This document shows positions 1 to 64,000 of a DNA stretch of 64,000 bases, piece after piece. The position numbers and the translations under genes were made by a program. Positions within the stretch are counted from its first letter, which is position 1, and each line of letters opens with the position of its first letter. The notes beneath the pieces are model-generated. The model did not search any database and was not told where the DNA came from. It was given only the letters and a program-made list of their open reading frames with translations. The DNA is taken from assembly GCA_017616895.1 (NCBI GenBank), contig JAFZXE010000010.1, forward strand, positions 186,001-250,000, in the 5' to 3' direction. Origin of the DNA: Bacteroidales bacterium (lineage in GTDB: Bacteria; Bacteroidota; Bacteroidia; Bacteroidales; P3).

Positions 1-285
1 ACTGGCATATACCGTGATGTCGCATTCGCCAACGGCGACTGTCGTCACCAAGCCGCTCGCGTTCACGTTAGCCACAGCTGGACGGCTGCTCGTCCACACC
101 AACTCTTGCGGCGCATCGCTCGGCAGCACCACAGCCGAAAGCTGATAGGTGGAACCCACTGTCAGCTCAACCGAAGCTGGGCGAATGGTGACGCTGTCAA
201 CATCAACCGTCTCCGGACGGCATCCGAAAAATCCCAGCAGCGCCAACGAAAGCACCACCATCAAAGTTAGTCTTTTTGTTTTCAT
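1..285 (-). CDS. Lipoprotein with bacterial Ig-like (BIG2) domain, C-terminus beyond window
   Basis: The start codon is at 285 on the minus strand and the frame stays open to base 1, so only the first 95 residues are visible. The N-terminus is MKTKRLTLMVVLSLALLGFFGC, a lipoprotein signal with the probable lipidated Cys at residue 22. After it comes a typical BIG2 (Ig-like group 2) pattern: VTIRPASVELTVGSTYQLSA, then W-T-S-S at about 64-67 and a G-LVT turn, as found in surface Ig-like modules of Bacteroidales. It is probably anchored at the cell surface as an adhesin or carbohydrate-associated protein. The function is unknown because the rest is missing. A promoter-like sequence lies about 45 bp upstream, so it is likely transcribed separately from rpmG and DUF4295, which end at a terminator. 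Confidence 0.8.
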   Translation of the reverse strand, partial: MKTKRLTLMVVLSLALLGFFGCRPETVDVDSVTIRPASVELTVGSTYQLSAVVLPSDAPQELVWTSSRPAVANVNASGLVTTVAVGECDITVYAS

Positions 286-327
286 TGTTGATATTTTCAT
301 ACGTTTGTATTTCATTATTACCAAGTG

Positions 328-335
328 CAAAGATA
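328..335 (-). promoter_or_regulatory. Bacteroidota -7 element for the BIG2 lipoprotein gene
   Basis: The minus strand reads TATCTTTG, which matches the Bacteroidota -7 consensus TAnnTTTG, about 42 bp before the ATG at 285. A TTTG on the minus strand at 353-356 lies 17 bp upstream and could be the -33 element, with slightly short spacing. Confidence 0.6.
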
Positions 336-396
336 CGATTTTTTTTTCAAATCAAAAGCACAACATTGCGGTTGTTAAAGAGGTGGATACGTGACG

Positions 397-427
397 AAAA
401 AAAGCTCCGGTTCTTGCGAACCGAAGC
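397..427 (-). terminator. Intrinsic terminator after rpmG-DUF4295
   Basis: On the minus strand a 10-bp stem (418-427 pairing with 404-413, one G-T pair) closes a GCAA tetraloop and is followed by seven T residues (403-397). It sits 38 bp after the DUF4295 stop, so it ends the small ribosomal operon. Confidence 0.9.
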
Positions 428-464
428 CAAAACAAAAGCGTATGAAAAAAATGATGTTTTCGGT

Positions 465-620
465 TTATTTTTTCTTGAGGTATTCCTGGACGTTGTCGGC
501 GGGGACGATTTCCTCGCTGAACATGTAGGCATTGGTCTTGGGAGAGCGGACCATGCGGATAACCTTAGCGAAACTTTTTCCGGTGCTTGTCTTAAGTGTT
601 GCAACAACTTTCTTTGCCAT
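465..620 (-). CDS. DUF4295 small basic protein
   Basis: This gene encodes 51 residues (MAKKVVATLKTSTGKSFAKV then IRMVRSPKTNAYMFSEEIVP and ending EYLKKK). It matches DUF4295, a short Bacteroidota protein family that normally sits directly downstream of rpmG. The family is small and lysine-rich and is thought to be ribosome-associated, but no function is established. It starts 17 bp after the rpmG stop, so the two are co-transcribed, and a strong terminator follows. In many Bacteroidota ftsY comes next; here the next gene is an unrelated lipoprotein. The ATG is preferred because the preceding spacer is short and the MAKK start is typical of the family. Confidence 0.85.
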   Translation of the reverse strand: MAKKVVATLKTSTGKSFAKVIRMVRSPKTNAYMFSEEIVPADNVQEYLKKK

Positions 621-637
621 AGTCGATATCTCCTATA

Positions 638-826
638 CTATTTGATTTCTTTGTGAACGGTTACTTTCTTGAGGTACGGATTGTACTTCTTGAGCTCAAT
701 GCGCTCGGGGGTGTTCTTCTTGTTCTTGGTGGTGACGTAACGTGACATACCGGGAACACCGCTTGCTTTCTGCTCTGTGCACTCGAGTATCACCTGTACT
801 CTTGCATCCTTGTTTTTCTTTGCCAT
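638..826 (-). CDS. rpmG: 50S ribosomal protein L33
   Basis: This 62-residue protein begins [18 protein letters not shown] and contains [20 protein letters not shown], the signature of L33 in the large ribosomal subunit. It has only one cysteine, at residue 16, and no paired CxxC motifs, so it is the zinc-independent (C-minus) form. DUF4295 follows after 17 bp. rpmB (L28), which often precedes rpmG in Bacteroidota, is absent: the upstream 200 bp holds only a promoter. Length and sequence are normal, so the call is firm. Confidence 0.95.
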
Positions 827-896
827 AGCTTTCTTTCGTTTTTTATGCGCTTCTCAGCGTTAATATTTTATCTTTTTTTCCTCTAAAATTGGACTG

Positions 897-926
897 CAAA
901 AGTACTACTATTTTTTTAATGCACAA
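897..926 (-). promoter_or_regulatory. Promoter of rpmG operon
   Basis: On the minus strand TTG (926-924), a 19-bp spacer and TACTTTTG (904-897) give the Bacteroidota layout of -33 element, 19 bp, and -7 TAnnTTTG. It lies 70 bp upstream of the rpmG ATG. The rest of 827-1026 shows no gene. Confidence 0.75.
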
Positions 927-1026
927 TAAAATTGTTGAAAAAAATATCCATCACCCCGTCCTCAAGGCTGAAAAACAAAGATTTAAGCTACAGGCTTTGT
1001 GCAACTAAAAATGATTTTTCAAATAA

Positions 1027-1266
1027 TTAATTGAATTTCACGGGCGGAATTCCAAGCTGTTTACAAATAGCTCGCGCTGTCGGCTCCGCTATATCATTAT
1101 GCATCGGAGCTCGATCCTCAAGCACCAACTCGATTGCCTCACGGATATTGGCCATCAATTCATCCTCCGTGCTTCCTTGCGATATAGCCTCTGGCAACTG
1201 CTGACACTGCCCGCAATACAACCCTGTTTCAGGGTCTTTCTCAATTATAACGGTGTATTCTGCCAT
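1027..1266 (-). CDS. HicB-like antitoxin-family protein, without HicA partner
   Basis: This 79-residue protein starts MAEYTVIIEKDPETGLYCGQ and continues with Q-LPEAISQGSTEDELMANI-REAIELVLED. This is the HicB-fold pattern: a partly degraded RNase H-like beta sheet with the sequence cue 'exP-qG-t-eEA--ni-eAI'. In classical systems HicB neutralises the mRNA interferase HicA. No HicA-like gene (about 60 residues with a catalytic His) is visible on either side, since the flanks 827-1026 and 1267-1401 are too short or empty. The start at 1266 is chosen over 1281 because MAEYTV matches the family and AAAAGG precedes it. It could act alone as a regulator or be a remnant. A C-terminal DNA-binding domain is not evident. 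Confidence 0.75.
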   Translation of the reverse strand: MAEYTVIIEKDPETGLYCGQCQQLPEAISQGSTEDELMANIREAIELVLEDRAPMHNDIAEPTARAICKQLGIPPVKFN

Positions 1267-1354
1267 TCCTTTTTCACCCATAACGTCACCCGCTCCTTTT
1301 TATTGTTTTACACATCTTTTCTAATTACAACTTTCTATATTCAATTTCTATTCG

Positions 1355-1362
1355 TACCTTTG
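1355..1362 (+). promoter_or_regulatory. -7 element for the MFS gene
   Basis: TACCTTTG fits TAnnTTTG and lies 40 bp before the MFS ATG at 1402. The -33 position shows only a weak TTT run, so this is a partial promoter match. Confidence 0.55.
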
Positions 1363-1401
1363 CACTCTCTTTTCCGCATTTAATCATCAACAATAATTAC
1401 A

Positions 1402-3021
1402 ATGAACGAGAAAATCAAAACCTTACGAGACAGCGCCGGAATGCGCTGGACGGCGCTGCTGCTTCTGGCTTTGGCCATGTTCTGCGCCTACATTTTCATG
1501 GACATCCTGTCGCCCATCAAAGACCTGATGCAGGAACAGCGCGGCTGGGACAGCGAGGCCTTCGGCACCATGCAGGGAGCTGAGACCTTCCTCAACGTCT
1601 TCGTCTTCTTCCTCATCTTCGCGGGCATCATCCTCGACAAGATGGGTGTACGTTTCACCGCCGTACTCTCCGGCGCCGTGATGCTTTTCGGCGGATTGAT
1701 CAAATTCTACGCCGTGAGCGACTATTTCGTCGGCACCAGCCTTGAGACCTGGTTCACCAACAACCTGAACTACATACCCGGATTCGACGAACTCGGCGTG
1801 AGCCCGTTCTATCGCGGCATGCCCGCCAGCGCCAAACTGGCCGCCATCGGCTTTATGTTCTTCGGATGCGGAGCCGAGATGGCCGGCATCACCGTCAGCC
1901 GCGGTATCGTGAAGTGGTTCAAAGGCCGCGAGACCGCCCTCGCTATGGGTTCCGAGATGGCACTCGCCCGCCTGGGTGTCGCTACCTGCATGATCTTCTC
2001 ACCCTTCTTCGCCAAACTCGACGGCGAGGTGCACGTTGACAACTCCGTGAAGTTCGGCGTGGTGCTGCTCTGCATCGCCCTCATGATGTTCGTCACCTAT
2101 TTCTTCATGGACAAGAAACTCGACAGCCAAACCGGCGAAGCCGAAGAGAAAGACGACCCCTTCAAGATTTCCGATATCGGCAAGATCCTCTCGAGCCTCG
2201 GATTCTGGCTGGTCGCCCTGCTCTGCGTGCTCTACTACTCCGCAATCTTCCCGTTCCAGAAATATGCCGTCAACATGCTGCAATGCAACCTGACGCTCAC
2301 CCCCGCCGACGCCAATACCTTCTGGGGCAGCAACTCGGTGACCATCGTACAGTATGTCGTCATGCTTATGGTGGCCGTCTGCTCCTTCGCCAGCAACTTC
2401 TCCAAGAAGAAAGCCGTGAAGTTCGGTCTTATGGCCCTCGCCGTCATCGCCCTCGTGGTTTACTGCTACATGGGTTACATGCGCGGCACCGCCGAGACCA
2501 TCTTCGCCGTCTTCCCGCTGCTGGCCGTCGCCATCACCCCCATACTTGGCAACTATGTTGACCACAAAGGCAAGGCCGCCTCGATGCTTATGATCGGCTC
2601 CATCCTGCTGGTTGTCTGCCACCTGACGTTCGCCTTCATCCTGCCGCTGTGCAAGGGTAGCGCCGTCGGAGGAACCGTCGTCGCCTATGTGACCATCCTC
2701 GTGCTCGGCGCAAGCTTCTCGCTGGTGCCCGCCGCCCTGTGGCCCTCGGTGCCCAAGCTCGTTGACGAGAAGATTATCGGTTCGGCCTACGCCCTGATTT
2801 TCTGGATACAGAACATAGGCCTCTGGCTCTTCCCGCTGCTTATCGGCAAGGTGCTCACCTCCACCAACCCCGAAGGCACCGCCGCCCACGAGCTCGACTA
2901 CACCTGGGCTCTGGTGATGCTCGCCTGTCTCGGAGTCGCCGCCCTTCTCATCGGCATCTATCTGAAAGCCGTTGACAAGAAGAAAGGCCTCGGCCTCGAA
3001 GAGCCCAACATCAAAGACTGA
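1402..3021 (+). CDS. MFS transporter
   Basis: This 539-residue protein is strongly hydrophobic with about 12 membrane segments, the first beginning near residue 16 (WTALLLLALAMFCAYIFMDI). The first inter-helix loop has the MFS-like stretch AGIILDKMGVRF at about 72-84 (motif A type, D-K-G-R), and GRETALAMGSEMALARLG follows helix 5. A long charged loop (DKKLDSQTGEAEEKDDPFK) near residues 236-255 separates the two six-helix halves. It belongs to the Major Facilitator Superfamily and sits in the inner membrane. The substrate cannot be told from the sequence. It stands alone, with its own -7 element upstream and a strong terminator 28 bp after the stop. Confidence 0.9.
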   Translation: MNEKIKTLRDSAGMRWTALLLLALAMFCAYIFMDILSPIKDLMQEQRGWDSEAFGTMQGAETFLNVFVFFLIFAGIILDKMGVRFTAVLSGAVMLFGGLIKFYAVSDYFVGTSLETWFTNNLNYIPGFDELGVSPFYRGMPASAKLAAIGFMFFGCGAEMAGITVSRGIVKWFKGRETALAMGSEMALARLGVATCMIFSPFFAKLDGEVHVDNSVKFGVVLLCIALMMFVTYFFMDKKLDSQTGEAEEKDDPFKISDIGKILSSLGFWLVALLCVLYYSAIFPFQKYAVNMLQCNLTLTPADANTFWGSNSVTIVQYVVMLMVAVCSFASNFSKKKAVKFGLMALAVIALVVYCYMGYMRGTAETIFAVFPLLAVAITPILGNYVDHKGKAASMLMIGSILLVVCHLTFAFILPLCKGSAVGGTVVAYVTILVLGASFSLVPAALWPSVPKLVDEKIIGSAYALIFWIQNIGLWLFPLLIGKVLTSTNPEGTAAHELDYTWALVMLACLGVAALLIGIYLKAVDKKKGLGLEEPNIKD

Positions 3022-3048
3022 TAGGTTCAACCCGAATCAATAACAAGA

Positions 3049-3078
3049 AAGCCTCTCCCACCAAGGAGAGGCTTTTTT
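3049..3078 (+). terminator. Intrinsic terminator of the MFS gene
   Basis: A perfect 10-bp stem (AAGCCTCTCC pairing with GGAGAGGCTT) has a 6-base loop and runs into a T tract. It is 27 bp after the MFS stop. Confidence 0.92.
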
Positions 3079-3080
3079 AG

Positions 3081-3100
3081 TGTGACAGGTGCCTGTCCCT
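3081..3100. repeat. 20-bp direct repeat, copy 1 (REP-like palindrome)
   Basis: TGTGACAGGTGCCTGTCCCT contains the near-perfect palindrome GACAGG-TG-CCTGTC. An identical copy in the same orientation is at 3614-3633, and the base context TATAAT/CGTAAT after it is also similar. It lies directly after the MFS terminator. Short palindromes of this kind resemble REP-type elements; no associated transposase gene is present. Confidence 0.85.
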
Positions 3101-3382
3101 TATAATACACAACATTTTTTATCAAGCATCTCCAGTTTCGCTTATCCCTTCACTCTTGGCGTGAGATAGGTTCTATTGTCCAATCCTCTCCCATTCTCCA
3201 TTCTTGCGGCCACCTTTTCGCCTAAGGACACCCAACGTCTGGAGTGTTTCAATGTCACGTTTGATAGTTCTTGTCGCAACCCCTGTCTTTAGTGACATTT
3301 CCGGTATTGTCACATAAGAATCCTTGTCAATCATTTCCAATATAAGCTGCTGCCTTTCAGATAGTTCTTTGGTGACATCTTT

Positions 3383-3428
3383 GGTGCCACTTTGAGTGCC
3401 ACTTGGGGTGCCACTTGGAGTGCCATTC
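3383..3428 (-). repeat. 12-bp tandem repeat encoding a GTPSGTPSGTQSG linker
   Basis: The plus strand shows GGTGCCACTTTG, AGTGCCACTTGG and GGTGCCACTTGG in register, plus a partial fourth unit, between the ATPase-like part and the winged-helix part of the RecG/AlbA remnant. Thr-Gly-Ser linkers of this kind are common in that family. Confidence 0.8.
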
Positions 3429-3613
3429 AGCACCACCGTCTTCTCGCATCCCTCATGGATGGGAATGAATACATTGATGAAATTACGCTCGTCGTTTGTT
3501 TCGATTGTAGCTCGCGGCGATCCGTTCTCCTGCATCTCCTCTTGTATTGTTGGTATGCCCGTCGAGCGACCTTCCGTCAAGTCAAGCTCTTTCAGGAAGT
3601 CCCCCAAACGGCA

Positions 3614-3633
3614 TGTGACAGGTGCCTGTCCCT
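3614..3633. repeat. 20-bp direct repeat, copy 2 (REP-like palindrome)
   Basis: This is identical to 3081-3100 over 20 bp and in the same orientation. It lies exactly at the broken 5' side of the RecG/AlbA remnant, so the two copies bracket the fragment (3081-3633). Confidence 0.85.
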
Positions 3634-3646
3634 CGTAATATCGCAA

Positions 3647-4003
3647 TGATAGCGTCGAGGCTGTAGAACTTCATAAGCGTACCACCTTTTGAGGCAAAAT
3701 ACCATTATTTATTATATACACCACCATTCAAAGGCGGGTTTTGCGCCACCTTTGGTATGGTGATGACCAACACAGGGTCACATTCCGAGATATTTTAAGT
3801 TTCCGTCTTCGTCCACCCCTTGAACCTTTAACCCTTGATCCTTTCAAACCCTTCACCTCATCCTATCTCCCTTTCCCTCGTAACATTCAAAGTTTGATTT
3901 GAAATTCAACCTTCAAAATTCGAAATTATTAGAGCCCTCCCAAGCCGAAGATGCCACACATCAACGGCCTTGTTTGGTCCCTCGCAAAGGAAAGTGATTT
4001 TCT
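3647..4003. other. Gene-free spacer with imperfect inverted repeat
   Basis: I see no gene in this stretch. At 3722-3762 there is an imperfect inverted repeat (CACCAT-CAAAGG ... CCTTTG-ATGGTG). At about 3826-3860 there is an AACCTTTAACCC-type degenerate tract like the one at 55.8 kb, and at about 3890-3930 an AAATTCA/AAATTCG-like tract. It separates two gene remnants and looks like deletion or insertion debris. Confidence 0.6.
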
Positions 4004-5446
4004 TTACATCAAGGAATCAATAACATTCTTTATTTCACCAGGAACCTCGCTTGGGGAAAAAAATGGAACGACCTGCCTAGCACTAATTCCAACACCATAT
4101 TCTTTACGCGTCCACACAGACAATGCCTTGAAAAAATGCTTTCCGGAAACAATATTTAAAGGCTCATCTATACGACTATTTACTTCATCTATGTCTGTTG
4201 AGGATTTTCTTATGTTTTTTTCTATTTTTTTGTAATCAGCAGAAAGAATATCCTTGATCTTTTTTATGATAGCATTTATTTCAACTTTTTCCTTCCTTCC
4301 AACGGACTCAAGATATCTACAAATAACGTTTATGTTTATAGCGTAATTGTCAATTTCATTTTTCTCCCAAACATGAAGTTTTATTCCTCGTGAGTGGGCA
4401 TCATTATTACGTTCCTGGATTTCCTCTATTGTATGAAATCCTGAATTGGCAATACAACACAATTCCACATGAATTTTATTGAGATTAAATACTTCCGAAA
4501 TAGAAATACTTTTATTCCAATCATCCCATCCATTCACATATGCTTTCGGATACGTAATAATTGGATGTAAGTCATGAGGATATAAGACTGATTGAAATGC
4601 CGAAAGAATTGCCCTATCAGACTCTCCCCCGTCCCATATAATAAATCGATTGGATATAAAGAGACGTGCAAGGTCAATGTTGAGCGGGCTACCGAGCTCC
4701 TCTGAAAGTGCCAAGAGTGCCGCCTCATCCCCTATTGGTTTTATCTGACGCTTATTCGAATCGATTGGAATAATACAATCAGAAGGAACCTCTTCAATTA
4801 TTTCTAAGGAATGCGTAGCAATGATTAGCTGAGAAAACATCGGGGTTATTAAGCGAACCAGTCGTCTCTGTAAATCAGCATGCATATAGACATCCGGCTC
4901 GTCAAGGACGACAATTGCATTATTTGGACATTGTGAAATAAACCACATTGTCTGTATCCACATTTGCAACCCATGTCCCATCCATCCTAACTCAGCCACG
5001 AAGGAGCGAACTCGGACAAAAAAATGTAGATATTGGCCTTCATTCGAAAAATCTGACTCTACAGGCTTAACCTGCAATTCTTCCCATGTGGACTCCACAA
5101 GTTCTTTGAAAGCAGGAAATGCCTCGTTGTAATAAAATAACTGATTTCTGAAATTTCGTGATGCTAGGCGTGTTGAACGATTTCCGTCGACAGTTGACTT
5201 CTTTATAACTTTTTCTGTATCTAAAACTGCTGATATTTGCGGCAAAACCTCAATTACTGGAATATCAACTTCCTTTGCTTCTTTGCTGTTACGGATGGGG
5301 TACCCACTCTCATCGTACAATATAGCAAAGATGGACAAGCCCTCACCGACATATGCTTTTATGGATGTGCCATTAGAAAATACCGCCTCTATGACCGCCG
5401 GAGGTTCTCCGTACATATTGAAAATACCGCGATCAGAAATATTCAT
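4004..5446 (-). pseudogene. OLD-like AAA ATPase lacking the Walker A region (5'-truncated)
   Basis: The 480-residue frame has a Walker B stretch IVVLDEPDVYMHADLQRRL at about 178-197 and the following IIATHSLEI, as in ABC-type ATPases of the OLD / AAA_21 class. Next comes a possible degraded TOPRIM start (FIIWDGGESDRAILSAF, about 268-284). OLD proteins are DNA-associated ATPase-nucleases, often in phage defence. A P-loop (GxxxxGKS/T) is absent: the frame opens at MNISDRGIFNMYGEPPAVIE, which in this class lies after the P-loop, and an in-frame TAG lies 9 bp upstream. No frame in the 200 bp upstream supplies a P-loop. The gene is visibly AT-richer than its neighbours, suggesting transfer. I infer a 5'-truncated gene; a short functional variant is less likely. 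Confidence 0.7.
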
Positions 5447-5588
5447 ATCTTCGTTCTAAAATTTCAACGTTTTTCTTCCATCCGGATGCTTTTTACCCAA
5501 AATCGTACTTCCCCAACCGTAAAATGACACCCCCAAACCTCCAAACTCTTTTCGTTTTCGTTATCGTTTTCGTTGGCGAAGGCCACCT

Positions 5589-5618
5589 CAACTCCCTACC
5601 AACTCCCTACCAACTCCC
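5589..5618 (-). repeat. 11-bp tandem array, TTGGTAGGGAG family
   Basis: CAACTCCCTAC occurs twice in register followed by CAACTCCC on the plus strand. Read on the minus strand the unit is TTGGTAGGGAG or its rotation, the same word family as the arrays at 21161-21281 and 44085-44139. Confidence 0.85.
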
Positions 5619-5718
5619 ACCCGAATTCCAACTTTCAAGGTTCACAATTCACAACCCCTTTTCCTCTCGCGCGCGAATATTTTATGGTGTAGTTTTTTTC
5701 CATATCGAATTGTTTTTG

Positions 5719-5726
5719 TATCTTTG
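5719..5726 (+). promoter_or_regulatory. -7 element of the redox operon
   Basis: TATCTTTG is a full match to TAnnTTTG and lies 46 bp before the ATG at 5773. The -33 region is a T run (5693-5699) at about the right distance. Confidence 0.7.
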
Positions 5727-5772
5727 CATCTTTATTGGAGTACATAAACCATACGTAATAAATAAGCACACA

Positions 5773-7017
5773 ATGGAAAACACGATTTTCACACCCTACA
5801 AAATTGGGCCTATCGAACTCCGCAACCGCAGCATCCGCTCGGCCGCTTTCGAAAACATGTGCAAGGGCAACCGTCCGACACAGATGCTGTTTGACTACCA
5901 CGTGGCTGTGGCTCGCGGCGGCATTGGAATGACCACGGTGGCCTACGCGGCTGTATGCCAGAGCGGTCTTTCGTTCGACGGACAGCTGTGGATGCGCAAA
6001 GAGATTGTGCCGGAACTGAAGAAACTGACCGACGCCATACACGCCGAGGGCGCCAAAGCTTCGATTCAGCTGGGCCACTGCGGCAACATGACTCACCGCG
6101 CCACCTGCGGCCAGACGCCTATCGGAGCAAGCACGGGATTCAACATGTACTCGCCCACCTTCGTGCGCGGCATGAAAGAGAACGAGATTATGCAGCTGGT
6201 CGAGGACTTCGGCAACGCGGTGCAGCTCGCAAAAGAGTCGGGCTTCGACTGCGTGGAGATTCACGCCGGTCACGGCTACCTTATCAGCCAGTTCCTCTCG
6301 CCCTACACCAACCACCGCCACGACCAATGGGGCGGCTCGCTGGAGAACCGCATGCGCCTCATGCAGCTGGTGATAAAGAAGGTGAAAGAGGTGGCCAATA
6401 ACGAGATCGCCGTCGTGGTGAAGACGAACATGTACGACGGCTTCCGCAGCGGTATGCAGGTTGACGAGTGCATCAAGGTGGCTCAGGAGCTGGAGCGTCT
6501 GGGCGTCGATGCGTTGGTGCTGACGGCGGGATTCGTAAGCAAAGCCCCGATGGTAGTGATGCACGGCGCGATGCCGCTGAAGGCTATGACGCACTATATG
6601 GACATGAAGAAGTTCTGGTGGCTGAAAGCAGGCGTTTCGATGGCCGGACGTATGATGGTGCCGACGGTGCCTTACAAAGACCTCTACTTCCTCGAGACGG
6701 CCAAGAAATTCCGCGCAGCGGTGAAGATGCCTCTCATATATGTGGGCGGAGTGACGTCGGAAGCCGGCATGCAGAAAGTGCTCGACGAGGGCTTCGTAGC
6801 CTTCCAGATGGCCCGCACGCTGGTGCGCGACACCGACTTCATGAACAAGATAAAGAGCGGCGAGCAGAAATGCAGCGAGTGCGGCCACTCGAACTACTGC
6901 ATCGGCCGCATGTACACGCTGGAGATGAAATGCCACACCTGCGTGAAAGACCTGCCCAAGAAGCTGGAGAAAGAGGTGGTGAAACTGGAAGCCGAAGTGA
7001 AGAAGAGTAATAAATGA
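5773..7017 (+). CDS. Old yellow enzyme family NADH:flavin oxidoreductase
   Basis: This 414-residue protein ([20 protein letters not shown]) is a TIM-barrel FMN enzyme of the OYE / 2,4-dienoyl-CoA reductase-like group. Visible hallmarks are [14 protein letters not shown], then [50 protein letters not shown], and [20 protein letters not shown] with [10 protein letters not shown] near the phosphate site. A Cys-rich end ([17 protein letters not shown] ... KCHTC) recalls the Fe-S Cys set of clostridial BaiCD-type enzymes, but the second domain of large enoate reductases is missing. Family members reduce activated C=C bonds, including delta-4 bonds of 3-oxo steroids. It is first in a four-gene run with two SDRs and a 5-alpha-reductase homologue, so a delta-4-3-ketosteroid or 5-beta-reductase role is plausible but inferred. 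Confidence 0.85.
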   Translation: [414 protein letters not shown]

Positions 7018-7026
7018 TTGACTAAT

Positions 7027-7092
7027 GACCGGTGACCAGTGACCAGATACAAGTAAGTAAAACCACTCATTCAGATCACAGATCACAGGTCA
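7027..7092. repeat. Two 7-bp tandem tracts (GACCAGT and CAGATCA families)
   Basis: GACCGGT-GACCAGT-GACCAGA (7027-7047) and CAGATCA-CAGATCA-CAGGTCA (7072-7092) fill most of the 91-bp gap between two operon genes. The GACCAGT word recurs inside the ClC gene at 48245-48265. Confidence 0.85.
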
Positions 7093-7108
7093 CACAAAAA
7101 CACAACTA

Positions 7109-7897
7109 ATGAAAGATATCAAAGGATATAACGCACTTGTTACCGGAGGCACTTCCGGTATGGGATGGGAATACTGCCAGCAGCTGGCGGCGAAGGGCTG
7201 CAACATACTGATGGTGTCCATCCAGAAAGAGCAGCTCGAGTCGATGCCGAAAGAGCTGGAGGAGAAATACGGCGTGAAGGCGTGGGGTCTCTATATGGAC
7301 CTCTCGAAAGACACGGCCGCCCGCGAGGTGTGGGATTACTGCCAGGAACAGAAGCTGGACATCGACATACTGATAAACAACGCAGGCATGTTCTTCTTCC
7401 ACGAGACCGACCCCGAGACTCAGGGCAAGGCGAACACGATGATGCAGCTGCACATGATCACCCCTACCCGACTGGTGATGCTCTTCGGCGAAGCTATGAA
7501 AGAGCGCCGCAGGGGCTATATCATCAATATGTCGTCGCTGGCAGCCATGCTGCCGACGCCCGGCATCACCTTCTACGCCGCCACGAAGGCGTACCTGAAG
7601 AGTTTTTCCAAGTCGATGTACTTCGAAATGCGCAACTACAACGTGGGATGCACGACGGTGCTGCCCGGCGCCATAGCCACACCGCTCTACGGCTTGAAGC
7701 CGAGCTTGCTGAAATTCGGAGTGAACATCGGTGTCATAAGCACCCCGCGCTGGCTCGTGAAACACGCCATTCGCGGCATGCTGCATAAACGTCACTATGT
7801 GAAACCCGGCGCGATGAACTACTACCTGCCGGTTCTGATAAAGCTGCTGCCTAACTGGCTGGAGATGAAAATCTGGAATAAGTTTAAGGATAAGTAG
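7109..7897 (+). CDS. Short-chain dehydrogenase/reductase (classical SDR)
   Basis: This 262-residue Rossmann-fold NAD(P) enzyme has TGGTSGMG at 12-19 (cofactor loop), NNAG at 90-93, Ser142/143, and Tyr156-x3-Lys160 (YAATK), so the catalytic set is complete. Family members oxidise or reduce hydroxyl and keto groups, and 3- and 17-hydroxysteroid dehydrogenases belong here. The C-terminus has an amphipathic, basic tail (LKLLPNWLEMKIWNKFKDK) that may touch the membrane. It lies 91 bp after the OYE gene and 94 bp before a second SDR, both gaps holding heptamer tracts. Given the 5-alpha-reductase homologue in the same run, a 3-hydroxysteroid dehydrogenase role is the best guess. The substrate is not proven. 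Confidence 0.85.
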   Translation: MKDIKGYNALVTGGTSGMGWEYCQQLAAKGCNILMVSIQKEQLESMPKELEEKYGVKAWGLYMDLSKDTAAREVWDYCQEQKLDIDILINNAGMFFFHETDPETQGKANTMMQLHMITPTRLVMLFGEAMKERRRGYIINMSSLAAMLPTPGITFYAATKAYLKSFSKSMYFEMRNYNVGCTTVLPGAIATPLYGLKPSLLKFGVNIGVISTPRWLVKHAIRGMLHKRHYVKPGAMNYYLPVLIKLLPNWLEMKIWNKFKDK

Positions 7898-7933
7898 TTA
7901 GGTGCGTTCCCGCACAGGGCAATCATCTAGTTT

Positions 7934-7982
7934 TAAGTAGTAAGTTTTAAGCTGTAAGTTTTAAGCTGTAAGTGGTAAGAAA
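7934..7982. repeat. 7-bp tandem array TAAGTTT/TAAGCTG
   Basis: Seven heptamers in perfect register (TAAGTAG, TAAGTTT, TAAGCTG, TAAGTTT, TAAGCTG, TAAGTGG, TAAGAAA) fill the gap between the two SDR genes. Confidence 0.92.
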
Positions 7983-7991
7983 TTAGTTTTC

Positions 7992-8765
7992 ATGAAGACT
8001 ATCGTCGTTACAGGTTGTACGGGTTCGGTGGGAGGCGCAGCGGTGAGGATGCTGCGTGAGAGAGGCTACAACGTGATTGGCACCACCCGGCGCGAACCGC
8101 GCGAAGGGGAACGCTCCCTGAACCTTGGCTCGCTGCAGTCGATAGTGGAGTTTGTTGAGAAGCTGAAAGCCGACGGCATCGTGGTGGACGGCCTACTGAA
8201 CAACGCCGGCACGATGGAGAAGAACTTCAGAAGAACTGACGACGGATTTGAGCGTGTCATCGGCACGAACTATATCGGCACATACCTGCTCTCGCGCCTT
8301 ATGATAAAGGCGATGGGCAAGGAACTGCAGATAGCCAACACCGTCTCGCTGACCTGCTACACGGCGAAGTTCGGCAAAGACTTCTTCGATGTTGACGAAG
8401 GCAACTACAGCCAGCTGGGTACCTACGGCAACAGCAAATACGCCGTGATGCTCTTCTCGCAGGAGCTAGCACGCCGCACGGGCAACCGAGTGAACATGAC
8501 CGACCCAGGCGTGGTGAACAGCCGCATGCTGCACATGGACCGCTGGTTCGACCCGATAGCCGACGCGCTGTTCAGACCTTTCTGCAAGAGTGCCGAAGGC
8601 GGCGCAACGCCGGCGGTGAACGCCGTGACGACCGACTGCACGATGCAGCTGTTTCGCGGAAAAGAACATAAAGACGTGCCTCAGAAATGGCGCAAAGACA
8701 ACCTCGCAGCGTGGCTGTGGGACGCGACAGAAGTAAAAATTAAAGAAAAAGGAATAGAATTATGA
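7992..8765 (+). CDS. Short-chain dehydrogenase/reductase (WW-oxidoreductase / retinol dehydrogenase-like)
   Basis: This 257-residue SDR has TGCTGSVG at 7-14, NNAG at 70-73, Ser119 and Tyr145-x3-Lys149 (YGNSK). The pattern FxxNYIGTYLLSRLM plus the TDPGVVNSRM stretch after the active site resembles the retinol-dehydrogenase / WWOX-like subgroup, which often acts on lipophilic alcohols and steroids. It is the third gene of the redox operon, and its stop overlaps the next start by 4 bp (ATGA), so translation is probably coupled to the membrane reductase that follows. It may supply the 3-hydroxy/3-keto conversion opposite to that of the first SDR; this is inference from context. Confidence 0.85.
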   Translation: MKTIVVTGCTGSVGGAAVRMLRERGYNVIGTTRREPREGERSLNLGSLQSIVEFVEKLKADGIVVDGLLNNAGTMEKNFRRTDDGFERVIGTNYIGTYLLSRLMIKAMGKELQIANTVSLTCYTAKFGKDFFDVDEGNYSQLGTYGNSKYAVMLFSQELARRTGNRVNMTDPGVVNSRMLHMDRWFDPIADALFRPFCKSAEGGATPAVNAVTTDCTMQLFRGKEHKDVPQKWRKDNLAAWLWDATEVKIKEKGIEL

Positions 8766-9541
8766 TAGAATCATTTTTGGACAATCATTTCACTTGGTTC
8801 CTCATCGGCATGAGCATCACGGCAGTGGTCGTGTTCGTATGCCTGTTTTTCGTGGATGCCGGCTACGGCAAATTCTACACAAAGAAATGGGGACCTGCGG
8901 TAAACAACAAGCTCGGCTGGGTGCTGATGGAAGCACCGGTATTTGTGCTGATGCTGATATTCTACCTCAGCTGGGCAGACAAGAGCGCCATCGTGCCGCT
9001 GATTTTCCTGTGTCTGTTTGAGACACACTATTTCCAGCGGTCGTTCATATTCCCCTTCATGCTGAAAGGGAACAGCCGCATGCCGCTGTCCATCGGCCTC
9101 ATGGGCGTCGTGTTCAACAGTCTTAACGCGCTGATGCAGGGCGGCTGGCTGTTCTACCTCGCACCAAAAGAGATGTACACGGTGGAATGGCTCACCACGC
9201 CGCAGTTCATCGCCGGAACCATCGTATTCCTTGCCGGAATGGGCATAAACATGCATTCCGACTATGTGATACGCCATCTGCGCAAACCCGGCGACACCAA
9301 CCACTACCTGCCTAACAAAGGGCTGTACCGCTATGTGACGAGCGCCAACTACTTCGGCGAGTTCGTGGAGTGGTGCGGATTTGCCTTGCTCACCTGGTCG
9401 GTCAGCGGAGCGGTGTTCGCTTTGTGGACATTTGCCAACCTCGGACCTCGCGCCTACCGCATATACGAGCGCTACCAGTCGGAATTCTCGGAGCAGATGG
9501 CCGAACACCCAAGAAAAAGGATGATTCCCATCATTTGGTAA
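8762..9541 (+). CDS. 3-oxo-5-alpha-steroid 4-dehydrogenase (SRD5A) family membrane reductase
   Basis: This 259-residue integral membrane protein has about six hydrophobic segments. It carries the family pattern: an FETHYFQRSFIFPF loop (about 87-100), GMGINMHSDYVIRHLRKPGD (about 160-179), YLPNKGLYRYVTSANYFGE-EWCGFAL (about 184-208) and a C-terminal RAYRIYERY...EQMAEHPRKRMIPIIW, very close to steroid 5-alpha-reductases (NADPH site in the C-terminal half). These reduce the delta-4 bond of 3-oxo steroids to the 5-alpha (allo) form. With an OYE-type enzyme and two SDRs it forms a set like those reported for bile-acid and steroid A-ring reduction in gut Bacteroidota. An alternative is a related lipid reductase or methyltransferase of the same fold. 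Confidence 0.85.
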   Translation: MIESFLDNHFTWFLIGMSITAVVVFVCLFFVDAGYGKFYTKKWGPAVNNKLGWVLMEAPVFVLMLIFYLSWADKSAIVPLIFLCLFETHYFQRSFIFPFMLKGNSRMPLSIGLMGVVFNSLNALMQGGWLFYLAPKEMYTVEWLTTPQFIAGTIVFLAGMGINMHSDYVIRHLRKPGDTNHYLPNKGLYRYVTSANYFGEFVEWCGFALLTWSVSGAVFALWTFANLGPRAYRIYERYQSEFSEQMAEHPRKRMIPIIW

Positions 9542-9592
9542 AAATAAACACACGCACATAACGAACATAAACACTAACAAACTAAAAGAACA

Positions 9593-10546
9593 ATGAAACA
9601 ATTAAGTGCGACACTCATTACACTACTACTGCTTTTACCAACTATAACCAACGGCCAGACAAAGAAATACGTTCAATACGGAAAGATGGACAGCTGGTGT
9701 GTCCGCGACATTAAGGAAAGCCCTATCATAGGCAGCAAGACGAAACGGATATACAACATAGGGCCGAAGGACACCATCCGCATTAACAAAGCCTACAGAG
9801 CCAACACCCCGTGGAGTTCGTCGAACGCCTACGCCCGTGTGGCGGGAGTAACCAAGACCTCCTGCACGGTGACGCCCGATGCAAGCTGGGATGGAAGCAA
9901 GTGTGCGAAACTGGAAACCAAGATTGAGGAACTGAAGGTTGCGGGTATTGCAAACATCAAAATACTTGTGAGCGGAACCATCTTCTGGGGACATATCTTC
10001 GAGCCGATAAAGACGGCCAACAACCCCTATTCGCTGATGAACTGGGGTGTGCCGTTCACCGAACGCCCCAAGGCACTTGTGCTCGACTATAAGTCGTCAA
10101 TGCCCAACAAAGGAACCCTCACCAAGTGCAAGGTGACCAGCCACAGCACCTGTGCCGGCGACGATGCGCACCAAGTGATATTCGTCCTGCAGAAACGCTG
10201 GGAAGACGAAGAGGGACGCATACATGCCCTGCGTGTCGGAACAGCGATGACTCGCATAGAGAAGCCGTCGAGCGGCTGGGTGAAGAATTTCCGCGTGCCG
10301 GTAATCTATGGCGACGCCACACAAAATGCCGGATATAAAGACTACATGAAATTCGGTCCCAACGGTCTCACCTACTACACCAGAAACAGCAAAGGGAAAC
10401 CTGTGAAGATAGAAGAAGAGGGCTGGGCAGACGCCAACGAGACGCCGACACACGCCATGATGATAATAGGCGCATCCTATCACGAGGCGTGGGTAGGAAC
10501 CATCGGCAACACCCTCTGGGTTGACAACATCGCACTGGAGTACTGA
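9593..10546 (+). CDS. Exported PCMD-domain protein
   Basis: This 317-residue protein has a signal peptide (MKQLSATLITLLLLLPTITN, cleavage near GQT). The mature part shows the PCMD ('putative carbohydrate metabolism domain') pattern: W-SSNAYARVAG, WDGSKCAKLETK, ISGT-like VSGTIFWGHIFEP, then PKALVLDYKSSMP, later HALRVGTAMTRIEKPSSGWV, and a final IGNTLWVDNIALEY strand. The fold is a jelly-roll like that of carbohydrate-binding modules, and such proteins are usually periplasmic or on the surface in Bacteroidales. It follows the membrane reductase by 51 bp, in the same direction, but nothing ties it to that pathway. No lipobox and no T9SS tail are seen. Confidence 0.8.
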   Translation: MKQLSATLITLLLLLPTITNGQTKKYVQYGKMDSWCVRDIKESPIIGSKTKRIYNIGPKDTIRINKAYRANTPWSSSNAYARVAGVTKTSCTVTPDASWDGSKCAKLETKIEELKVAGIANIKILVSGTIFWGHIFEPIKTANNPYSLMNWGVPFTERPKALVLDYKSSMPNKGTLTKCKVTSHSTCAGDDAHQVIFVLQKRWEDEEGRIHALRVGTAMTRIEKPSSGWVKNFRVPVIYGDATQNAGYKDYMKFGPNGLTYYTRNSKGKPVKIEEEGWADANETPTHAMMIIGASYHEAWVGTIGNTLWVDNIALEY

Positions 10547-10605
10547 GAAATCGGAGTATTTCCATATACGTCTTTTTTTAAATTGATTTCCAAGGAATAA
10601 TAGAC

Positions 10606-10635
10606 TATGTCCTATTTAAATATGTCCTATTTAAA
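10606..10635 (+). repeat. Perfect 15-bp tandem duplication
   Basis: TATGTCCTATTTAAA occurs twice head to tail, 34 bp before the ATG of the giant glycosyltransferase gene. It may be a regulatory duplication or a replication-slippage product. Confidence 0.9.
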
Positions 10636-10668
10636 TTAAAAAAAGAAATCTTTACGCCAAAAAACACA

Positions 10669-13600
10669 ATGATAGCCGCTTTGATAGCGACATCCATGAA
10701 ACGCTGTGAATTACTGTTTACACGGGCGTTGAGATCTGTCCTAAATCAGACAAGGAAAGCAGATATTATTATCATTGTGGACGATAACGAAGATTGTTCA
10801 GAGTCTTTGAAGATTCAGAATTATTTGGAGAAACTCAACAACCCGTCTATTCTATATCTACACAATTCACATGTGAGCGGTATTTCGGGAACAGGAGCCT
10901 GGAATACGGGCATAGAATACATCATTAAGGAGTTTGGTCCAGATGCATATGTTGCCATACTAGACGATGACGACGAATGGAAAGAAAACCACTTGTCTGT
11001 ATGTATATCTGCTATTGAACAACATCCCGAATGCATTGGGGTATTCCCTTGGATCTATCGAACCGACTACAATAGAACCCTACACTTCAACGAAGGTGAC
11101 CTTACTATTGAACGTTTTTTAATAGGAGACCCCGGAATTCAAGGCAGTAACATGGTGATAAAAACATGCGGATTTGTTCAGGCCGGAATGTTTGATGAAA
11201 ATATGCCTTCGTGTACAGATAGGGATATGATGATCCGATTATTGCAACGTTTCCCCCAAAATGCATTTCATGCAATTCCCGAACACACAGTAAATTATTA
11301 TATTTCTGACAATTCAATCACATATAACAGAGAAAAAAAACATCATGGCCTGGATGTTTTTTTCAAAAAATATCTCAAAACATTTCCATCATTACGTTGT
11401 CTTGAACTCTCGTTGAAAAGAGCAAAAAAATTATTTGATTACGATGGCGATAACTTCATTATGGAATATAAACGTTTAGAATTGATTGCCATTGGCGTTG
11501 CCATACATAACAATGAGAATTCTATCGCAAGATGTCTGAAATCAATTGTAACACAAAAAGGCTACAAGCGACATCTCAAGATAGTGATAGGAGACGATGC
11601 GTCAGAAGACAATTGGAAGGGAAAAGCCAGACCATATTTAGACATACTTGATGTTGACATTCTAAATCTCAATAACAAAAATGTAAGCCAAACCAGGAAC
11701 GACATCAATAATTATATTAGAAAATATCTTAAGCACGTTGCAATTGTAGGACGACTGGATGCGGATGATGAATACGCCAATGACAACGTACTGAAAGATA
11801 TCGAATATGCTTTTGAATCAACAAAAGCAGATGTCGTTATTGGAGCCAACGGATATCGGGTCAATGGAAAACTAATTGACAAAAAAAATGCAGACAACGA
11901 ACGTCTAATCGATCCAGAATACCTAAAATCTCGTATTGATAGGATGGCATTGGGTATCACCGAAGCAGAACTCCCATCTTGTAACACATTTTTTAAACCA
12001 GAGGCAACGATTCCCTATCCTGATGTTACAAGTGCTGAAGATCATTTTCATACCACATACTACCTCACACATCCCTCATTATTCAAAGTTATCGTGACTA
12101 ATAACATTATGGTGACGAATTACAATCTAACTGGAACCACAACTCAAAACAACCTGCATTCAGGGGCTTACATCAAAAATCGAACAAATTTAAAATCCAA
12201 AATCACGTCATTCTTTATCGAGAACGAAAGAATAACCTCTGCAAAGAAAGACTTAGCAGCCGCAGGAATTGATGCCAACTCACTCTCATTTCTTGGACAA
12301 GGGCAAGAAGGTGTCGTTTTCCACGACTATAAGAAAGTGTACAAAGTTTTTCTGCCATTATTTGCAGGAGAAAACGACGGATGGCTAAAGCGGCATATAC
12401 AACCTTTTGAATCAGACAAACTTCTAAAATCAAAGCATTTTTATAGAATCAAGTTCCTCAGCGAAAATATAATCACTTATGAATATCAATGCTCCGAGGA
12501 ATGTAATACTTACTCGATTGAAGAAGTCTTATCCTTTCTCTGTGAGAGTTGGAGATACAAGATAATTGTCAAAGACTGCAAACCTAAAAATTTCATACGA
12601 GTCAATGGCACCATAAAGCTAATTGACATGAAGGGGTACGACTATGATGACAATTTGTTTTTGAATATGTGCGCTCGCATGTACCTATATGCAAAGTATG
12701 GAGGTACCAGAAATAAATCAGAAATGCGAAAGCTCACTAGGAGTGCTATCAATAATTTTGAATTACCAGAATTATCCAACTCATTTCGCGAATTTGTCAA
12801 CAGCGTCTATGCTGCGATTATATGGCAAGAATCCATAACGGCCATTAATAGTCTTCAGCGCAAATGCTCCGGAACGGTTTTTGAAGAATATGCCTTTGGC
12901 GACCTTCCCAATCTTGAGCAGTTGTATTACAAAAAACTGAGAGCAGGGCTTGCACTTCGCGATTTGACTGTTCTAAAAACGAACCTTTCCAAGGAGAATT
13001 ATTTCACACCGCAATCCATTAGAATCGGTTATGACAAAATATCCCCGATAAAGGACTCCATTTCCTTCTTGATAAAATGCTGCCCTCAAGATGTCAATAC
13101 ACTTGAGGCGAATGTCAAGCATATTGTGCGACAGTTATGTCAGCCTGAAATGCCAAGTGAAATCATTTTGGGAATCGACCCCTACGCTGGAGCATATTTG
13201 CGGGAATTCAACAACAATGGAGACCTTGAAACCCTTCTAAGAATTGCCAGCAAACTCAAAACAGATGGTATTATAGACAGATACATTGTCTATGCAGATA
13301 CCGAAGAAAGTAATCGAACCATAAGCAAACGTTGGTTCGGATGCGAGTCCCCATATTCACATACTGAAGATCTAAAACCTGTACTGCCACAACTTTTTGC
13401 ACTCGAGGCTTGCCTAGGAAACTATATTCTTCAGATGGATTCTGATGTCTTGGTTGGACGCGATGACTACTCACACAAATTTCTTTCCGAGATGCTAGAC
13501 CAACTCAAGACCCACGATAATGTCATATCTGTTGGATTCAATATTCCCAATGAGGAATCCAAACAATATTACGGATTCGAAAACGGAGGTTTCGTGCCAG

Positions 13601-15432
13601 AGATACGGCTCGGTCTCTTCGACAAAAGACGCCTACTGGCTGCAAGACCTTTACCCAATCCCATTAACAATTGCGGTCATTTGACCACGTCCTGGTTCAG
13701 GGCGTTGGAGACCAAACAAAGGGAATCTGGACTATGTTCTATCCGAGGTGGCGATAAAAGGACATTCTATATACATCCACAAAACTACCGCAAGAAGTAT
13801 CCGTCAAGTTGGATGCCTATTTTGGATCGTATCGAACAGGGCTTTATTCCCAAAATTCAAATTGGAAAATTTGATTGTGATGGAAGCCTTATGGAATGGT
13901 GCCGTCCGAAAAGGAATGAAGAGGTAGTCATTGTATCGGTTTTTCGAAACGTAAGATACGACAGATTTCTTCGTTTCTGGACGTCAGTCATTTCTCAAAC
14001 TGATGAAGAATTCGGAATACTACTTTTCGACGATGCTTCTGACAACGGCCTACCATTCTTCATTGAAAACATAATTAAAGGTTATGAGAATCGGGTAACC
14101 TATATTAAATCACGAGTAAAATCCACAAGAATGGAAAACGTTTATACATGTATCCACAAATACATGTCTAATCAGCAGAGCGTTATCCTGATGGTGGATG
14201 GAGACGATGCTTTAATTGGAAATACCGTAGTACGACAACTAAAGGATTATTACCGATATTATGATTGCGATGTAATTGTAGGACGATTCCACCAAACTTA
14301 CAGGATACAGCCACACTATCGCTATCCTGTGGATTTCCAAAATCCACGTGAAAAGGGTGGTAATGTTTGGCAACATTTGAAGACTTTCAAAAAGTATCTC
14401 TTTGATTCTATACCAAGGGATTATTTTGTACACAGCTCAAACAAGTTATGGAAATGGGGGGCAGCACTATGGTTCGAAAATGTTGATGACTTTGCAATGA
14501 TGGTTCCTATAGTTGAAATGTCCGAAAAACCGATGCAAATGGATATCGTAAATTATTATTACGAACGGGATTACGAGCACAGAAATGACAAACGAGAGTT
14601 GAAAGAGCAAATAATATCCGAAATACTAAACAAACCAGCCCTACATTCGGGGAATTACCATATCGGCAGAAAAAAATTTTTACCAAAATTTGATAAAATA
14701 GAACTCGATATCACACATGATTGCAATCTTAAATGTCACGGATGCAATAGATCTTGTGGTCTTGCACCAACAAAGGAATGCGTGACAATTGAGCAAATCA
14801 AAGCATTCATTTCCGAGAGCAAGGACTTAGGAATCAAATGGACTTTAATAAATGTACTTGGAGGGGAGCCAACACTTCATCCCGATTTTCTAGAAATAAT
14901 AAGAATATTAAAGGAAGATTATATTTGCACATTTTCTCCAAACACCATTCTACAAGTTGTCTCAAATGGGTTCACCGAAATCAGCCGTCAATTATGTGAG
15001 GAAGCTAAACGTAAACATGACATCGTCATAGATTACGCATCATTCAAAACAAGCAATAAAATCGATTACTTCACTCAATTCAACAATGCTCCAATTGATG
15101 ATCCTGCATTCAAAAACGCCGACTATACATCGGGCTGCTGGGTTGCTGAATATTGTGGAATAAATATGAACCACAATGGTTTTTTTGCCTGCAGTATTTG
15201 TGGAGCAAACGATAGGGTAATGTCTGCCAATAGTGGCGTAAAGTCCTTGAAAGAACTAACGCATGAAAAGATAATGGATCACTTCAAATCATTCTGTCCT
15301 TTTTGCGGAAACTTTAGCGAATATGACGAAAATTATGGTGATAATATCATACGGAGCGAAAAACGTCCTTATAAAGAATTTATATCTGTCTCATGGCAGA
15401 CCATTTACAACGAATATGCAAAAAAAACATAA
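10669..15432 (+). CDS. Multi-module glycosyltransferase / kinase-like / radical SAM protein
   Basis: This is a single 1587-residue frame without a signal peptide. Modules in order: GT2-like with LDDDDEW at 98-104; second GT2-like from about 272 with DADD at 364-367; kinase or aminoglycoside-phosphotransferase-like part with a Gly-rich loop LGQGQEGVVF (542-551), Lys559, catalytic-loop-like VKDCKPKNF (Asp636, Asn641) and LIDMKG (Asp653); a GT-A-like module from about 797 with DSD at 924-926; a GT2-like module from about 1085 with DGDD at 1177-1180; and a radical SAM domain with Cys1352-x3-Cys1356-x2-Cys1359, GGEP at 1398-1401 and trailing Cys 1490, 1496, 1508, 1511, 1543 and 1546 (possible extra Fe-S sites). 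It probably builds or decorates a glycan or a glycosylated peptide. The gene is AT-rich against its neighbours, stands alone and ends at a terminator, which suggests transfer. No close named family is known to me. Confidence 0.8.
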   Translation: MIAALIATSMKRCELLFTRALRSVLNQTRKADIIIIVDDNEDCSESLKIQNYLEKLNNPSILYLHNSHVSGISGTGAWNTGIEYIIKEFGPDAYVAILDDDDEWKENHLSVCISAIEQHPECIGVFPWIYRTDYNRTLHFNEGDLTIERFLIGDPGIQGSNMVIKTCGFVQAGMFDENMPSCTDRDMMIRLLQRFPQNAFHAIPEHTVNYYISDNSITYNREKKHHGLDVFFKKYLKTFPSLRCLELSLKRAKKLFDYDGDNFIMEYKRLELIAIGVAIHNNENSIARCLKSIVTQKGYKRHLKIVIGDDASEDNWKGKARPYLDILDVDILNLNNKNVSQTRNDINNYIRKYLKHVAIVGRLDADDEYANDNVLKDIEYAFESTKADVVIGANGYRVNGKLIDKKNADNERLIDPEYLKSRIDRMALGITEAELPSCNTFFKPEATIPYPDVTSAEDHFHTTYYLTHPSLFKVIVTNNIMVTNYNLTGTTTQNNLHSGAYIKNRTNLKSKITSFFIENERITSAKKDLAAAGIDANSLSFLGQGQEGVVFHDYKKVYKVFLPLFAGENDGWLKRHIQPFESDKLLKSKHFYRIKFLSENIITYEYQCSEECNTYSIEEVLSFLCESWRYKIIVKDCKPKNFIRVNGTIKLIDMKGYDYDDNLFLNMCARMYLYAKYGGTRNKSEMRKLTRSAINNFELPELSNSFREFVNSVYAAIIWQESITAINSLQRKCSGTVFEEYAFGDLPNLEQLYYKKLRAGLALRDLTVLKTNLSKENYFTPQSIRIGYDKISPIKDSISFLIKCCPQDVNTLEANVKHIVRQLCQPEMPSEIILGIDPYAGAYLREFNNNGDLETLLRIASKLKTDGIIDRYIVYADTEESNRTISKRWFGCESPYSHTEDLKPVLPQLFALEACLGNYILQMDSDVLVGRDDYSHKFLSEMLDQLKTHDNVISVGFNIPNEESKQYYGFENGGFVPEIRLGLFDKRRLLAARPLPNPINNCGHLTTSWFRALETKQRESGLCSIRGGDKRTFYIHPQNYRKKYPSSWMPILDRIEQGFIPKIQIGKFDCDGSLMEWCRPKRNEEVVIVSVFRNVRYDRFLRFWTSVISQTDEEFGILLFDDASDNGLPFFIENIIKGYENRVTYIKSRVKSTRMENVYTCIHKYMSNQQSVILMVDGDDALIGNTVVRQLKDYYRYYDCDVIVGRFHQTYRIQPHYRYPVDFQNPREKGGNVWQHLKTFKKYLFDSIPRDYFVHSSNKLWKWGAALWFENVDDFAMMVPIVEMSEKPMQMDIVNYYYERDYEHRNDKRELKEQIISEILNKPALHSGNYHIGRKKFLPKFDKIELDITHDCNLKCHGCNRSCGLAPTKECVTIEQIKAFISESKDLGIKWTLINVLGGEPTLHPDFLEIIRILKEDYICTFSPNTILQVVSNGFTEISRQLCEEAKRKHDIVIDYASFKTSNKIDYFTQFNNAPIDDPAFKNADYTSGCWVAEYCGINMNHNGFFACSICGANDRVMSANSGVKSLKELTHEKIMDHFKSFCPFCGNFSEYDENYGDNIIRSEKRPYKEFISVSWQTIYNEYAKKT

Positions 15433-15594
15433 CAACAATAGCGAGCAAATTGATGGTACGCACACCCAAAGAGAATGAAATAATATTGTGCTTTTGATTG
15501 GCTATGTCGTTAAATACCATTAATACCCGCAATCATCAAACAGATATGGGCCCGTCTTTATGAAACAAATTGTCTAGACTGTTTTTCTAATCGC

Positions 15595-15636
15595 AAAATA
15601 GCTGGGCTTTTCTTTACGAAAAGCCCAGCTATTTTT
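15595..15636. terminator. Bidirectional intrinsic terminator
   Basis: An 18-bp stem (15595-15612 pairing with 15618-15635) encloses a 5-base loop, with A residues on one side and T residues on the other. It serves both the convergent giant glycosyltransferase gene and the metallopeptidase gene. Apart from it, 15433-15649 shows nothing. Confidence 0.92.
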
Positions 15637-15649
15637 ATCGCTATATTGA

Positions 15650-16501
15650 TTAGAGCGAATTGTATGCAGGAGAGAAGGTGTCGCCCGCTTTTATGTCGCC
15701 TGTGGTGAATCCTTTCTTGAGCCAACGGCTACGCTGGGCGGAGGTGCCGTGATTGAAGGTTTCGGGTGTGGTGTAGCCACGCGCTTTCTTCTGGAGGTAG
15801 TCGTCGCCGATCTTGCCTGCGGTGTTGATGGCCTCATCGATGTCGCCGTCGTCGAGCGAGCCGAACATCTTGTTCTCATGATGAGCCCATACGCCAGCAT
15901 AGAAGTCGGCTTGGAGTTCAAGACGGACGCTTATCTTATTGCTCTCTTCTTTGGACACAGAGGCCATATTGCGGTGAGCCTCGTTAAGTGTGCCGAGCAG
16001 GTTCTGGACATGATGGCCCACCTCGTGGGCAATGACGTAGGCGTAGGCGAAGTCGCCGTCGGCTCCGATGGTCTTCTTCATGTCGGCAAAGAAGTCGAGG
16101 TCGATATAGACGCTGCGGTCGGCTGAGCAATAGAAAGGACCCGACGAGGCGGATGCGCCGCCACAGCCGCTCTGGACGCTGCCCTTGAAGAGGACAAGCT
16201 TGGGGGGCTCGTAGGTGCGGCCCATCTTCTTGAAGAGTTCTGTCCACACATCTTCGGTGCTGGCGAGTATCTGGCTTGCGAACACCTCCAGTTCTTTCTC
16301 CTGCTCGGTTGCGACGAACTCGGTGGTTTCTGTCTGCTGGTTGCCGAGCTGCTGAAGTGCCGAACTGGGGTCTTTGCCCATAAGGAGTGCTATGAGAGCT
16401 ATCACTATGGCGCCGCCGATGCCGCCGCCGACTGCTATCTTGCCGCCTTTACCACGACGGTCTTCAACATTGCTGCTTTTACGTCTGCCTGTAAGATCCA
16501 T
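15650..16501 (-). CDS. ypfJ: YpfJ-family neutral zinc metallopeptidase
   Basis: This 283-residue protein has HEVGHH at 159-164 (zinc-binding HExxH), SGCGGASASSGPFYC at 111-125, and YIDLDFFADM before the active site, the YpfJ / Zn-peptidase pattern. A downstream ELQADFYAGVWAHH supplies the third ligand (Glu) region. The N-terminus RRKSSNVEDRRGKGG is followed by one membrane segment (about 22-41), so it is a membrane-anchored protein with the catalytic part outside the cytoplasm. The substrate is unknown. It lies 25 bp after tyrS in the same direction, and the gap is filled by AATTGAA-type heptamers. The length is usual for the family. Confidence 0.92.
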   Translation of the reverse strand: MDLTGRRKSSNVEDRRGKGGKIAVGGGIGGAIVIALIALLMGKDPSSALQQLGNQQTETTEFVATEQEKELEVFASQILASTEDVWTELFKKMGRTYEPPKLVLFKGSVQSGCGGASASSGPFYCSADRSVYIDLDFFADMKKTIGADGDFAYAYVIAHEVGHHVQNLLGTLNEAHRNMASVSKEESNKISVRLELQADFYAGVWAHHENKMFGSLDDGDIDEAINTAGKIGDDYLQKKARGYTTPETFNHGTSAQRSRWLKKGFTTGDIKAGDTFSPAYNSL

Positions 16502-16504
16502 ACG

Positions 16505-16525
16505 AATTGAAAATTGAGAATTGAT
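16505..16525. repeat. 7-bp tandem array AATTGAA/AATTGAG
   Basis: Three heptamers in register (AATTGAA, AATTGAG, AATTGAT) occupy nearly the whole gap between the ypfJ start and the tyrS stop. The same word fills 26254-26281. Confidence 0.85.
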
Positions 16526-16526
16526 A

Positions 16527-17807
16527 TTAAACTACACTTATGATATAATAGTTCTTCTTACCTTTCTGGAAGAGGAGTAGTCCCGACTGAAGGATGTCGG
16601 CGGAGGTGACCTTATAGTCCTCGCCTATCTTCTGTTTGTTGAGCGAAATGGAGTTCTGCTTGAGCTCGCGGCGTATCTCGCCTTTGGAGGCGAACATAGC
16701 GGTTTCGGCAGCGCAGAGGTCGATGGCGCTGACGCCCTGCTCGAGAAGGCTGCGGCTGACGGTGAACTGCGGAACGCCGTCGAACACAGAGAGCAGAGTG
16801 GCGCGGTCGAGGGTGTTGAGCTGCTCGGTGGTGCCTTTGCCGAACAGGAGCTCGGAGGCGGCGACGGCGGTCTCGTAATCCTTGACGCTGTGTACGCGGC
16901 AGGTGATATCCTTAGCGAGAGCCTTCTGCAGCACACGACGTTCGGGCGCCTGAGCATGTTCGGCTTCGAGGGCTTCAATCTCTTCCTTCGAGAGGAGGGT
17001 GAAGATACGTATGTAGCGAGCGGTGTCGATATCGGAGCAGTTGAGCCAGAACTGGTAGAACTTGTATGGAGAAGTCTTCTCCGGGTCGAGCCACACGTTG
17101 CCGCCTTCGGTCTTGCCAAACTTGGTGCCGTCGGCCTTAGTGATGAGCGGACAGGTGAGCGCGTATGCCTCGCCACCTTCCATGCGGCGGATGAGTTCGG
17201 TGCCGGTGGTTATGTTGCCCCATTGATCGGAGCCACCCATCTGGAGGCGGCAGTTCTTTGTGCGATAAAGGGTGAGGTAGTCGAATCCCTGAAGGAGCTG
17301 GTAGGAGAACTCGGTGAAGGAGATGCCCGTCTCCATACGCTTCTGGACGGAGTCTTTAGCCATCATATAGTTGACGGTGATGTGCTTGCCCACGTCGCGG
17401 ATGAAATCGAGGAAGAGGTAGTCTTTCATCCAGTCGTAGTTGTTGAGAATCTCTGCGCCGTTGACGGGGTTGTCGAAATCGAGGAATTTCTCGAGCTGAT
17501 GCTTGATGCAGTCAACATTATGCTGCACCTCGTCGGGGGTGAGGAGACGGCGTTCGGCGGCTTTGAAGGATGGGTCGCCTATCATACCTGTTGCGCCACC
17601 CACGACGGCGAGGGGCTTATGTCCAGCCAGCTGGAGATGTTTGAGGAGCATGATGCTGACGAGGTGACCGATATGGAGAGAGTCGGCCGTAGGGTCGATG
17701 CCGACGTAGGCGGTGGTCATCTCTTTGGCGAGCTGTTCCTCTGTGCCCGGCATCATGGAGTGAATCATATTACGCCACTTGAGTTCTTTTACGAGATCTG
17801 TGTTCAT
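16527..17807 (-). CDS. tyrS: Tyrosine-tRNA ligase
   Basis: This 426-residue class I aminoacyl-tRNA synthetase charges tRNA-Tyr. It has HIGH at 45-48 (SLHIGHLV), [11 protein letters not shown] at 70-80, the tyrosine pocket [11 protein letters not shown] at 189-199 and the KMSKS-equivalent KFGKT at 229-233. The C-terminal S4-like part ends with [14 protein letters not shown]...[12 protein letters not shown]. Length and motifs are normal. It precedes ypfJ in the same direction and is separated from the upstream T9SS protein gene by a terminator, so it has its own promoter, which I cannot place with confidence. Confidence 0.97.
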
Positions 17808-17877
17808 CGAAGTAAGTGCTATTAATAAAGTTGAACTAAGTTATATTATAGGTATGGTTTTGCTATTGGAGTATCAT

Positions 17878-17914
17878 AAAAAAGGGGGTCGGTCGGAAAG
17901 CCGCACCCCCTTTT
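17878..17914 (-). terminator. Intrinsic terminator of the propeller T9SS gene
   Basis: On the minus strand AAAAGGGGG pairs with CCCCCTTTTTT around an inner CGG/CCG stem and an 8-base loop. It lies 20 bp after the stop of the gene at 17934. Confidence 0.85.
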
Positions 17915-17933
17915 GTTATCTGCATGTAATAAC

Positions 17934-20900
17934 TTATCTCACGACCAACTTTGAGGTTGCGGTTGCTTTGCCGCTGACCACGTTGACGATATAGATACCT
18001 TTACGCAGGTTCTGGCAGTTGAGCTGAGTCTTATGGTTGCCAGCATCAATACGGCCGAGGTTCTCGGTGAAGACCACCTTGCCGCTCATGTCGAACACGC
18101 GAACCATAGTGTTGGCGTTCTCAGAGAGGTTGATGTCGATGGTAGCCTGAGAGGAGGTCGGGTTAGGATAGATGGAGACGCTGGTCTTGCCGGTTGCCAC
18201 AACTTCGGGGACGCCGAGGAAACCTGGGTCAACGACGGTGTTGCTCGTGTCGGTAACATATTTCTTGTCCATGAATATTCCACGACCGTAAGTACCGAAA
18301 TACATTGCATAAGGATACTTGGTCTTGACGAAGACGTTGTTTTCCTCGTTGATACCATTGTGGGTGAGCAGGGCGATACTCTTGAGAGTGTCTGTCTGCT
18401 GGTGGATTGCAGTCACGGGGACGCCGTTGAACTCGCCATAAGTTTCCCACGAAGGAGTTCCGGCAAACGAGCTCGCCGATGCCACAAAGACACCGTCTTC
18501 GGTACCGACATAGACCTCACCAGTGGTATATTCAACCATAGCGGAATATACAGGAATCTTTGCTTCGGCTACAGATTTGGCCTGAGCGGTATAAGACGCC
18601 TGGGAAGCATTGTCGAACACAACCACATTAGGTTCTGCATCGTCATAGCCGCCGAAGGTAACAACCAAACAGTCTTTACCGTCGCGCTGGTCAATATTCA
18701 TAGAGGTGACCGGGCGGGCGAAGTTAGTGCTGCCATTGAACATCAGAGTGTCTTTAATCATCTGGCAATTCGGTGAGAGATAGTTGAAATAAAGACCCAC
18801 AGCGCTATTGGTATCGTTAAGCTCTATGCTATTCAACCCTCTGGTACGCAAGATGAAGTATGAATTGTTAGCGCTATCCGAAACGGCCGCATAAGCAGCG
18901 TCGCCATTTCTAGACATAGCTACGTGACGGATATTGTAGCCGTCGGTAGAATTAACGATGAAGAGCTTGGCCCACTCCATCGTAGCACTATAGTTACCCA
19001 TTCCGTGTTCTTCGGAAGACCACACTCTTCTGAAATCCATCGGATTCCACGCCATCAGTACGGCACTCATAATGAACTTGGCTCCAGATCTGTATTTAGC
19101 AGTCATCATGGCGCGGCTGTGATAAGGAGACTGGACCTTAAGCTTCATGTTTGAATTGGTAAGCACAAAATCTTCGGTGAAAGTATATTCAAACGGGTAG
19201 CCGAAGAACGAAGGATGTGAGAAAACCATCTTATCACCAGCCTGGATAGTGAAAGGCAGGCTGTTGAAGACAGAGTCGATAATGCGACCGGCATTGTCCA
19301 TCGAGTCTTTTTTGTTAAGTTGGATTCTTTCATCGCCACGAATAACAAAACCGAGTGTATCTATAGTTACCGTCAGGGAATCCTTTATCTCAGTGTTGTT
19401 CATTGTTTCCCAAAGGTGGAGGGCTGGCCTATTGTAACCAAATCCAGGCACATTGCTGAAAAAGCCTTCGCCGGTTGTCCAAGTCTGGGTTTGGGTGTAG
19501 TCGCTATAGTCGTTGTAAGTACGGCCAAACTGAAGGTCGTCGGCAGAGACCATCAAACCACGAGCCGGGGTGGGAAGAGCTCTCTGGAAACGAGAAGCAG
19601 CACAAGGACCACCACTACCAGCGAAGATGACGTTGGCGCTGTGGTTGACTTCGGCGTCGTCAGCACCAGAACGAGAAGCGAGGAACGGACAAGCCAAATC
19701 GGTAGCACCCATAATCAGAGAACCATCGGGGCAGATTGCGAAATCGACAACTGGGGTAGCATTAAGACCAAACGAAATGTTCTCGAAATAATTCAAAGAA
19801 ACGCTGTGATATACGCCGCCGTTGGTTGCAACAAAGAAAGACTCACCATCTTGCAGAATCTGCTTGATACCAGAGTGAACAGCCATGGGGTTGTTATAGA
19901 CATACGACATATAGTCACCCATGTTGAGCGAAGACTCGCTGTATGAATTGTTTGTCCACTGGAAGATAGCATCCTCGATATAGCCACGACCTGTCCAGAT
20001 TGTTTCGCCTCCGATATAGATAATCTTGGGGTCAACGGCATCAACGGTGATTGAACCACAATTCTCACCATTACGGAGCGATGAGAACGGCTTGACAGAA
20101 GAGGTGTTGAGTTTCAACCATGTCTGCTGATCTTTCGAGAGATAGACGCCTGTGAAAGTACCCTCGGTGGTGAATACCATTGCATAAAAATATCTTGCAT
20201 CAGAAGGAGCAACGGCTATTTTGATATTGCCGCCAGCCTCAGCGAAAAGAGACTCGTTGACAGTGATGCAAATCGGAGCCTGCACGTTGGCGTCGTTCTC
20301 GACATTGGAAATGCGATAGATGGCACCAGGAGTGGTGAAATAGAGGATTTTCCTGGTAGGAACGATTTCGAGGTCACGGACAGCGCCGTCGAAAACCTTT
20401 GTGCTGGTAGCCCAGTCGTCGGTGGTGGTGTAAAGGCCGTTTTCTGTGGCGGCAAACTGACGGTGAATCGCACCACTCTCATAGATCGAAAGCTCATTGA
20501 TGAAATAAAAATCACCGTTGTCAGCGGGGTCAATCAATTGGGTGAACGTTTCGTCCTGCAACTTCCAAAGACCGCGACCACGAGATGCCATTGCAGCTGT
20601 GTCGTTACCAAGCACATATCCTTTCTCGCCGGTACCGATGAATATGACGCCAGCGTCGTTTTTAACCAAAGAGGTGATGGGAAGTGTGAGCTGGCTGCCG
20701 TTGGGCAGATAGCAAGGCATAAAATGCCATCTGTCGAAAGCATTGGCGGCGGTTTTCTTGTAGAGGCCACCCAGAGCAGTACCGGCATAGATTGTTTCGC
20801 CGTCCATCAGTAGGGCAGAAACCCTGCCACCGATGTTTTCAGGACCGATTTCCTGCAGGTTGGAGACGTTGTAATTGGCTTTTGTCTGCGCATCGGCTAC

Positions 20901-20960
20901 GGCCGAAAAACAAAGCAACAAACCTGCGAAGAGGCCGAGAAGTAGTTCTTTACTTTTCAT
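17934..20960 (-). CDS. T9SS type A sorted protein with beta-propeller-like repeats
   Basis: This 1008-residue protein has a signal peptide (MKSKELLLGLFAGLLLCFSA..ADAQ). The N-terminal half has repeated short-strand units with turn motifs such as GGRVSALLMDGETIYAGTAL, GVIFIGTGEKGYV and AATENGLYTTTDDWATSTKV, which point to a sialidase/BNR-like or two-component-sensor-like beta propeller. Later units are IYIGGETIWTG, FVATNGGVYHS and VYVGTEDGVFVAS. The last about 80 residues are a T9SS type A tail: VSIYPNPTSSQATIDIN, FDMSGKVVF, KGIYIVNVVSG..SKLVVR. It should be exported through the type IX system to the surface. The function is unknown. It has its own promoter and terminator. Confidence 0.85.
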   Translation of the reverse strand: MKSKELLLGLFAGLLLCFSAVADAQTKANYNVSNLQEIGPENIGGRVSALLMDGETIYAGTALGGLYKKTAANAFDRWHFMPCYLPNGSQLTLPITSLVKNDAGVIFIGTGEKGYVLGNDTAAMASRGRGLWKLQDETFTQLIDPADNGDFYFINELSIYESGAIHRQFAATENGLYTTTDDWATSTKVFDGAVRDLEIVPTRKILYFTTPGAIYRISNVENDANVQAPICITVNESLFAEAGGNIKIAVAPSDARYFYAMVFTTEGTFTGVYLSKDQQTWLKLNTSSVKPFSSLRNGENCGSITVDAVDPKIIYIGGETIWTGRGYIEDAIFQWTNNSYSESSLNMGDYMSYVYNNPMAVHSGIKQILQDGESFFVATNGGVYHSVSLNYFENISFGLNATPVVDFAICPDGSLIMGATDLACPFLASRSGADDAEVNHSANVIFAGSGGPCAASRFQRALPTPARGLMVSADDLQFGRTYNDYSDYTQTQTWTTGEGFFSNVPGFGYNRPALHLWETMNNTEIKDSLTVTIDTLGFVIRGDERIQLNKKDSMDNAGRIIDSVFNSLPFTIQAGDKMVFSHPSFFGYPFEYTFTEDFVLTNSNMKLKVQSPYHSRAMMTAKYRSGAKFIMSAVLMAWNPMDFRRVWSSEEHGMGNYSATMEWAKLFIVNSTDGYNIRHVAMSRNGDAAYAAVSDSANNSYFILRTRGLNSIELNDTNSAVGLYFNYLSPNCQMIKDTLMFNGSTNFARPVTSMNIDQRDGKDCLVVTFGGYDDAEPNVVVFDNASQASYTAQAKSVAEAKIPVYSAMVEYTTGEVYVGTEDGVFVASASSFAGTPSWETYGEFNGVPVTAIHQQTDTLKSIALLTHNGINEENNVFVKTKYPYAMYFGTYGRGIFMDKKYVTDTSNTVVDPGFLGVPEVVATGKTSVSIYPNPTSSQATIDINLSENANTMVRVFDMSGKVVFTENLGRIDAGNHKTQLNCQNLRKGIYIVNVVSGKATATSKLVVR

Positions 20961-21013
20961 AAGTTATTATTGATTAATTTGTTATTCGATACAAATACAC
21001 TTACAATAGGTAG

Positions 21014-21043
21014 CAAAGATACTATTTTTTTTTGTTTATACAA
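21014..21043 (-). promoter_or_regulatory. Promoter of the propeller T9SS gene
   Basis: The minus strand has TTG (21043-21041), 19 bp, then TATCTTTG (21021-21014), an exact Bacteroidota layout, 53 bp before the start codon at 20960. Confidence 0.85.
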
Positions 21044-21160
21044 CCTTTTCTAAAAAAAGTGTTTTTATTTTGAGGAAAATATCGTCAGCAACAGGAGTGG
21101 TCGTGTCGTTTTTTACGACAGACGGAGGATTTTTGGGGGCGCGAAAAAAAAGAGGGAGAG

Positions 21161-21281
21161 TTGATTGGGTGTTGATTGGGTGTTGGTTGGGTGTTGGTTG
21201 GGAGCTGGTTGTGAGTTTATTGGGAGTTTATTGGGAGTTTATAGGGAGTTTATAGGGTGTTAATAGGGTGTTGGTACGGAG
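21161..21281 (+). repeat. 11-bp tandem array, 11 units
   Basis: The units, in unbroken register, include TTGATTGGGTG (twice), TTGGTTGGGTG, TTGGTTGGGAG, CTGGTTGTGAG, TTTATTGGGAG (twice), TTTATAGGGAG, TTTATAGGGTG, TTAATAGGGTG and TTGGTACGGAG. Neighbouring units are more alike than distant ones, as expected from stepwise duplication and drift. Confidence 0.93.
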
Positions 21282-21626
21282 TTGATGCGGTTAATGGTTC
21301 AGGGTTAGGGGGTTATGTTTGACTGGATGCTTTTATAGGTTGGATAGGTTGGGGTTCAGTCGATTAGCTGTGAGTGAATTGTGGATGCAAAAGTACGAAA
21401 AATCTTTTGCGGTTTACGAATGGGCAGGTAATTTTTAACATTTTTTAGGGAAGCGTTACAGCGTTTCGGTGTTACAGTTAGTTTTTTGAGGTGACCTTGA
21501 TTTTTTTCGAGTGGAGATGAAACATTTTAATAAATGTATCGTTATTATAATAAAAATAAAACAGAAGATTTTCACACCCTACGGAAGAAAGTATTTTACG
21601 CACGATTAAACTTTTGAAAATCAAAC

Positions 21627-24233
21627 ATGGACAGCAGCAAGAAGATAAGCAGGATGACCCGAGCGGTTTTGGCATGTGTTTTTGTGCTGCTTGGTGCGTA
21701 TGGAGGAAGGTCATGGGGACAATGCGACAACGGTATGGAGGGGCGAGATTTCTGGCTGATGTTTTTGCACAATGCCGAAGGTGTCAATGGGGTTGACAGC
21801 CTTCCCGAGTTGTCGGTTGTGGCGGCGGCCTCATATACGACTGAAATACAGGTCAGCATACCACAGGCGGGATGGGCGGACACAGTAGTAGCGCAACCTG
21901 GGGAGGTTGTGCGTGTGGTGCTGCCGTATGAGTTGGCACACGGATTGCCGTATGCGGAAGTGTTGGGAACGGGCGTGCATGTGACCAGCGACGAACCGAT
22001 AGCGCTGTATGCGTCAAATTTCAGGTTTAGGATGTTCGACATGACCTCGGTACTGCCGACGGAGATGTTGGATACGACTTACATTATGCAGACGTTTGAC
22101 GGCACCAATAGCACGGATTTTGACGAGGTCGGTTTCGTAGCGGTGGAGGACAGCACCGAATTGTGCATAGTCTTTCGTTCATATACGTCAATACTGTATC
22201 AGTATGGCGACTACGAGTACCCTATGGCTTTATCCTTGGGGTCTCACGATACGCTGCGAACCGTGCTTATGAGCGGAGAAACGTGCCAGTTGCGTACCAC
22301 TGGTTACCCGATGACATTCTCTGGCGTCAAGGTGTTTTCGAACGGCAAGCCATTCGGCGCGTTTCAGGGATCAGGGGAATGTAATGTAGTATTAGGAAAC
22401 GCTGCCGTATTCAGCACACTTGACCACCTGTATGAACAGACGATACCCACGAAATACTGGGGAAGGAAGTTTCTGGTGATACCGACATTCGACTATGGAG
22501 TCGGGAGCGACCTCATAGAAGTGACATCTGCCGCAGACAACTGCGAGGTGCGTTTCAACGGCGATTCGGTACGCCGACTTGCCGAGGGAGAAACATTTCT
22601 TATAGAGTTGCGGCAAATGGCGGCCAGTCATGGAGGCGAAACGGAAGGATACCTGATAGAAACGAGCGAGCAGGCGTGTGTGATACAATACATGGGTGTA
22701 GATACTATCACAGATGGAAACGAATTCAACCAATACCACAATATAGGCGACCCGTCGTCGGTGTATATACCGCCGGTAGAGCAAGGGCCGCCGTCGATGC
22801 GGTTTCAGACGGTGAACACCGCAGCGATACAGCAGCACTATGTGAACATCACGGCACGAACGGAAGACACAGCATCTGTGAGATTTGACGGAGAGCATCT
22901 GAACTTCACACCGTTGGATTGCGGATACAGTTTTGCGAAGGTGATGGCGCCCGAGGGAGTTCACAATATCACGTCGAACCACAGCAGGGTTCTGGCAATC
23001 GTGTATGGGCGAGGAAACAGGGAAAGCTATGCGTATATAGCGGGTATGTCAACCAGCAATTTGAAATACAGGCTTTTTGCGAACGATGTGGATATTACGT
23101 TCAGAAGCGACACTATACGGCTTTGCGAAGGAGACAAGATGAATTTTCTGCTGCGAGGCGAAGATGAAAATGCGCAGATAACGTGGCTGAGAAACGGCAT
23201 CGATGTAAACGAGCACGACAGCACCTATCTGTTTCAAACAGATATGGAGGAGACCTACATCGTGGAGACAGTCCTTCCGGACAACTGCGACACGCTTAGG
23301 ACGTATTTGTCAGTGTCGCATGACACAATACGAATCGATACAACGATATGCGGAGGTACTGCATACGAGATTGAGGACACACCTTACGCTGCAGCCGGGA
23401 CCTATTTTATCAAGACAGGAGAATGGGGCGACTGTTCTATCACGAACCTAAACTTACAAGTCAAGCAAGTACCGAGCCTTGAGATTGAGACAGAAATTGA
23501 CTGCGAAAAAGAGAGCCAGCGAGTGACGGTGACCGTGACCTCGGACACAGTTGAACCGCTGTGGTGGCGAGCCGTACCGGAAGACGAATCGCTTTACGGA
23601 CATGAGCAAGACGACACAATATGGGTAGAGCCTATGAGTGAACAAGGATGGTATGAAGTGACGGTGGGCGATATGTGCAAAGCTAGCAAGAGCGTGACGA
23701 TTGATCGAGTGGTTGCGGCAATGGCAGAATTGAAAGTAACCCCAGAGCGACTCACTCCAAACGACATGAGCTTCATGGCATACGACCTATCGACAGACAT
23801 CGGAAGAGAATGGTATGTGGATGGTGTTCAAATGGATGAGTACGGCAGAACCCTATTGTACTACACCAGCGAAGATGAAGACAGTCTTCTTGTGACGCTT
23901 ATGGTATGGAACGGGCAATGCCAAGACACCGCCGAAGTATGGGTACACCTTGACCGAGAGGCACTGTGGATACCCAACGTATTCACGCCAAAGGAAGAAA
24001 CAAACAACAAATTCGCCGTTGTAGGAAGAGATGTCGAGCTGGTGAGCATCGACATATACAACCGACGGGGTGTATTGGTTTACCATAGTGACGATCCAAC
24101 CAAAGGATGGGACGGAACTCACGGAGGAAAACTATGCCCACAGGAAGCATACGTATGGCAGCTAAAGTACGTGGCAAAATCAACACGAAACTCATATAAG
24201 ACAAAAACCGGTACAGTAATGCTTATGCGGTAA
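21627..24233 (+). CDS. IgGFc-binding-like protein with gliding-motility-associated C-terminal (CHU_C) domain
   Basis: This 868-residue exported protein has its signal peptide at about 12-31. The mature N-terminus (GMEGRDFWLMFLHN) and the repeated LYASNFRFRMFDMTSVLPTE pattern match the IgGFc_binding N-terminal domain seen in Bacteroidota surface proteins. Ig-like or SprB-like segments follow in the middle (LCEGDKMNFLLRGEDENAQI; TICGGTAYEIEDTPYAAAGT). The last about 85 residues are a type B T9SS signal: WIPNVFTPKEETNNKFAVVG, VSIDIYNRRGVLVY, KGWDGTHGGKLCPQEAYVWQ, KTGTVMLMR. Type B cargos are usually exported by T9SS and often attached or assembled by SprF-like partners, none of which is seen here. 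A role in adhesion is an inference. It is divergent from the propeller gene. Confidence 0.85.
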   Translation: MDSSKKISRMTRAVLACVFVLLGAYGGRSWGQCDNGMEGRDFWLMFLHNAEGVNGVDSLPELSVVAAASYTTEIQVSIPQAGWADTVVAQPGEVVRVVLPYELAHGLPYAEVLGTGVHVTSDEPIALYASNFRFRMFDMTSVLPTEMLDTTYIMQTFDGTNSTDFDEVGFVAVEDSTELCIVFRSYTSILYQYGDYEYPMALSLGSHDTLRTVLMSGETCQLRTTGYPMTFSGVKVFSNGKPFGAFQGSGECNVVLGNAAVFSTLDHLYEQTIPTKYWGRKFLVIPTFDYGVGSDLIEVTSAADNCEVRFNGDSVRRLAEGETFLIELRQMAASHGGETEGYLIETSEQACVIQYMGVDTITDGNEFNQYHNIGDPSSVYIPPVEQGPPSMRFQTVNTAAIQQHYVNITARTEDTASVRFDGEHLNFTPLDCGYSFAKVMAPEGVHNITSNHSRVLAIVYGRGNRESYAYIAGMSTSNLKYRLFANDVDITFRSDTIRLCEGDKMNFLLRGEDENAQITWLRNGIDVNEHDSTYLFQTDMEETYIVETVLPDNCDTLRTYLSVSHDTIRIDTTICGGTAYEIEDTPYAAAGTYFIKTGEWGDCSITNLNLQVKQVPSLEIETEIDCEKESQRVTVTVTSDTVEPLWWRAVPEDESLYGHEQDDTIWVEPMSEQGWYEVTVGDMCKASKSVTIDRVVAAMAELKVTPERLTPNDMSFMAYDLSTDIGREWYVDGVQMDEYGRTLLYYTSEDEDSLLVTLMVWNGQCQDTAEVWVHLDREALWIPNVFTPKEETNNKFAVVGRDVELVSIDIYNRRGVLVYHSDDPTKGWDGTHGGKLCPQEAYVWQLKYVAKSTRNSYKTKTGTVMLMR

Positions 24234-24336
24234 TCTCAATAACAATCACAATAAAGGTTGGTGGGAGGCGTTAATAAATAATGTTCCCGCGAGGACGGCG
24301 GGATTGGAACGAACAATAACAAAAAATTACACAAAT

Positions 24337-25332
24337 ATGAACGAGACAGTTAACATACAGGAGCTGAACGAGCGCATAGAGCGCGAGAGTGCTTTTGTGG
24401 ATGCGCTGGTTATGGAACTGCGCAAGAACATCATTGGTCAGAAACACATGGTGGAGAGCATGATGATTGGCTTGCTGAGCAACGGCCACATTTTGCTCGA
24501 GGGTGTGCCGGGATTGGCAAAAACGCTCACCATCACAAGCCTTGCGCAGGCGATAGACGCGCGATTCAGCAGGATTCAGTTTACGCCCGACCTGTTGCCG
24601 GCCGACCTGATCGGCACGTTGATTTACAGCCAGAAGAACGAGAACTTCGTGGTGAAGAAAGGACCTATCTTCTCGAATTTCATTCTGGCGGATGAGATTA
24701 ACCGTGCTCCGGCGAAGGTGCAGAGCGCGCTGCTGGAGGCGATGCAGGAGCGTCAAGTGACCATCGGCGAATCGACCTACAAGCTCGACGAGCCGTTCCT
24801 GGTGATGGCGACGCAGAACCCGATAGAGCAAGAAGGCACCTATCCCCTACCCGAGGCACAGGTGGACCGTTTCATGCTGAAGGTGGTCATCAACTATCCG
24901 CAGCGCGACGAGGAGCGTCAGATACTGCACAAGAGCATACACGGCGAGTTTGAAAGCCAGCGTCCCATTCTGAAGCCCGAAGACATCATCAAGGCCCGCA
25001 AGGTGGTGGCCGACGTGTATATGGACGAGAAGATTGAGAACTATATCACAGACATCGTGTTTGCATCGCGCTATCCCGACCAGTACGGCTTGGAGAAGCT
25101 GAAAGGGCTGATAAGCTACGGCGCTTCGCCCCGTGGAAGCATCAACCTGGCGCTTGCCGCCCGCTCGTATGCGTTCATCAAACGTAGAGGTTATGTGATT
25201 CCCGAAGATGTCCGCGCGGTGGCGATGGATGTACTACGTCACAGAATCGGGTTGACCTACGAGGCAGAAGCCGAGAATATCACCAGCGAAGAGATGGTGA
25301 ACGAGATATTGAACAGAGTGGATGTTCCTTGA
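24337..25332 (+). CDS. MoxR-family AAA+ ATPase
   Basis: This 331-residue protein has Walker A GVPGLAKT at 56-63, Walker B FILADE at 115-120, sensor 1 near MATQNPIEQEGTYPLPEAQ, and the arginine-finger region QVDRFMLKV. It is a typical MoxR ATPase, a cytoplasmic chaperone-like protein that works with DUF58 and VWA proteins. It opens the Bat operon (DUF58, membrane protein, BatA, B, C, D-E). The ATG at 24337 is preferred over an upstream TTG because the family begins near NETVNIQELNERI. The 54-bp gap to DUF58 is largely filled by a CTAGA nonamer array. Confidence 0.95.
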   Translation: MNETVNIQELNERIERESAFVDALVMELRKNIIGQKHMVESMMIGLLSNGHILLEGVPGLAKTLTITSLAQAIDARFSRIQFTPDLLPADLIGTLIYSQKNENFVVKKGPIFSNFILADEINRAPAKVQSALLEAMQERQVTIGESTYKLDEPFLVMATQNPIEQEGTYPLPEAQVDRFMLKVVINYPQRDEERQILHKSIHGEFESQRPILKPEDIIKARKVVADVYMDEKIENYITDIVFASRYPDQYGLEKLKGLISYGASPRGSINLALAARSYAFIKRRGYVIPEDVRAVAMDVLRHRIGLTYEAEAENITSEEMVNEILNRVDVP

Positions 25333-25340
25333 TGAGAGAG

Positions 25341-25386
25341 CTAGAAGGACTAGAGTGTCTAGATGTACTAGAAAAGGCTAGATATC
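25341..25386. repeat. 9-bp tandem array beginning CTAGA
   Basis: CTAGAAGGA, CTAGAGTGT, CTAGATGTA, CTAGAAAAGG (10 bp) and CTAGATATC fill the gap up to the ATG of DUF58 at 25387. A loose relative may occur at about 47160-47290. Confidence 0.85.
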
Positions 25387-26250
25387 ATGGATCAAGATAT
25401 TCTAAAAAAAGTTCGCAAGATTGAGATAAAGGCGCGGGGATTGTCGCAGCAGATGTTCTCGGGCGAGTACCACAGTGCCTTCAAGGGGCACGGTATGGCG
25501 TTCAGCGAGGTGAGAGAGTATCAGTATGGCGACGATGTCAGGGATATCGACTGGAACGTAACGGCGAGACTTAACCACCCGTATGTGAAAGTGTTCGAAG
25601 AAGAAAGAGAGATGACAGTCATGCTGCTGGTAGATGTGAGCGGAAGCAACCGCTTCGGCACGCACCACCAATTCAAGGAAGAGTTGGTGGCGGAAGTGGC
25701 GGCGACGCTGGCGTTCTCGGCGATACAGAACAACGATAAGGTGGGTGTGATAATGTTCAGCGACAGGATTGAGAAATTCATCCCACCGAAGAAAGGCAGC
25801 ACCCACATACTTCGCATTATCCGAGAACTTATAACATTCCGTCCCGAAAGCAACGGCACAGACATCGCTACCGCGCTGAAATATTTCACCAACGTCATCA
25901 AGAAACGCTGCACAGCTTTCCTGCTGAGCGACTTCTACGACGACGATTACGACGAAGCGCTGAAGATTGCGGCCGAAAAGCACGACCTGGTGGCGATAAG
26001 GATAGCCGACGAGAAAGAGAAGCGGCTGCCAGACTTGGGGCTTGTGAAGTTCTACGACCCGGAAAGTGCCACAACGCTGTGGGTTGACACATCGAGCAGG
26101 GAGACACGCGAGCAGTTTGCCAAGACCTACTCGACATACGAGACCAACGTGAAAGCGATAATGCAGCGATACGGCATCGACAACACCGAAGTGCTTACCG
26201 GCGAAGACTTTGTTAAACCGCTACTAAAACTCTTCAAAATGAGAGGGTGA
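25387..26250 (+). CDS. DUF58 domain protein of the Bat operon
   Basis: This 287-residue protein has the DUF58 core SGEYHSAFKGHGMAFSEVRE-YQYGDDVRDIDWNVTARLN (about 25-63), followed by a VWA-like fold whose MIDAS-type motif DVSGS is at 83-87. DUF58 proteins pair with MoxR ATPases, probably as metal-dependent adaptor or effector proteins in envelope stress tolerance. There is no membrane segment, so it is cytoplasmic. It is second in the moxR-bat operon, between MoxR and a membrane protein, and the gaps on both sides hold tandem arrays. Confidence 0.93.
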   Translation: MDQDILKKVRKIEIKARGLSQQMFSGEYHSAFKGHGMAFSEVREYQYGDDVRDIDWNVTARLNHPYVKVFEEEREMTVMLLVDVSGSNRFGTHHQFKEELVAEVAATLAFSAIQNNDKVGVIMFSDRIEKFIPPKKGSTHILRIIRELITFRPESNGTDIATALKYFTNVIKKRCTAFLLSDFYDDDYDEALKIAAEKHDLVAIRIADEKEKRLPDLGLVKFYDPESATTLWVDTSSRETREQFAKTYSTYETNVKAIMQRYGIDNTEVLTGEDFVKPLLKLFKMRG

Positions 26251-26253
26251 GAA

Positions 26254-26281
26254 AATTGAAAATTGAGAATTGAAAATTGAG
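26254..26281. repeat. 7-bp tandem array AATTGAA/AATTGAG
   Basis: Four heptamers alternating AATTGAA and AATTGAG fill the 33-bp gap between the DUF58 stop and the next ATG. It is the same word and orientation as 16505-16525. Confidence 0.92.
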
Positions 26282-26283
26282 AT

Positions 26284-27150
26284 ATGTCGAAAAAACTATT
26301 TTTAGTTGTACTCGCACTCGTAACTGCGACAACGATACAGGCGCAGATAATATACCAACTGGACACCAATAACATCACCATAGGCGACCAAGTCACGCTG
26401 AGTATAAGCGGCGTTGAGAACTATCGTACAACCGAGGAACTGAGCCAAAACGGAGTGTTGGCGCTGAAACAGTGGGTGGACACGGTGAAGAATATACAAT
26501 ATTCCACGCTGACGTGCTTTGACGAAGGAGAGCACAGCATCAAGCTCAGCGAAGAGGACTCGCTGGTACTGGTGGTCAATGATGTAGAGGGAGTCGATAC
26601 GGTGAACGTGCAGATAAAGGACATCGCGCCCATCATAAAAGTGAAATATACGTTTTGGGAGATATTCCGCTGGGTGCTGCTGGGATTGGCGGTAGCTGCG
26701 TTGGTGGTGGCGATAATTTACATCGTCAAACGCATGAAAGCGCACAAACCCATAATAGAGCTGCATCCAGAACCCGTGATACCGCCCGACGAGCGAGCCC
26801 TAAAAGAACTTGAAGAGCTGCGACGCAAAGAACTGTGGCAGGCAGGAAAAGTGAAAGAGTACTATACCGAGCTGACCGACGTGGTGAGGTACTATCTTGA
26901 AGAGGCGTGGAACATCAACTCGACGGACATGACGAGCGACGAGACACTCGAAGCCTATCACGACAGCAAGGCCTACGACGAAGGTTGCGAGGAGAAACTG
27001 AGACAGATGCTGAGGACTGCAGACATGGTGAAGTTTGCCAAAGGCGAACCGTTGCCCAACGAGCACACACAAGCGATGAACTTTGCGGTGGAGTTTGTTG
27101 ACACGCTGGCCGAGAAGAGTAGTCAGCAGTCAGCGAACAGCGGCCAGTAG
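26284..27150 (+). CDS. Exported membrane-anchored protein of the Bat operon
   Basis: This 288-residue protein has a signal-like N-terminus (MSKKLFLVVLALVTATTIQAQ), an extracytoplasmic beta-rich part of about 100 residues (ITIGDQVTLSISGVENYRTT) and one membrane helix (WVLLGLAVAALVVAIIYIV, about 131-149). A cytoplasmic helical part follows, with PVIPPDERALKELEELRRKE and a DVVRYYLEEAWNINSTDMTSDETLE stretch that resembles the C-terminal region of BatD-like / DUF4381 proteins. It lies between DUF58 and BatA, as a related gene does in many Bacteroidota bat operons. The last residues (SSQQSANSGQ) are encoded by a heptamer array that runs across the stop codon. Confidence 0.8.
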   Translation: MSKKLFLVVLALVTATTIQAQIIYQLDTNNITIGDQVTLSISGVENYRTTEELSQNGVLALKQWVDTVKNIQYSTLTCFDEGEHSIKLSEEDSLVLVVNDVEGVDTVNVQIKDIAPIIKVKYTFWEIFRWVLLGLAVAALVVAIIYIVKRMKAHKPIIELHPEPVIPPDERALKELEELRRKELWQAGKVKEYYTELTDVVRYYLEEAWNINSTDMTSDETLEAYHDSKAYDEGCEEKLRQMLRTADMVKFAKGEPLPNEHTQAMNFAVEFVDTLAEKSSQQSANSGQ

Positions 27151-27152
27151 TC
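27118..27152. repeat. 7-bp tandem array crossing a stop codon
   Basis: AGTAGTC, AGCAGTC, AGCGAAC, AGCGGCC and AGTAGTC are in register. The array encodes the last about ten residues of the preceding protein and contains its TAG stop (27148-27150), so a spacer-type array has entered coding sequence. Confidence 0.85.
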
Positions 27153-27190
27153 ATTTAATCAATAGTAAGTTATTTTTTCAATTCATAACA

Positions 27191-28177
27191 ATGCATAATC
27201 TGACATTCCAATATCCGTGGGTACTGTGGTTCCTGTTTCTGGTGCCGCTGCTCGTGGCATGGTATATATTCAGATACCGCAAGCAGAAAGCGGCCCTGCA
27301 GTTTTCGAACATAGGTCTGTTCAAGGGATTCAACAAGACTCTGCGCCAACGGCTGCGTCACCTACCCTACGTGCTACGTATGGTGACGGTGACAGCAATA
27401 ATTGTGGCGTTGGCACGTCCGCAGAGCCAGCTGAGCCGAGAGGAGATGAATGTCGATGGTATCGACATTGTGCTTGCCATCGACGTGAGCGGCAGCATGA
27501 TGGCAGAAGACTTCAAGCCCAACCGACTTGAATCAGCCAAGACCGTAGCTGCAGAATTCATCAACGGACGCTCTGAAGACCGTATAGGATTGGTGGTTTT
27601 CGCTGGAGAAGCATTCACACAGGTGCCCGTGACCATTGACCATCACATACTGTTGTCGCAGCTCGGTGCGGTGAAAAGCGGCACTATACGTGACGGCACC
27701 GCGTTGGGCGACGGCCTTGCGGTGGCCATAAACCGAATAAAGAACAGCGAAGCAAAAAGCAAGGTGATAATACTTCTGACCGACGGAGTGAACAACCAAG
27801 GCAGCATCGACCCGCGCAGCGCGGCCGAGATGGCGGCGATGTACGGCATAAGGCTATACACCATAGGAGTTGGCACCAACGGCCGCTCGATAGCCCATGC
27901 CCCCGACGGCACAAGATATAACGTAGAGTGCGAAATTGACGAAAAACTACTCAACCAAATGGCATCCTATACTGACGACGGACAATACTTCCGCGCCACC
28001 GACAAGAAAACGCTGAAGAGCATTTTCTCGCAGATTGACCAAATGGAGAAAACCAAGATAAACGTGACGCAATACCGTCAAACAAAAGACGAGTTCCTGC
28101 CGTGGGTTCTGATTGCCGTAATAGCTTTTGCATTGGAGCTGCTGCTGGGTATGGCCTATTTCAGGACAACGCCATGA
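27191..28177 (+). CDS. batA: BatA, VWA-domain membrane protein
   Basis: This 328-residue protein starts at the ATG 27191 (MHNLTFQYPWVLWFLFLVPL); the longer frame upstream lies in the previous gene. Two N-terminal membrane helices (about 9-27 and 56-75) are followed by a VWA domain with MIDAS motif DVSGS at 98-102 and a helix at the C-terminus (WVLIAVIAFALELLLGMAYF). BatA proteins act with MoxR, BatB and others in the periplasm of Bacteroidota and spirochaetes and are linked to aerotolerance and stress survival; the biochemical role is not settled. BatB follows 105 bp downstream, and the gap starts with a heptamer array. Confidence 0.93.
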   Translation: MHNLTFQYPWVLWFLFLVPLLVAWYIFRYRKQKAALQFSNIGLFKGFNKTLRQRLRHLPYVLRMVTVTAIIVALARPQSQLSREEMNVDGIDIVLAIDVSGSMMAEDFKPNRLESAKTVAAEFINGRSEDRIGLVVFAGEAFTQVPVTIDHHILLSQLGAVKSGTIRDGTALGDGLAVAINRIKNSEAKSKVIILLTDGVNNQGSIDPRSAAEMAAMYGIRLYTIGVGTNGRSIAHAPDGTRYNVECEIDEKLLNQMASYTDDGQYFRATDKKTLKSIFSQIDQMEKTKINVTQYRQTKDEFLPWVLIAVIAFALELLLGMAYFRTTP

Positions 28178-28181
28178 GGAA

Positions 28182-28216
28182 TAGTGGTTAGTGGTCAGTG
28201 ATCAGTGGTTAGTTCT
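28182..28216. repeat. 7-bp tandem array AGTGGTT/AGTGGTC
   Basis: AGTGGTT, AGTGGTC, AGTGATC, AGTGGTT and AGTTCTA begin 5 bp after the BatA stop. The reverse complement is close to the GACCAGT word seen at 7027 and 48245. Confidence 0.88.
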
Positions 28217-28282
28217 ATGATAAAAGCTTTCACGCAATAACTCATTTAAACAATAACACATTCAAGCATTCACGCAACCCCA

Positions 28283-29338
28283 ATGATACATTTCCAACAT
28301 CCCGATATACTTTACCTACTCATTGCTGTGCCTTTGCTGGCGCTGCTGTGGGTTTGGATTCAATACCGCAAAAGCCGCAGATTGAGAGAATTTGCCGACC
28401 GTCAGATGTTTGGGCGCCTGATACCCGACCAGTCGAAAGTCCGCCCTATAATTAAGATGACCCTCCTGTTGCTGGCGTTGGCATTACTCATCATCACTTG
28501 GGCAAACCCACAGGTAGGCAGCAAGATGGTGCAAGGCGACCAAAAAGGCAGCGACGTGGCCATCTGTCTCGACATCTCGAACAGTATGATGGCCGAGGAT
28601 ATTCAACCCAACCGATTGGAACGCAGCAAACGCATTGTGGCCAATCTGCTGAACGGACTCGGAGGCGACAGAGTGTCGCTGGTGGTGTTTGCAGGCACAA
28701 GTTTCATTCAAATGCCGCTAACCAACGACTATAGCGCCACGAAGATGTTCCTCGACCAAGTGAACTGCGACCTAATAGCCACACAAGGAACTGCCATAGG
28801 CGACGCCATCGAGAAGGCGATGCAGACGTTCGGCTACGGCGACGAGGAGCAGACGTGGGTGAAGAAAAACTCACGAGCCATCATCGTCATCTCGGACGGC
28901 GAAAATTTTGAGGACGACGCCCGTTCTGCAGCCGCCAAAGCGCTGTCGGAAGGCATCGTGGTTTGCACCATAGGCATGGGTGGCGAAGAGGGAGCACCAA
29001 TACCACGGTACAAGAACGGAGTGCGCACAGGCTTCAAATATGACCGTTCGGGTAACACCGTGACAACCCGTATGGACGAAAAGACCCTGAAAGAAATTGC
29101 CCATGCCGGAGACGGTATTTACGTGCGAGCAGGAAACGTGAATGCTGGAATAGACAAAATAATAGACCGCATCGACCATCTGGAGAAAGACAACATGGGC
29201 AAGGCCATGTTCGCCGAATACGAAAGCCGCTACATGTATCCACTTATTGCGGCACTTTTCTGTCTCTTGCTCGAAGTGATGCTTTTTGAACGTACCAACC
29301 ACAAACTAAACCTAGACAAAATACTCAAACGCAAATGA
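28283..29338 (+). CDS. batB: BatB, VWA-domain membrane protein
   Basis: This 351-residue protein resembles BatA: two N-terminal membrane segments (about 8-27 and 56-73), a VWA domain whose MIDAS motif reads DISNS at 97-101, and a C-terminal helix (MYPLIAALFCLLLEVMLF). The motif AEDIQPNRLERSKRIVANLL after it is shared with BatA. It probably forms a complex with BatA and BatC at the inner membrane. Its stop overlaps the BatC start by 4 bp (ATGA), indicating coupled translation. Confidence 0.93.
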   Translation: MIHFQHPDILYLLIAVPLLALLWVWIQYRKSRRLREFADRQMFGRLIPDQSKVRPIIKMTLLLLALALLIITWANPQVGSKMVQGDQKGSDVAICLDISNSMMAEDIQPNRLERSKRIVANLLNGLGGDRVSLVVFAGTSFIQMPLTNDYSATKMFLDQVNCDLIATQGTAIGDAIEKAMQTFGYGDEEQTWVKKNSRAIIVISDGENFEDDARSAAAKALSEGIVVCTIGMGGEEGAPIPRYKNGVRTGFKYDRSGNTVTTRMDEKTLKEIAHAGDGIYVRAGNVNAGIDKIIDRIDHLEKDNMGKAMFAEYESRYMYPLIAALFCLLLEVMLFERTNHKLNLDKILKRK

Positions 29339-30078
29339 AGCGACTGATTATAATGACAGCGATTGCCCTTCTGCCGATTGCATTGCAGGCGCAGAACAGC
29401 GCGACACGCAAGCTGTTGCGAGAGGGCAACCGAATGTACAAAAAAGAGAAATACGACAACGCCGAGACATCGTACCGCAAGGCACTTTCACGCGATACTG
29501 TTTCGAGTACCGCACGCTACAACCTAGGCAACTCACTATACCGCAAATCGCAGAAAACAAAAGACGAAGCCTACTACGACGAAGCCATCAAGCACTACAG
29601 CGCTGCCATCGAAGACCCCAAGATAAACGACAAAAACAAAAGCCATGCCTACCACAACCGAGGCAACAGTCACTTGCAGAAAGGCTTGCTGAACCAAGAG
29701 CAGGGACAGCAAGAGTTCCAACAGGCCATCGGCGACTATCAGGAGGCCTTGAAGATTGACCCGAAGAACAAGGATACAAAGTACAACCTCTCTCTGGCAA
29801 AGAAACTACTGGTCAAAAACCAGCAGCAAGGCGGTGGCGGAAGCGATAACAAAGACCAACAAGACAAGCAGGACAAGCAAAACCAACAGCAACAGAATCA
29901 GCAAGACAAGCAAGATAAACAACAGCAAGACCAACAACAGCAACAGCCATCGGAATCACAAAAGAAAGATGCCGAACGACTGCTGAAAGCTATGGAAAAC
30001 AACGAGAAGAAAACCATGAAAGAGCAGCAGGCAAAAGCCGTTCAGGCACAGAGTGCCCGAATTGAGAAAGATTGGTAG
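29335..30078 (+). CDS. batC: BatC, TPR protein with Gln/Lys/Asp-rich linker
   Basis: This 247-residue protein has a signal peptide (MKRLIIMTAIALLPIALQAQ) and three tetratricopeptide repeats: LREGNRMYKKEKYDNAETSY (about 27-46), TARYNLGNSLYRKSQ, and SHAYHNRGNSHLQKG..AIGDYQEALKIDPKN (about 100-145). A low-complexity Gln/Asp/Lys segment follows (about 162-205, DNKDQQDKQDKQNQQQQ-like), then a helical tail. Such a layout is usual for BatC, though the Gln-rich linker is long. It is a periplasmic scaffold that probably joins BatA and BatB. The nucleotide tract for the linker is CAA/CAG/AAG/GAC-rich and could vary in length by slippage. Confidence 0.9.
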   Translation: MKRLIIMTAIALLPIALQAQNSATRKLLREGNRMYKKEKYDNAETSYRKALSRDTVSSTARYNLGNSLYRKSQKTKDEAYYDEAIKHYSAAIEDPKINDKNKSHAYHNRGNSHLQKGLLNQEQGQQEFQQAIGDYQEALKIDPKNKDTKYNLSLAKKLLVKNQQQGGGGSDNKDQQDKQDKQNQQQQNQQDKQDKQQQDQQQQQPSESQKKDAERLLKAMENNEKKTMKEQQAKAVQAQSARIEKDW

Positions 30079-30117
30079 TATTTAAGTTTCAATTTTTAGT
30101 TTTAAGATAATTGTGAG

Positions 30118-32817
30118 GTGTATAAGATAAGAACATTTATATTTGCTGCAATAATGGTGCTAATAGGTAGCGCCTTTGCACAGGAGATACGAGTCGAAGC
30201 CCCCTCGACAGCATACGCCAACTCGCCGTTCCAGGTGAAAGTGATGGTGAGCGGAGGCGATTTCAGCGATTTCAAAGACCCCCAGTTCAGCGGTTTGAGA
30301 GTTATGGGGCGCGGCAGTATGACCCAGATAGTGAACTGGAAGAAGTCTCAAGGCTTCACCTACACCGTGATGGCCGAAAGCGAGGGCACCGCCACCATCG
30401 GAGCGGCCAGTTGCGTGATAAACGGCACCCGATACAGTACCCAGCCGCGACAAATAAAGATAGAAGCCGCACGTCCTCAACAACAGCAACAACGACGCAG
30501 GAGTCCTTACGGCAGCATGTTTGACGACGACGATGAAGACCCGTTTGAAGCCATGCACAAGCAGATGCAGCAGATGATGCAACAAATGGATCCGTATGCC
30601 AACGCCGCACCGCAACAGCCAACCTACGACCCTGCAGGCAAAAACGACGCCGATGCCATATTTGCAAAAATCAGCATCAACAAGAACAATCCCTACAAAG
30701 GCGAACAGGTAATCCTGACCTACAAAATCTACACACGCATAGATTTCAGTTTAACCAGCGGTTTCCACGCACCCGAAAAGAAGGGCTTCTGGTCAGAGAA
30801 CCTGCTGCTTGACCAGAAATACATAAAACCACAGCAGGAGACCATCAACGGCAAACGTTATATCACATACGAGCTCGGACGGGAAGCACTATATGCCCAG
30901 GAAGACGGAAGTCTTAAGATTGACGTTATGGATCTGCCGATACAGGCGGTGTTCTACACGTCACAGCCAATCAACATCGGTTTTTTCACCATTCAAGCAT
31001 CACGGCCAGACCCGCAGCAGATAACGCTCAAGACCAATCCTTTGAACGTAAACGTAAAGCATCTGCCCAGCGGTGCGCCACAAAGCTTCGACGGAGCTGT
31101 AGGCACCTTCAGCATTAGCGGCGGAGTTGATAAAGACAAGACTAGGGTGAATGAAGCCATCACCTACAGCCTTACCATAAAAGGACAGGGCAACCTGACA
31201 CTGATAGACAACCCGACGGTCAACTTCCCCAACATCTTCGAAGCCTACGACCCCGATGTGGAAGACAATGTAAACCGCACGGCCAACGGCATCAGCGGCA
31301 GCCGCACATTCAAATGGGTGCTCATACCTCGCAGCGAAGGTGTTTATGAAATACCCGAATTCCAGTTTGCCTATTTCGACCCCTCAACAGGCAAATACGA
31401 GACCCGCACCGTCGAAGCGCAGAAAATCACCATCGAGAAAGGCGACCCGAAACTGATGCAGAACTCGTCGAGCGACGACCACCACGGGGTAAAAGAAGAC
31501 ATCAACTACATAAAAACGCCGAACGCCACTATTCAAAATTCGCAATCCGAAAACAAACGTTCCACCCATCTCTGGTTCTGGATTGTAGAAACGCTGGTGA
31601 TACTTCTGGCACTTGCCTCATACATTTTCTGGCGTCACCGTCAAGAGGCCAACAAGGACATCGCGGGTGTACGACTACGTCGTGCCACGCGAGAGGCAAA
31701 AAAACGTCTGCGTCGAGCAGAAAAACACATGCATTCAGGCGACGACGAGAAGTTCTACGAAGAAATATACAAAGCCATCTGGGGATGCTTGGCCGACAAG
31801 TTCAATATCTCGCTGTCGAAGCTAAGCAGCGAAACAGTACAGGACTGTCTGAACGAGAAAGCGGTGTCCGAAGAGCGGCAGTCAATCATCAACGACACGC
31901 TTAAAGAGGTTGATTTCGCCCGATTCGCACCAGGTGACAGCAGCCAGAAGAAACAGTCAATCTACAACAAAGCCCTCGACATGATACGGACATTGAGCTT
32001 CGTGCTGGCGTTGATGCTCGCGATGATTACAACCGCAGCTCCGCAGCTGCCATTGGACGATACTAACTACTCTGAAACAACTGAGACACCCGAAAGACAA
32101 GTAACGCATTTGACGACGGATGCCGATGCCGCTTTCGCCGAAGCCAACGCCGCCTACCGAGCAGCTCGTTATCAGGACGCGACCGAAGTTTATGGCTTAC
32201 TGATTGAACAAGGCTACACCAGCCACGAACTCTACTACAACTATGCCAATGCACTCTATCGCACAGCAGAGTTCCCAAAAGCGATACTCTATTACGAGAA
32301 AGCCCTGCGGTTGAAACCTGGCGACAAAGAGACACGCGAAAATCTCGAACTCGCCAACACCAAAATCACCAACAACATAACACCCGTACCGAAACTATTC
32401 ATAACACGCTGGCACGACAAAGCCGTGCGCAACCACACCACAAACTTCTGGCTGATATGGATAGCTGTGCTTACGGTGCTGTTCGCAGCCGCCATGGTAA
32501 TATTCCTGCGCACACAGTTCTACGGGCTTCGCAAGGCGACATTTTGGGTTGCAGTGATTGCGGTTGTGGTCATGCTACCTCTGATATACACCGCCATCGC
32601 GTCAAATCGCTACTGGAACCGTCCCAACGAAGCCATCGTTATGACCACAGTTATAAACGTCAAGGGGTCGCCCGATGCAGGGAGCGTAGATAAATTCGAG
32701 TTGCACAGCGGCACAAAGGTCACCATCGAGGACCAGATTGACCGATGGCTTAAAATAGAAGCTGCCGACGGCAACACCGGCTGGGTGAAAGAAGAAGAGG
32801 TGGAGAAAGTTATTTAG
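30118..32817 (+). CDS. batD: BatD-BatE fusion protein
   Basis: This 899-residue frame starts with GTG at 30118, giving the signal peptide MYKIRTFIFAAIMVLIGSAF. Residues 1 to about 620 are BatD: beta-sandwich oxygen-tolerance domains, a low-complexity PQQQQQRRRSPYG segment, a membrane helix at about 483-504, and the helical tail ending in SIYNKALD. At residue 622 a second signal-like segment begins (MIRTLSFVLALMLAMITTAA). It is followed by TPR units (about 655-720), two membrane helices (about 775-796 and 807-828) and an SH3-like end (about 838-899, NVKGSPDAGSV..GWVKEEEVE), together the full layout of BatE. In other Bacteroidota these are usually two genes. The ATG at 31981 could still allow separate BatE synthesis. 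Confidence 0.9.
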   Translation: MYKIRTFIFAAIMVLIGSAFAQEIRVEAPSTAYANSPFQVKVMVSGGDFSDFKDPQFSGLRVMGRGSMTQIVNWKKSQGFTYTVMAESEGTATIGAASCVINGTRYSTQPRQIKIEAARPQQQQQRRRSPYGSMFDDDDEDPFEAMHKQMQQMMQQMDPYANAAPQQPTYDPAGKNDADAIFAKISINKNNPYKGEQVILTYKIYTRIDFSLTSGFHAPEKKGFWSENLLLDQKYIKPQQETINGKRYITYELGREALYAQEDGSLKIDVMDLPIQAVFYTSQPINIGFFTIQASRPDPQQITLKTNPLNVNVKHLPSGAPQSFDGAVGTFSISGGVDKDKTRVNEAITYSLTIKGQGNLTLIDNPTVNFPNIFEAYDPDVEDNVNRTANGISGSRTFKWVLIPRSEGVYEIPEFQFAYFDPSTGKYETRTVEAQKITIEKGDPKLMQNSSSDDHHGVKEDINYIKTPNATIQNSQSENKRSTHLWFWIVETLVILLALASYIFWRHRQEANKDIAGVRLRRATREAKKRLRRAEKHMHSGDDEKFYEEIYKAIWGCLADKFNISLSKLSSETVQDCLNEKAVSEERQSIINDTLKEVDFARFAPGDSSQKKQSIYNKALDMIRTLSFVLALMLAMITTAAPQLPLDDTNYSETTETPERQVTHLTTDADAAFAEANAAYRAARYQDATEVYGLLIEQGYTSHELYYNYANALYRTAEFPKAILYYEKALRLKPGDKETRENLELANTKITNNITPVPKLFITRWHDKAVRNHTTNFWLIWIAVLTVLFAAAMVIFLRTQFYGLRKATFWVAVIAVVVMLPLIYTAIASNRYWNRPNEAIVMTTVINVKGSPDAGSVDKFELHSGTKVTIEDQIDRWLKIEAADGNTGWVKEEEVEKVI

Positions 32818-32841
32818 TTTCAAATTTTTAGTTTTCGAACA

Positions 32842-33273
32842 ATGACCATAGCGGAACATACTGGGATAGTGACCAAGGTAGAGAACGGTGAGGTAACGGT
32901 ACAGATTGAAGCGCAGTCGGCCTGTTCCTCATGCGAAGCACACGGCAAATGCGGTTTCGCCGAGAGCAAAGCCAAGGAGATATCCATACGTACCAAAGAA
33001 TGGCACGACTATAAGACTGGCGACCACGTCACCGTCGGCATCAACAAAAGCCTGGGCCTTCTAGCCGCCACCATTGCCTATATACTGCCCGGCGCGCTGA
33101 TGATTGCCGTTTTCATAGTCGCCAACCGCTTTATCGGCGACCTCTGGAGTGCCATTGTCACCATAGCCTTTATAGCCCTCTACTGGGGAGTATTGGCCCT
33201 CTGCCGCAACCGCCTTCAACACCAATTCACATTTCACCTGTCGCACCTCACCGAAAATGAACACCGAGAATGA
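32842..33273 (+). CDS. rseC: RseC/MucC-family SoxR-reducing protein
   Basis: This 143-residue protein has an N-terminal part with Cys28-x2-Cys31-x5-Cys37 (ACSSCEAHGKCGF) and two membrane helices (about 73-95 and 99-120), the RseC/MucC layout. Family members modulate envelope stress signalling or SoxR reduction, and in Bacteroidota the gene usually precedes the rnf genes. No rnf gene follows here. It lies 24 bp after the BatD-E fusion in the same direction, so it may be the last gene of the bat transcript. The 237-bp gap after it holds a promoter for the next gene. Confidence 0.85.
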   Translation: MTIAEHTGIVTKVENGEVTVQIEAQSACSSCEAHGKCGFAESKAKEISIRTKEWHDYKTGDHVTVGINKSLGLLAATIAYILPGALMIAVFIVANRFIGDLWSAIVTIAFIALYWGVLALCRNRLQHQFTFHLSHLTENEHRE

Positions 33274-33443
33274 CTCCGCTACAATAATCAACACACCCCC
33301 TCACGGAGTAGCGATGACGAGGCTGTTACGATAGGTAAAATCGACACGGAAAACACGGCTGTTTTGCCACACACCACACACATATTCACAATCATATATT
33401 AACAACTTTCCATTCGCCCTCACTATATTTTTTTATTATTTTG

Positions 33444-33451
33444 TATCTTTG
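33444..33451 (+). promoter_or_regulatory. -7 element of the caspase-fold gene
   Basis: TATCTTTG is a full consensus match, 59 bp before the ATG at 33511. The upstream T-rich stretch offers only a weak -33 element. The rest of 33274-33510 shows nothing. Confidence 0.7.
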
Positions 33452-33510
33452 CACTCAATTATCCGTATAATAATACATTACACAACCAAGAATTCAAAAC
33501 ACAGTAATAA

Positions 33511-35193
33511 ATGAAAAAATATTACATTCTTACCATTGCGGTTCTCGCTTTAACCGCTGCCGTCTGTCCCACGAGCCTGAGGGCACAGAGGGCTTCCGAA
33601 ATCACGGTCAACTCACAGTATCGCGACGCGATAATGAACTACCTGCGGCAGGATGTACAACAGCGTCAGCAGACCATGGCCAAACGCGCCGAGCAGATAC
33701 TCATCAACCTGCCCAATGAGGAAAAACTCTACGACGAGACCTTCGTCACCATCAAGACCGACGTAGCCGAAGCACTGCGTGAAGATGGCCGCCGCGAGTA
33801 CAACTATGTCTTCGACATCTCGTACAACTGCAAACACATCGAAGGCGTTTCTGACGACTACCCCATCGGCGTATATGACTACAACGCCTCCAACTCGGCA
33901 CGCGCCATCTGCAACCTCACCAAAATCATGGTTGAGGATGTGTCGAAAGACCTCTTCCGCGAGGGTAAGAACATCACCACACGCATCACTGCCACCACTG
34001 ACGACATCGAGATAAGCCACATCCCTTATAACGGTGAGTACGGCGAATTCAAATACTGCCCCACCAACTACAACGGCGAGAACATACGCATCTCGGTCAA
34101 TAAAGAGGAAGGCATCACCACCAACGCCCAGCTCGCCTATCTTCGCGCCCAGAGCGTGAAAGGCTATCTCGAAAGCAACGTATCGCTGTTGCGCCGCGCC
34201 ACCAACAAATACGAATTCGTCACCAAGACCTACGACAAAGAGGGCTCACAATACCGTCGCAGCAGCGTCGAAATCGTCGTTCACGGCGCCTTTGACGAGA
34301 TTATGGCCGAAATGACCAACAAACTCATCAACGACGAGTATGTCGATTTCAACATCCCCGTAAACGAAGCCGGTGCCAACGCCAGTACCTTCGCCCTCAT
34401 CATCACCAACTACGACTACGCCAAGCCTCTTCCCAACGTACCTTTTGCCAGCAACGACGGAGAAATCTTCTACCAATACTGCGTCAAGACCCTAAGCATT
34501 CCCGAGCGTCACGTCAAACTGCTCCGCAACGCCAATGCCGAAGTAATCAAAACCGAAGGCGTCAACTGGCTTAAAGACATCACCGTAGCCCTCAACGGCG
34601 AGGCCAACATCATTCTCTACTACGCCGGACACGGATTCACCGACGCCAACTACAACCCCTACATCATCCCGACCGACATCAACGCCACAGGCATCAAAGC
34701 CTTCAACGGCAAGAGTTCACTGCCAGATGAGATGGTGCTCAAAGGATGCGAAGCTAAGAACCTTATCAAGCAGTGCATCGCCCTCGACACCATCTGCAAC
34801 AGCTGGTTCAACCGTGTAAAATTCAAGAGCCTCACCTTCATCCTCGATGCCGGCTTCGACGGCACCCAGCGTAACGGCCACACCCTCTTCTCTATCAAGA
34901 AGAAAGCCAAGAAGATGAAAGGCATGCGTATCCGTAACGACGTTGTCATGTTTGCTGCCGCCGACTGGAACAAGGCAGCCTACAGCTTCGACCAGCAGCA
35001 CCACGGTTTCCTGACCTATTTCATGCTGAAAGAAATCAAACGTACACGCGGTAACATCGACTACGGCACACTGTTCGAAACCATCGACAAACAGCTGAAC
35101 TACGAGTCGTCGCTGCAAGGCAAGCTACAGCAACCCAAGATGGTGCTTGGAAACAAGGCCAAGGAAGGCTGGCAGGCACGCAGATTCAAATAA
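33511..35193 (+). CDS. Exported caspase-fold protein lacking the catalytic Cys
   Basis: This 560-residue protein has a signal peptide (MKKYYILTIAVLALTAAVCP..LRAQ). Residues about 30-260 hold a region with YLRAQSVKGYLESNVS and RRSSVEIVVHG that looks OmpA/LPOR-like. Residues about 285-560 are a peptidase C14 (caspase) fold: FALIITNYDYAKPLPNVPFA, YCVKTLSIPERHV, then NIILYYAGHGF with the catalytic His at 374. The site that normally reads D-A-C-x-S-G is LDAGFDG, with Gly at 448 in place of the nucleophile. It therefore cannot act as a classical caspase unless another Cys substitutes; an exported binding or scaffold role is possible. It is a single-gene unit with its own promoter and terminator. 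Confidence 0.85.
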   Translation: MKKYYILTIAVLALTAAVCPTSLRAQRASEITVNSQYRDAIMNYLRQDVQQRQQTMAKRAEQILINLPNEEKLYDETFVTIKTDVAEALREDGRREYNYVFDISYNCKHIEGVSDDYPIGVYDYNASNSARAICNLTKIMVEDVSKDLFREGKNITTRITATTDDIEISHIPYNGEYGEFKYCPTNYNGENIRISVNKEEGITTNAQLAYLRAQSVKGYLESNVSLLRRATNKYEFVTKTYDKEGSQYRRSSVEIVVHGAFDEIMAEMTNKLINDEYVDFNIPVNEAGANASTFALIITNYDYAKPLPNVPFASNDGEIFYQYCVKTLSIPERHVKLLRNANAEVIKTEGVNWLKDITVALNGEANIILYYAGHGFTDANYNPYIIPTDINATGIKAFNGKSSLPDEMVLKGCEAKNLIKQCIALDTICNSWFNRVKFKSLTFILDAGFDGTQRNGHTLFSIKKKAKKMKGMRIRNDVVMFAAADWNKAAYSFDQQHHGFLTYFMLKEIKRTRGNIDYGTLFETIDKQLNYESSLQGKLQQPKMVLGNKAKEGWQARRFK

Positions 35194-35212
35194 GAAGCCA
35201 CACATAAGCCAA

Positions 35213-35255
35213 AATAAAAGAGGACTCTCGTAATTGAGCGTCCTCTTCTTTTATT
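35213..35255. terminator. Intrinsic terminator after the caspase-fold gene
   Basis: AATAAAAG-AGGAC-CTC pairs with GAG-GTCCT-CTTTTATT around a short loop (small internal mismatches). It lies 20 bp after the stop and is A-rich on one side and T-rich on the other, so it may work in both directions. Confidence 0.85.
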
Positions 35256-35353
35256 CACCAAAACTGTTATTCCGCATCCGAAGGAAAGTTCTAACCCGCG
35301 TAAGAAGATTGTATTAAAGAACCCAACCCACGCTGACAAATTTCATTTCAAGA

Positions 35354-35929
35354 CTACCTGTCCAAATTATATTTCCGGCCATCAATAGTACAAAAGCTTG
35401 TTATTCCTACTCCTTTGACCACCTTGACAGAATCAAAAGTGCACGGAATAGTATTTTTTACAGTAAAGGTTAGCGTATCTCCCGATAGAATCGTATTATA
35501 TTCAAACGAACGGTCGGAGCTGTGACGGCATTCAAGACCATATCGTATGTTACCGATATCCAAATCCCCATCAATGTTGTTATCTATAAAAGGGATACTA
35601 ATGGTAATGGTTAGTAGAGTATCGTCCCAAAAATATTGTGTCGGGTTATCACCGTACTTCAATTTAACATAATAGATAGGCTCGTTACATGCGCATTTGC
35701 ATCCCTTTTCAATATACTCAGTCGATTTGTAAATGTCTGTAACTTTTAGCGAAAGCTGATTTGCCGAACTATCCTGAAATCGGACAACTTGGTCCTTTTG
35801 GTATGGTGCATAAATCGTATTTTCCTCAGGAAAGGCTGGGCAGTGATACCTGCTGCTACATCCACATAGCAACAGTACAAACAACGGGATGATGCCAATT
35901 TGGGGAAAAAATCGTGAAGGAGTTTTCAT
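35354..35929 (-). CDS. Hypothetical lipoprotein
   Basis: This 191-residue protein starts at the ATG 35929 (MKTPSRFFPQIGIIPLFVLL) with a lipobox LLCGC, so it is likely lipidated. The longer frame upstream, to 36064, is AT-rich spacer. The mature part has three close cysteines (KGCKCACNEP, about 74-83) and a beta-rich rest (TILSGDTLTFTVKNTIPCTF). I do not recognise a family. It is the last of a minus-strand island of exported proteins. The spacer behind it (35930-36105) has repeated ATTTTCGCA words. Confidence 0.6.
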   Translation of the reverse strand: MKTPSRFFPQIGIIPLFVLLLCGCSSRYHCPAFPEENTIYAPYQKDQVVRFQDSSANQLSLKVTDIYKSTEYIEKGCKCACNEPIYYVKLKYGDNPTQYFWDDTLLTITISIPFIDNNIDGDLDIGNIRYGLECRHSSDRSFEYNTILSGDTLTFTVKNTIPCTFDSVKVVKGVGITSFCTIDGRKYNLDR

Positions 35930-36105
35930 CTTAATAAGTTTTCGCATTAAACAATTATTTTCGCATCTTTCGATGTTGAAATTCCACCTCAACAAGGTTT
36001 CTTGAGCGAAGCAAAAAACAATTTTCGCACCTTTTCGCCCTTTTAGCAGTTTTTCGCAATCCAAACAATCATTTTACTGACTGCCGGCTACTTTATCGAT
36101 TCTTT

Positions 36106-36720
36106 TTAGAACCTCAAGCCGTAGTGTATCTTCAGGGCTTGGCCGAAGAGGGCGGTTTTGTCGTTGGGGATGAGGCCTGTGGGTACGGATACTCTGTTCA
36201 GTGTGGAGCCGGCATCCAGTGACCAGGAGAAGCCAATGTGCGACTTCTCAGTCAGCTTGCAGTTCATGCCCAGCTCTGCATCGCAGAACCCGCTCCAACG
36301 ACCCGTAGAGTAGTGGTTGGCGGCATAGTCGAATGTGTTCAGCATATAGCGGGCGCCAAGTTTCGCCCCGATGAAAGCCTCAAACCTGCTGCCTATCGGC
36401 ATATAGTAGCGGTAAGCCGCCGCCAGCGACCACTGCAGCATGTTCTCGTTCACCGTCACCGCCGAGGTGTTGAAGCAGGCGTTGCCCAGGTCGATGCCCA
36501 CCATGTTACGTCCCAGCAGCCAGCCGAAATGCACTCCGTAGCCGAATCCCGTGTATTGGTCGGCAGCGTCCTGCATCACCGACACCGCGCTGTAGTTCGT
36601 GTAGTTCGTCATGCCGGCTTCCACGCCGAATTCGAAACGTTGTTTCTTTGATTCCTGCGCCTGCGCTGTGCCGAAAACCGCCAGACACGCCAGCGCGATA
36701 ATAAATCCTTTGCTTTTCAT
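36106..36720 (-). CDS. Small outer-membrane beta-barrel protein
   Basis: This 204-residue protein has a signal peptide (MKSKGFIIALACLAVFGTAQ, cleavage AQA-QE). The mature chain alternates hydrophobic and polar residues typical of an 8-strand barrel: FEFGVEAGMTNYTNYS, GYGVHFGWLLGRNMVGIDLG, QWSLAAAYRYYMPIGSRFEA, IGAKLGARYMLN, and ends in ALKIHYGLRF, a terminal aromatic typical of outer-membrane proteins. The function is unknown. It starts 24 bp downstream of the neighbouring 92-residue membrane protein gene, in the same direction. Confidence 0.8.
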   Translation of the reverse strand: MKSKGFIIALACLAVFGTAQAQESKKQRFEFGVEAGMTNYTNYSAVSVMQDAADQYTGFGYGVHFGWLLGRNMVGIDLGNACFNTSAVTVNENMLQWSLAAAYRYYMPIGSRFEAFIGAKLGARYMLNTFDYAANHYSTGRWSGFCDAELGMNCKLTEKSHIGFSWSLDAGSTLNRVSVPTGLIPNDKTALFGQALKIHYGLRF

Positions 36721-36744
36721 TTTTAATTTTTAATTGATTACTGT

Positions 36745-37023
36745 TTATTTTGACTTCATCTTCTGTTTATGCCAGTACCAGCCTATTATTGCCGCAGGGA
36801 CGGCTATCAAGGCGCTGATGGCGAGGCTATACCATATCGGGATCTTGTTGTATCCCAGAAGCATCTCCACGACGCTGCCAATCGAAAGGACGACGAACCA
36901 TATCGCATACTCGATAAGGATATACTTCGTGCGGTTCTCGTCCTTGTCCCGATGCCGTTTCTCCCATACGACAAACAGCACCATCGCCACCACTAATGAG
37001 ATTATTTTGATTAAATACTCCAT
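36745..37023 (-). CDS. Small inner-membrane protein
   Basis: This 92-residue protein has three membrane segments (about 4-19, 37-56 and 62-83) and a charged loop KRHRDKDENRTKY at about 22-34. There is no signal peptide or known motif. It sits between the barrel protein and the long repeat-stalk protein. The function is unknown. Confidence 0.65.
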   Translation of the reverse strand: MEYLIKIISLVVAMVLFVVWEKRHRDKDENRTKYILIEYAIWFVVLSIGSVVEMLLGYNKIPIWYSLAISALIAVPAAIIGWYWHKQKMKSK

Positions 37024-37091
37024 GATTAGTTATTTTTATTGTTAATTGCTTACTGCTGTTTATATGATTTGTGTCGATGCCTTTTATATCG

Positions 37092-38609
37092 TTACGGCAA
37101 GGTAGTCAGGTCTCTCACGAGGCGGACGCTTAATCCTTCCGATATGGAGTTGGTGGCGGTTGAAGACAATGAAGATGTGGAAAATATCAATTGACGTGCA
37201 CCATTGTTAGAACCACCTGAATAGGTTGATGACCAATATTGTCCAATACTACCGATGCTGTAGAGATCATGGCCTTGTCTATATCCGCAGGCAGGAAGGA
37301 AAACTGCACCGACTGACTCAAGGAGGTTCCACTCTCCGGCATTGAAATTATTTGTGGTAAAGTCGGAGGTGGTTATGGTGATTGGAACGACATCCACTTC
37401 GCCCCATTCATCGGGTAATAGAATCATACCAGGCATATCACACACTGTTGCAAGAGACCTTAGATTCGAAGCATTAACTCTTCCGGTTAGTATGTATGAC
37501 CATTCTTCGCCACTCAGTGTGCGGAAAATACCAACACTATCGCCACCGTTACTGATGGCGTTGTATAATCCCCAATCGTAGTTTCTGCCAGAGATAGAAG
37601 AGCGAATGTAATCCAAATTACTATTACTTGCCAAATAAGGATAATAGCTGCCAAGTCCGCTTGTCCCAAAGCCGAAGAGGTCGATCCAGCCGTCGTATGT
37701 GGACGAGATGTTGGCATTGGCTGTGCCCACCATGTCGTATTGGTGTTCGGCAAAACGCCAAGTGCCAGTCGAGGCTTTGTATTGCAGGTTGCCGCGAGAG
37801 AAAGCCACACGGTTGGCCACCGATATGCTGAACACACCGGGCAGAGCGCCCTCGGTGTCGGCAGGGCTGCTGTCGTAGGGGTGCAGGTGGATGGTGTCAT
37901 ATACCAGGCTGTCGTGCAGATAGACCCGTATGCTGTCGTGCAGATGTACTATCACGCTGTCACGGATATGCACAACCGTGCTGTCGAGAATGTTCACAAC
38001 CGTGCTATCGTGTATGAATACACTGTCGTGAACCACGGTGCTGTCGTGAACATATACCACCACGCTGTCGCGTATGACTACGGTGTCGTGAACCAGCAGT
38101 GTGTCGTGTATCATGGTTCCGGCGGCTATGTTGTCGATATATTGTCTAAGCACTTCGGAGAGGCTGTCGGAGAGATGTTGTGCGTCAATTGTGCCGCCGT
38201 CGGCAGAGTGTGCCGCATAGAGTGCGTAAGGTACCGACATAAGCTGTTGGGTGGTTGCGATGGTGTAGGACTCTCCACCGTCGGGCGACACCTGCGACTT
38301 GAGCCAGTAGGGACCGTCTGCCCAGTCGAAACAGTCGCCAAAAGAACAGTTCACAAGTCCTACACCCTGTCCGATAATAATGGTGAACAAGCCGTTTGCA
38401 TCGGTTGTAGGAGCGTGTAATTCGGCATAGACGGTGTTGCCGGTTGCCGAACCGCGCAACAGGTCGATGCGCACACCGATAGTGCGGTGAGCCAGAGGAG
38501 TGCCGTCGTCGTTGCGCACCACGGCTTGATAGGTGAATCCCTGCGGAACTTGAGCCAGTGTAGTGAATGCCAAGAGCATGGCCGCCGCTATAGTCAATAA
38601 TCTTTTCAT
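37092..38609 (-). CDS. Exported stalk-like repeat protein with FISUMP-like C-terminal domain
   Basis: This 505-residue protein has a signal peptide (MKRLLTIAAAMLLAFTTLAQ). Next, PQGFTYQAVVRNDDGTPLAH.TIGVRIDLL is a common N-terminal domain of Bacteroidota tail-fibre-like surface proteins. Residues about 165-247 are a repetitive segment of D-S/T plus V-V/I-H units (HDTVVIRDSVVVYVHDSTVV), a possible beta-helix or stalk. The C-terminal part has the FISUMP-like features (GVFSISVANRVAFSRGNLQY, YWSSTYSG, and a SVRLVRDL end). It overlaps the upstream T9SS-tail gene by 4 bp (ATGA), so the two are coupled. It is probably a surface-exposed fibre. Confidence 0.75.
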   Translation of the reverse strand: MKRLLTIAAAMLLAFTTLAQVPQGFTYQAVVRNDDGTPLAHRTIGVRIDLLRGSATGNTVYAELHAPTTDANGLFTIIIGQGVGLVNCSFGDCFDWADGPYWLKSQVSPDGGESYTIATTQQLMSVPYALYAAHSADGGTIDAQHLSDSLSEVLRQYIDNIAAGTMIHDTLLVHDTVVIRDSVVVYVHDSTVVHDSVFIHDSTVVNILDSTVVHIRDSVIVHLHDSIRVYLHDSLVYDTIHLHPYDSSPADTEGALPGVFSISVANRVAFSRGNLQYKASTGTWRFAEHQYDMVGTANANISSTYDGWIDLFGFGTSGLGSYYPYLASNSNLDYIRSSISGRNYDWGLYNAISNGGDSVGIFRTLSGEEWSYILTGRVNASNLRSLATVCDMPGMILLPDEWGEVDVVPITITTSDFTTNNFNAGEWNLLESVGAVFLPACGYRQGHDLYSIGSIGQYWSSTYSGGSNNGARQLIFSTSSLSSTATNSISEGLSVRLVRDLTTLP

Positions 38610-39073
38610 AGTTTCGTAATCTTATATGTTTGCGATTGCTTTGATTCGTTTGAAACCTTCAAGATGTAGATGCCCGATGGTTGCGAGTCGAGGTTTAGTC
38701 GTGTCGCCGTGCTGTCCCACAGCAGCCGTTCGGCCAGCCGTCCGTCCTGGGCGTAGAGTTCCACCGTCAGCGGCTCAGAGTCGTTGTTGCGGTGCAAGGT
38801 GACGGCAGCGGTGGTGGGGTTGGGGAACACCTCCACGTTCATCTCAATGGCGGACACTTCGGTTATCCGTTCCACTGTGACAGCCAGCGGCTGCATTACG
38901 CCTTCGTGCAGTGTGGAACTCGACGAGGCGTTAAGTGTCGCCACCTGACCGACGTTGTAGCTGTACTCGTGGCCACCGCCTGAAGCTGAGCCTCCCGACG
39001 ATGACACCGAAGTTTGTGCGCCGGCTGTTCCGCAGGTGAGTAATAAAAGTGTGATTAAAAGAATTCTGTTCAT
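38606..39073 (-). CDS. Short T9SS type A sorted protein
   Basis: This 155-residue protein has a signal peptide (MNRILLITLLLLTCGTAGAQ), a short Ser/Gly-rich mature part (SVSSSGGSASGGGHEYSYNV GQVATLN) and a type A T9SS tail occupying about half the protein (VEVFPNPTTAAVTL, LYAQDGRLAERLL, GIYILKVSNES..YKITKL). The N-terminal GGHEYSYNVGQVA pattern is common in small exported Bacteroidales proteins. Its stop overlaps the start of the stalk protein, suggesting that the two surface proteins are made together. Confidence 0.85.
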   Translation of the reverse strand: MNRILLITLLLLTCGTAGAQTSVSSSGGSASGGGHEYSYNVGQVATLNASSSSTLHEGVMQPLAVTVERITEVSAIEMNVEVFPNPTTAAVTLHRNNDSEPLTVELYAQDGRLAERLLWDSTATRLNLDSQPSGIYILKVSNESKQSQTYKITKL

Positions 39074-39084
39074 AGTGCGTTATG

Positions 39085-39621
39085 TTATTTCCATCCACTA
39101 TGGTGTGTTTCTGCTGTGATGAGCTTGCTGCAGTGCTTGCTGCAATTGGTGCAGTCGGTCGGCATGCCGTGTTTGTCATACTCGATGGCGCACTCGCTTT
39201 CGCCGCAGTCGCTCGAAGTGCAGCACACCTGTTGCTGTTCGTCGCCGTTGCTGTTGTCGCGGTACTCGGTGAGGCCGTCTTTCACCTCTTTTTGGAGTAG
39301 GGTTGCCATCCGTGTGGTAGTGTTGCTGTCAACGCTATAAAACACCACCTCCAGACAGGCGTTGTATGCTTTGTCGAAAGGTTTGTTATCGACGACGCGC
39401 AGAGTTTCTATCTCCACAGCTCCGAACTCTTCCGCAAGATTGTCTTTCAGTTTGTTTTTGTAGGCGTCCTCGTCAACATGCATCGCTACCTGACCGTCTT
39501 TTTCGGAGAATACGGCAATCAGCTCGCCCTCTTGCTTAAGAGGCTTGATTTTCATCAGGCAGCTCGAAAACATTCCGATTGTTAGAGCCGCGAGGCATAC
39601 GATGATTGGTGTTTTCTTCAT
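39085..39621 (-). CDS. Lipoprotein with Cys-rich tail
   Basis: This 178-residue protein has a lipoprotein signal (MKKTPIIVCLAALTIGMFSSC). The middle is helical and acidic (MHVDEDAYKNKLKDNLAEEF). The C-terminal end carries eight cysteines (VCCTSSDCGESECA then TDCTNCSKHC) that could bind metal or form disulfides. No family is recognised. Its leader is nearly identical in DNA to that of the lipoprotein at 40784, although the mature parts are unrelated. Confidence 0.7.
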   Translation of the reverse strand: MKKTPIIVCLAALTIGMFSSCLMKIKPLKQEGELIAVFSEKDGQVAMHVDEDAYKNKLKDNLAEEFGAVEIETLRVVDNKPFDKAYNACLEVVFYSVDSNTTTRMATLLQKEVKDGLTEYRDNSNGDEQQQVCCTSSDCGESECAIEYDKHGMPTDCTNCSKHCSKLITAETHHSGWK

Positions 39622-39641
39622 GGGTTGTTGTTTTTATTAAT

Positions 39642-40040
39642 TTATATTGCTAGAACTGTGTATGACTCGCCGTGGATGTCGGTCTTGGTTTGGATGGTGC
39701 CGCTGTACGAGACGGTGTCGCCTGCCGAGTGGTTCACGCCAAGTATCGGGTCTTCTGCCCAGATGACGCTCCCGTTATGTTCGAGTATGTGTGTGTTGCT
39801 GTCCACAGCCAGCGCCCAAACCATTCCTGGTACAACCGGTTCGGTCTCAGCGGGGTTGTTCACCTGATTCAGTATGCCCGAATATGTATTGGATTGTGCT
39901 GTCGTTTGCGTCGTGTCCTGCGGGGTGTCGGTAGGGGTGTCGTCGTCTTCGCACGACACCATCATCATGCCCATTAGAGCTGCAGCCATAAAGAGCAGCC
40001 GGACGCTCAGTTTCTTTGATTGAATTGTTGTCTTTTTCAT
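39642..40040 (-). CDS. Hypothetical lipoprotein
   Basis: This 132-residue protein has a hydrophobic leader (VRLLFMAAALMGMMMVSC) with a likely lipidated Cys at 30, a Thr/Asp-rich linker (EDDDTPTDTPQDTTQTTAQS) and a small beta-rich domain (ALAVDSNTHILEHNGSVIWA). There is no known family. It lies between two lipoprotein genes on the same strand, 20 bp from the one downstream. Confidence 0.65.
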   Translation of the reverse strand: MKKTTIQSKKLSVRLLFMAAALMGMMMVSCEDDDTPTDTPQDTTQTTAQSNTYSGILNQVNNPAETEPVVPGMVWALAVDSNTHILEHNGSVIWAEDPILGVNHSAGDTVSYSGTIQTKTDIHGESYTVLAI

Positions 40041-40091
40041 AGTCTTATTGTTTTATGGGTTATTCAATTTTATATGCAAAGTGAACGATGG

Positions 40092-40784
40092 TCATTTCTG
40101 GCGGACGGGGCGGATGGGGCTTCCGTGGAATCGCTCGTAGTGGCTCACCCGTATGCCAGTGCTGCCGAAGTTGAGGATATGTGCGTTGTTCGGCAGAAGC
40201 GTTTCGAGCGATGACGACCAGTAGTTGCCTGTGTTCTTGCTGAGGTGGGAGTCGCCATTCTGGAATCCAGCGGCGGGCAGGAAGATGCTGTTGCCGTTGG
40301 TTGCGGTGAGCAAGTATCCTTGTGCGCCATTCTGCTGAGTCCATTCTGCCGTCGTGTTGTCGAGCAGTTCCTGCCATTCGGCAACGGTCGGTATGCGAGC
40401 ACCGTCGCCCAACAGGGACGTAGCAGCATCGTCTGCCGCCTCAAGAACGGTGAGGCTATCGGCGAGGCCTTCGGATTCCTGCGTGTTGTACTTGTTAAGG
40501 GTGTAGTTCTCGCCCTCTTGGTTGTAGTAGGAGTAGGTCGCCATGCTGTATTCGTTTTTCGGCAGCGTCTCGCCCCAGGCGTAGTAGTCGCCAAACTTTT
40601 CTGGCGTTGTGGCTCCGAGGTTGCATTTTGCCCAAAGCAATCCGCTCGGAAGGCCTAAATCTACCCATTCGGCTTCTGCCGTGTTGTTATCGGCGTCGGT
40701 TGTTTTGGTGTTCGTGTTGTTGCAGCTCGAAAGCATTCCGATTGTTAGAGCTGCGAGGCATACGATGATTAGAATTTTCTTCAT
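40092..40784 (-). CDS. FISUMP-like lipoprotein (paralogue of 46080-46823)
   Basis: This 230-residue protein has a lipoprotein leader (MKKILIIVCLAALTIGMLSSC). The mature part has WVDLGLPSGLLWAKCNLGA, P-KFGDYYAWGETLPK, then DDAATSLLGDGARIPTVAEW-ELL and the end GSPIRPVRQK, a FISUMP-like domain of Bacteroidales surface lipoproteins (SUMF-type core without catalytic residues). It is a likely surface protein of unknown function. A paralogue with the same order of motifs lies 6 kb away. Its leader shares about 58 of 63 bases with the lipoprotein gene at 39621. Confidence 0.75.
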   Translation of the reverse strand: MKKILIIVCLAALTIGMLSSCNNTNTKTTDADNNTAEAEWVDLGLPSGLLWAKCNLGATTPEKFGDYYAWGETLPKNEYSMATYSYYNQEGENYTLNKYNTQESEGLADSLTVLEAADDAATSLLGDGARIPTVAEWQELLDNTTAEWTQQNGAQGYLLTATNGNSIFLPAAGFQNGDSHLSKNTGNYWSSSLETLLPNNAHILNFGSTGIRVSHYERFHGSPIRPVRQK

Positions 40785-40805
40785 TTTATGGGGGGTATTG
40801 TTGAG

Positions 40806-41675
40806 TTATTTCTTTATATAGTTCAGCAGGTCGCTTTTGTTGGATGCGAAGGTGAAGTCGGAGGCTACCTTGAAATAGTTCTCGGGGTCGGCGACATAGG
40901 CGTAGGCGTACTTGGCGAAGTCCAGTTTGTTATCCTCGAACTGGAATGTGCCTATCATACGGCGAATGTCGGCGGTGGTGAGCAGTTTGGATGTCACCAT
41001 TGCTTGGGCCAACTCCATGCGGTTGTCGTCGAACGACTCGGCTTTCAACTGTGCCACCATCCGCGCCACCTCTTCGGGTGTTGCAACGGGCATCATCTCC
41101 GCCGCCACCATGCCTGGGTCAATCACTTCGATTGGGGCGACGGGAACTGCTGTGAGGCTCTGCATGGCGTCACGCCATCCGTCGCGGTAGCCGTCCTGAT
41201 AGCCGTCGCGATACGAGCCGTTGCGGTCGGCTGGCGGTGTGACGGTGGTCGGCGGCTGCGAGGTGTGGGCGCGTCCTGTACCGCCCTGCCCATAGAGGAA
41301 GGCATCCAACGACTCCACTATGAGTTCTCCACCGTGCGGTGTGTTCTTCCACTGCACCATATATTCTTCATCTTTCGACTGAAGGTCCACCGTCAAGCGG
41401 CGAGTACTTTTGGCAGGCGAGGTGAGCTCCACTACTAGGTCGTGCCTACCGGGGCGCAAGCCGGTGAAGGTGTAGGATTTTGAGGCGTAGCCCTCCTGAC
41501 GGCGCCCGTCGAGGGTGACGATGAATTTTTCGGTTATGAAGGCCCGCACCTTGAGCGAGATGCCGCCCTGTGCTGGCGGGTGTGGCGGGTTGTGATGGTT
41601 GCCGTGATTGCCCGGCTGCGCCATGACCATTGTTGAGAGCAGCACCAAAGCTGCAAGTGTAAGTATCCGTTTCAT
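40806..41675 (-). CDS. Exported DUF4476 protein
   Basis: This 289-residue protein has a signal peptide (MKRILTLAALVLLSTMVMAQ), a His/Pro-rich stretch (GNHGNHHNPPHPPA), a beta-rich PEGA-like part (YTFTGLRPGRHDLVVELTSP), and a DUF4476 domain at the C-terminus (about 190-289: FDDNRMELAQAMVTSKLLTT, MIGTFQFEDNKLDFAKYAYA, DPENYFKVASDFTFASNK-LLNYI). DUF4476 is common in Bacteroidota secreted proteins; its function is unknown. A short GYQDGYRDGWRD segment separates the two parts. Confidence 0.85.
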   Translation of the reverse strand: MKRILTLAALVLLSTMVMAQPGNHGNHHNPPHPPAQGGISLKVRAFITEKFIVTLDGRRQEGYASKSYTFTGLRPGRHDLVVELTSPAKSTRRLTVDLQSKDEEYMVQWKNTPHGGELIVESLDAFLYGQGGTGRAHTSQPPTTVTPPADRNGSYRDGYQDGYRDGWRDAMQSLTAVPVAPIEVIDPGMVAAEMMPVATPEEVARMVAQLKAESFDDNRMELAQAMVTSKLLTTADIRRMIGTFQFEDNKLDFAKYAYAYVADPENYFKVASDFTFASNKSDLLNYIKK

Positions 41676-41745
41676 GATGTTTGTTATTGTTTAATGCATA
41701 ATATTGGTTGTGGTGCAGATGCAAGATCTCGTGTCTCTACGCCAC

Positions 41746-42000
41746 CTACTTTGTTTGCCCAGTGCGGGCACGCACTTTTTTCTGCCATACTTCCATAGTG
41801 AAGGTCCAGGCGAAGCCGAACCAGAGGTAGAGGAAGATGAATACGAGGGGTTTGAGCTGGTAGGGCTGGTGGTGGATCAGCATAGTTACCAGCGGGATGA
41901 CAAAATACATGAAGAGGCCCCAGAAGGTGGAGTCGATGTAATAACTCGCGATGCGGTGCTTGGTGCGCCATTGACGGTAATTTTCAAGTGTTTTGCTCAT
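41746..42000 (-). CDS. Small 2TM membrane protein
   Basis: This 84-residue protein (MSKTLENYRQWRTKHRIASY) has two membrane segments (about 25-42 and 50-68) with basic ends (KKVRARTGQTK). The start at 42000 is chosen; the longer frame upstream overlaps the neighbouring thioredoxin-like gene and is not plausible. It resembles small '2TM domain' proteins of Bacteroidota. The function is unknown. Confidence 0.7.
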   Translation of the reverse strand: MSKTLENYRQWRTKHRIASYYIDSTFWGLFMYFVIPLVTMLIHHQPYQLKPLVFIFLYLWFGFAWTFTMEVWQKKVRARTGQTK

Positions 42001-42035
42001 AATATGTGGGTTATTAGTTGTTTGTTTTCTTGGGG

Positions 42036-43265
42036 TTAGAAGTATTTCTTTATGTCGGAGAGGTGGTTGAGTCTTATCAGCTGTTTTTTCTGCGGGTTGA
42101 CCAGAACGAGGCAGGGGTAGGACTTTATGCTGAAGACATCGGTGAGGCCTTTGGCGTGGTACATGTGGTCGTTCAATCCGAACCTGCTCACTACTGGCAA
42201 CAACGACTTGGTGCTTGCTGCTAGCGGGTTGACTATCATCAGTTTTATGCCGTGTTCTTTCAGCCAGGAGAGTTTCACGTCGGCTGTGTCGCCTGCCATA
42301 CGTCCCATCTCTCTGAGGCACGGCTTACAGCCGGTAAACCATAAGTCCATCAGCACCCAGCCCTTTTGCTTACGCAGCGAGGTGGTGTCTCCGCCGAAAC
42401 TTACCAGCGGATAATCGAGCAGTGCGTCTGTCAGCAACTCGTTGGTTGCCTTAAGCCGCCTTTCGCTGGGCGGAAGGTTGTCGGTGTTGTTGTGCCTTGA
42501 GTATCCGGCGTAGCGTACATCTGTGGTATCGAATATCTTCATAATCTCGGTGCAGTCGTCGTGGGTGATGGATATGGCGATGTCATAGGTGCCGAAATCC
42601 ATAGCTCCATTGTTAGCAATATCTGCAGGTTTCGCCACAATGCGCACAAGTGCCTCGGTCAGGTTGTCGTAATAATAGGTCACAACCCAGGCAAACGGAA
42701 TGTCGAATTCCTTTGTGGCTTCATTGTAGAAATGTCGCGATGTATCGATCATGTGCAACACTGTGTATTCATCGCCTTTGACAACAGTGTCGTGCATGCT
42801 GTCGAAACGGAACCAGTCGAACGACGACTGGCTTGGCAAGATTTGGTTTACCAGAGGAATGAAGTGACGCACCACATCGTGCAGGAATGTTTCTTGGTAA
42901 TAGGCATAACTGTATGAATAGGGTGTGTCGGCTTTCTTCTGACCCACCATAATCTCTTTGTTGCGGTGATTGATGCTTATAAATTCCTTTCTTCCAAAGA
43001 GCCATGCGTTATCGCCTGCTTTAGATATCACAACTTTTCCTTTCGGCATACGATAGATTACATATTCGTGCGGAGGGAAACCTTCAGCCTTGTCATTGCT
43101 GTTTTCAACGGTGATGGTGAATGTGGTGTATTTGTTCTGCAAGCAAGGGGTCAGGATGTTGTTGGTGTAGAACGACTGGGCATCACCGCTGGATTGTGCG
43201 TAAGCGCCGTAAGCCAACAGCGAGAAAATGAGGCCAGCCGAGAAGATGATTGCTTTCGATTTCAT
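42036..43265 (-). CDS. Exported thioredoxin-like (TlpA-type) protein
   Basis: This 409-residue protein has a signal peptide (MKSKAIIFSAGLIFSLLAYG AYAQ). About 270 residues of unassigned, beta-rich sequence precede a C-terminal TlpA/AhpC-type thioredoxin fold (about 290-409) with the redox site WFTGCKPC (CxxC) and later SIKSYPCLVLVNPQKKQL, where the cis-Pro is followed by Cys. It is probably a periplasmic or surface-anchored thiol oxidoreductase acting on exported proteins. It lies just upstream of the 2TM protein gene on the same strand. Confidence 0.85.
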   Translation of the reverse strand: MKSKAIIFSAGLIFSLLAYGAYAQSSGDAQSFYTNNILTPCLQNKYTTFTITVENSNDKAEGFPPHEYVIYRMPKGKVVISKAGDNAWLFGRKEFISINHRNKEIMVGQKKADTPYSYSYAYYQETFLHDVVRHFIPLVNQILPSQSSFDWFRFDSMHDTVVKGDEYTVLHMIDTSRHFYNEATKEFDIPFAWVVTYYYDNLTEALVRIVAKPADIANNGAMDFGTYDIAISITHDDCTEIMKIFDTTDVRYAGYSRHNNTDNLPPSERRLKATNELLTDALLDYPLVSFGGDTTSLRKQKGWVLMDLWFTGCKPCLREMGRMAGDTADVKLSWLKEHGIKLMIVNPLAASTKSLLPVVSRFGLNDHMYHAKGLTDVFSIKSYPCLVLVNPQKKQLIRLNHLSDIKKYF

Positions 43266-43312
43266 ATATGGGCTATGTTTGTTATGACCTGTGACTGATG
43301 AGGGCTTTGTAG

Positions 43313-43906
43313 TTATTCCACTTCTCTCGCTATGCAGCGGAAGCCGTAGGGGTGTTGCGGGGTTTCGTTGGTTTGTATCTCTGATACGTTGTCGTAGAGG
43401 CCGTAAATCTTATTGGCTTTCTTCTTGGGAGTTGGGGAGCCGGCTTCGAGCTTGGTTACTTTGGCTTTGGCGAGAGCGTTTGCATAGTTGTCTTTGTCGG
43501 GCAGGGCGAACTGGAGCGAGCGGCCGTGAGGATGGTAGTGTTTCGACTGAGCGCATTTTGCCGTCCGCCACTCGCAGAACTTCGCTATCTGCTCGCGGCT
43601 TAGCCCCACTATAGGGCGACGGCCGTAGGTTTCGCGGAGCTGCAGATATTTTTTCACGTCCTCGTAGTCTTTGCCGTACAGCGAGCGGAAGACGTTGGCG
43701 TCGGGCACTATGGCCAGGCGTTCGGGGGAGTCGGCACCATACTGCTTCGATACATCCCAGTCATATTCCAGCCATCCTTCAATGCTCATCTCGGCATAAT
43801 CCATATAGGTGTTGTCGGTGATTTTGACCATATAGGGCACTTTTTGTGCTTGAAGTGAGAGAACGCTTGCGGTCGCCAGAGTGATTAATAATAAGAGTCG
43901 TTTCAT
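43313..43906 (-). CDS. Exported SUMF1/FGE-like domain protein
   Basis: This 197-residue protein starts at 43906 (MKRLLLLITLATASVLSLQA), with 43921 as an alternative. The mature part follows the formylglycine-generating-enzyme/SUMF1-like pattern in short form: YMDYAEMSIEGWLEYD near the start, then PIVGLSREQIAKFCEWRTAK, LPDKDNYANALAKA, and the end YGLYDNVSEIQTNETPQHP YGFRCIA. In full members this fold can modify sulfatases or act as a scaffold. Here several expected active-site Cys are missing, so a structural role is likely. GldJ/GldK-type T9SS parts share this fold, but this protein is far shorter. Confidence 0.7.
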   Translation of the reverse strand: MKRLLLLITLATASVLSLQAQKVPYMVKITDNTYMDYAEMSIEGWLEYDWDVSKQYGADSPERLAIVPDANVFRSLYGKDYEDVKKYLQLRETYGRRPIVGLSREQIAKFCEWRTAKCAQSKHYHPHGRSLQFALPDKDNYANALAKAKVTKLEAGSPTPKKKANKIYGLYDNVSEIQTNETPQHPYGFRCIAREVE

Positions 43907-44482
43907 GGGGATGTTAGACAAGTGTGGGTTGTTAAGTTGTGAAATTGTTAAGATGTGAAAGTTTTTTTTGTTGTGGTTGGCTTTTGGGTTAGGACTTATA
44001 GGTCAAATGGGTCTAATAAGTCTAATAAGTCCTTGGGGTTGGTTGTGCGATTTTGAATTTTATGTGTTTTTTTTATGCTTGGAGAATATTGGGAGTTTAT
44101 TGGGAGTTAATACGGAGTTAGTACGGAGTTAGTTGGGAGTTGGGTTGTTTATGGATTCATTATTAAGGGGTTAGAGGTTGGTTGTGGATGGTAAGTGTTG
44201 ATTATTAGATGGTTGGTGTTTGGTGGTTTTCGGGTGCAAAGATACGGCGGCGGGATTGCGGTTTACGAATGATTTGGAATGTTTTTATTGACAGGATGTG
44301 GAAAGTGTTGGTTTGATGGAGGTTGTGGGTGATGGATTTTCGAGGCGTTACAGTTGTTACAGTGTTACAGTTGAAAATGATGGTCATTTTGGTCATTTGT
44401 CATTTGTCAAAATCGGTTTTCGATGTGTCATTAAGTGTCATTAGTCAATTAGTCAATAAGGATTTGCGAAACATGGCTTGTT
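43907..44482. other. Spacer with several tandem tracts, partly duplicated from 21.1-21.5 kb
   Basis: I see no gene. Tracts in order: GTCTAATAA-type words (about 43988-44032), a five-unit 11-bp array (44085-44139), GTGCAAAGATACGG (a minus-oriented TATCTTTG near 44234), GCGGTTTACGAATG (about 44260-44273), GTTACAG words (44346-44372) and TCATTTGTCATTTGTC / TTAGTCAATTAGTCAA words (about 44390-44460). The middle parts match 21161-21482 in order. Confidence 0.75.
44085..44139 (+). repeat. 11-bp tandem array, 5 units
   Basis: AATATTGGGAG, TTTATTGGGAG, TTAATACGGAG, TTAGTACGGAG and TTAGTTGGGAG are in perfect register. TTTATTGGGAG is identical to two units of the array at 21161-21281. Confidence 0.93.
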
Positions 44483-45106
44483 TTACTTGGATGATTTGTT
44501 GTAATTTTTATTTGAACCTTTTCGGATGTTGTCATATAATTCTTTGGCTTCTGGGTCCACATCTTTGAAGGTCTCGCTGGCTTTGAAGAATATCACGGCA
44601 GAGTGTTCTTCTTGGGTGTGTGTGTCGAAGGTGTAGAGTGTGCTGTCGCTGTAGCGGAAGACCATTTGGTAGTCGTCTGGAGAGGGATGGCGTCCTTTCT
44701 CATGAATAAGGTTGAATGGGTCATTTTTTGACGCCCTGAAAAATTTTACGGAGGGCAAGGTGCGGAAGTCAGGTGGAATCGGCAAGTTGTTTGCCCGATA
44801 GATGCTGTCAAGAAACATACAGCGCTGTTCGGGTGAGTCGATGTGGAAGTCATTTAGCAGTTGGCTAAAGCCGATGGAGTCCCTCGCGACGAGCACGGTG
44901 ACGTTGAGCCTCAATGTGTCGTTGATTCGGTAGCCTTTGACGAAGGAGGCGTCGATGTGCTTGTTGTCGGCGTAGTGTTTGTATAGGACGCCGACGTCGC
45001 GAGGCGGGAAGATGTCGTACCAGTAGCGCACGACAAGCACGGTGGCGACCTCCATCACGAGTATGAGCGCCACTACTGACCAGAATGTGCGTGTTTTCTT
45101 TTTCAT
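44483..45106 (-). CDS. Hypothetical single-pass membrane protein of the sigma-factor operon
   Basis: This 207-residue protein starts at 45106 (MKKKTRTFWSVVALILVMEV), giving one N-terminal membrane segment (about 9-27). The rest is likely outside the cytoplasm and mixes helix and strand (YADNKHIDASFVKGYRINDT, PIPPDFRTLPSVKFFRASKN). There is no known family. It overlaps the preceding small membrane protein gene by 4 bp, forming the third gene of an operon led by an ECF-like sigma factor. Confidence 0.65.
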   Translation of the reverse strand: MKKKTRTFWSVVALILVMEVATVLVVRYWYDIFPPRDVGVLYKHYADNKHIDASFVKGYRINDTLRLNVTVLVARDSIGFSQLLNDFHIDSPEQRCMFLDSIYRANNLPIPPDFRTLPSVKFFRASKNDPFNLIHEKGRHPSPDDYQMVFRYSDSTLYTFDTHTQEEHSAVIFFKASETFKDVDPEAKELYDNIRKGSNKNYNKSSK

Positions 45107-45414
45107 TTTCTGCAAAACATTTTGTTGATTGATGTTACTGCTGCGAATGCCGTTGTGTGACCAGATGGGCTTATGGCGCAAACGTAGTCATCGTGGGTCG
45201 GGATTGCTGAGGCTGCCGTTACAGGCACGATGGCCAGCAGACATAGTGCGACGGTCGTCATTGCTGCCATACGACGGCGGCGGTAACGACGGCAGCGGTC
45301 GGCGAGACCTACGTTGTTGACGGTGAGGAGCGCCTGCACCAGCTCGCGTTCGGAGGCGGATGGCCGCTGACTGCTGACTGTTAACTGCTGATTACTTTTA
45401 TCTTTCCGTTTCAT
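45103..45414 (-). CDS. Small membrane protein, candidate anti-sigma factor
   Basis: This 103-residue protein has a polar N-terminus (KDKSNQQLTVSSQRPSASER ELVQALLTV), a basic stretch RCRRYRRRRM (about 41-50) and one membrane helix (about 51-69, MTTVALCLLAIVPVTAASA). A cytoplasmic helical part before one TM segment, next to and overlapping a sigma factor gene, fits an anti-sigma factor, but no family motif is seen. It overlaps its neighbours by 4 bp on both sides. Confidence 0.55.
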   Translation of the reverse strand: MKRKDKSNQQLTVSSQRPSASERELVQALLTVNNVGLADRCRRYRRRRMAAMTTVALCLLAIVPVTAASAIPTHDDYVCAISPSGHTTAFAAVTSINKMFCRK

Positions 45415-45929
45415 ATTTCGTCGTTGTTTAGTCGGTTTACTATTACTGTGGCGTTTTTGAGTCGGATGTGGCCGTGACCGGCTAGTTTTCGGAGGCGTTT
45501 GAGTATGCGGTGTCGGGTGGAGATGACGGAGTCGCGCTTTACGTCGAGTGTTGTGGCGATGTCGTCGTCGCTGTAGCCGTCGGCCATAAGTTGGAAGTAC
45601 ATCCGTTCGCGCTTGGAGAGGAGTGAGGCGAGCTTTTCGATGCTTTCGCGTAGGAATTCGTTTGCCTCGTCGTCGGGTGAGATTGCGTCCATGTGGTCTT
45701 CGAAGGGCAGAAACTGTGTGGATTGAGCGTTACGCTTGTGGCGGCTCCATGTGTCGCGGCAACGCCACATGACGAAGTTCTTGCGATGCAACAATGTGGA
45801 GCCTTGGCGCAGGGAGTCGAAATGGGAGAAGATGTTGATGTAGGCCTCGCCCACAAGCTCACGGCACAGCGCCTCGTCGCCTTTGGTTCGGGCGGCGAAG
45901 AAACGCTCGATGTAGTCGCGGTGGGACAT
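45411..45929 (-). CDS. ECF-like RNA polymerase sigma factor
   Basis: This 172-residue protein has a region-2-like part (RDYIERFFAARTKGDEALCR, EAYINIFSHFDSLRQGST) and a clear region-4-like helix-turn-helix (LLSKRERMYFQLMADGYSDD DIATTLDVKRDSVISTRHRI LKRLRK, about 103-148). It most likely directs RNA polymerase to a few promoters, perhaps those of the surrounding exported-protein island. It is followed by two membrane protein genes with 4-bp overlaps (sigma, candidate anti-sigma, effector). Region 2 is divergent, so a LuxR/RpoE hybrid-type regulator is possible. Confidence 0.8.
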   Translation of the reverse strand: MSHRDYIERFFAARTKGDEALCRELVGEAYINIFSHFDSLRQGSTLLHRKNFVMWRCRDTWSRHKRNAQSTQFLPFEDHMDAISPDDEANEFLRESIEKLASLLSKRERMYFQLMADGYSDDDIATTLDVKRDSVISTRHRILKRLRKLAGHGHIRLKNATVIVNRLNNDEI

Positions 45930-46079
45930 GATAAGTTTTACGAACTCATCGTGGTTCGCGTCGGGGGAGAGGTTATTGTTAGATTGTGTGATTGTGTTAA
46001 TGTTTTATGTTGATAGGGTGATGGGTTATAGGTTGATATGATCTCCGTTGATGGGTTGGTGGGGTGAAGTTGGTGGTTG

Positions 46080-46823
46080 TTACTTCTTGTTGCCGGACTT
46101 GACGGGACGGATGGATTGTCCGTTATAACGGCACATCTGGTGCGTATAACCGGTACCATTCGAACCCCAATCAAACTCAAAGTCATAGGCGAAGGTGTTG
46201 CCACTTAATTCAAGATCTGATGCCCAATAAAAGCCGACATGGCCTTCCCAGTTGAGCGTATCATAATCGCTATATCCAGCTGCAGGCAGGAAGATGACGT
46301 TACCATTATCGGCGGTGAATTTCACCCCATGAACGTTATTCATCGTCGTGCACTCGCGGGTGGTGTTTGCAAGCAACTCACGCCACTCGCTCTCGGTAGG
46401 GATTCTTGCACCGTTGGCAAGAATGACAGTAGCAGCGTCATCCTCTGGCTCAAGCGTTGTGAGATTATCAACAGGTCCCCAGTAATCTTTGCTGTTGTAT
46501 TTGGACAGGATCTCGGCGTTGCCGTTCGAGTCAACTGTTGCGTATCTATATGTGGCCCAGGTGTATTCACTTTTTGGCTCAATCTCTCCCCAGGCATAGT
46601 AGTCGCCGTACTCTTCGGGGGCGTTGGCACCTAGGTTGCAGCTGTACCACAGCAGGCCGCTGGGCAGGCCGAGGTCAACCCATTCGCCAGGGCCGGTGGG
46701 TGTGTCCTGCGAGATGGAATCGTTGTCGCCGGGGGTGGTGAGTTCGATGTCGTTACGCTCGCACGAGGCGAACACTAAAGCCATAATCGCGACTGCCGCG
46801 AAGTATAAGATGGTTCTTTTCAT
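46080..46823 (-). CDS. FISUMP-like lipoprotein (paralogue of 40092-40784)
   Basis: This 247-residue protein has the leader MKRTILYFAAVAIMALVFASC with a lipidated Cys, an Asp/Ser/Thr linker, then WVDLGLPSGLLWYSCNLGA, PEEYGDYYAWGEIEPKSEY, LEPEDDAATVILANGARIPT ESEWRELL and the end GQSIRPVKSG. The order and spacing of the motifs match the paralogue 6 kb away. It is probably surface-exposed. Upstream lies a minus-oriented TATTTTTG (46978-46985) that may be its -7 element, and the spacer between is a 31-bp tandem duplication. Confidence 0.75.
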   Translation of the reverse strand: MKRTILYFAAVAIMALVFASCERNDIELTTPGDNDSISQDTPTGPGEWVDLGLPSGLLWYSCNLGANAPEEYGDYYAWGEIEPKSEYTWATYRYATVDSNGNAEILSKYNSKDYWGPVDNLTTLEPEDDAATVILANGARIPTESEWRELLANTTRECTTMNNVHGVKFTADNGNVIFLPAAGYSDYDTLNWEGHVGFYWASDLELSGNTFAYDFEFDWGSNGTGYTHQMCRYNGQSIRPVKSGNKK

Positions 46824-47418
46824 AACTGTATGTTTTTTTGTGGATATGTTTTATGTGGATATGTTGATATGTGGATATGCTGATAGGTTTTATGTTGATA
46901 TGTGGATATGTTGATAGGTTTTATGTTTATAGGTTGAAGTCGGTGGTTGGATTTTTTTGTGGTTATATAGTTGGTTGCAAAAATAGACAAAAACCGTCAT
47001 CGATATATAATATATAGACGCAAAGGGGGTAAAAAATTGACAATGGGGGTAAAATTTTAACATTTTTTTTCGGGGGAGATTTGGGACTGGAGGGAGATAT
47101 TATTGATTATCAGTTAGTTTTGTAGAGTAAGGGATTTTGAAGAAAATTTGAAGAAATAGGAAATTCTAAGTAGATCCAGGATAATCGAGATGAACTAGAT
47201 GATTTAGAGGGGGATAGATATTTTGTTGGTGGGGGGGGGATAGGATATCTGGATGTCCTAGTGGGTTCTAGTTATTAGGTTGGGGATTGCTGCGATGGCA
47301 TCGCAGGGAATGGAAGTAAGGTGATGTGAGAAAACCGAATGAAAGGTTTTCAACAGGGCAGCGGTTTAAGAATACGGGAGAGATTTCCCGTGCTAACTGT
47401 GTTAAATTGAAGCAATAC
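46824..47418. other. Spacer with 8-bp-rhythm tandem tract and short repeats
   Basis: No gene is seen. It holds a GATATG/GATAGG tract (about 46840-46935), a minus-oriented TATTTTTG (46978-46985), GGGGGTAAAA twice (about 47025-47055) and a loose AGAT/CTAG tract at about 47160-47290. A G run lies at about 47232-47241. Confidence 0.7.
46864..46925. repeat. 31-bp tandem duplication within a GATATG tract
   Basis: Two 31-bp copies (46864-46894 and 46895-46925) differ by one base (C at 46880, T at 46911). Each is built from 8-mers TTGATATG, TGGATATG and (C/T)TGATAGG plus a 7-mer TTTTATG, so a short-word array has been duplicated as a block. Confidence 0.9.
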
Positions 47419-49212
47419 TTACTCGTCGCTGGATTCGGAGATGAAGCGGCGGTAGGCGGAGAAGGTGTTGGCTCGGGAGAGGAAGCCTACGTAGCGGTCG
47501 TGGTCATCGACAACGATGAGGTTGTAACGGTTGGACATCTGGAACTTCTCCACTACATCCTGCGGTGAGTCGCTGAGATGGACGACATCGAGGTCGGAAT
47601 AGGGCTGCATGAGCTCGGTGACTTCGTAGCGGTTGTAGAGCTCGGGAGAGAAGATAATCTTTCTCACGTCGTCGAGGACTATGATGCCGACGAACTTGTC
47701 GTCGGGGTCGAGGACTGGGAAGAGGTTCCGCTTGGAGTATTTGATGGCTTCGACGAGGTCGCCGAGGGTGTCGCCTATGCGTACGATGACGAAGTTGGTC
47801 TCGATGAGTTCGCGCATGTTGATGAGCTGCCAGGCGGAGGCGTCTTTGTCGTGGGTGAGGAGGTCGCCGTGCTTGGCGAGGTCGCGTGCGTAGATGGAGT
47901 GCTTCTCGAAGGGGTTGACGCAGATGTAGGTGACGGCGGAGGTGAGCAGGAGCGGCAGCATGAGCTCCCAGGAGCCTGTGATTTCGGCGATGAGAAAGGT
48001 GGACATGAGCGGGGCCTGCATCACTCCGGTCATGACGGCCGCCATGCCTATAAGGGCGAAGGTGGAGGCGGAGAGGCCGTCGAAGCCGGCGACGCCGATG
48101 AGCATATAGGCGAAATAGCCGGTGAGACCGCCCATGATGAGCGATGGTCCGAAGGTGCCTCCGACACCGCCGGAGCCGATGGTGACGGCTGTGGCGACGG
48201 CTTTGAGGAGTATGAGGAGGAGGAGGTAGGCAATGACGATGAGCGACCAGTGACCAGTGACCAGTGGGGAGTCGGGAGATATCAGCGGCTCGAAGATGCT
48301 GTTCTGGAAGAGGGTCTCGACGCTGCCGTTGAGCAGCTCGGTGAGCGAAGCATAGCCTTCGCCGAAGAGTGGAGGGAAGAGGAATATCATGAGGCCCAGG
48401 AGCAGGCCGCCGATGACGTAGCGGGTGGTCTTGGACTTCAGGGTCGCCATCCATTTCTCGACGCTGCCAGTCACCCGCAGGAAATAGACGGAGGACATGG
48501 CGCAGATGATGCCGAGGATGAGGTAGTAGGGTATCTGTCCGACTTGGAAGGCGTCCTCGACCTGGAAGGAGAACTGGACGCCGCTGCCCATGAGGAAGTA
48601 GGCGACCGAGGAGGCGCTGAGGGCGGAGAGCAGCAGGGGTATGGCGGCAGTCTTGGTGAGGTCGAACATGAAGACTTCGACGACGAACAGCACACCTGCG
48701 ATGGGTGCTTTGAAGATGCCGGCTATGGCGCCTGCGGCTCCGCAGCCGAGGAGGAGCCGGATGCTCTTGGTTTCGAGTCGGCAGAGACGTCCGATGTTGG
48801 AACCGATGGCGCTGCCGGTGGAGGCGATGGGTGCCTCGAGTCCGACGCTGCCGCCGAAGGCGACGGTGAGGGTGGAGGCGATAAGGGAGGTATAGGTGTT
48901 GCGCGCGGGAAGGATGGAGCCTTTGCGCGAGATGGAATAGAGCACCTCGGGGAGGCCGTGTCCTATCTGTCCTTTGACGACGTATTTGACGAAAAGGATG
49001 GTGAGCAGGATGCCGACGGCGGGGTAGAGAAGCATGAGGATATTGCCGCCGAGGACGGTTGACCAACCTATCTTCAGGAGCCCTTTGTTGACGACGTGGA
49101 CGATGGTTTTCAGCGCCACAGCCGCCAAACCGGAGCACAAGCCAACCACAATGCTCAGAAGGAGCACCTTGACATGTTCGTTGGGATTATATTTAGTTTT
49201 TAGTTTATTCAC
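47419..49212 (-). CDS. ClC-type chloride channel or H+/Cl- exchanger with CBS domains
   Basis: This 597-residue protein has about 10-12 membrane helices (residues 14 to about 440) and two CBS domains at the C-terminus (about 465-590, LFPVLDPDDKFVGIIVLDDV and YNLIVVDDHDRYVGFLSR). The selectivity-filter motif is GSVGLEAP at 121-128 with the gating Glu at 126, and GSGGVGGTFGPSLIMGG is further on. It moves chloride or related anions across the inner membrane, and the CBS pair may bind nucleotides. Residues about 312-323 (SPDSPLVTGHWS) form an extra loop encoded by a GACCAGT heptamer array. The gene stands alone. Confidence 0.92.
   Translation of the reverse strand: MNKLKTKYNPNEHVKVLLLSIVVGLCSGLAAVALKTIVHVVNKGLLKIGWSTVLGGNILMLLYPAVGILLTILFVKYVVKGQIGHGLPEVLYSISRKGSILPARNTYTSLIASTLTVAFGGSVGLEAPIASTGSAIGSNIGRLCRLETKSIRLLLGCGAAGAIAGIFKAPIAGVLFVVEVFMFDLTKTAAIPLLLSALSASSVAYFLMGSGVQFSFQVEDAFQVGQIPYYLILGIICAMSSVYFLRVTGSVEKWMATLKSKTTRYVIGGLLLGLMIFLFPPLFGEGYASLTELLNGSVETLFQNSIFEPLISPDSPLVTGHWSLIVIAYLLLLILLKAVATAVTIGSGGVGGTFGPSLIMGGLTGYFAYMLIGVAGFDGLSASTFALIGMAAVMTGVMQAPLMSTFLIAEITGSWELMLPLLLTSAVTYICVNPFEKHSIYARDLAKHGDLLTHDKDASAWQLINMRELIETNFVIVRIGDTLGDLVEAIKYSKRNLFPVLDPDDKFVGIIVLDDVRKIIFSPELYNRYEVTELMQPYSDLDVVHLSDSPQDVVEKFQMSNRYNLIVVDDHDRYVGFLSRANTFSAYRRFISESSDE
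48245..48265. repeat. GACCAGT x3 heptamer array inside the ClC gene
   Basis: Three perfect tandem copies of GACCAGT sit in frame within the ClC coding sequence (minus frame ...LVTGHWS...). The same word occurs in the spacer at 7027-7047. 21 bp is a multiple of three, so the reading frame is kept. Confidence 0.93.
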
Positions 49213-49345
49213 TTAATTTAATTTATTTCAGCGGTGTTCATGGCCTTCGGCACAAAGTTCAAAAATCGATCTTGTGTTGGGGGTGCAAATTTACACATTC
49301 TTTGCAATAAACATAGCTTTTTATCGTTTTTTTCTTGACCAAGAT

Positions 49346-50656
49346 ATGAGTAATATGCCAATACACAGATACGTCCCGTCGTTTTTTCTTTTCCTTTTGC
49401 TGATGGCTGGCAGCCGGCTCGGCGCACAGATGACTGTCGATTCGCGCTTGCTGAGGGACGACTATCTGCTGAAAGGTTCGGTGAAATCGGTGACCGAAGC
49501 CCATTGGGATGCCGACGGCAACTTCATAGGCCGCCAGAATAACCTCTTCTCCCGCACGGGCAAGGTGTTGGAGGAGATAGTCTATTACGGCGAGGGTGAA
49601 CAGGACATCGAGTCGATGAAACTGTATGACTACAATGCCGACGGCACCGTGGCAGCCTTCTACCACTATGCAAGGGGAGGTGAGAACTATGCCGTGATGG
49701 AACGGTTCGCACACTGGATTGCTTTCTACGACAAGCAAAACCGGCTGTTGCGCAAGACCACTTTCGACTTCCAGCCGAAGGCGGACAAATACGGCACCCA
49801 GATATGGACGCGCTCGAGAGAGGAACTCTTCGTGCCGCGCGACGGGAAGAACGACACCATATACACCTTCAACAAGAAAACGGGCCGCACGGTGACGATG
49901 AGGTACGACATAAAAGATCAGGATGCGCCCACAGAGGGCCATGCGACCTATACATATACAGCCAAGGGCGACACCGCCTCAATCGTCTATGACGATCCCA
50001 CGGGCAGCAAGCCGCTGCGCAGGGACTATGACTACAAATATGTGAGCACCAGGCAGAAGGCGGCAGGCGTGCAGGAGGGCGGCGGACAAGGACGTGCCAT
50101 ATCGCCTGTGTTGCAGAAACGCCAGCAGGAGGCCGAGAAGAAGACAAAGAAAGAGGGAAAGACTGCCGACACGCTGCGTCTGGAGCAGAAGACGGTCACC
50201 ACGCGATATAAGGAAGACAATCGAGTGGTGGTGCGCACAGAGCGCTATGACGACAGTTCGAAGCTGGTGAACCTGAACATCACCGAGACCGCCGACGGAG
50301 GGAAGAAACAGGTGGTGGAGTACCGCTACAACGCAAAATACCAGCTCTTCGAGATGGAGACAACCAGATATATCGGGACGGATATGGTATATCAGATGAA
50401 AGACCGCTTCACATACGACCGCAACGGCAACCCGGCATCGCGCAACCGTAGCGGATTGTCGCTCACGCGTCCAGCGGTGTGGAAGTTCTACTACCGCGAC
50501 TTTGACAAAGAGAAGAACTGGACGTCGCGCACCTACGAAGGACCGGCGACAGAGTCGGTATCGACAGCGCTAAGTCAGCAGGGCAACACCATAGAGAAGA
50601 TAACATACGAGGGCTCCGCCAAAGAGACGGACACCCGAGTGATAAAATATTATTAA
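49346..50656 (+). CDS. Exported Tyr-rich repeat protein
   Basis: This 436-residue protein starts at 49346 (MSNMPIHRYVPSFFLFLLLM AGSRLGAQ), which gives a signal peptide; the earlier in-frame TTG would add spacer sequence. The mature part is a series of 20-25-residue strand pairs with Tyr and DxxG turns (VTEAHWDADGNFIGRQNNLF, SMKLYDYNADGTVAAFYHYA, HWIAFYDKQNRLLRKTTFDF, KDRFTYDRNGNPASRN), resembling RHS/YD-like or toxin_RHS core repeats without a toxin end. A charged segment (about 255-290, KRQQEAEKKTKKEGK) interrupts them. It is probably on the surface or in the periplasm. M28 peptidase follows after 18 bp. Confidence 0.7.
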   Translation: MSNMPIHRYVPSFFLFLLLMAGSRLGAQMTVDSRLLRDDYLLKGSVKSVTEAHWDADGNFIGRQNNLFSRTGKVLEEIVYYGEGEQDIESMKLYDYNADGTVAAFYHYARGGENYAVMERFAHWIAFYDKQNRLLRKTTFDFQPKADKYGTQIWTRSREELFVPRDGKNDTIYTFNKKTGRTVTMRYDIKDQDAPTEGHATYTYTAKGDTASIVYDDPTGSKPLRRDYDYKYVSTRQKAAGVQEGGGQGRAISPVLQKRQQEAEKKTKKEGKTADTLRLEQKTVTTRYKEDNRVVVRTERYDDSSKLVNLNITETADGGKKQVVEYRYNAKYQLFEMETTRYIGTDMVYQMKDRFTYDRNGNPASRNRSGLSLTRPAVWKFYYRDFDKEKNWTSRTYEGPATESVSTALSQQGNTIEKITYEGSAKETDTRVIKYY

Positions 50657-50674
50657 GCGAAAATTCCAATCAAT

Positions 50675-52144
50675 ATGAAAAAGACATTCATACTTCTCCT
50701 TTTGGCCGGCTGTGCCTTGAACCTTTTCGCACAAAGCCAGCAGAAACGGCTCGAGCAGCACCTCTATTACCTCGCTTCCGACTCGTTGCGCGGCAGGTAT
50801 GCAGGTTCGGAGGATGCCATGAAGGCGGCACAATATATCGTCAAACAGTATGAGCAGATGGGTGTTGAGCCCTTCTACGAGAGCGGATACATACAGTCGT
50901 TCTCCAACTCTTTGGCAGGGAACAAAGTGTTCAACAACGTCATTGCCTGCATACCGGGCTCCGACCCCGCTTTGAAGGACGAGTATGTCATAATCGGTGC
51001 CCACTACGACCACCTGGGTGTAAAACACGACAAAGTCTATAACGGGGCCGACGACAATGCGTCGGGTACGGCCGCCGTCATCGAGATAGCACGCCAGCTG
51101 AAGGATCACCAGAGCGAACTTAAACGCAGCGTGATACTGGTCAATTTCGATGCCGAGGAGATAGGTCTCTTCGGGTCGAACGCCTTCGCTCAGCGGCTTT
51201 CCAGGGAGAAGAAGATTGGCAAGGTGTGTCTCATGATGAGCCTCGATATGATTGGATGGTACCGTCAGAGCGGCAAGCTTATTGTCCAGGGTACGGGCAC
51301 CATAGACGACGGCAAGAAGAAGATGAAAGAGTTGGCTGAGGCGCTCGGTGTGAATCTTAAAACCAAGAAGTTCGAACGCTCGGTGCTCACCGCCACCGAC
51401 ACCGAGGGGTTTGCCAAGAAAGGCGTTGCCACACTGGCTGTCACCACGGGTGTGAAATCGCCCTACCATAAACCGGAAGACGATGCCGACCTTATCGACT
51501 ACAAGGGATTGAGCGACATAAGCGACTATATCACCCGCTGGACGACACAGGTCTCGTCGGACGAGCTTTTCCGTCCTTCTGGTCGTGTGGCCAAGAAACA
51601 CCAAACCCAGGTGCAGCCCTTCGACCTCGGTGTCACTCTGGAACTCGGCGACAGCCGTCTCCACCACCCCTACGGCAGCGCTGTCGATGGACGCAGCCGC
51701 TTTGCCTGGAATGCCGGTCTTATGGCTCAGGTCAACTTCAAATGCAAATGGGTCGGGTTGCGTTTCGGCGCCATGTATGGTTGGTCGATGGCCAGATATA
51801 TCGACACGAGCGATGTCTTCCACCACTCCAAACGCTATTATCAGGAAGGTCTCACCGTTCCGTTGTCGGTGGTGTTCCAACTCAACACCGACTACGGTCT
51901 TTTCCACGCCGGCGTGGGCATGTACTATACCCGTGTGTTCAAAGGCGGCTTGACCAAAGAACCGGTGTGGGATTTTGTGCGCAAAGACCAGGTGGGTATG
52001 GAGTGGACGCTGGGATACCGCTATTACGGCGTCGAGACAACTATCTACGCCCGCTATCAGTTTAACGATTTCACTTATAAATCGGATATGCCCGACTTCC
52101 GCAACTTCTACTCGGGTATCCGTTTGACTTATTACTTCCTATAA
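50675..52144 (+). CDS. M28-family aminopeptidase fused to a C-terminal beta-barrel
   Basis: This 489-residue protein has a signal peptide (MKKTFILLLLAGCALNLFAQ). Residues about 20-305 form an M28 peptidase: GAHYDHLG with His110 and Asp112, GADDNASG with the bridging Asp126, NFDAEEIGLFGS (general-base Glu and metal Glu), and YHKPEDDADLIDY near 268. The last about 180 residues (310-489) alternate hydrophobic and polar residues and end LTYYFL: DLGVTLELGDSRLHH, WNAGLMAQVNFKCKWVGLRF, GVGMYYTRVF, GIRLTYYFL, like an 8-strand outer-membrane barrel. Zinc aminopeptidase activity tethered at the outer membrane is inferred. It follows the Tyr-rich protein gene and precedes the triple-repeat Cys protein gene. 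Confidence 0.85.
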   Translation: MKKTFILLLLAGCALNLFAQSQQKRLEQHLYYLASDSLRGRYAGSEDAMKAAQYIVKQYEQMGVEPFYESGYIQSFSNSLAGNKVFNNVIACIPGSDPALKDEYVIIGAHYDHLGVKHDKVYNGADDNASGTAAVIEIARQLKDHQSELKRSVILVNFDAEEIGLFGSNAFAQRLSREKKIGKVCLMMSLDMIGWYRQSGKLIVQGTGTIDDGKKKMKELAEALGVNLKTKKFERSVLTATDTEGFAKKGVATLAVTTGVKSPYHKPEDDADLIDYKGLSDISDYITRWTTQVSSDELFRPSGRVAKKHQTQVQPFDLGVTLELGDSRLHHPYGSAVDGRSRFAWNAGLMAQVNFKCKWVGLRFGAMYGWSMARYIDTSDVFHHSKRYYQEGLTVPLSVVFQLNTDYGLFHAGVGMYYTRVFKGGLTKEPVWDFVRKDQVGMEWTLGYRYYGVETTIYARYQFNDFTYKSDMPDFRNFYSGIRLTYYFL

Positions 52145-52153
52145 GACCGAACA

Positions 52154-52561
52154 ATGAAGCGTTCCGTCATAATCCTTTGTCTCGTAGCGCTCGCCTCTTT
52201 TGCTTTTACTGGCAGCGGCATCCGCAACTACCAGTGCAAGAAATGTGGCACACTCGTGTGGCAGGACCACACTCCGTCGTATAGCGGATGCCCCGCAGGT
52301 GGAAGCCATTCGTGGGTGAATCTGGGCGAGGTGGGCGACCGCAACTACCAATGTCGCAAATGCGGCACGCTGGTGCGTTCGAAGCAGACGCCTTCTTACA
52401 GCGGCTGTCCCGCTGGCAGCAGCCACTCGTGGGTATCGCTTGGCAATGTGGGCAACAACGCCTACCAATGCAAGAAATGCGGCACGCTGGTTTATAGCGA
52501 GCGCACACCGTCATATAGCGGCTGTCCGGCTGGCAGCAGCCACTCGTGGAAGAAACTGTAG
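52154..52561 (+). CDS. Exported triple zinc-ribbon-like repeat protein
   Basis: This 135-residue protein has a signal-like N-terminus (MKRSVIILCLVALASFAFTG). Three near-identical repeats of about 38 residues follow, each with CxxC (CKKCGTLV), then TPSYSGCPAG and SHSW, a C-x2-C-x~14-C-x~5-H set that could hold zinc. Repeats 2 and 3 are closest to each other, as expected from tandem duplication. It lies 9 bp after the M28-barrel gene. The function is unknown; similar single or double repeats occur in exported proteins of Bacteroidales. Confidence 0.8.
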   Translation: MKRSVIILCLVALASFAFTGSGIRNYQCKKCGTLVWQDHTPSYSGCPAGGSHSWVNLGEVGDRNYQCRKCGTLVRSKQTPSYSGCPAGSSHSWVSLGNVGNNAYQCKKCGTLVYSERTPSYSGCPAGSSHSWKKL

Positions 52562-52584
52562 TGTATCTGTGATAAGGCGGCCCC

Positions 52585-53133
52585 TCAGTCGTTTGCCCCA
52601 ATCTCTTTAAGGTTCTCGCTAATCATCTCTTTCAGGTATTTGATTATCGAGAGGTCGTTCATCGACATACCGCCCAGCGCCTCCTTCACTTCGTCGGTGT
52701 CGAAGACAAATTCGTCCTGGTCGGTGATGTGCTTGTAGATGAAATGTATGTCCTCGTGTTGCGATACGAGCATCACTATCGTACCAGTCAAATCGCCCAT
52801 CGGCGGGCGGTCCCAGTGGTTGTGCTGAAACCAGAACTCCAGTCGTGTGCCTTTGCCCACCTCGCTGGTCAGCTTCATCCCGCCGCCGCAGTTCTCGGTG
52901 TTCATCTTTATGAGCGGCAACCCCAAGCCCACCTTGCGAGTGGTGCGAGTGGTAGTGTAGGGGTCGGTCACCTTCGCCATAAACTCTGGCGTCATACCTT
53001 TGCCGTTGTCCTCTATCACGAAGTGGTAGTCGTTCTTGAGGATGCTGTCGGTTATGGTGAGGTATATGTCTTTCGCGTTGGCGGCGATGGAATTTTCCAT
53101 CAGGTCGTAAACATGCAACGAGAGTTCTTTCAT
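52585..53133 (-). CDS. HATPase_c protein of the hydrogenase-like operon
   Basis: This 182-residue protein has a GHKL ATP-binding fold: HVYDLMENSIAANAKDIYLT (N-box, Asn14), VIEDNGKGMTPEFM (G1, about 39-52) and KVGLGLPLIKMNTENCGGGM KLTSEVGKGTRLEFWF (G2 and G3, about 67-102). There is no HisKA or sensor domain. Such small ATPases occur next to [FeFe]-hydrogenase-like proteins with PHP and DRTGG partners in anaerobes. The long C-terminal tail (DEFVFDTDEVKEALGGMSMN DLSIIKYLKEMI) is not part of the ATPase fold. It is the last gene of the operon. Confidence 0.88.
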   Translation of the reverse strand: MKELSLHVYDLMENSIAANAKDIYLTITDSILKNDYHFVIEDNGKGMTPEFMAKVTDPYTTTRTTRKVGLGLPLIKMNTENCGGGMKLTSEVGKGTRLEFWFQHNHWDRPPMGDLTGTIVMLVSQHEDIHFIYKHITDQDEFVFDTDEVKEALGGMSMNDLSIIKYLKEMISENLKEIGAND

Positions 53134-53170
53134 GATGATAATGAAGGTTGAAACGGATAGTAGTTTTTAA

Positions 53171-53971
53171 TTAATTGCTCTGCCCGAGCACGGGCCCCTG
53201 TCCGGGCACGCCCCTGAACGCCGTCGTGTCTATCCACCGTTCGTCTTCGCTTTTGAGCGCTTTGTGGAATTCGTCGAAACAGCGGTGTTTCATATAAATG
53301 ATGTTATAGACATCGCCGATGTTGTTGACGAAATGGGCGTCGCTGTCGGTGATGAAGCCGAACTTCTTCAGGTACGCGTTCTTCTTCAGGAAGTCTTCTT
53401 TGGTGACGAATTTGTTTATCTCCAATCCGTCGGCCCGCAGGTCGGGCGGCACGAATCCCAGCTGGCTGGTGAGCGATGTCGTCCCTTTGTTGACGTGTGC
53501 CGGGATGAAAAGGCCGCCTATGCGGTGCACCTCTTCGTATATGCCGTCGATATCGACATCGATGCCGTTAAGCAGATGATACTCTTCTTCGCCAACAATC
53601 TCTTCGTTTTCATCGACAATCAGCTGGTAGCCGAACCTGTCTTCGTCGTTGGGTATCTTGGGCAGATGTTCGTCGAGAAACTGCTGGAATTGGTCAAGCT
53701 GCTCGTCTGTCTCGAAATATGCGAGGCAGTGGGCCTCCTCTTGCGATGTGACCTCCACGCCTCCCAATACGAAAAGCCCTTTGTCGCGTCCAATCTTCTG
53801 CGTCACCTTCACCTGTCGTGTGGTGTTGTGGTCGGTGATCGCAATCATGTCCAACCCTCGCTCCAGCGCGCGGTTGACTATGTTGATGGGGCTCATCTCC
53901 AAGTCGCCACACGGCGAGAGCACAGTATGTATGTGCAAGTCGGCTTTGTATGGATGCAGTTCTTCGGGCAT
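53171..53971 (-). CDS. PHP-domain protein of the hydrogenase-like operon
   Basis: This 266-residue protein has the PHP metal sites DLHIHTVLSPCGD (about 11-23), MIAITDHNTTRQ (about 42-53), a GGVEVTSQEEAHCLAYF segment and DSDAHFVNNIGD (about 208-219). PHP proteins are metal-dependent phosphoesterases. The exact substrate is unknown, but this class regularly neighbours DRTGG and hydrogenase genes in Firmicutes and Thermotogota, where it is linked to redox signalling. It is the fifth of six genes. The next gene lies 37 bp downstream. Confidence 0.9.
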   Translation of the reverse strand: MPEELHPYKADLHIHTVLSPCGDLEMSPINIVNRALERGLDMIAITDHNTTRQVKVTQKIGRDKGLFVLGGVEVTSQEEAHCLAYFETDEQLDQFQQFLDEHLPKIPNDEDRFGYQLIVDENEEIVGEEEYHLLNGIDVDIDGIYEEVHRIGGLFIPAHVNKGTTSLTSQLGFVPPDLRADGLEINKFVTKEDFLKKNAYLKKFGFITDSDAHFVNNIGDVYNIIYMKHRCFDEFHKALKSEDERWIDTTAFRGVPGQGPVLGQSN

Positions 53972-54033
53972 TCGATCACTAGGTTAATCGGTCATCCCTT
54001 CCAATCAAACACTTAAACAATCAAATGCTCGAG

Positions 54034-54366
54034 CTATTTTAACAACTCATAGATTTTCCCCACCGTCTCGTAGGTCTGCATCGAGGTGCTGAGGAACGGT
54101 ATGCCTTCTTCGTTGCTCTGCTCCAGCGTGTCTTCGGCTGCCTGCTGGTTTTTCACCAGTATCACGCACGCCAGCTCTTTCAGCGAGGCTATCGCCATCA
54201 CGTTCTTGTGTGTCTGAAGTGTCACCCACACGTTGCCCATCTCGGCGTTGCCCATCACGTCACTCAGGAGGTCCGACACATAGCAGCCTTCGATTTCTCT
54301 ATCCAATCCGCTCTCGCCCGAGAGCACTTTCAGTTGCAGTTTTTCAACCAGTTCTTTTACTTTCAT
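54034..54366 (-). CDS. DRTGG-domain protein 1 of the hydrogenase-like operon
   Basis: This 110-residue protein (MKVKELVEKLQLKVLSGESG) is a stand-alone DRTGG domain with GCYVSDLLSDVMGNAEMGNV WVTLQTHKNVMAIASLKEL. DRTGG domains bind nucleotides or act as dimer modules, as in phosphotransacetylase and CBS-linked proteins. A paralogue lies at 56441-56782 in the same operon. The two share the layout SDLMSDV..., GN/CN...T, and a C-terminal MQTYETVGKIYELL versus YSLFKACGLLYEAG. Confidence 0.85.
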   Translation of the reverse strand: MKVKELVEKLQLKVLSGESGLDREIEGCYVSDLLSDVMGNAEMGNVWVTLQTHKNVMAIASLKELACVILVKNQQAAEDTLEQSNEEGIPFLSTSMQTYETVGKIYELLK

Positions 54367-54408
54367 AGTGTATTTTGTGTTTTATTGTAAACTTTTAAAA
54401 AGTGAACC

Positions 54409-55791
54409 TTATTCTTTGTTCCTCAATTCTCCCGAGATGCGGTTTCCGCCCCAGATGTTCTGCATCATGTCTATACATTCTTCGGGCGTCATCTGTCCCG
54501 TCCGCTCCAGATATCTCTGGTAGAACACACAGTCTTTAATGCTTCCTTTGCCGCACACGTGGTCGGTCACGAGCGAGTCGCAGGTCGGCGAGCCGCACAA
54601 TCCGCAGTCAATCTGTGGCAGACATTCTTTCAGCCGACGTATCTTCTCCATCTTCTCGAGTGCTTTCGAGATGTCGGGGTCGAGCGTCAACACCGAACGC
54701 GGCTGCACCGCCTCCACACCGCTGCATTCTATCAGATATTCTTTGTGGGCGTCCATCTCCCTCTCTCTCGGCACTTCGCCGTTTCTCTCCCTCTCGGCAG
54801 CCTTCCTCGCTCGGCCGTACATGCGTTCGCTGCACAGGAAGCGGTTTTCGCACGATAGCGTAGCGCCTGCGCACGACTGGTCGCAAGCCCTCAACTCCAG
54901 AAACTGCACTCCTTCTATCTCGTCATTCTCAAGCTTCTCGAGGAAATCTATCACGTTGTGTATTCCGTCAATCGAATACGACCGTTTCGCCATGCAGATG
55001 CGCCTCTCGCCGTTGGTCAGAGTCGAGAGTATCGCGTCGGCCGACAACCTCGGCGTCTCGAGCGGCGGAAACACGTAGTTCTTTCCCTGCTCCTTGATTT
55101 TCTTGAACACTATGTTGTACAGCGAATCCATATTGATTACGCCGTCTATTATCGACTTCACTTCGCCCACAGGGCTTTTCACCGCCGCTATCTTCGCCGC
55201 GCACGGCGTCACGTAGAATATCCCAATCTCGCTTCGCGGCACCCCTTGGTCGGTGAGCTTCTTCAGCGCGTATGTCGCCGAGATGTCGAGCGGCGCCTTC
55301 AGCGGTATTATGTTATCCACCAGCGACGGATATTTCACCTGTATCAACCGCACTATCGCGGGGCAGAAGCTCGATATCAGCGGCTCTTTGTCTTTGTTCT
55401 CCATCGCATAGCGGTTCTTCGCTTCGGCGTAAATCAGGGCTGACGACTCCACCTCGAACACATGTCTGAACCCTAAGTCTTTCAGCGCCGCATATATACG
55501 CGACACACGTATCTCGTCGGGAAATTGTCCCAGAAACACCGCCGGTATCAGCGCCACGCTGTGCGGATAGTTGTGTATCTCGCCGAAGTCGTCTTCCATT
55601 ATCTGGAACGCCTTCATCGGACACTCCGAGTAGCACACCCCGCAGTCGATACACCGCTCGCCGTCTATATGCGCCTTCCCGTCCCTTATCCTTATCGCCT
55701 CCGTCGGGCATATCTTCATACAATGCGAGCACCCTATACAGCGATCCCCGTCAACATAAAGTGAGTGAAAAAATCCTTGTCCGTTTTCCAT
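54409..55791 (-). CDS. Divergent [FeFe]-hydrogenase-like protein, candidate redox sensor
   Basis: This 460-residue protein has two N-terminal 4Fe-4S ferredoxin motifs (Cys18, 21, 24, 28 and Cys47, 50, 53, 57), an H-cluster domain, and a C-terminal Cys set (390, 396, 399, 404, then 413 and 421) of the FES type (CLPQIDCGLCGSPTC). The four H-cluster Cys are kept: 143 (SSFCP), 197 (VTPC), 303 and 307 (RACDQSCAG). The usual proton-shuttling Cys before Cys143 is Phe142, and L2 reads TPC. This fits the putative sensory [FeFe] hydrogenase groups rather than a fast H2-evolving enzyme. Neighbours are DRTGG, PHP and two HATPases. It lacks large-subunit and maturation genes in this window. Confidence 0.9.
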   Translation of the reverse strand: MENGQGFFHSLYVDGDRCIGCSHCMKICPTEAIRIRDGKAHIDGERCIDCGVCYSECPMKAFQIMEDDFGEIHNYPHSVALIPAVFLGQFPDEIRVSRIYAALKDLGFRHVFEVESSALIYAEAKNRYAMENKDKEPLISSFCPAIVRLIQVKYPSLVDNIIPLKAPLDISATYALKKLTDQGVPRSEIGIFYVTPCAAKIAAVKSPVGEVKSIIDGVINMDSLYNIVFKKIKEQGKNYVFPPLETPRLSADAILSTLTNGERRICMAKRSYSIDGIHNVIDFLEKLENDEIEGVQFLELRACDQSCAGATLSCENRFLCSERMYGRARKAAERERNGEVPREREMDAHKEYLIECSGVEAVQPRSVLTLDPDISKALEKMEKIRRLKECLPQIDCGLCGSPTCDSLVTDHVCGKGSIKDCVFYQRYLERTGQMTPEECIDMMQNIWGGNRISGELRNKE

Positions 55792-55805
55792 ACGCGTCCG
55801 TTTTT

Positions 55806-55948
55806 CTTACTTAAAACTTAAAACTTGAACCTTGAAACCCTTAAACCTTTAAAACCCTTAAAATCTTTCAAACCTTTAAAACCTTTTCAACCATTCAAAC
55901 CTTTTCAACCTTTAAAACCTTTAAACCTTTTCAAACCTTTTCATCCCT
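55806..55948. repeat. AACCTTT/CTTTTCAAC tandem tract
   Basis: About 140 bp of words with a 7- to 9-bp rhythm (CTTAAAA, CTTGAAC, CTTTAAAAC, CTTTTCAAC) fill the gap between the hydrogenase-like gene and its upstream HATPase. A weaker relative is at about 3826-3860. Confidence 0.88.
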
Positions 55949-56362
55949 TCAACCAAACGCCACTTCCATCTCCACCGTAGTTCCCACGCCCACCTCCGAC
56001 GTCACGTTCAGTTTATCGACGTTCTTCTGCATGTTCGGCAATCCCATTCCGGCGCCGAATCCCATATCCCTCACCTCCGGTCGCGCCGTCGAGTAGCCTT
56101 CCTGCATCGCGAGGGCGATGTCCGGTATTCCAGGACCTTTGTCCGCCACCGTCATCTTTATCTTGTCCGAATCGATATCCACCAGCACCTTCCCGCCATA
56201 GGCGTGCGCTATAGCGTTCACCTCTGCCTCATACAGCGCCACCACAACCCGCTTTATCACCGCCGGCTGCACGTTCAGCTGCTTCAGCGTCTTCTTCACC
56301 GAGCTCGACGCCGTCCCCGCATTCACAAAATCCCCCTCCACCACAGTATATTCCAAATGCAT
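55949..56362 (-). CDS. SpoIIAB/anti-sigma-like HATPase of the hydrogenase-like operon
   Basis: This 137-residue protein has a GHKL fold: VVVALYEAEVNAIAHAYGGK (N-box, about 39-58), MTVADKGPGIPDIALAMQEG (G1), RDMGFGAGMGLPNMQKNVDK (G2, about 97-116) and VGVGTTVEMEV. It matches the anti-sigma-factor/SpoIIAB-like serine kinase group. No sigma factor is adjacent, so its role is more likely in the hydrogenase-linked signalling unit. The second gene of the operon. Confidence 0.88.
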   Translation of the reverse strand: MHLEYTVVEGDFVNAGTASSSVKKTLKQLNVQPAVIKRVVVALYEAEVNAIAHAYGGKVLVDIDSDKIKMTVADKGPGIPDIALAMQEGYSTARPEVRDMGFGAGMGLPNMQKNVDKLNVTSEVGVGTTVEMEVAFG

Positions 56363-56409
56363 AATCTTCCAGTTTTACTTTAAAAATTCATTTGTCAATT
56401 CACCTTTCG

Positions 56410-56444
56410 AAATTCAAAATTCGAAATTCAAAATTCAAAATTAG
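56410..56444. repeat. 7-bp tandem array AAATTCA/AAATTCG
   Basis: AAATTCA, AAATTCG, AAATTCA, AAATTCA and AAATTAG are in register. The last unit overlaps the stop codon (56441-56443) of the DRTGG gene, so the array helps to form a gene end. Confidence 0.9.
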
Positions 56445-56782
56445 TATAGCGGCTCCAATCCCGCCTCATACAGCAATCCGCAAGCCTTGAACAGCGAGTA
56501 CGGACACGCTATTATCGTCATGTCGTTCTCCTCCGCCAGCTCCAGCATATCCTCGCTCGGCTTCTTGTTTCTCACTATTATCGCCACCTCCAATCCCGCC
56601 ATATCGCAGGTCCTGATGGTTTGCACATTGCACAATCCCGTCAGCAGTATCGGCGTGTCCTTCAATGTCAGCACGTCGCTCATCAAATCCGAGGCAAACG
56701 CCTTCGTCACCTCTTCGTCCAGCCGTCCTTCGCCGACGCACACTTCCGCGTCCAGCAACGTCACGATTTCTCTTAGTGTCAT
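56441..56782 (-). CDS. DRTGG-domain protein 2 of the hydrogenase-like operon
   Basis: This 113-residue protein (MTLREIVTLLDAEVCVGEGR) follows the DRTGG pattern: AFASDLMSDVLTLKDTPILL TGLCNVQTIRTCDMAG, then LEVAIIVRNKKPSEDMLELA, MTIIACPYSLFKACGLLYEA. It is the first gene of the six-gene minus-strand operon and a distant paralogue of the DRTGG gene at 54034. Its stop lies in a heptamer array. A TATATTTG (56866-56859, minus) 77 bp upstream is the likely -7 element. Confidence 0.85.
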   Translation of the reverse strand: MTLREIVTLLDAEVCVGEGRLDEEVTKAFASDLMSDVLTLKDTPILLTGLCNVQTIRTCDMAGLEVAIIVRNKKPSEDMLELAEENDMTIIACPYSLFKACGLLYEAGLEPLY

Positions 56783-56858
56783 ATTTCTCTTTTCTTTGTT
56801 GTTTATTAATCAGATAACATATCTTCCCCATCAGAGTTCCATCCCCCGACGGAGATTG

Positions 56859-56866
56859 CAAATATA
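56859..56866 (-). promoter_or_regulatory. -7 element of the hydrogenase-like operon
   Basis: The minus strand reads TATATTTG, matching TAnnTTTG, 77 bp before the start at 56782. A TTG at 56891-56889 lies 22 bp upstream, a little farther than usual. Confidence 0.6.
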
Positions 56867-56946
56867 CGAAAAAAAACATTTCATTACTCAAGACGCAGAT
56901 TTTTATTGTCTTATTCCAAGTAATAGTACTTTTAACACCGTCGCGA

Positions 56947-56976
56947 TTGTCCATTTCAAAAATAGGTGTATCTTCG
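56947..56976 (+). promoter_or_regulatory. Promoter of the T9SS adhesin gene
   Basis: TTG (56947-56949), 19 bp, then TATCTTCG (56969-56976) match the Bacteroidota layout with one base off in the -7 element. It lies 53 bp before the ATG at 57029. Confidence 0.7.
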
Positions 56977-57028
56977 CATACTATTTCTTTGAATTCAATT
57001 TTTATTAATAATTAAAATTCAAAACATT

Positions 57029-59968
57029 ATGAAAAAAGTTCTACTGTTTGTGTTGGCAGCTCTCTTCGCCTGCTACACATCCAACGCTCAAGTTCTCCTC
57101 AATGAGGGCTTCGAGAATGGTATTCCCAACACTTGGACAACCATCGACAATGATGGTGACGGGCTTAACTGGTCAGACGGTGTAACAGTGCTGACTCCAT
57201 GGAATTTTGACGCTGCAAGTCTTGCCCACACAGGTTCCAATATGGCTGTGTCCATCTCCTTCTCCAATGAAACCTATGATTCTTATACTCCTATCAACTA
57301 TCTCGTAACTCCGCAGCTCACAATTCCGGCTAGCGGTGCCACACTTTCGTTCTATATAAGGTCCCTGGACGAAAACTACGAAGACAGTTATGCTGTAAGA
57401 TTGTCCACCTCCGGCAATGCTGTAGCCAACTTCACAACCACTCTCCAGCCTCTTACTGTAGCCAGTGCAGCAGAATGGACTGCCGTTGAACTTGATCTCG
57501 CTGCCTATGCTGGTCAGAGCGTTTACATTGCTTTCGTTCATCAGGATGATAATAACTTTGTTCTCTGTCTAGATGATGTGATGGTATATTCTTTCACTTC
57601 AACTCCTGAAATTACGCTCAACTCCGTAACACTTCCCTCCTATGCCTTCGTAGGTGAGGGCTTCGAAGTTGGAGGCACAGTCCTCAATGTCAGCCAAAAT
57701 GCCCTTACGTCTTTCAACGTAACCTACAATGTTGATGGCGGTGCGGAATCTGCCGTGTTCAGCGTTACGGGTATCAATGTCGCTTCTGGCGAAACCTATG
57801 AGTTCACCCACAATGTCCAAGCTATCATTACTACCGGCGGTACCCACACCGTCAATGTGACCGTTTCGAACCCCAACGGCACTGCAGACAACACTGCAGA
57901 CAACACCAATAGCGGCTCAATCGCTATCTATGACTGCACCTCAGCCATCTCAGAATTTCCCTACACCCAGGATTTTGAGGAGGGCATAATCCCCACATGC
58001 TGGAGCGCACCTGAAAATGAATTCAGTGCCTGGGGTAATGCCGCTTATTACATCCAGACCTATGGTCCCGAATCTTGGTATGGTCTTCCTTTCGAGGCTC
58101 ACACTGGAAGCAACTCTTTGATTTCAGCAGCCGACACCAACATCGCTGAGAACTGGCTTATTAGCCCGGCTATCACCATCCCCTCCGATGCTTCTGCTGT
58201 GGGATTCAAATTTTTCGACTACCTCTCCCATGACCCCTATGAGGTAGGTTCCACATCATATTCCGTGATGGTTTCCACCACTGGCAACAATGAGTCCGAC
58301 TTCACCACCACTCTCGCCACCTTCACCGTCTCCGAGAACGCTTTCACCGAGCGCACCGTTGACCTCGGAGGCTTTGCAGGTCAGACAATATATGTCGCCT
58401 TCAAACATGTTACTGATGCTTGGCTGATTCTCGACGACTTCACCATCGAGGTCGCTGCCAATACTCCTGAAATCGCTCTCACATCGCTCAATATTCCTTC
58501 TATGGTTTCAGTCGGTGAGTCGTTCAACATTTCGGGAACCGTCACCAACAACAGCGGCGCCGCTCTCACCTCATTCAAGGTTCAGTACACCGTCAACGGC
58601 ACCGCCTCTGCGGTTTACACCGTCAGCGGTCTGAATGTCTCCTACAGTGGAACAGGCAACTTCACACACAACGTTCCCGCATCCGTCGCCGAAGCTGGCA
58701 ACGCCACCATTACTGTCACCGTCAGCGAGCCTAACGGCACCGTCGATAATACCTCCGACAATACCCTCTCCACCAGCATCGCCGTTTGCGGAATCATCTC
58801 GTCACTCCCCTACACCGAGAGTTTTGAGAGCGGACTCGGCTGCTGGACAGCTATCTCAAACAACACAGAGAACGCAGATGTTGATGATTATGGATATGGC
58901 GTTATTTCGGATTTCACACAAGGCGCCCACACCGGCACTTCCTGCTTCGTCTTCTCCAGCTACAACGATGCTGATGACTACACTCAGTACCTCATCTCTC
59001 CCGAGCTCAACCTCCCCGAGGCTTGCACTATGTCTTTCTACTACACTCAGCGCAGCAATACCTATCCCGAGTCTTGCATTGTGATGGTCTCCACCACCAC
59101 CAACGATCCCGCCAGCTTCTCGCAGATTGGCGCAGAGGTAGAGGCAGATCAGATTGCCGGCACCTGGACCGAGGCTACTTTCGAAATCCCCGCCAACGCC
59201 AAATACATTGCTCTCAAATACACTGTTGAAGATGCTATGTGGTTCATGGCTATTGACGACATCACCCTTTCCACTGGTTCTACTCCAGTTACCAACTATA
59301 CCATTACCGTTCAGTCTGACAACAACACTATGGGTATCGTCACCGGTGGTGGCTCATTCGCCGAGGGCGCTTCCTGCACCATCACCGCTACCGCAAACGC
59401 TGGCTACCACTTCGTCCGCTGGAACGACAACATCACCACCAACCCCTACACTTTCAACGTAACTGGAAATGCCACCTACACCGCCTACTTCGAGGCTGAC
59501 GAACCCGGTGTCACCTATTACACCGTGACCGTTGTTTCCGACAACTCCACTATGGGTACCGTCACCGGCGGTGGCACATTCACAGAGGGCGCTTCCTGCA
59601 CCATCACCGCTACCGCAAACACTGGCTACCACTTCGTCCGCTGGAACGACAACATCTCCACCAACCCATACACTTTCAATGTCACTGCGAACGCCACCTA
59701 CAGAGCTTACTTCGAGGCTGATACACCGCAGCAGGGTATCGACGATGTCACCGCCAGCAACGTAAAACTCTATCCTAACCCCACCAGCGGCAACCTCTAT
59801 GTTGACGTTGAGGGTCTCCAGAAAGTTGAGATTATCGACGCTGTTGGCCGTGTTGTGATGAGCCAGAACAATGGCAACGTCAACATGAGCGAACTCGCCA
59901 ACGGTATCTACACCGTCCGCGTCTCCGCTAACGGCACAACCACAATCAAGAAGGTTGTCAAGAAATAA
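57029..59968 (+). CDS. T9SS type A adhesin with choice-of-anchor J and InlB-like repeats
   Basis: This 979-residue protein has a signal peptide (MKKVLLFVLAALFACYTSNA). Three choice-of-anchor J / cleaved-adhesin domains start near 22, 308 and 591 (each with an FEEG/FENG motif, W, and a closing FDDV/FTIE-like strand, for example WSDG, WLILDDFTIEV, MAIDDITLS), with CARDB-like modules between them. Two near-identical divergent InlB B-repeats start near 757 and 831 (TMGIVTGGGSFAEGASCTIT, GYHFVRWNDNI.TNPYTF). The tail (about 905-979, VKLYPNPTSGNLYVDVEGLQ ... KKVVKK) is a T9SS type A sorting signal. The anchor J domains recall gingipain and haemagglutinin adhesins, so host or matrix binding is likely but inferred. 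It has its own promoter and terminator. Confidence 0.9.
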   Translation: MKKVLLFVLAALFACYTSNAQVLLNEGFENGIPNTWTTIDNDGDGLNWSDGVTVLTPWNFDAASLAHTGSNMAVSISFSNETYDSYTPINYLVTPQLTIPASGATLSFYIRSLDENYEDSYAVRLSTSGNAVANFTTTLQPLTVASAAEWTAVELDLAAYAGQSVYIAFVHQDDNNFVLCLDDVMVYSFTSTPEITLNSVTLPSYAFVGEGFEVGGTVLNVSQNALTSFNVTYNVDGGAESAVFSVTGINVASGETYEFTHNVQAIITTGGTHTVNVTVSNPNGTADNTADNTNSGSIAIYDCTSAISEFPYTQDFEEGIIPTCWSAPENEFSAWGNAAYYIQTYGPESWYGLPFEAHTGSNSLISAADTNIAENWLISPAITIPSDASAVGFKFFDYLSHDPYEVGSTSYSVMVSTTGNNESDFTTTLATFTVSENAFTERTVDLGGFAGQTIYVAFKHVTDAWLILDDFTIEVAANTPEIALTSLNIPSMVSVGESFNISGTVTNNSGAALTSFKVQYTVNGTASAVYTVSGLNVSYSGTGNFTHNVPASVAEAGNATITVTVSEPNGTVDNTSDNTLSTSIAVCGIISSLPYTESFESGLGCWTAISNNTENADVDDYGYGVISDFTQGAHTGTSCFVFSSYNDADDYTQYLISPELNLPEACTMSFYYTQRSNTYPESCIVMVSTTTNDPASFSQIGAEVEADQIAGTWTEATFEIPANAKYIALKYTVEDAMWFMAIDDITLSTGSTPVTNYTITVQSDNNTMGIVTGGGSFAEGASCTITATANAGYHFVRWNDNITTNPYTFNVTGNATYTAYFEADEPGVTYYTVTVVSDNSTMGTVTGGGTFTEGASCTITATANTGYHFVRWNDNISTNPYTFNVTANATYRAYFEADTPQQGIDDVTASNVKLYPNPTSGNLYVDVEGLQKVEIIDAVGRVVMSQNNGNVNMSELANGIYTVRVSANGTTTIKKVVKK
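59297..59725 (+). repeat. Two tandem InlB B-repeat units (intragenic)
   Basis: Two about 222-bp units, offset by 74 residues, are nearly the same at both DNA and protein level. Many long stretches are identical (e.g. GAGGGCGCTTCCTGCACCAT), which points to recent duplication or gene conversion. Confidence 0.9.
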
Positions 59969-59988
59969 CACTACTTGACCAATCGTTA

Positions 59989-60020
59989 TAAAGGGGTGCG
60001 GATTCCGTACCCCTTTATTA
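59989..60020 (+). terminator. Intrinsic terminator of the T9SS adhesin gene
   Basis: TAAAGGGGT-GCGG pairs with CCGT-ACCCCTTTA around a short loop, followed by TTATT. It lies 20 bp after the adhesin stop and before the lysS promoter. Confidence 0.85.
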
Positions 60021-60035
60021 TTTCTCTTTTTTTAG

Positions 60036-60043
60036 TAACTTTG
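60036..60043 (+). promoter_or_regulatory. -7 element of lysS
   Basis: TAACTTTG is a full consensus match 43 bp before the lysS ATG. The expected -33 position holds TTTA at the end of the preceding terminator. Confidence 0.7.
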
Positions 60044-60086
60044 CAGCCGTTTTTCAACCTATATATAAATCTTCAACCATATTGAT

Positions 60087-61808
60087 ATGGCAGAACTTAC
60101 CGAACAAGAACAAATACGCCGCAATTCTCTCAACGAGCTGCGCAACCTGGGCATCAACCCCTATCCCGCTGCCCTCTACGAGGTCAACGCCAAATCGAAC
60201 GAGATTCTCGAACAATATCCAAAGGACAACTCCCTCTATCAGAACGTCAGCATCGCCGGCCGCATCATGAGCCGCCGCATCATGGGTGCCGCCTCGTTCG
60301 TCGAACTGCAGGACTCCTACGGCCGCATCCAGCTCTACGTCAAACGCGACGAGATTTGTCCAGATGAAGACAAAACGCTCTACAATACCGTCTTCAAACG
60401 CCTTCTCGACATCGGCGACATCATCGGTGTCACCGGCTACGTCTTTGTCACCCAGATGGGCGAGACCTCCATCCACGTGAAGAGCCTCACGGTGCTCAGC
60501 AAGAGCCTCCGTCCCCTCCCTATCGTCAAGGAGAAAGACGGCAAGGTCTATGACGCCTTCACCGACCCCGAGCAGCGCTACCGCATGCGTTATGTCGATC
60601 TCATCGTCAACCCGCAGGTGCGCGAGACATTCGTCAAGCGTGCCAAGATAGTCAACATTATGCGCGACTACTTCAACGAGCAGGGCTATCTCGAAGTTGA
60701 CACTCCGGTACTTCAGTCAATACCTGGTGGTGCTGCCGCACGTCCTTTCGTCACTCATCACAATGCGCTCAATATCGACCTCTATCTCCGTATTGCCAAC
60801 GAGCTCTACCTCAAACGTCTTATCGTGGGTGGCTATGCTGGAGTATATGAGTTCTCCCGCAACTTCCGCAACGAGGGTATGGACCGTACCCACAATCCTG
60901 AGTTCACCTGTATGGAGATTTATGTCGCCTACAAGGACTACAACTGGATGATGACTTTCGTCGAGACGATGCTCAGCCGCATCGCTATGACTCTGCATGG
61001 CACCACCAAGGTCAACGTGTGGGGTAATGAGATTGATTTCAAGGCTCCGTTCCGTCGCGCCCCGATGTGCGACCTCATCAAGGAGGAAACTGGTGTTGAC
61101 GTCTCCAATATGGACGAGGACCAGCTACGCGAAGCTTGTAAACAGCTCGGCGTAGAGACCGACTCCACGATGGGTAAAGGCAAACTTATCGACGCCATCT
61201 TCGGCGAGAAATGCGAACACAAGCTCATTCAGCCCACCTTCGTCACCGACTATCCCATCGAGATGTCGCCTCTCTGCAAGCGCCACCGCGACAACCCCAA
61301 CCTCACCGAGCGCTTCGAGCTCTTCGTATGCGGCAAAGAGTTGGCTAACGCTTACTCCGAGCTCAACGACCCCATCGACCAATTGCAGCGTTTCCAGGAT
61401 CAACTGCGTCTCAGCGAGAAAGGCGACGACGAGGCGATGTTTATCGATATGGACTTTGTACGTGCTCTCGAGTTCGGCATGCCGCCCACCTCTGGTATGG
61501 GCATAGGTATCGACCGTCTGGTGATGATGATGACGGGCGAGCAGAGCATACAGGATGTGCTCCTCTTCCCGCAGATGAAGCCCGAGAAGAAAGCCGCAGT
61601 CACCACCGACGAAGAATTTGTCGAACACGGTGTCGCCGCCGAGTGGGTGCCTATGTTGCGTAAGGCGGGCATCAACACCCTCGCACAGCTCAAAGAGGCC
61701 AACCCGAATAAACTATACAACGACCTCAACGGCCTCCGCAAGAAGAACAAACTCGACATACCGCCCGTCCAGAAAGAAGCCGTCGAAAGCTGGATAAACA
61801 AAGAATAA
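60087..61808 (+). CDS. lysS: Lysine-tRNA ligase (class II)
   Basis: This 573-residue class II synthetase charges tRNA-Lys. An OB-fold anticodon domain is at the N-terminus ([34 protein letters not shown], about 51-92). Motif 2 is [20 protein letters not shown] and motif 3 is [14 protein letters not shown]. The C-terminal about 70 residues ([34 protein letters not shown]) form a helical extension often present in Bacteroidota LysS. The length fits that layout. A promoter lies upstream. The following gap is filled by a nonamer array. Confidence 0.97.
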
Positions 61809-61810
61809 CC

Positions 61811-61882
61811 CCATAGGACCTATAGGACTTATAAGACTTATAAGACCTATAAGACCTATAAGCCCTATAATCCCTATAATCC
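61811..61882 (+). repeat. 9-bp tandem array CCTATAAGA, 8 units
   Basis: CCCATAGGA, CCTATAGGA, CTTATAAGA (twice), CCTATAAGA, CCTATAAGC and CCTATAATC (twice) are in perfect register and cover most of the 96-bp gap between lysS and the MBL-fold gene. Words of the same kind (minus strand) are at about 43988-44032. Confidence 0.94.
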
Positions 61883-61904
61883 CTATCCAAAGAAACAACC
61901 CCAA

Positions 61905-62546
61905 ATGCTCTCAGTCAAACAGTTTTCGTTTAACCATTTCCAGACAAACTGCTATGTTTTATGGGATGAAGACACAAAGGAGTGTTTCATTATTGATCCT
62001 ACAGCAGAGACTTCTGGAGAGGAGCAGCGTCTGGCGTTGTTTATCGACCAGAACGGATTGAAGGTTACGCGGATACTCCTCACTCACGCTCATATCGACC
62101 ATATCGCCGGATTGAAGTGGGCTTGTGAAAAATACCACCTCCCGGTAACCACTCATACTGATAGTAACAAATTGATACGTCAGTCGGCGGCTTACGCTGA
62201 TATTATGGGCTTTGCCGCAAATGATTTAAGCGGACTTGAATACAATTATGTCAACGGTGGAGACAAGCTGACCATAGGAGCCGAATCTGTCGAATGTCGC
62301 TATGTGCCTGGTCACTGTCCGGGCAGTATCTGCTATGTCACCGTCTTTCCCCAGATGGTATTCACAGGCGATGCACTCTTTCGTGGCAGCATAGGACGTA
62401 CCGACCTCCCAGGCGGTGACCACGATCTGCTGATGGACAAAATCCGCGCCGAGTTGCTCCCTCTGCATGACGACACCGTAGTCCTCCCTGGTCACGGCGA
62501 CTGCTCTACCATAGGAGATGAGAAGAATTGGAATCCTTTTCTGTGA
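61905..62546 (+). CDS. MBL-fold hydrolase (glyoxalase II-like)
   Basis: This 213-residue metallo-beta-lactamase-fold protein has THAHIDHIAGL (His61, His63, Asp65, His66), then VPGHCPGSICY and GDALFRGSIGRTDLPGGDHD, and LPGHGDCSTIGDEK. These are the binuclear-zinc ligand sets of glyoxalase II / YcbL-type hydrolases. It probably hydrolyses a thioester or similar small substrate in the cytoplasm. The C-terminal substrate domain of full glyoxalase II is missing, which fits the short YcbL-like form. ung follows after 25 bp. Confidence 0.9.
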   Translation: MLSVKQFSFNHFQTNCYVLWDEDTKECFIIDPTAETSGEEQRLALFIDQNGLKVTRILLTHAHIDHIAGLKWACEKYHLPVTTHTDSNKLIRQSAAYADIMGFAANDLSGLEYNYVNGGDKLTIGAESVECRYVPGHCPGSICYVTVFPQMVFTGDALFRGSIGRTDLPGGDHDLLMDKIRAELLPLHDDTVVLPGHGDCSTIGDEKNWNPFL

Positions 62547-62571
62547 AACAAGGTAAGACGGATAACGGGTT

Positions 62572-63255
62572 ATGACAGTCAATCCTAAAATAGAATCCTC
62601 CTGGCTTGATGTGCTGCGTCCTCAGTTTGAGGCGCCCTATTTTGCTCAGCTGAAAGAGTTCCTTGTAGCCGAACGTCAGCAGTACGAGTGCTACCCCGCA
62701 GGTGGTAATATATTCAATGCCTTCAATCTTACCCCTTTCGATAAGGTCAAAGCTGTCATCATAGGACAAGACCCCTACCACGAACCTGGTCAGGCCCATG
62801 GGCTCTGCTTCTCGGTGCGTGACGGTATCAGAGTGCCGCCGTCGCTGGTGAACATCATAAAGGAGATAAACAGCGACCTGGGTGTTGCCATTTCGACCGA
62901 AAAAGGTGACCTTACAGGATGGGCCGAGCAGGGGGTGCTTCTTCTCAATGCCACTCTCACCGTCCGCGCCCATCAGGCAGGTTCTCATCAAGGCAAAGGA
63001 TGGGAACTCTTCACCGATGCTGCCATACGTGCTCTATCCGAGCAGCGTAGCGGCTTGGTGTTCCTCCTTTGGGGCAGTTACGCTATCGCTAAATCGAAGA
63101 TGATTGACCCCAGTCGTCATCTAATACTCACAGCTCCTCATCCTTCACCGCTTTCTGTCTATCGCGGTTTCTTCGGATGCCGTCACTTCTCAAAAGCCAA
63201 CGCTTTCCTCCAGCAGCAAGGTCTGCAGCCTATCGACTGGACGGATATAAGGTAG
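62572..63255 (+). CDS. ung: Uracil-DNA glycosylase
   Basis: This 227-residue family 1 UDG removes uracil from DNA. It has [18 protein letters not shown] (catalytic Asp67), [32 protein letters not shown] and the DNA-intercalating loop [19 protein letters not shown]. Length and motifs are complete. It lies 25 bp after the MBL-fold gene, so they may be co-transcribed. It ends 1 bp before the convergent receptor gene. Confidence 0.97.
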
Positions 63256-63256
63256 T

Positions 63257-64000
63257 TTAGTACGAGAACGTGATGCCGAAACATGCCAGTATCGGCAGCT
63301 GGTTGACGCGCTTAAAGGTGGTGCGGTCAAAGTAGAAGATGTTCTCTCGGCTGTATATGTTCGTCGCGCTCAAGTTCAAATCCAGTTGGCAGCGCTTGCC
63401 GAGTGAGAATTTGCGTTTCACTCCGATGTCAAGCCTGTGGTAGGAGGGAAGGCGACCTTTGTAGAGTTCAGCATAGTGCAGATTGAATTCGCCGTTGGCG
63501 TTGGTGTAGTCGGTGGTGATGCCCTCGGCGTTGAACACTATATTCTCGTAGGCACCCTGCGTCTGTGTGAACGGGAATCCGCTGCCGAAGTTCCATCTTG
63601 CGCTCAATTCCCATTCGCGTTGTTTGCCAAGCGCGTATGTCACCAGCAGGTTTATCGTGTGGCGACGGTCGTAGTGCGGATGGTAAGTCCCGTCGCCCTC
63701 GTTGGTGCGCGTAACCCATCCCAGCGAGTATGTGCCCCACACATACAGGCGTTCTATTTCGTATCGGACGCTGAAGTCCATACCGTAGGCCATACCTTTC
63801 TCATACACAAAGTCTGAGGTGAGGTAGTCGGGTTTCTCGTAGGCACCGCCGTCCTGGTAGGCAGCCTCGTGCTTGTCGAACATCTTGTTGTGGTTCATGT
63901 TCAGCAGCTGGCTGAAGTTCTTGAGGTAACCTTCGAGGTTGAACGAGAGGTGGCGGTTCAGGTCATATTCCACACCGAACACCACATGCTGCGCCTTCTG
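63257..64000 (-). CDS. TonB-dependent receptor, C-terminal part
   Basis: The frame is open to base 64000, so only the C-terminal 247 residues are seen. It has the alternating strands of a 22-strand barrel: HVVFGVEYDLNRHLSFNLEG YLK, YGMDFSVRYEIERLYVWGTY SLGWV, HTINLLVTYALGKQREWELS ARWNFGSG, DIGVKRKFSLGKRCQLDLNL SATNIYSRENIF, and the final CFGITFSY with a terminal aromatic residue. This is the end of an outer-membrane TonB-dependent receptor (CirA / carboxypeptidase-linked type). The substrate cannot be told without the plug and N-terminus. Confidence 0.9.
   Translation of the reverse strand, partial: QKAQHVVFGVEYDLNRHLSFNLEGYLKNFSQLLNMNHNKMFDKHEAAYQDGGAYEKPDYLTSDFVYEKGMAYGMDFSVRYEIERLYVWGTYSLGWVTRTNEGDGTYHPHYDRRHTINLLVTYALGKQREWELSARWNFGSGFPFTQTQGAYENIVFNAEGITTDYTNANGEFNLHYAELYKGRLPSYHRLDIGVKRKFSLGKRCQLDLNLSATNIYSRENIFYFDRTTFKRVNQLPILACFGITFSY

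Follow-up and report, generated by a model that had tools for sequence, protein, structure and literature searches.

A 1587-residue glycosyltransferase, kinase-like and radical SAM protein from a Bacteroidales bacterium is the fused version of a previously undescribed gene set found across bacteria and archaea

In the huimycin cluster of Kutzneria albida, genes of the GTP cyclohydrolase I, QueD, QueE and QueC types adjoin a glycosyltransferase that is proposed to place N-acetylglucosamine on a methylated preQ0 base (PMC7439116). In a minority of its loci, the gene set described in this report resembles that cluster in having a glycosyltransferase beside genes for the supply of preQ0. However, in the part of that report available to us the minimal huimycin cluster consists of one transferase and a methyltransferase, with no kinase and no extra radical SAM enzyme, and the two are likened without sequence comparison. 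In blasticidin S biosynthesis, the radical SAM enzyme BlsE, which carries CX3CX2C and GGEP, acts on base-bound glucuronate (PMC3715490, available part). That route uses cytosine rather than a deazaguanine, and the radical SAM module considered here is only weakly similar to cytosylglucuronate decarboxylase (PDB 7vob, E 0.09). Thuringiensin is a base-bearing oligosaccharide; its pathway employs a UDP-glucose dehydrogenase as well as a glycosyltransferase, and a kinase completes the molecule (PMC4147579). There, however, the kinase is of the shikimate-kinase type, adenosine is used, an NRPS-like carrier takes part, and no radical SAM enzyme is listed in the portion of the paper at hand. Type IV CBASS and qatABCD also co-opt a QueC-family enzyme beyond tRNA, but they join the nucleobase to protein, and no transferase-kinase-radical SAM set is described in the available text of the two sources (PMC11996544, PMC13329287). 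The Dpd islands are scattered and use preQ0. Unlike the present case they serve DNA modification with 7-deazaguanines, and according to the part of the survey available (PMC11888242) about 27% of them have preQ0 genes at the same site and about 9% have YhhQ there. These rates are close to the 9 of 61 regions with a QueC-like gene and the 5 of 61 with a transporter reported below.

Chondroitin polymerase K4CP (PDB 2z86), a bifunctional polymerase, is the best VIA match of one glycosyltransferase module (GT5) of the protein described here. In bifunctional polymerases of the K4CP type, GT-A modules are fused in one chain. We know of no kinase and no radical SAM domain in such polymerases.

The window, meaning the whole stretch of 64,000 nucleotides that was analyzed, holds a single uninterrupted frame of 1587 aa that encodes four GT-A glycosyltransferase modules together with one kinase-like module and, at the C-terminus, a radical SAM module (rSAM). 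From the N- to the C-terminus the order is GT1, GT2, kinase-like, GTA4, GT5, and rSAM. The features are as follows.

10669 to 11463, plus strand: GT1 module (aa 1-265), a GT2-family GT-A glycosyltransferase with DDDD at aa 99-102; Pfam PF00535.
11464 to 12213, plus strand: GT2 module (aa 266-515), a GT2-family glycosyltransferase with DADD at aa 364-367; Pfam PF00535.
12214 to 12978, plus strand: kinase-like module (aa 516-770) with a Gly-rich loop, K559, D636, N641, and D653.
12979 to 13953, plus strand: GTA4 module (aa 771-1095), a GT-A glycosyltransferase with DSD at aa 924-926 and RGGDxR at aa 1026-1031.
13744 to 13778, plus strand: the GTA4 signature RGGDxRx[FY][FY]xHP used as a scan motif, with one match in the window and 0 in 100 shuffles.
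13954 to 14658, plus strand: GT5 module (aa 1096-1330), a GT2-family glycosyltransferase with DGDD at aa 1177-1180.
14659 to 15429, plus strand: rSAM module (aa 1331-1587) with a CX3CX2C motif, GGEP, and, toward the C-terminus, six additional Cys; Pfam PF04055.

Elsewhere in the window, an AAA ATPase (AAA_21) is encoded at 4004-5446 on the minus strand, and its weak matches to AriA, GajA, and PtuA suggest that it may be of a defense type. Type IX secretion tails (Por_Secre_tail, CHU_C) are found at 17934-20960 (minus strand) and 21627-24233 (plus strand), which fits a Bacteroidota genome.

The architecture of the protein is well supported, and the observation made in a preliminary description of this DNA, that of one open multi-module frame, is confirmed. 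That description had recognized GT2-like modules and an additional GT-A module with a DSD motif. Pfam PF00535 was matched in three stretches of the fused protein, the DDDD of GT1 is kept in 35 of 35 alignment rows, and D364, D366, and D367 of the GT2 module are kept in 38 of 38. GTA4 has no Pfam match, and a search of the PDB by sequence gave nothing better than E 0.47. Structure modeling nevertheless found GT-A folds for GTA4 and GT5, the two glycosyltransferase modules modeled, and each of the four segments modeled in all gave the expected fold or fold matches. The best fold matches of these glycosyltransferase modules are enzymes of glycan, polysaccharide, and teichoic-acid synthesis. GT1 has weak WcaA- and PglI-like matches in NCBIfam, and its relatives include a separate Salinivibrio gene (P0002, 33%) and the N-terminus of the protein P0006 (36%).

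The kinase-like domain, noted earlier for Lys559, Asp636/Asn641, and Asp653, is equally borne out. Its profile matches protein kinases in the PDB with E about 1e-6, Foldseek returned CaMKII and RIO2, and the kinase Lys, the Asn, and the DFG-type Asp are invariant across the family. The position of the HRD-type Asp is more variable: among 43-44 kinase rows it is Asp in 20, Asn in 20-21, and Thr, Cys, or Ile in the other 3. The fused gene keeps the Asp (D636), nearly all split Salinivibrio-like rows have Asn, and L006 and L009 have Thr and Cys, respectively. Phosphate transfer by the rows with Asn, Thr, or Cys is uncertain because the catalytic Asp is replaced.

The radical SAM assignment also stands, since Pfam identifies a Radical_SAM domain and eight Cys (CX3CX2C plus extra C-terminal Cys, SPASM-like) are kept in 37 of 37 alignment rows. 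The best three PDB matches of the rSAM profile are, in order, 5wgg, which we take to be a peptide-modifying enzyme, 7tol, which acts on lipids, and YydG, which is peptide-modifying. Weaker profile matches are to BtrN and to 7vob, and the sugar enzyme BtrN is also among the fold matches. Prokaryotic viperin models are matched weakly (E 3.8e-9). A separate Salinivibrio gene, P0005, is related to this module with 34% identity.

When 295 genomes of the order were searched with the whole protein, and GTDB contigs were scanned with single-sequence peptide patterns, nothing besides the window was returned. The first relatives came from a plasmid collection, followed by one kinase match (G520) and then by the motif scan. 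On a plasmid of Salinivibrio kushneri, the same modules are split among genes: P0002 is GT1 alone, P0003 is GT2-kinase-GTA4-GT5, and P0005, on the opposite strand, is rSAM and adjoins an unknown gene, P0004. Scanning GTDB genomes with RGGDxRx[FY][FY]xHP gave 74 stretches, 62 of which contain relatives by tblastn at a cutoff of E 1e-3. The remaining 12, with no relative by tblastn, were dropped (L020, L022, L024, L027, L029, L032, L036, L038, L050, L051, L052, and L077). Because a single exact motif was scanned, the 62 loci are a lower bound and are silent on forms that lack the motif.

The six units, as fused or adjacent genes, are found in many bacterial phyla and in three archaea. A GTA4 tree covers 56 of the 62 loci, from Bacteroidota, Pseudomonadota, Planctomycetota, Myxococcota, Verrucomicrobiota, Spirochaetota, Fibrobacterota, Gemmatimonadota, Fidelibacterota, and the three archaea. 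Within lineages the occurrence is sparse. Among 395 genomes sampled from the window's phylum, the module was found in the window's own genome only, and kinase matches in 2 (G520 and the window's own); in the class of a Vibrio carrier the module was found in 2 of 274 genomes, namely that carrier and one partial match. The sparse occurrence and the low G+C of the fused gene fit the horizontal transfer suggested earlier. No relative was found in the viral contigs scanned; phages gave one generic glycosyltransferase match to the whole protein and no match to rSAM.

No description of the gene set was found in the open-access literature searched, the main text of a QueC family survey (PMC13329287) is without the words "glycosyl", "kinase", or "radical SAM", and no model met in scans of Pfam, NCBIfam, and PADLOC describes the set as a whole. 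The order itself, however, is not unique to this protein, as the 62 loci attest. The giant protein is the single-chain form of an undescribed gene set found across bacteria and archaea.

Six of the 62 loci have six-module fusions like that of the window (L019, cut by a contig end, L025, L065, L073, L075, and L061). Complete fusions include those of 1594 aa in L073, 1580 aa in L075, and 1581 aa in L093, which is the complete form of L061. GT5 and rSAM share one frame in 23 of the 62 stretches. On the GTA4 tree the window forms a clade with L019, L073, and L075 with a support of 100/100. The full-fusion label requires three changes on this tree (with L061 coded as split), and hence the full fusion was gained, or lost, more than once. 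The module order also varies, with rSAM first in L006 and GT1 after GT5 in L054. In a second locus type (L118, L121, L122, L123, L125, and L126), GT2 is replaced by another domain and the core as called lacks rSAM; a TIGR00725-like neighbor is found in three of these six loci, and the TIGR00725-like copy of L037 scores 105.1 against a cutoff of 106.9. The genome behind L046 (G708) carries both an rSAM-type cluster and a cluster of the rSAM-less second type (L125:1569-7592).

Several individual loci have features of their own. Tandem rSAM paralogues occur twice, at L009:2314-4073 and L063:5176-6907, with a nearby QueC that has the canonical YPDC. A kinase-GTA4 protein at L009:4070-6748 ends, by eye, in a histidine-phosphatase-like domain, and a related transferase-kinase protein at L005:202-2885, in another genome of the window's class, adjoins an ORF that by eye is M20-peptidase-like. 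On a Pseudoalteromonas plasmid (L003:5983-12505) the gene for the GT1-kinase protein P0006 precedes three overlapping genes, which encode, in order, a GTP cyclohydrolase II-NADAR fusion, an asparagine synthase, and an arylamine N-acetyltransferase. A P0004-like gene converges on GT5 in 16 loci (e.g., L060:793-1563), nearly all of them from Pseudomonadota, and 12 aligned rows have GNGPG-, CxPSxG-, and HNWLGERR-type motifs in common. The P0004 family has no significant Pfam match and no PDB match; it may resemble the GT42 sialyltransferases.

Neighboring genes were grouped over 61 regions, which are 60 of the 62 loci (L014 and L017 were left out) and the second G708 copy, some of them cut by contig ends. 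ORFs of at least 80 aa were clustered by blastp (E 1e-10), and a group was kept if it occurred in at least 3 of the 61 regions. The groups include SDR epimerases (13 regions), QueC-like proteins (9), and queuosine-precursor transporters (5), followed by a group with an ABC-type ATPase (4) and by Ugd-like, TIGR00725-like, and Lon-like protease groups (3 each); two further groups correspond to the three archaeal regions. On the sugar side, a UDP-glucose/GDP-mannose dehydrogenase is fused before GT1 in the archaeal loci L115 and L116, in seven loci a single chain carries an SDR epimerase domain flanked by GT1 and GT2, L085 has a Ugd-like gene, and L117 has a dehydrogenase match below the cutoff in a frame that also carries GT1. 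The fusions of GT1 to a dehydrogenase or an epimerase suggest that its donor is a UDP-uronic acid or an epimer of one. A carbamoyltransferase (L116:12530-14095) adjoins the Methanosarcina cluster, and type I restriction subunits directly adjoin both preQ0 genes and the cluster at L119:92-4256.

Curated family cutoffs were passed by six of the nine QueC-like genes and by all five transporters; the QueC-like genes of L012, L015, and L048 were assigned by alignment. With longest-start calls, the end of the rSAM-bearing gene runs into the QueC-like frame in L012, L015, L048, L093, L105, and L109, and in L009 the QueC-like frame overlaps a second, tandem rSAM frame. In L082, L083, and L084, the nearest relatives of the window, the fused gene follows the transporter gene at a distance of 2 bp. 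In L089 (Fibrobacter) the transporter gene overlaps GT1-GT2, and in L099 (Treponema) the overlapping genes are, in order, a sugar-dehydrogenase-like gene (below the cutoff), the transporter, GT1-GT2, kinase-GTA4-GT5-rSAM, and an epimerase. Genes for QueC, QueE-like, QueD-like, and FolE2 proteins adjoin the two rSAM genes of L063, with QueC and FolE2 above their cutoffs, QueE and QueD below theirs, and QueD above that of Pfam; they are convergent to the cluster and not co-transcribed with it. In L117 the QueC gene is on the opposite strand, at a distance of about 6 kb. Rough estimates that assume genomes averaging 3.8 Mb and a reach of 16 kb, with relatedness ignored, make it unlikely that such proximity arose by chance and are given no further weight.

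Family searches were also run over 50 whole genomes, the window's own and 49 others (G711 was left out). QueC was found in 42, the transporter family in 27, the tRNA-inserting enzyme Tgt in 49, and a QueD-type PTPS in 40; Tgt, taken as a control, in no case shares a contig with the cluster. Four of the five genomes with a cluster-side transporter are without QueC (G691, G727, G716, and G698; G729 has it), an association with a Fisher p of 0.0014 when kinship is ignored, and three of these four have a second transporter elsewhere. That a genome encodes QueC or the transporter at any site was not counted as evidence, since one or the other is found in 13 of 14 controls as well as in 49 of the 50 cluster genomes; the cluster genome with neither is G702. 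No QueD-type PTPS was found in G718 or G710, where QueC is near the cluster.

In 47 of the 61 regions, some of which are cut by contig ends, there is no deazaguanine gene, and none lies beside the fused gene in the window. In the window's genome QueC and PTPS are about 0.2 kb apart on another contig, and the transporter was not found. No preQ1 riboswitch passed the gathering cutoffs in 14 regions or before the window gene. Co-operonic QueC is seen in a Bacteroidota-type block and one Myxococcaceae locus, and the cluster-linked transporter in Bacteroidales, Fibrobacter, and Treponema, so the linked lineages are few when relatives are merged. The Dpd islands co-locate with their precursor genes similarly in part, and hence the minority of linked loci does not by itself speak against a deazaguanine. 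Six Bacteroidota-type cluster QueC rows keep SGGxDS, YxQxHxxE, VPxRN, and the zinc Cys of the canonical QueC motifs, among which YPDC is also counted in the available part of PMC13329287. At the YPDC position, five of the six have FWDC and L093 has FGDS, whereas the cluster QueC proteins of L117, L119, and L120 have YPDC. The Bacteroidota-type cluster QueC may thus take another substrate.

From the observed modules and their neighbors we infer the enzyme activities and a 7-deazaguanine substrate. The best single reading, to which we give slightly less than an even chance, is a single-chain assembly line in which a 7-deazaguanine-type base receives sugars and phosphate and rSAM reshapes the sugar. 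The pathway would be cytosolic, and its small acceptor, most likely a base such as preQ0, preQ1, or something closely derived from them, would come from QueC or through the queuosine-precursor transporter. GT1 would put a sugar of the UDP-uronic-acid type onto the base, GT2, GTA4, and GT5 would lengthen the sugar chain, and the kinase would phosphorylate a sugar hydroxyl. By analogy with BlsE and cytosylglucuronate, rSAM would modify the uronate or a different sugar carbon, and a phosphorylated oligosaccharyl-7-deazaguanine would be the result. The general interpretation in the preliminary description is partly supported: its outline of an assembly line that combines phosphorylation with radical chemistry is still the best one, and of the products it had considered, a glycan or a modified peptide, the peptide is now less favored than a nucleobase-bearing small molecule because genes for 7-deazaguanine supply and UDP-sugars recur nearby.

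The main rival to a glycosylated deazaguanine is ordinary surface-glycan or glycolipid assembly, in which the four transferases would build a phosphorylated oligosaccharide onto a lipid carrier or the end of a polysaccharide, with the deazaguanine genes as neighbors by chance or by lineage. The glycan, polysaccharide, and teichoic-acid enzymes among the best fold matches, the weak WcaA- and PglI-like matches of GT1, and the UDP-sugar dehydrogenase and epimerases nearby or in fusion all agree with such a role. However, among the matches listed for groups in at least 3 of the 61 regions, no flippase, polymerase, ligase, or carrier was recognized by eye; one four-region group includes an ABC-type ATPase (in L121). 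In several loci, moreover, QueC or transporter genes overlap or adjoin genes of the cluster, and we regard glycan assembly as rather unlikely while taking it seriously. Maturation of a RiPP, in which rSAM would modify a small precursor peptide before sugars and phosphate are added to it, would suit the peptide-modifying enzymes that rank first and third among the rSAM profile matches, but no short gene recurs in the neighbor groups (ORFs of at least 80 aa) and the fold matches include a sugar enzyme, which leaves this explanation very improbable. The existence of split versions of the gene set might suggest that separate genes were joined by an assembly error in the window. Such an artifact is next to inconceivable, as the frame has no stop, the complete six-module fusion recurs in the independent assemblies L073, L075, and L093, and the window's gene falls in a fully supported clade with its relatives.

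Alternatively, a macromolecule, be it protein, tRNA, or DNA, could be given a 7-deazaguanine for defense against phages, as in type IV CBASS or qatABCD, and the transferases and the kinase would decorate this base further. Precedent exists in the repurposing of QueC-family proteins for nucleobase-protein conjugation (PMC11996544, PMC13329287, available parts), and rSAM has its weak viperin matches. Defense-type neighbors are a type I restriction system in L119 and DrmMI-like (L125), HEC-01A-like (L123), and HEC-06/Orf5-like (L048, weakly L088) proteins; six of nine neighbors tested gave matches, and we claim no enrichment because the nine were chosen by eye. Core proteins of CBASS, Qat, and Dpd were not recognized among the neighbors viewed, a survey that was unsystematic, and Tgt-family genes are never on the contig of the cluster (0 of the 49 Tgt-bearing genomes among the 50). 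Modification of a macromolecule is accordingly improbable in our judgment.

A broader form of the preferred reading is a doubtful proposal, if a slightly less improbable one than modification of a macromolecule. It holds that the gene set represents an undescribed class of pathway that crosses domains, whose phosphorylated oligosaccharyl-7-deazaguanine would stay in the cell as a nucleotide mimic in phage defense or signaling, and which would be carried by a single protein of about 1600 residues in some gut bacteria and have its own base transporter in the nearest relatives.

What was a puzzling giant ORF can now be regarded as the fused form of a gene set common to bacteria and archaea. If the link to deazaguanines is true, queuosine precursors would be used beyond tRNA, DNA, and protein conjugation, and this use could account for the second queuosine-precursor transporter in some genomes. 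The protein would then also offer a single-chain enzyme in which to study the glycosylation of a base, the phosphorylation of sugars, and radical chemistry on sugars side by side.
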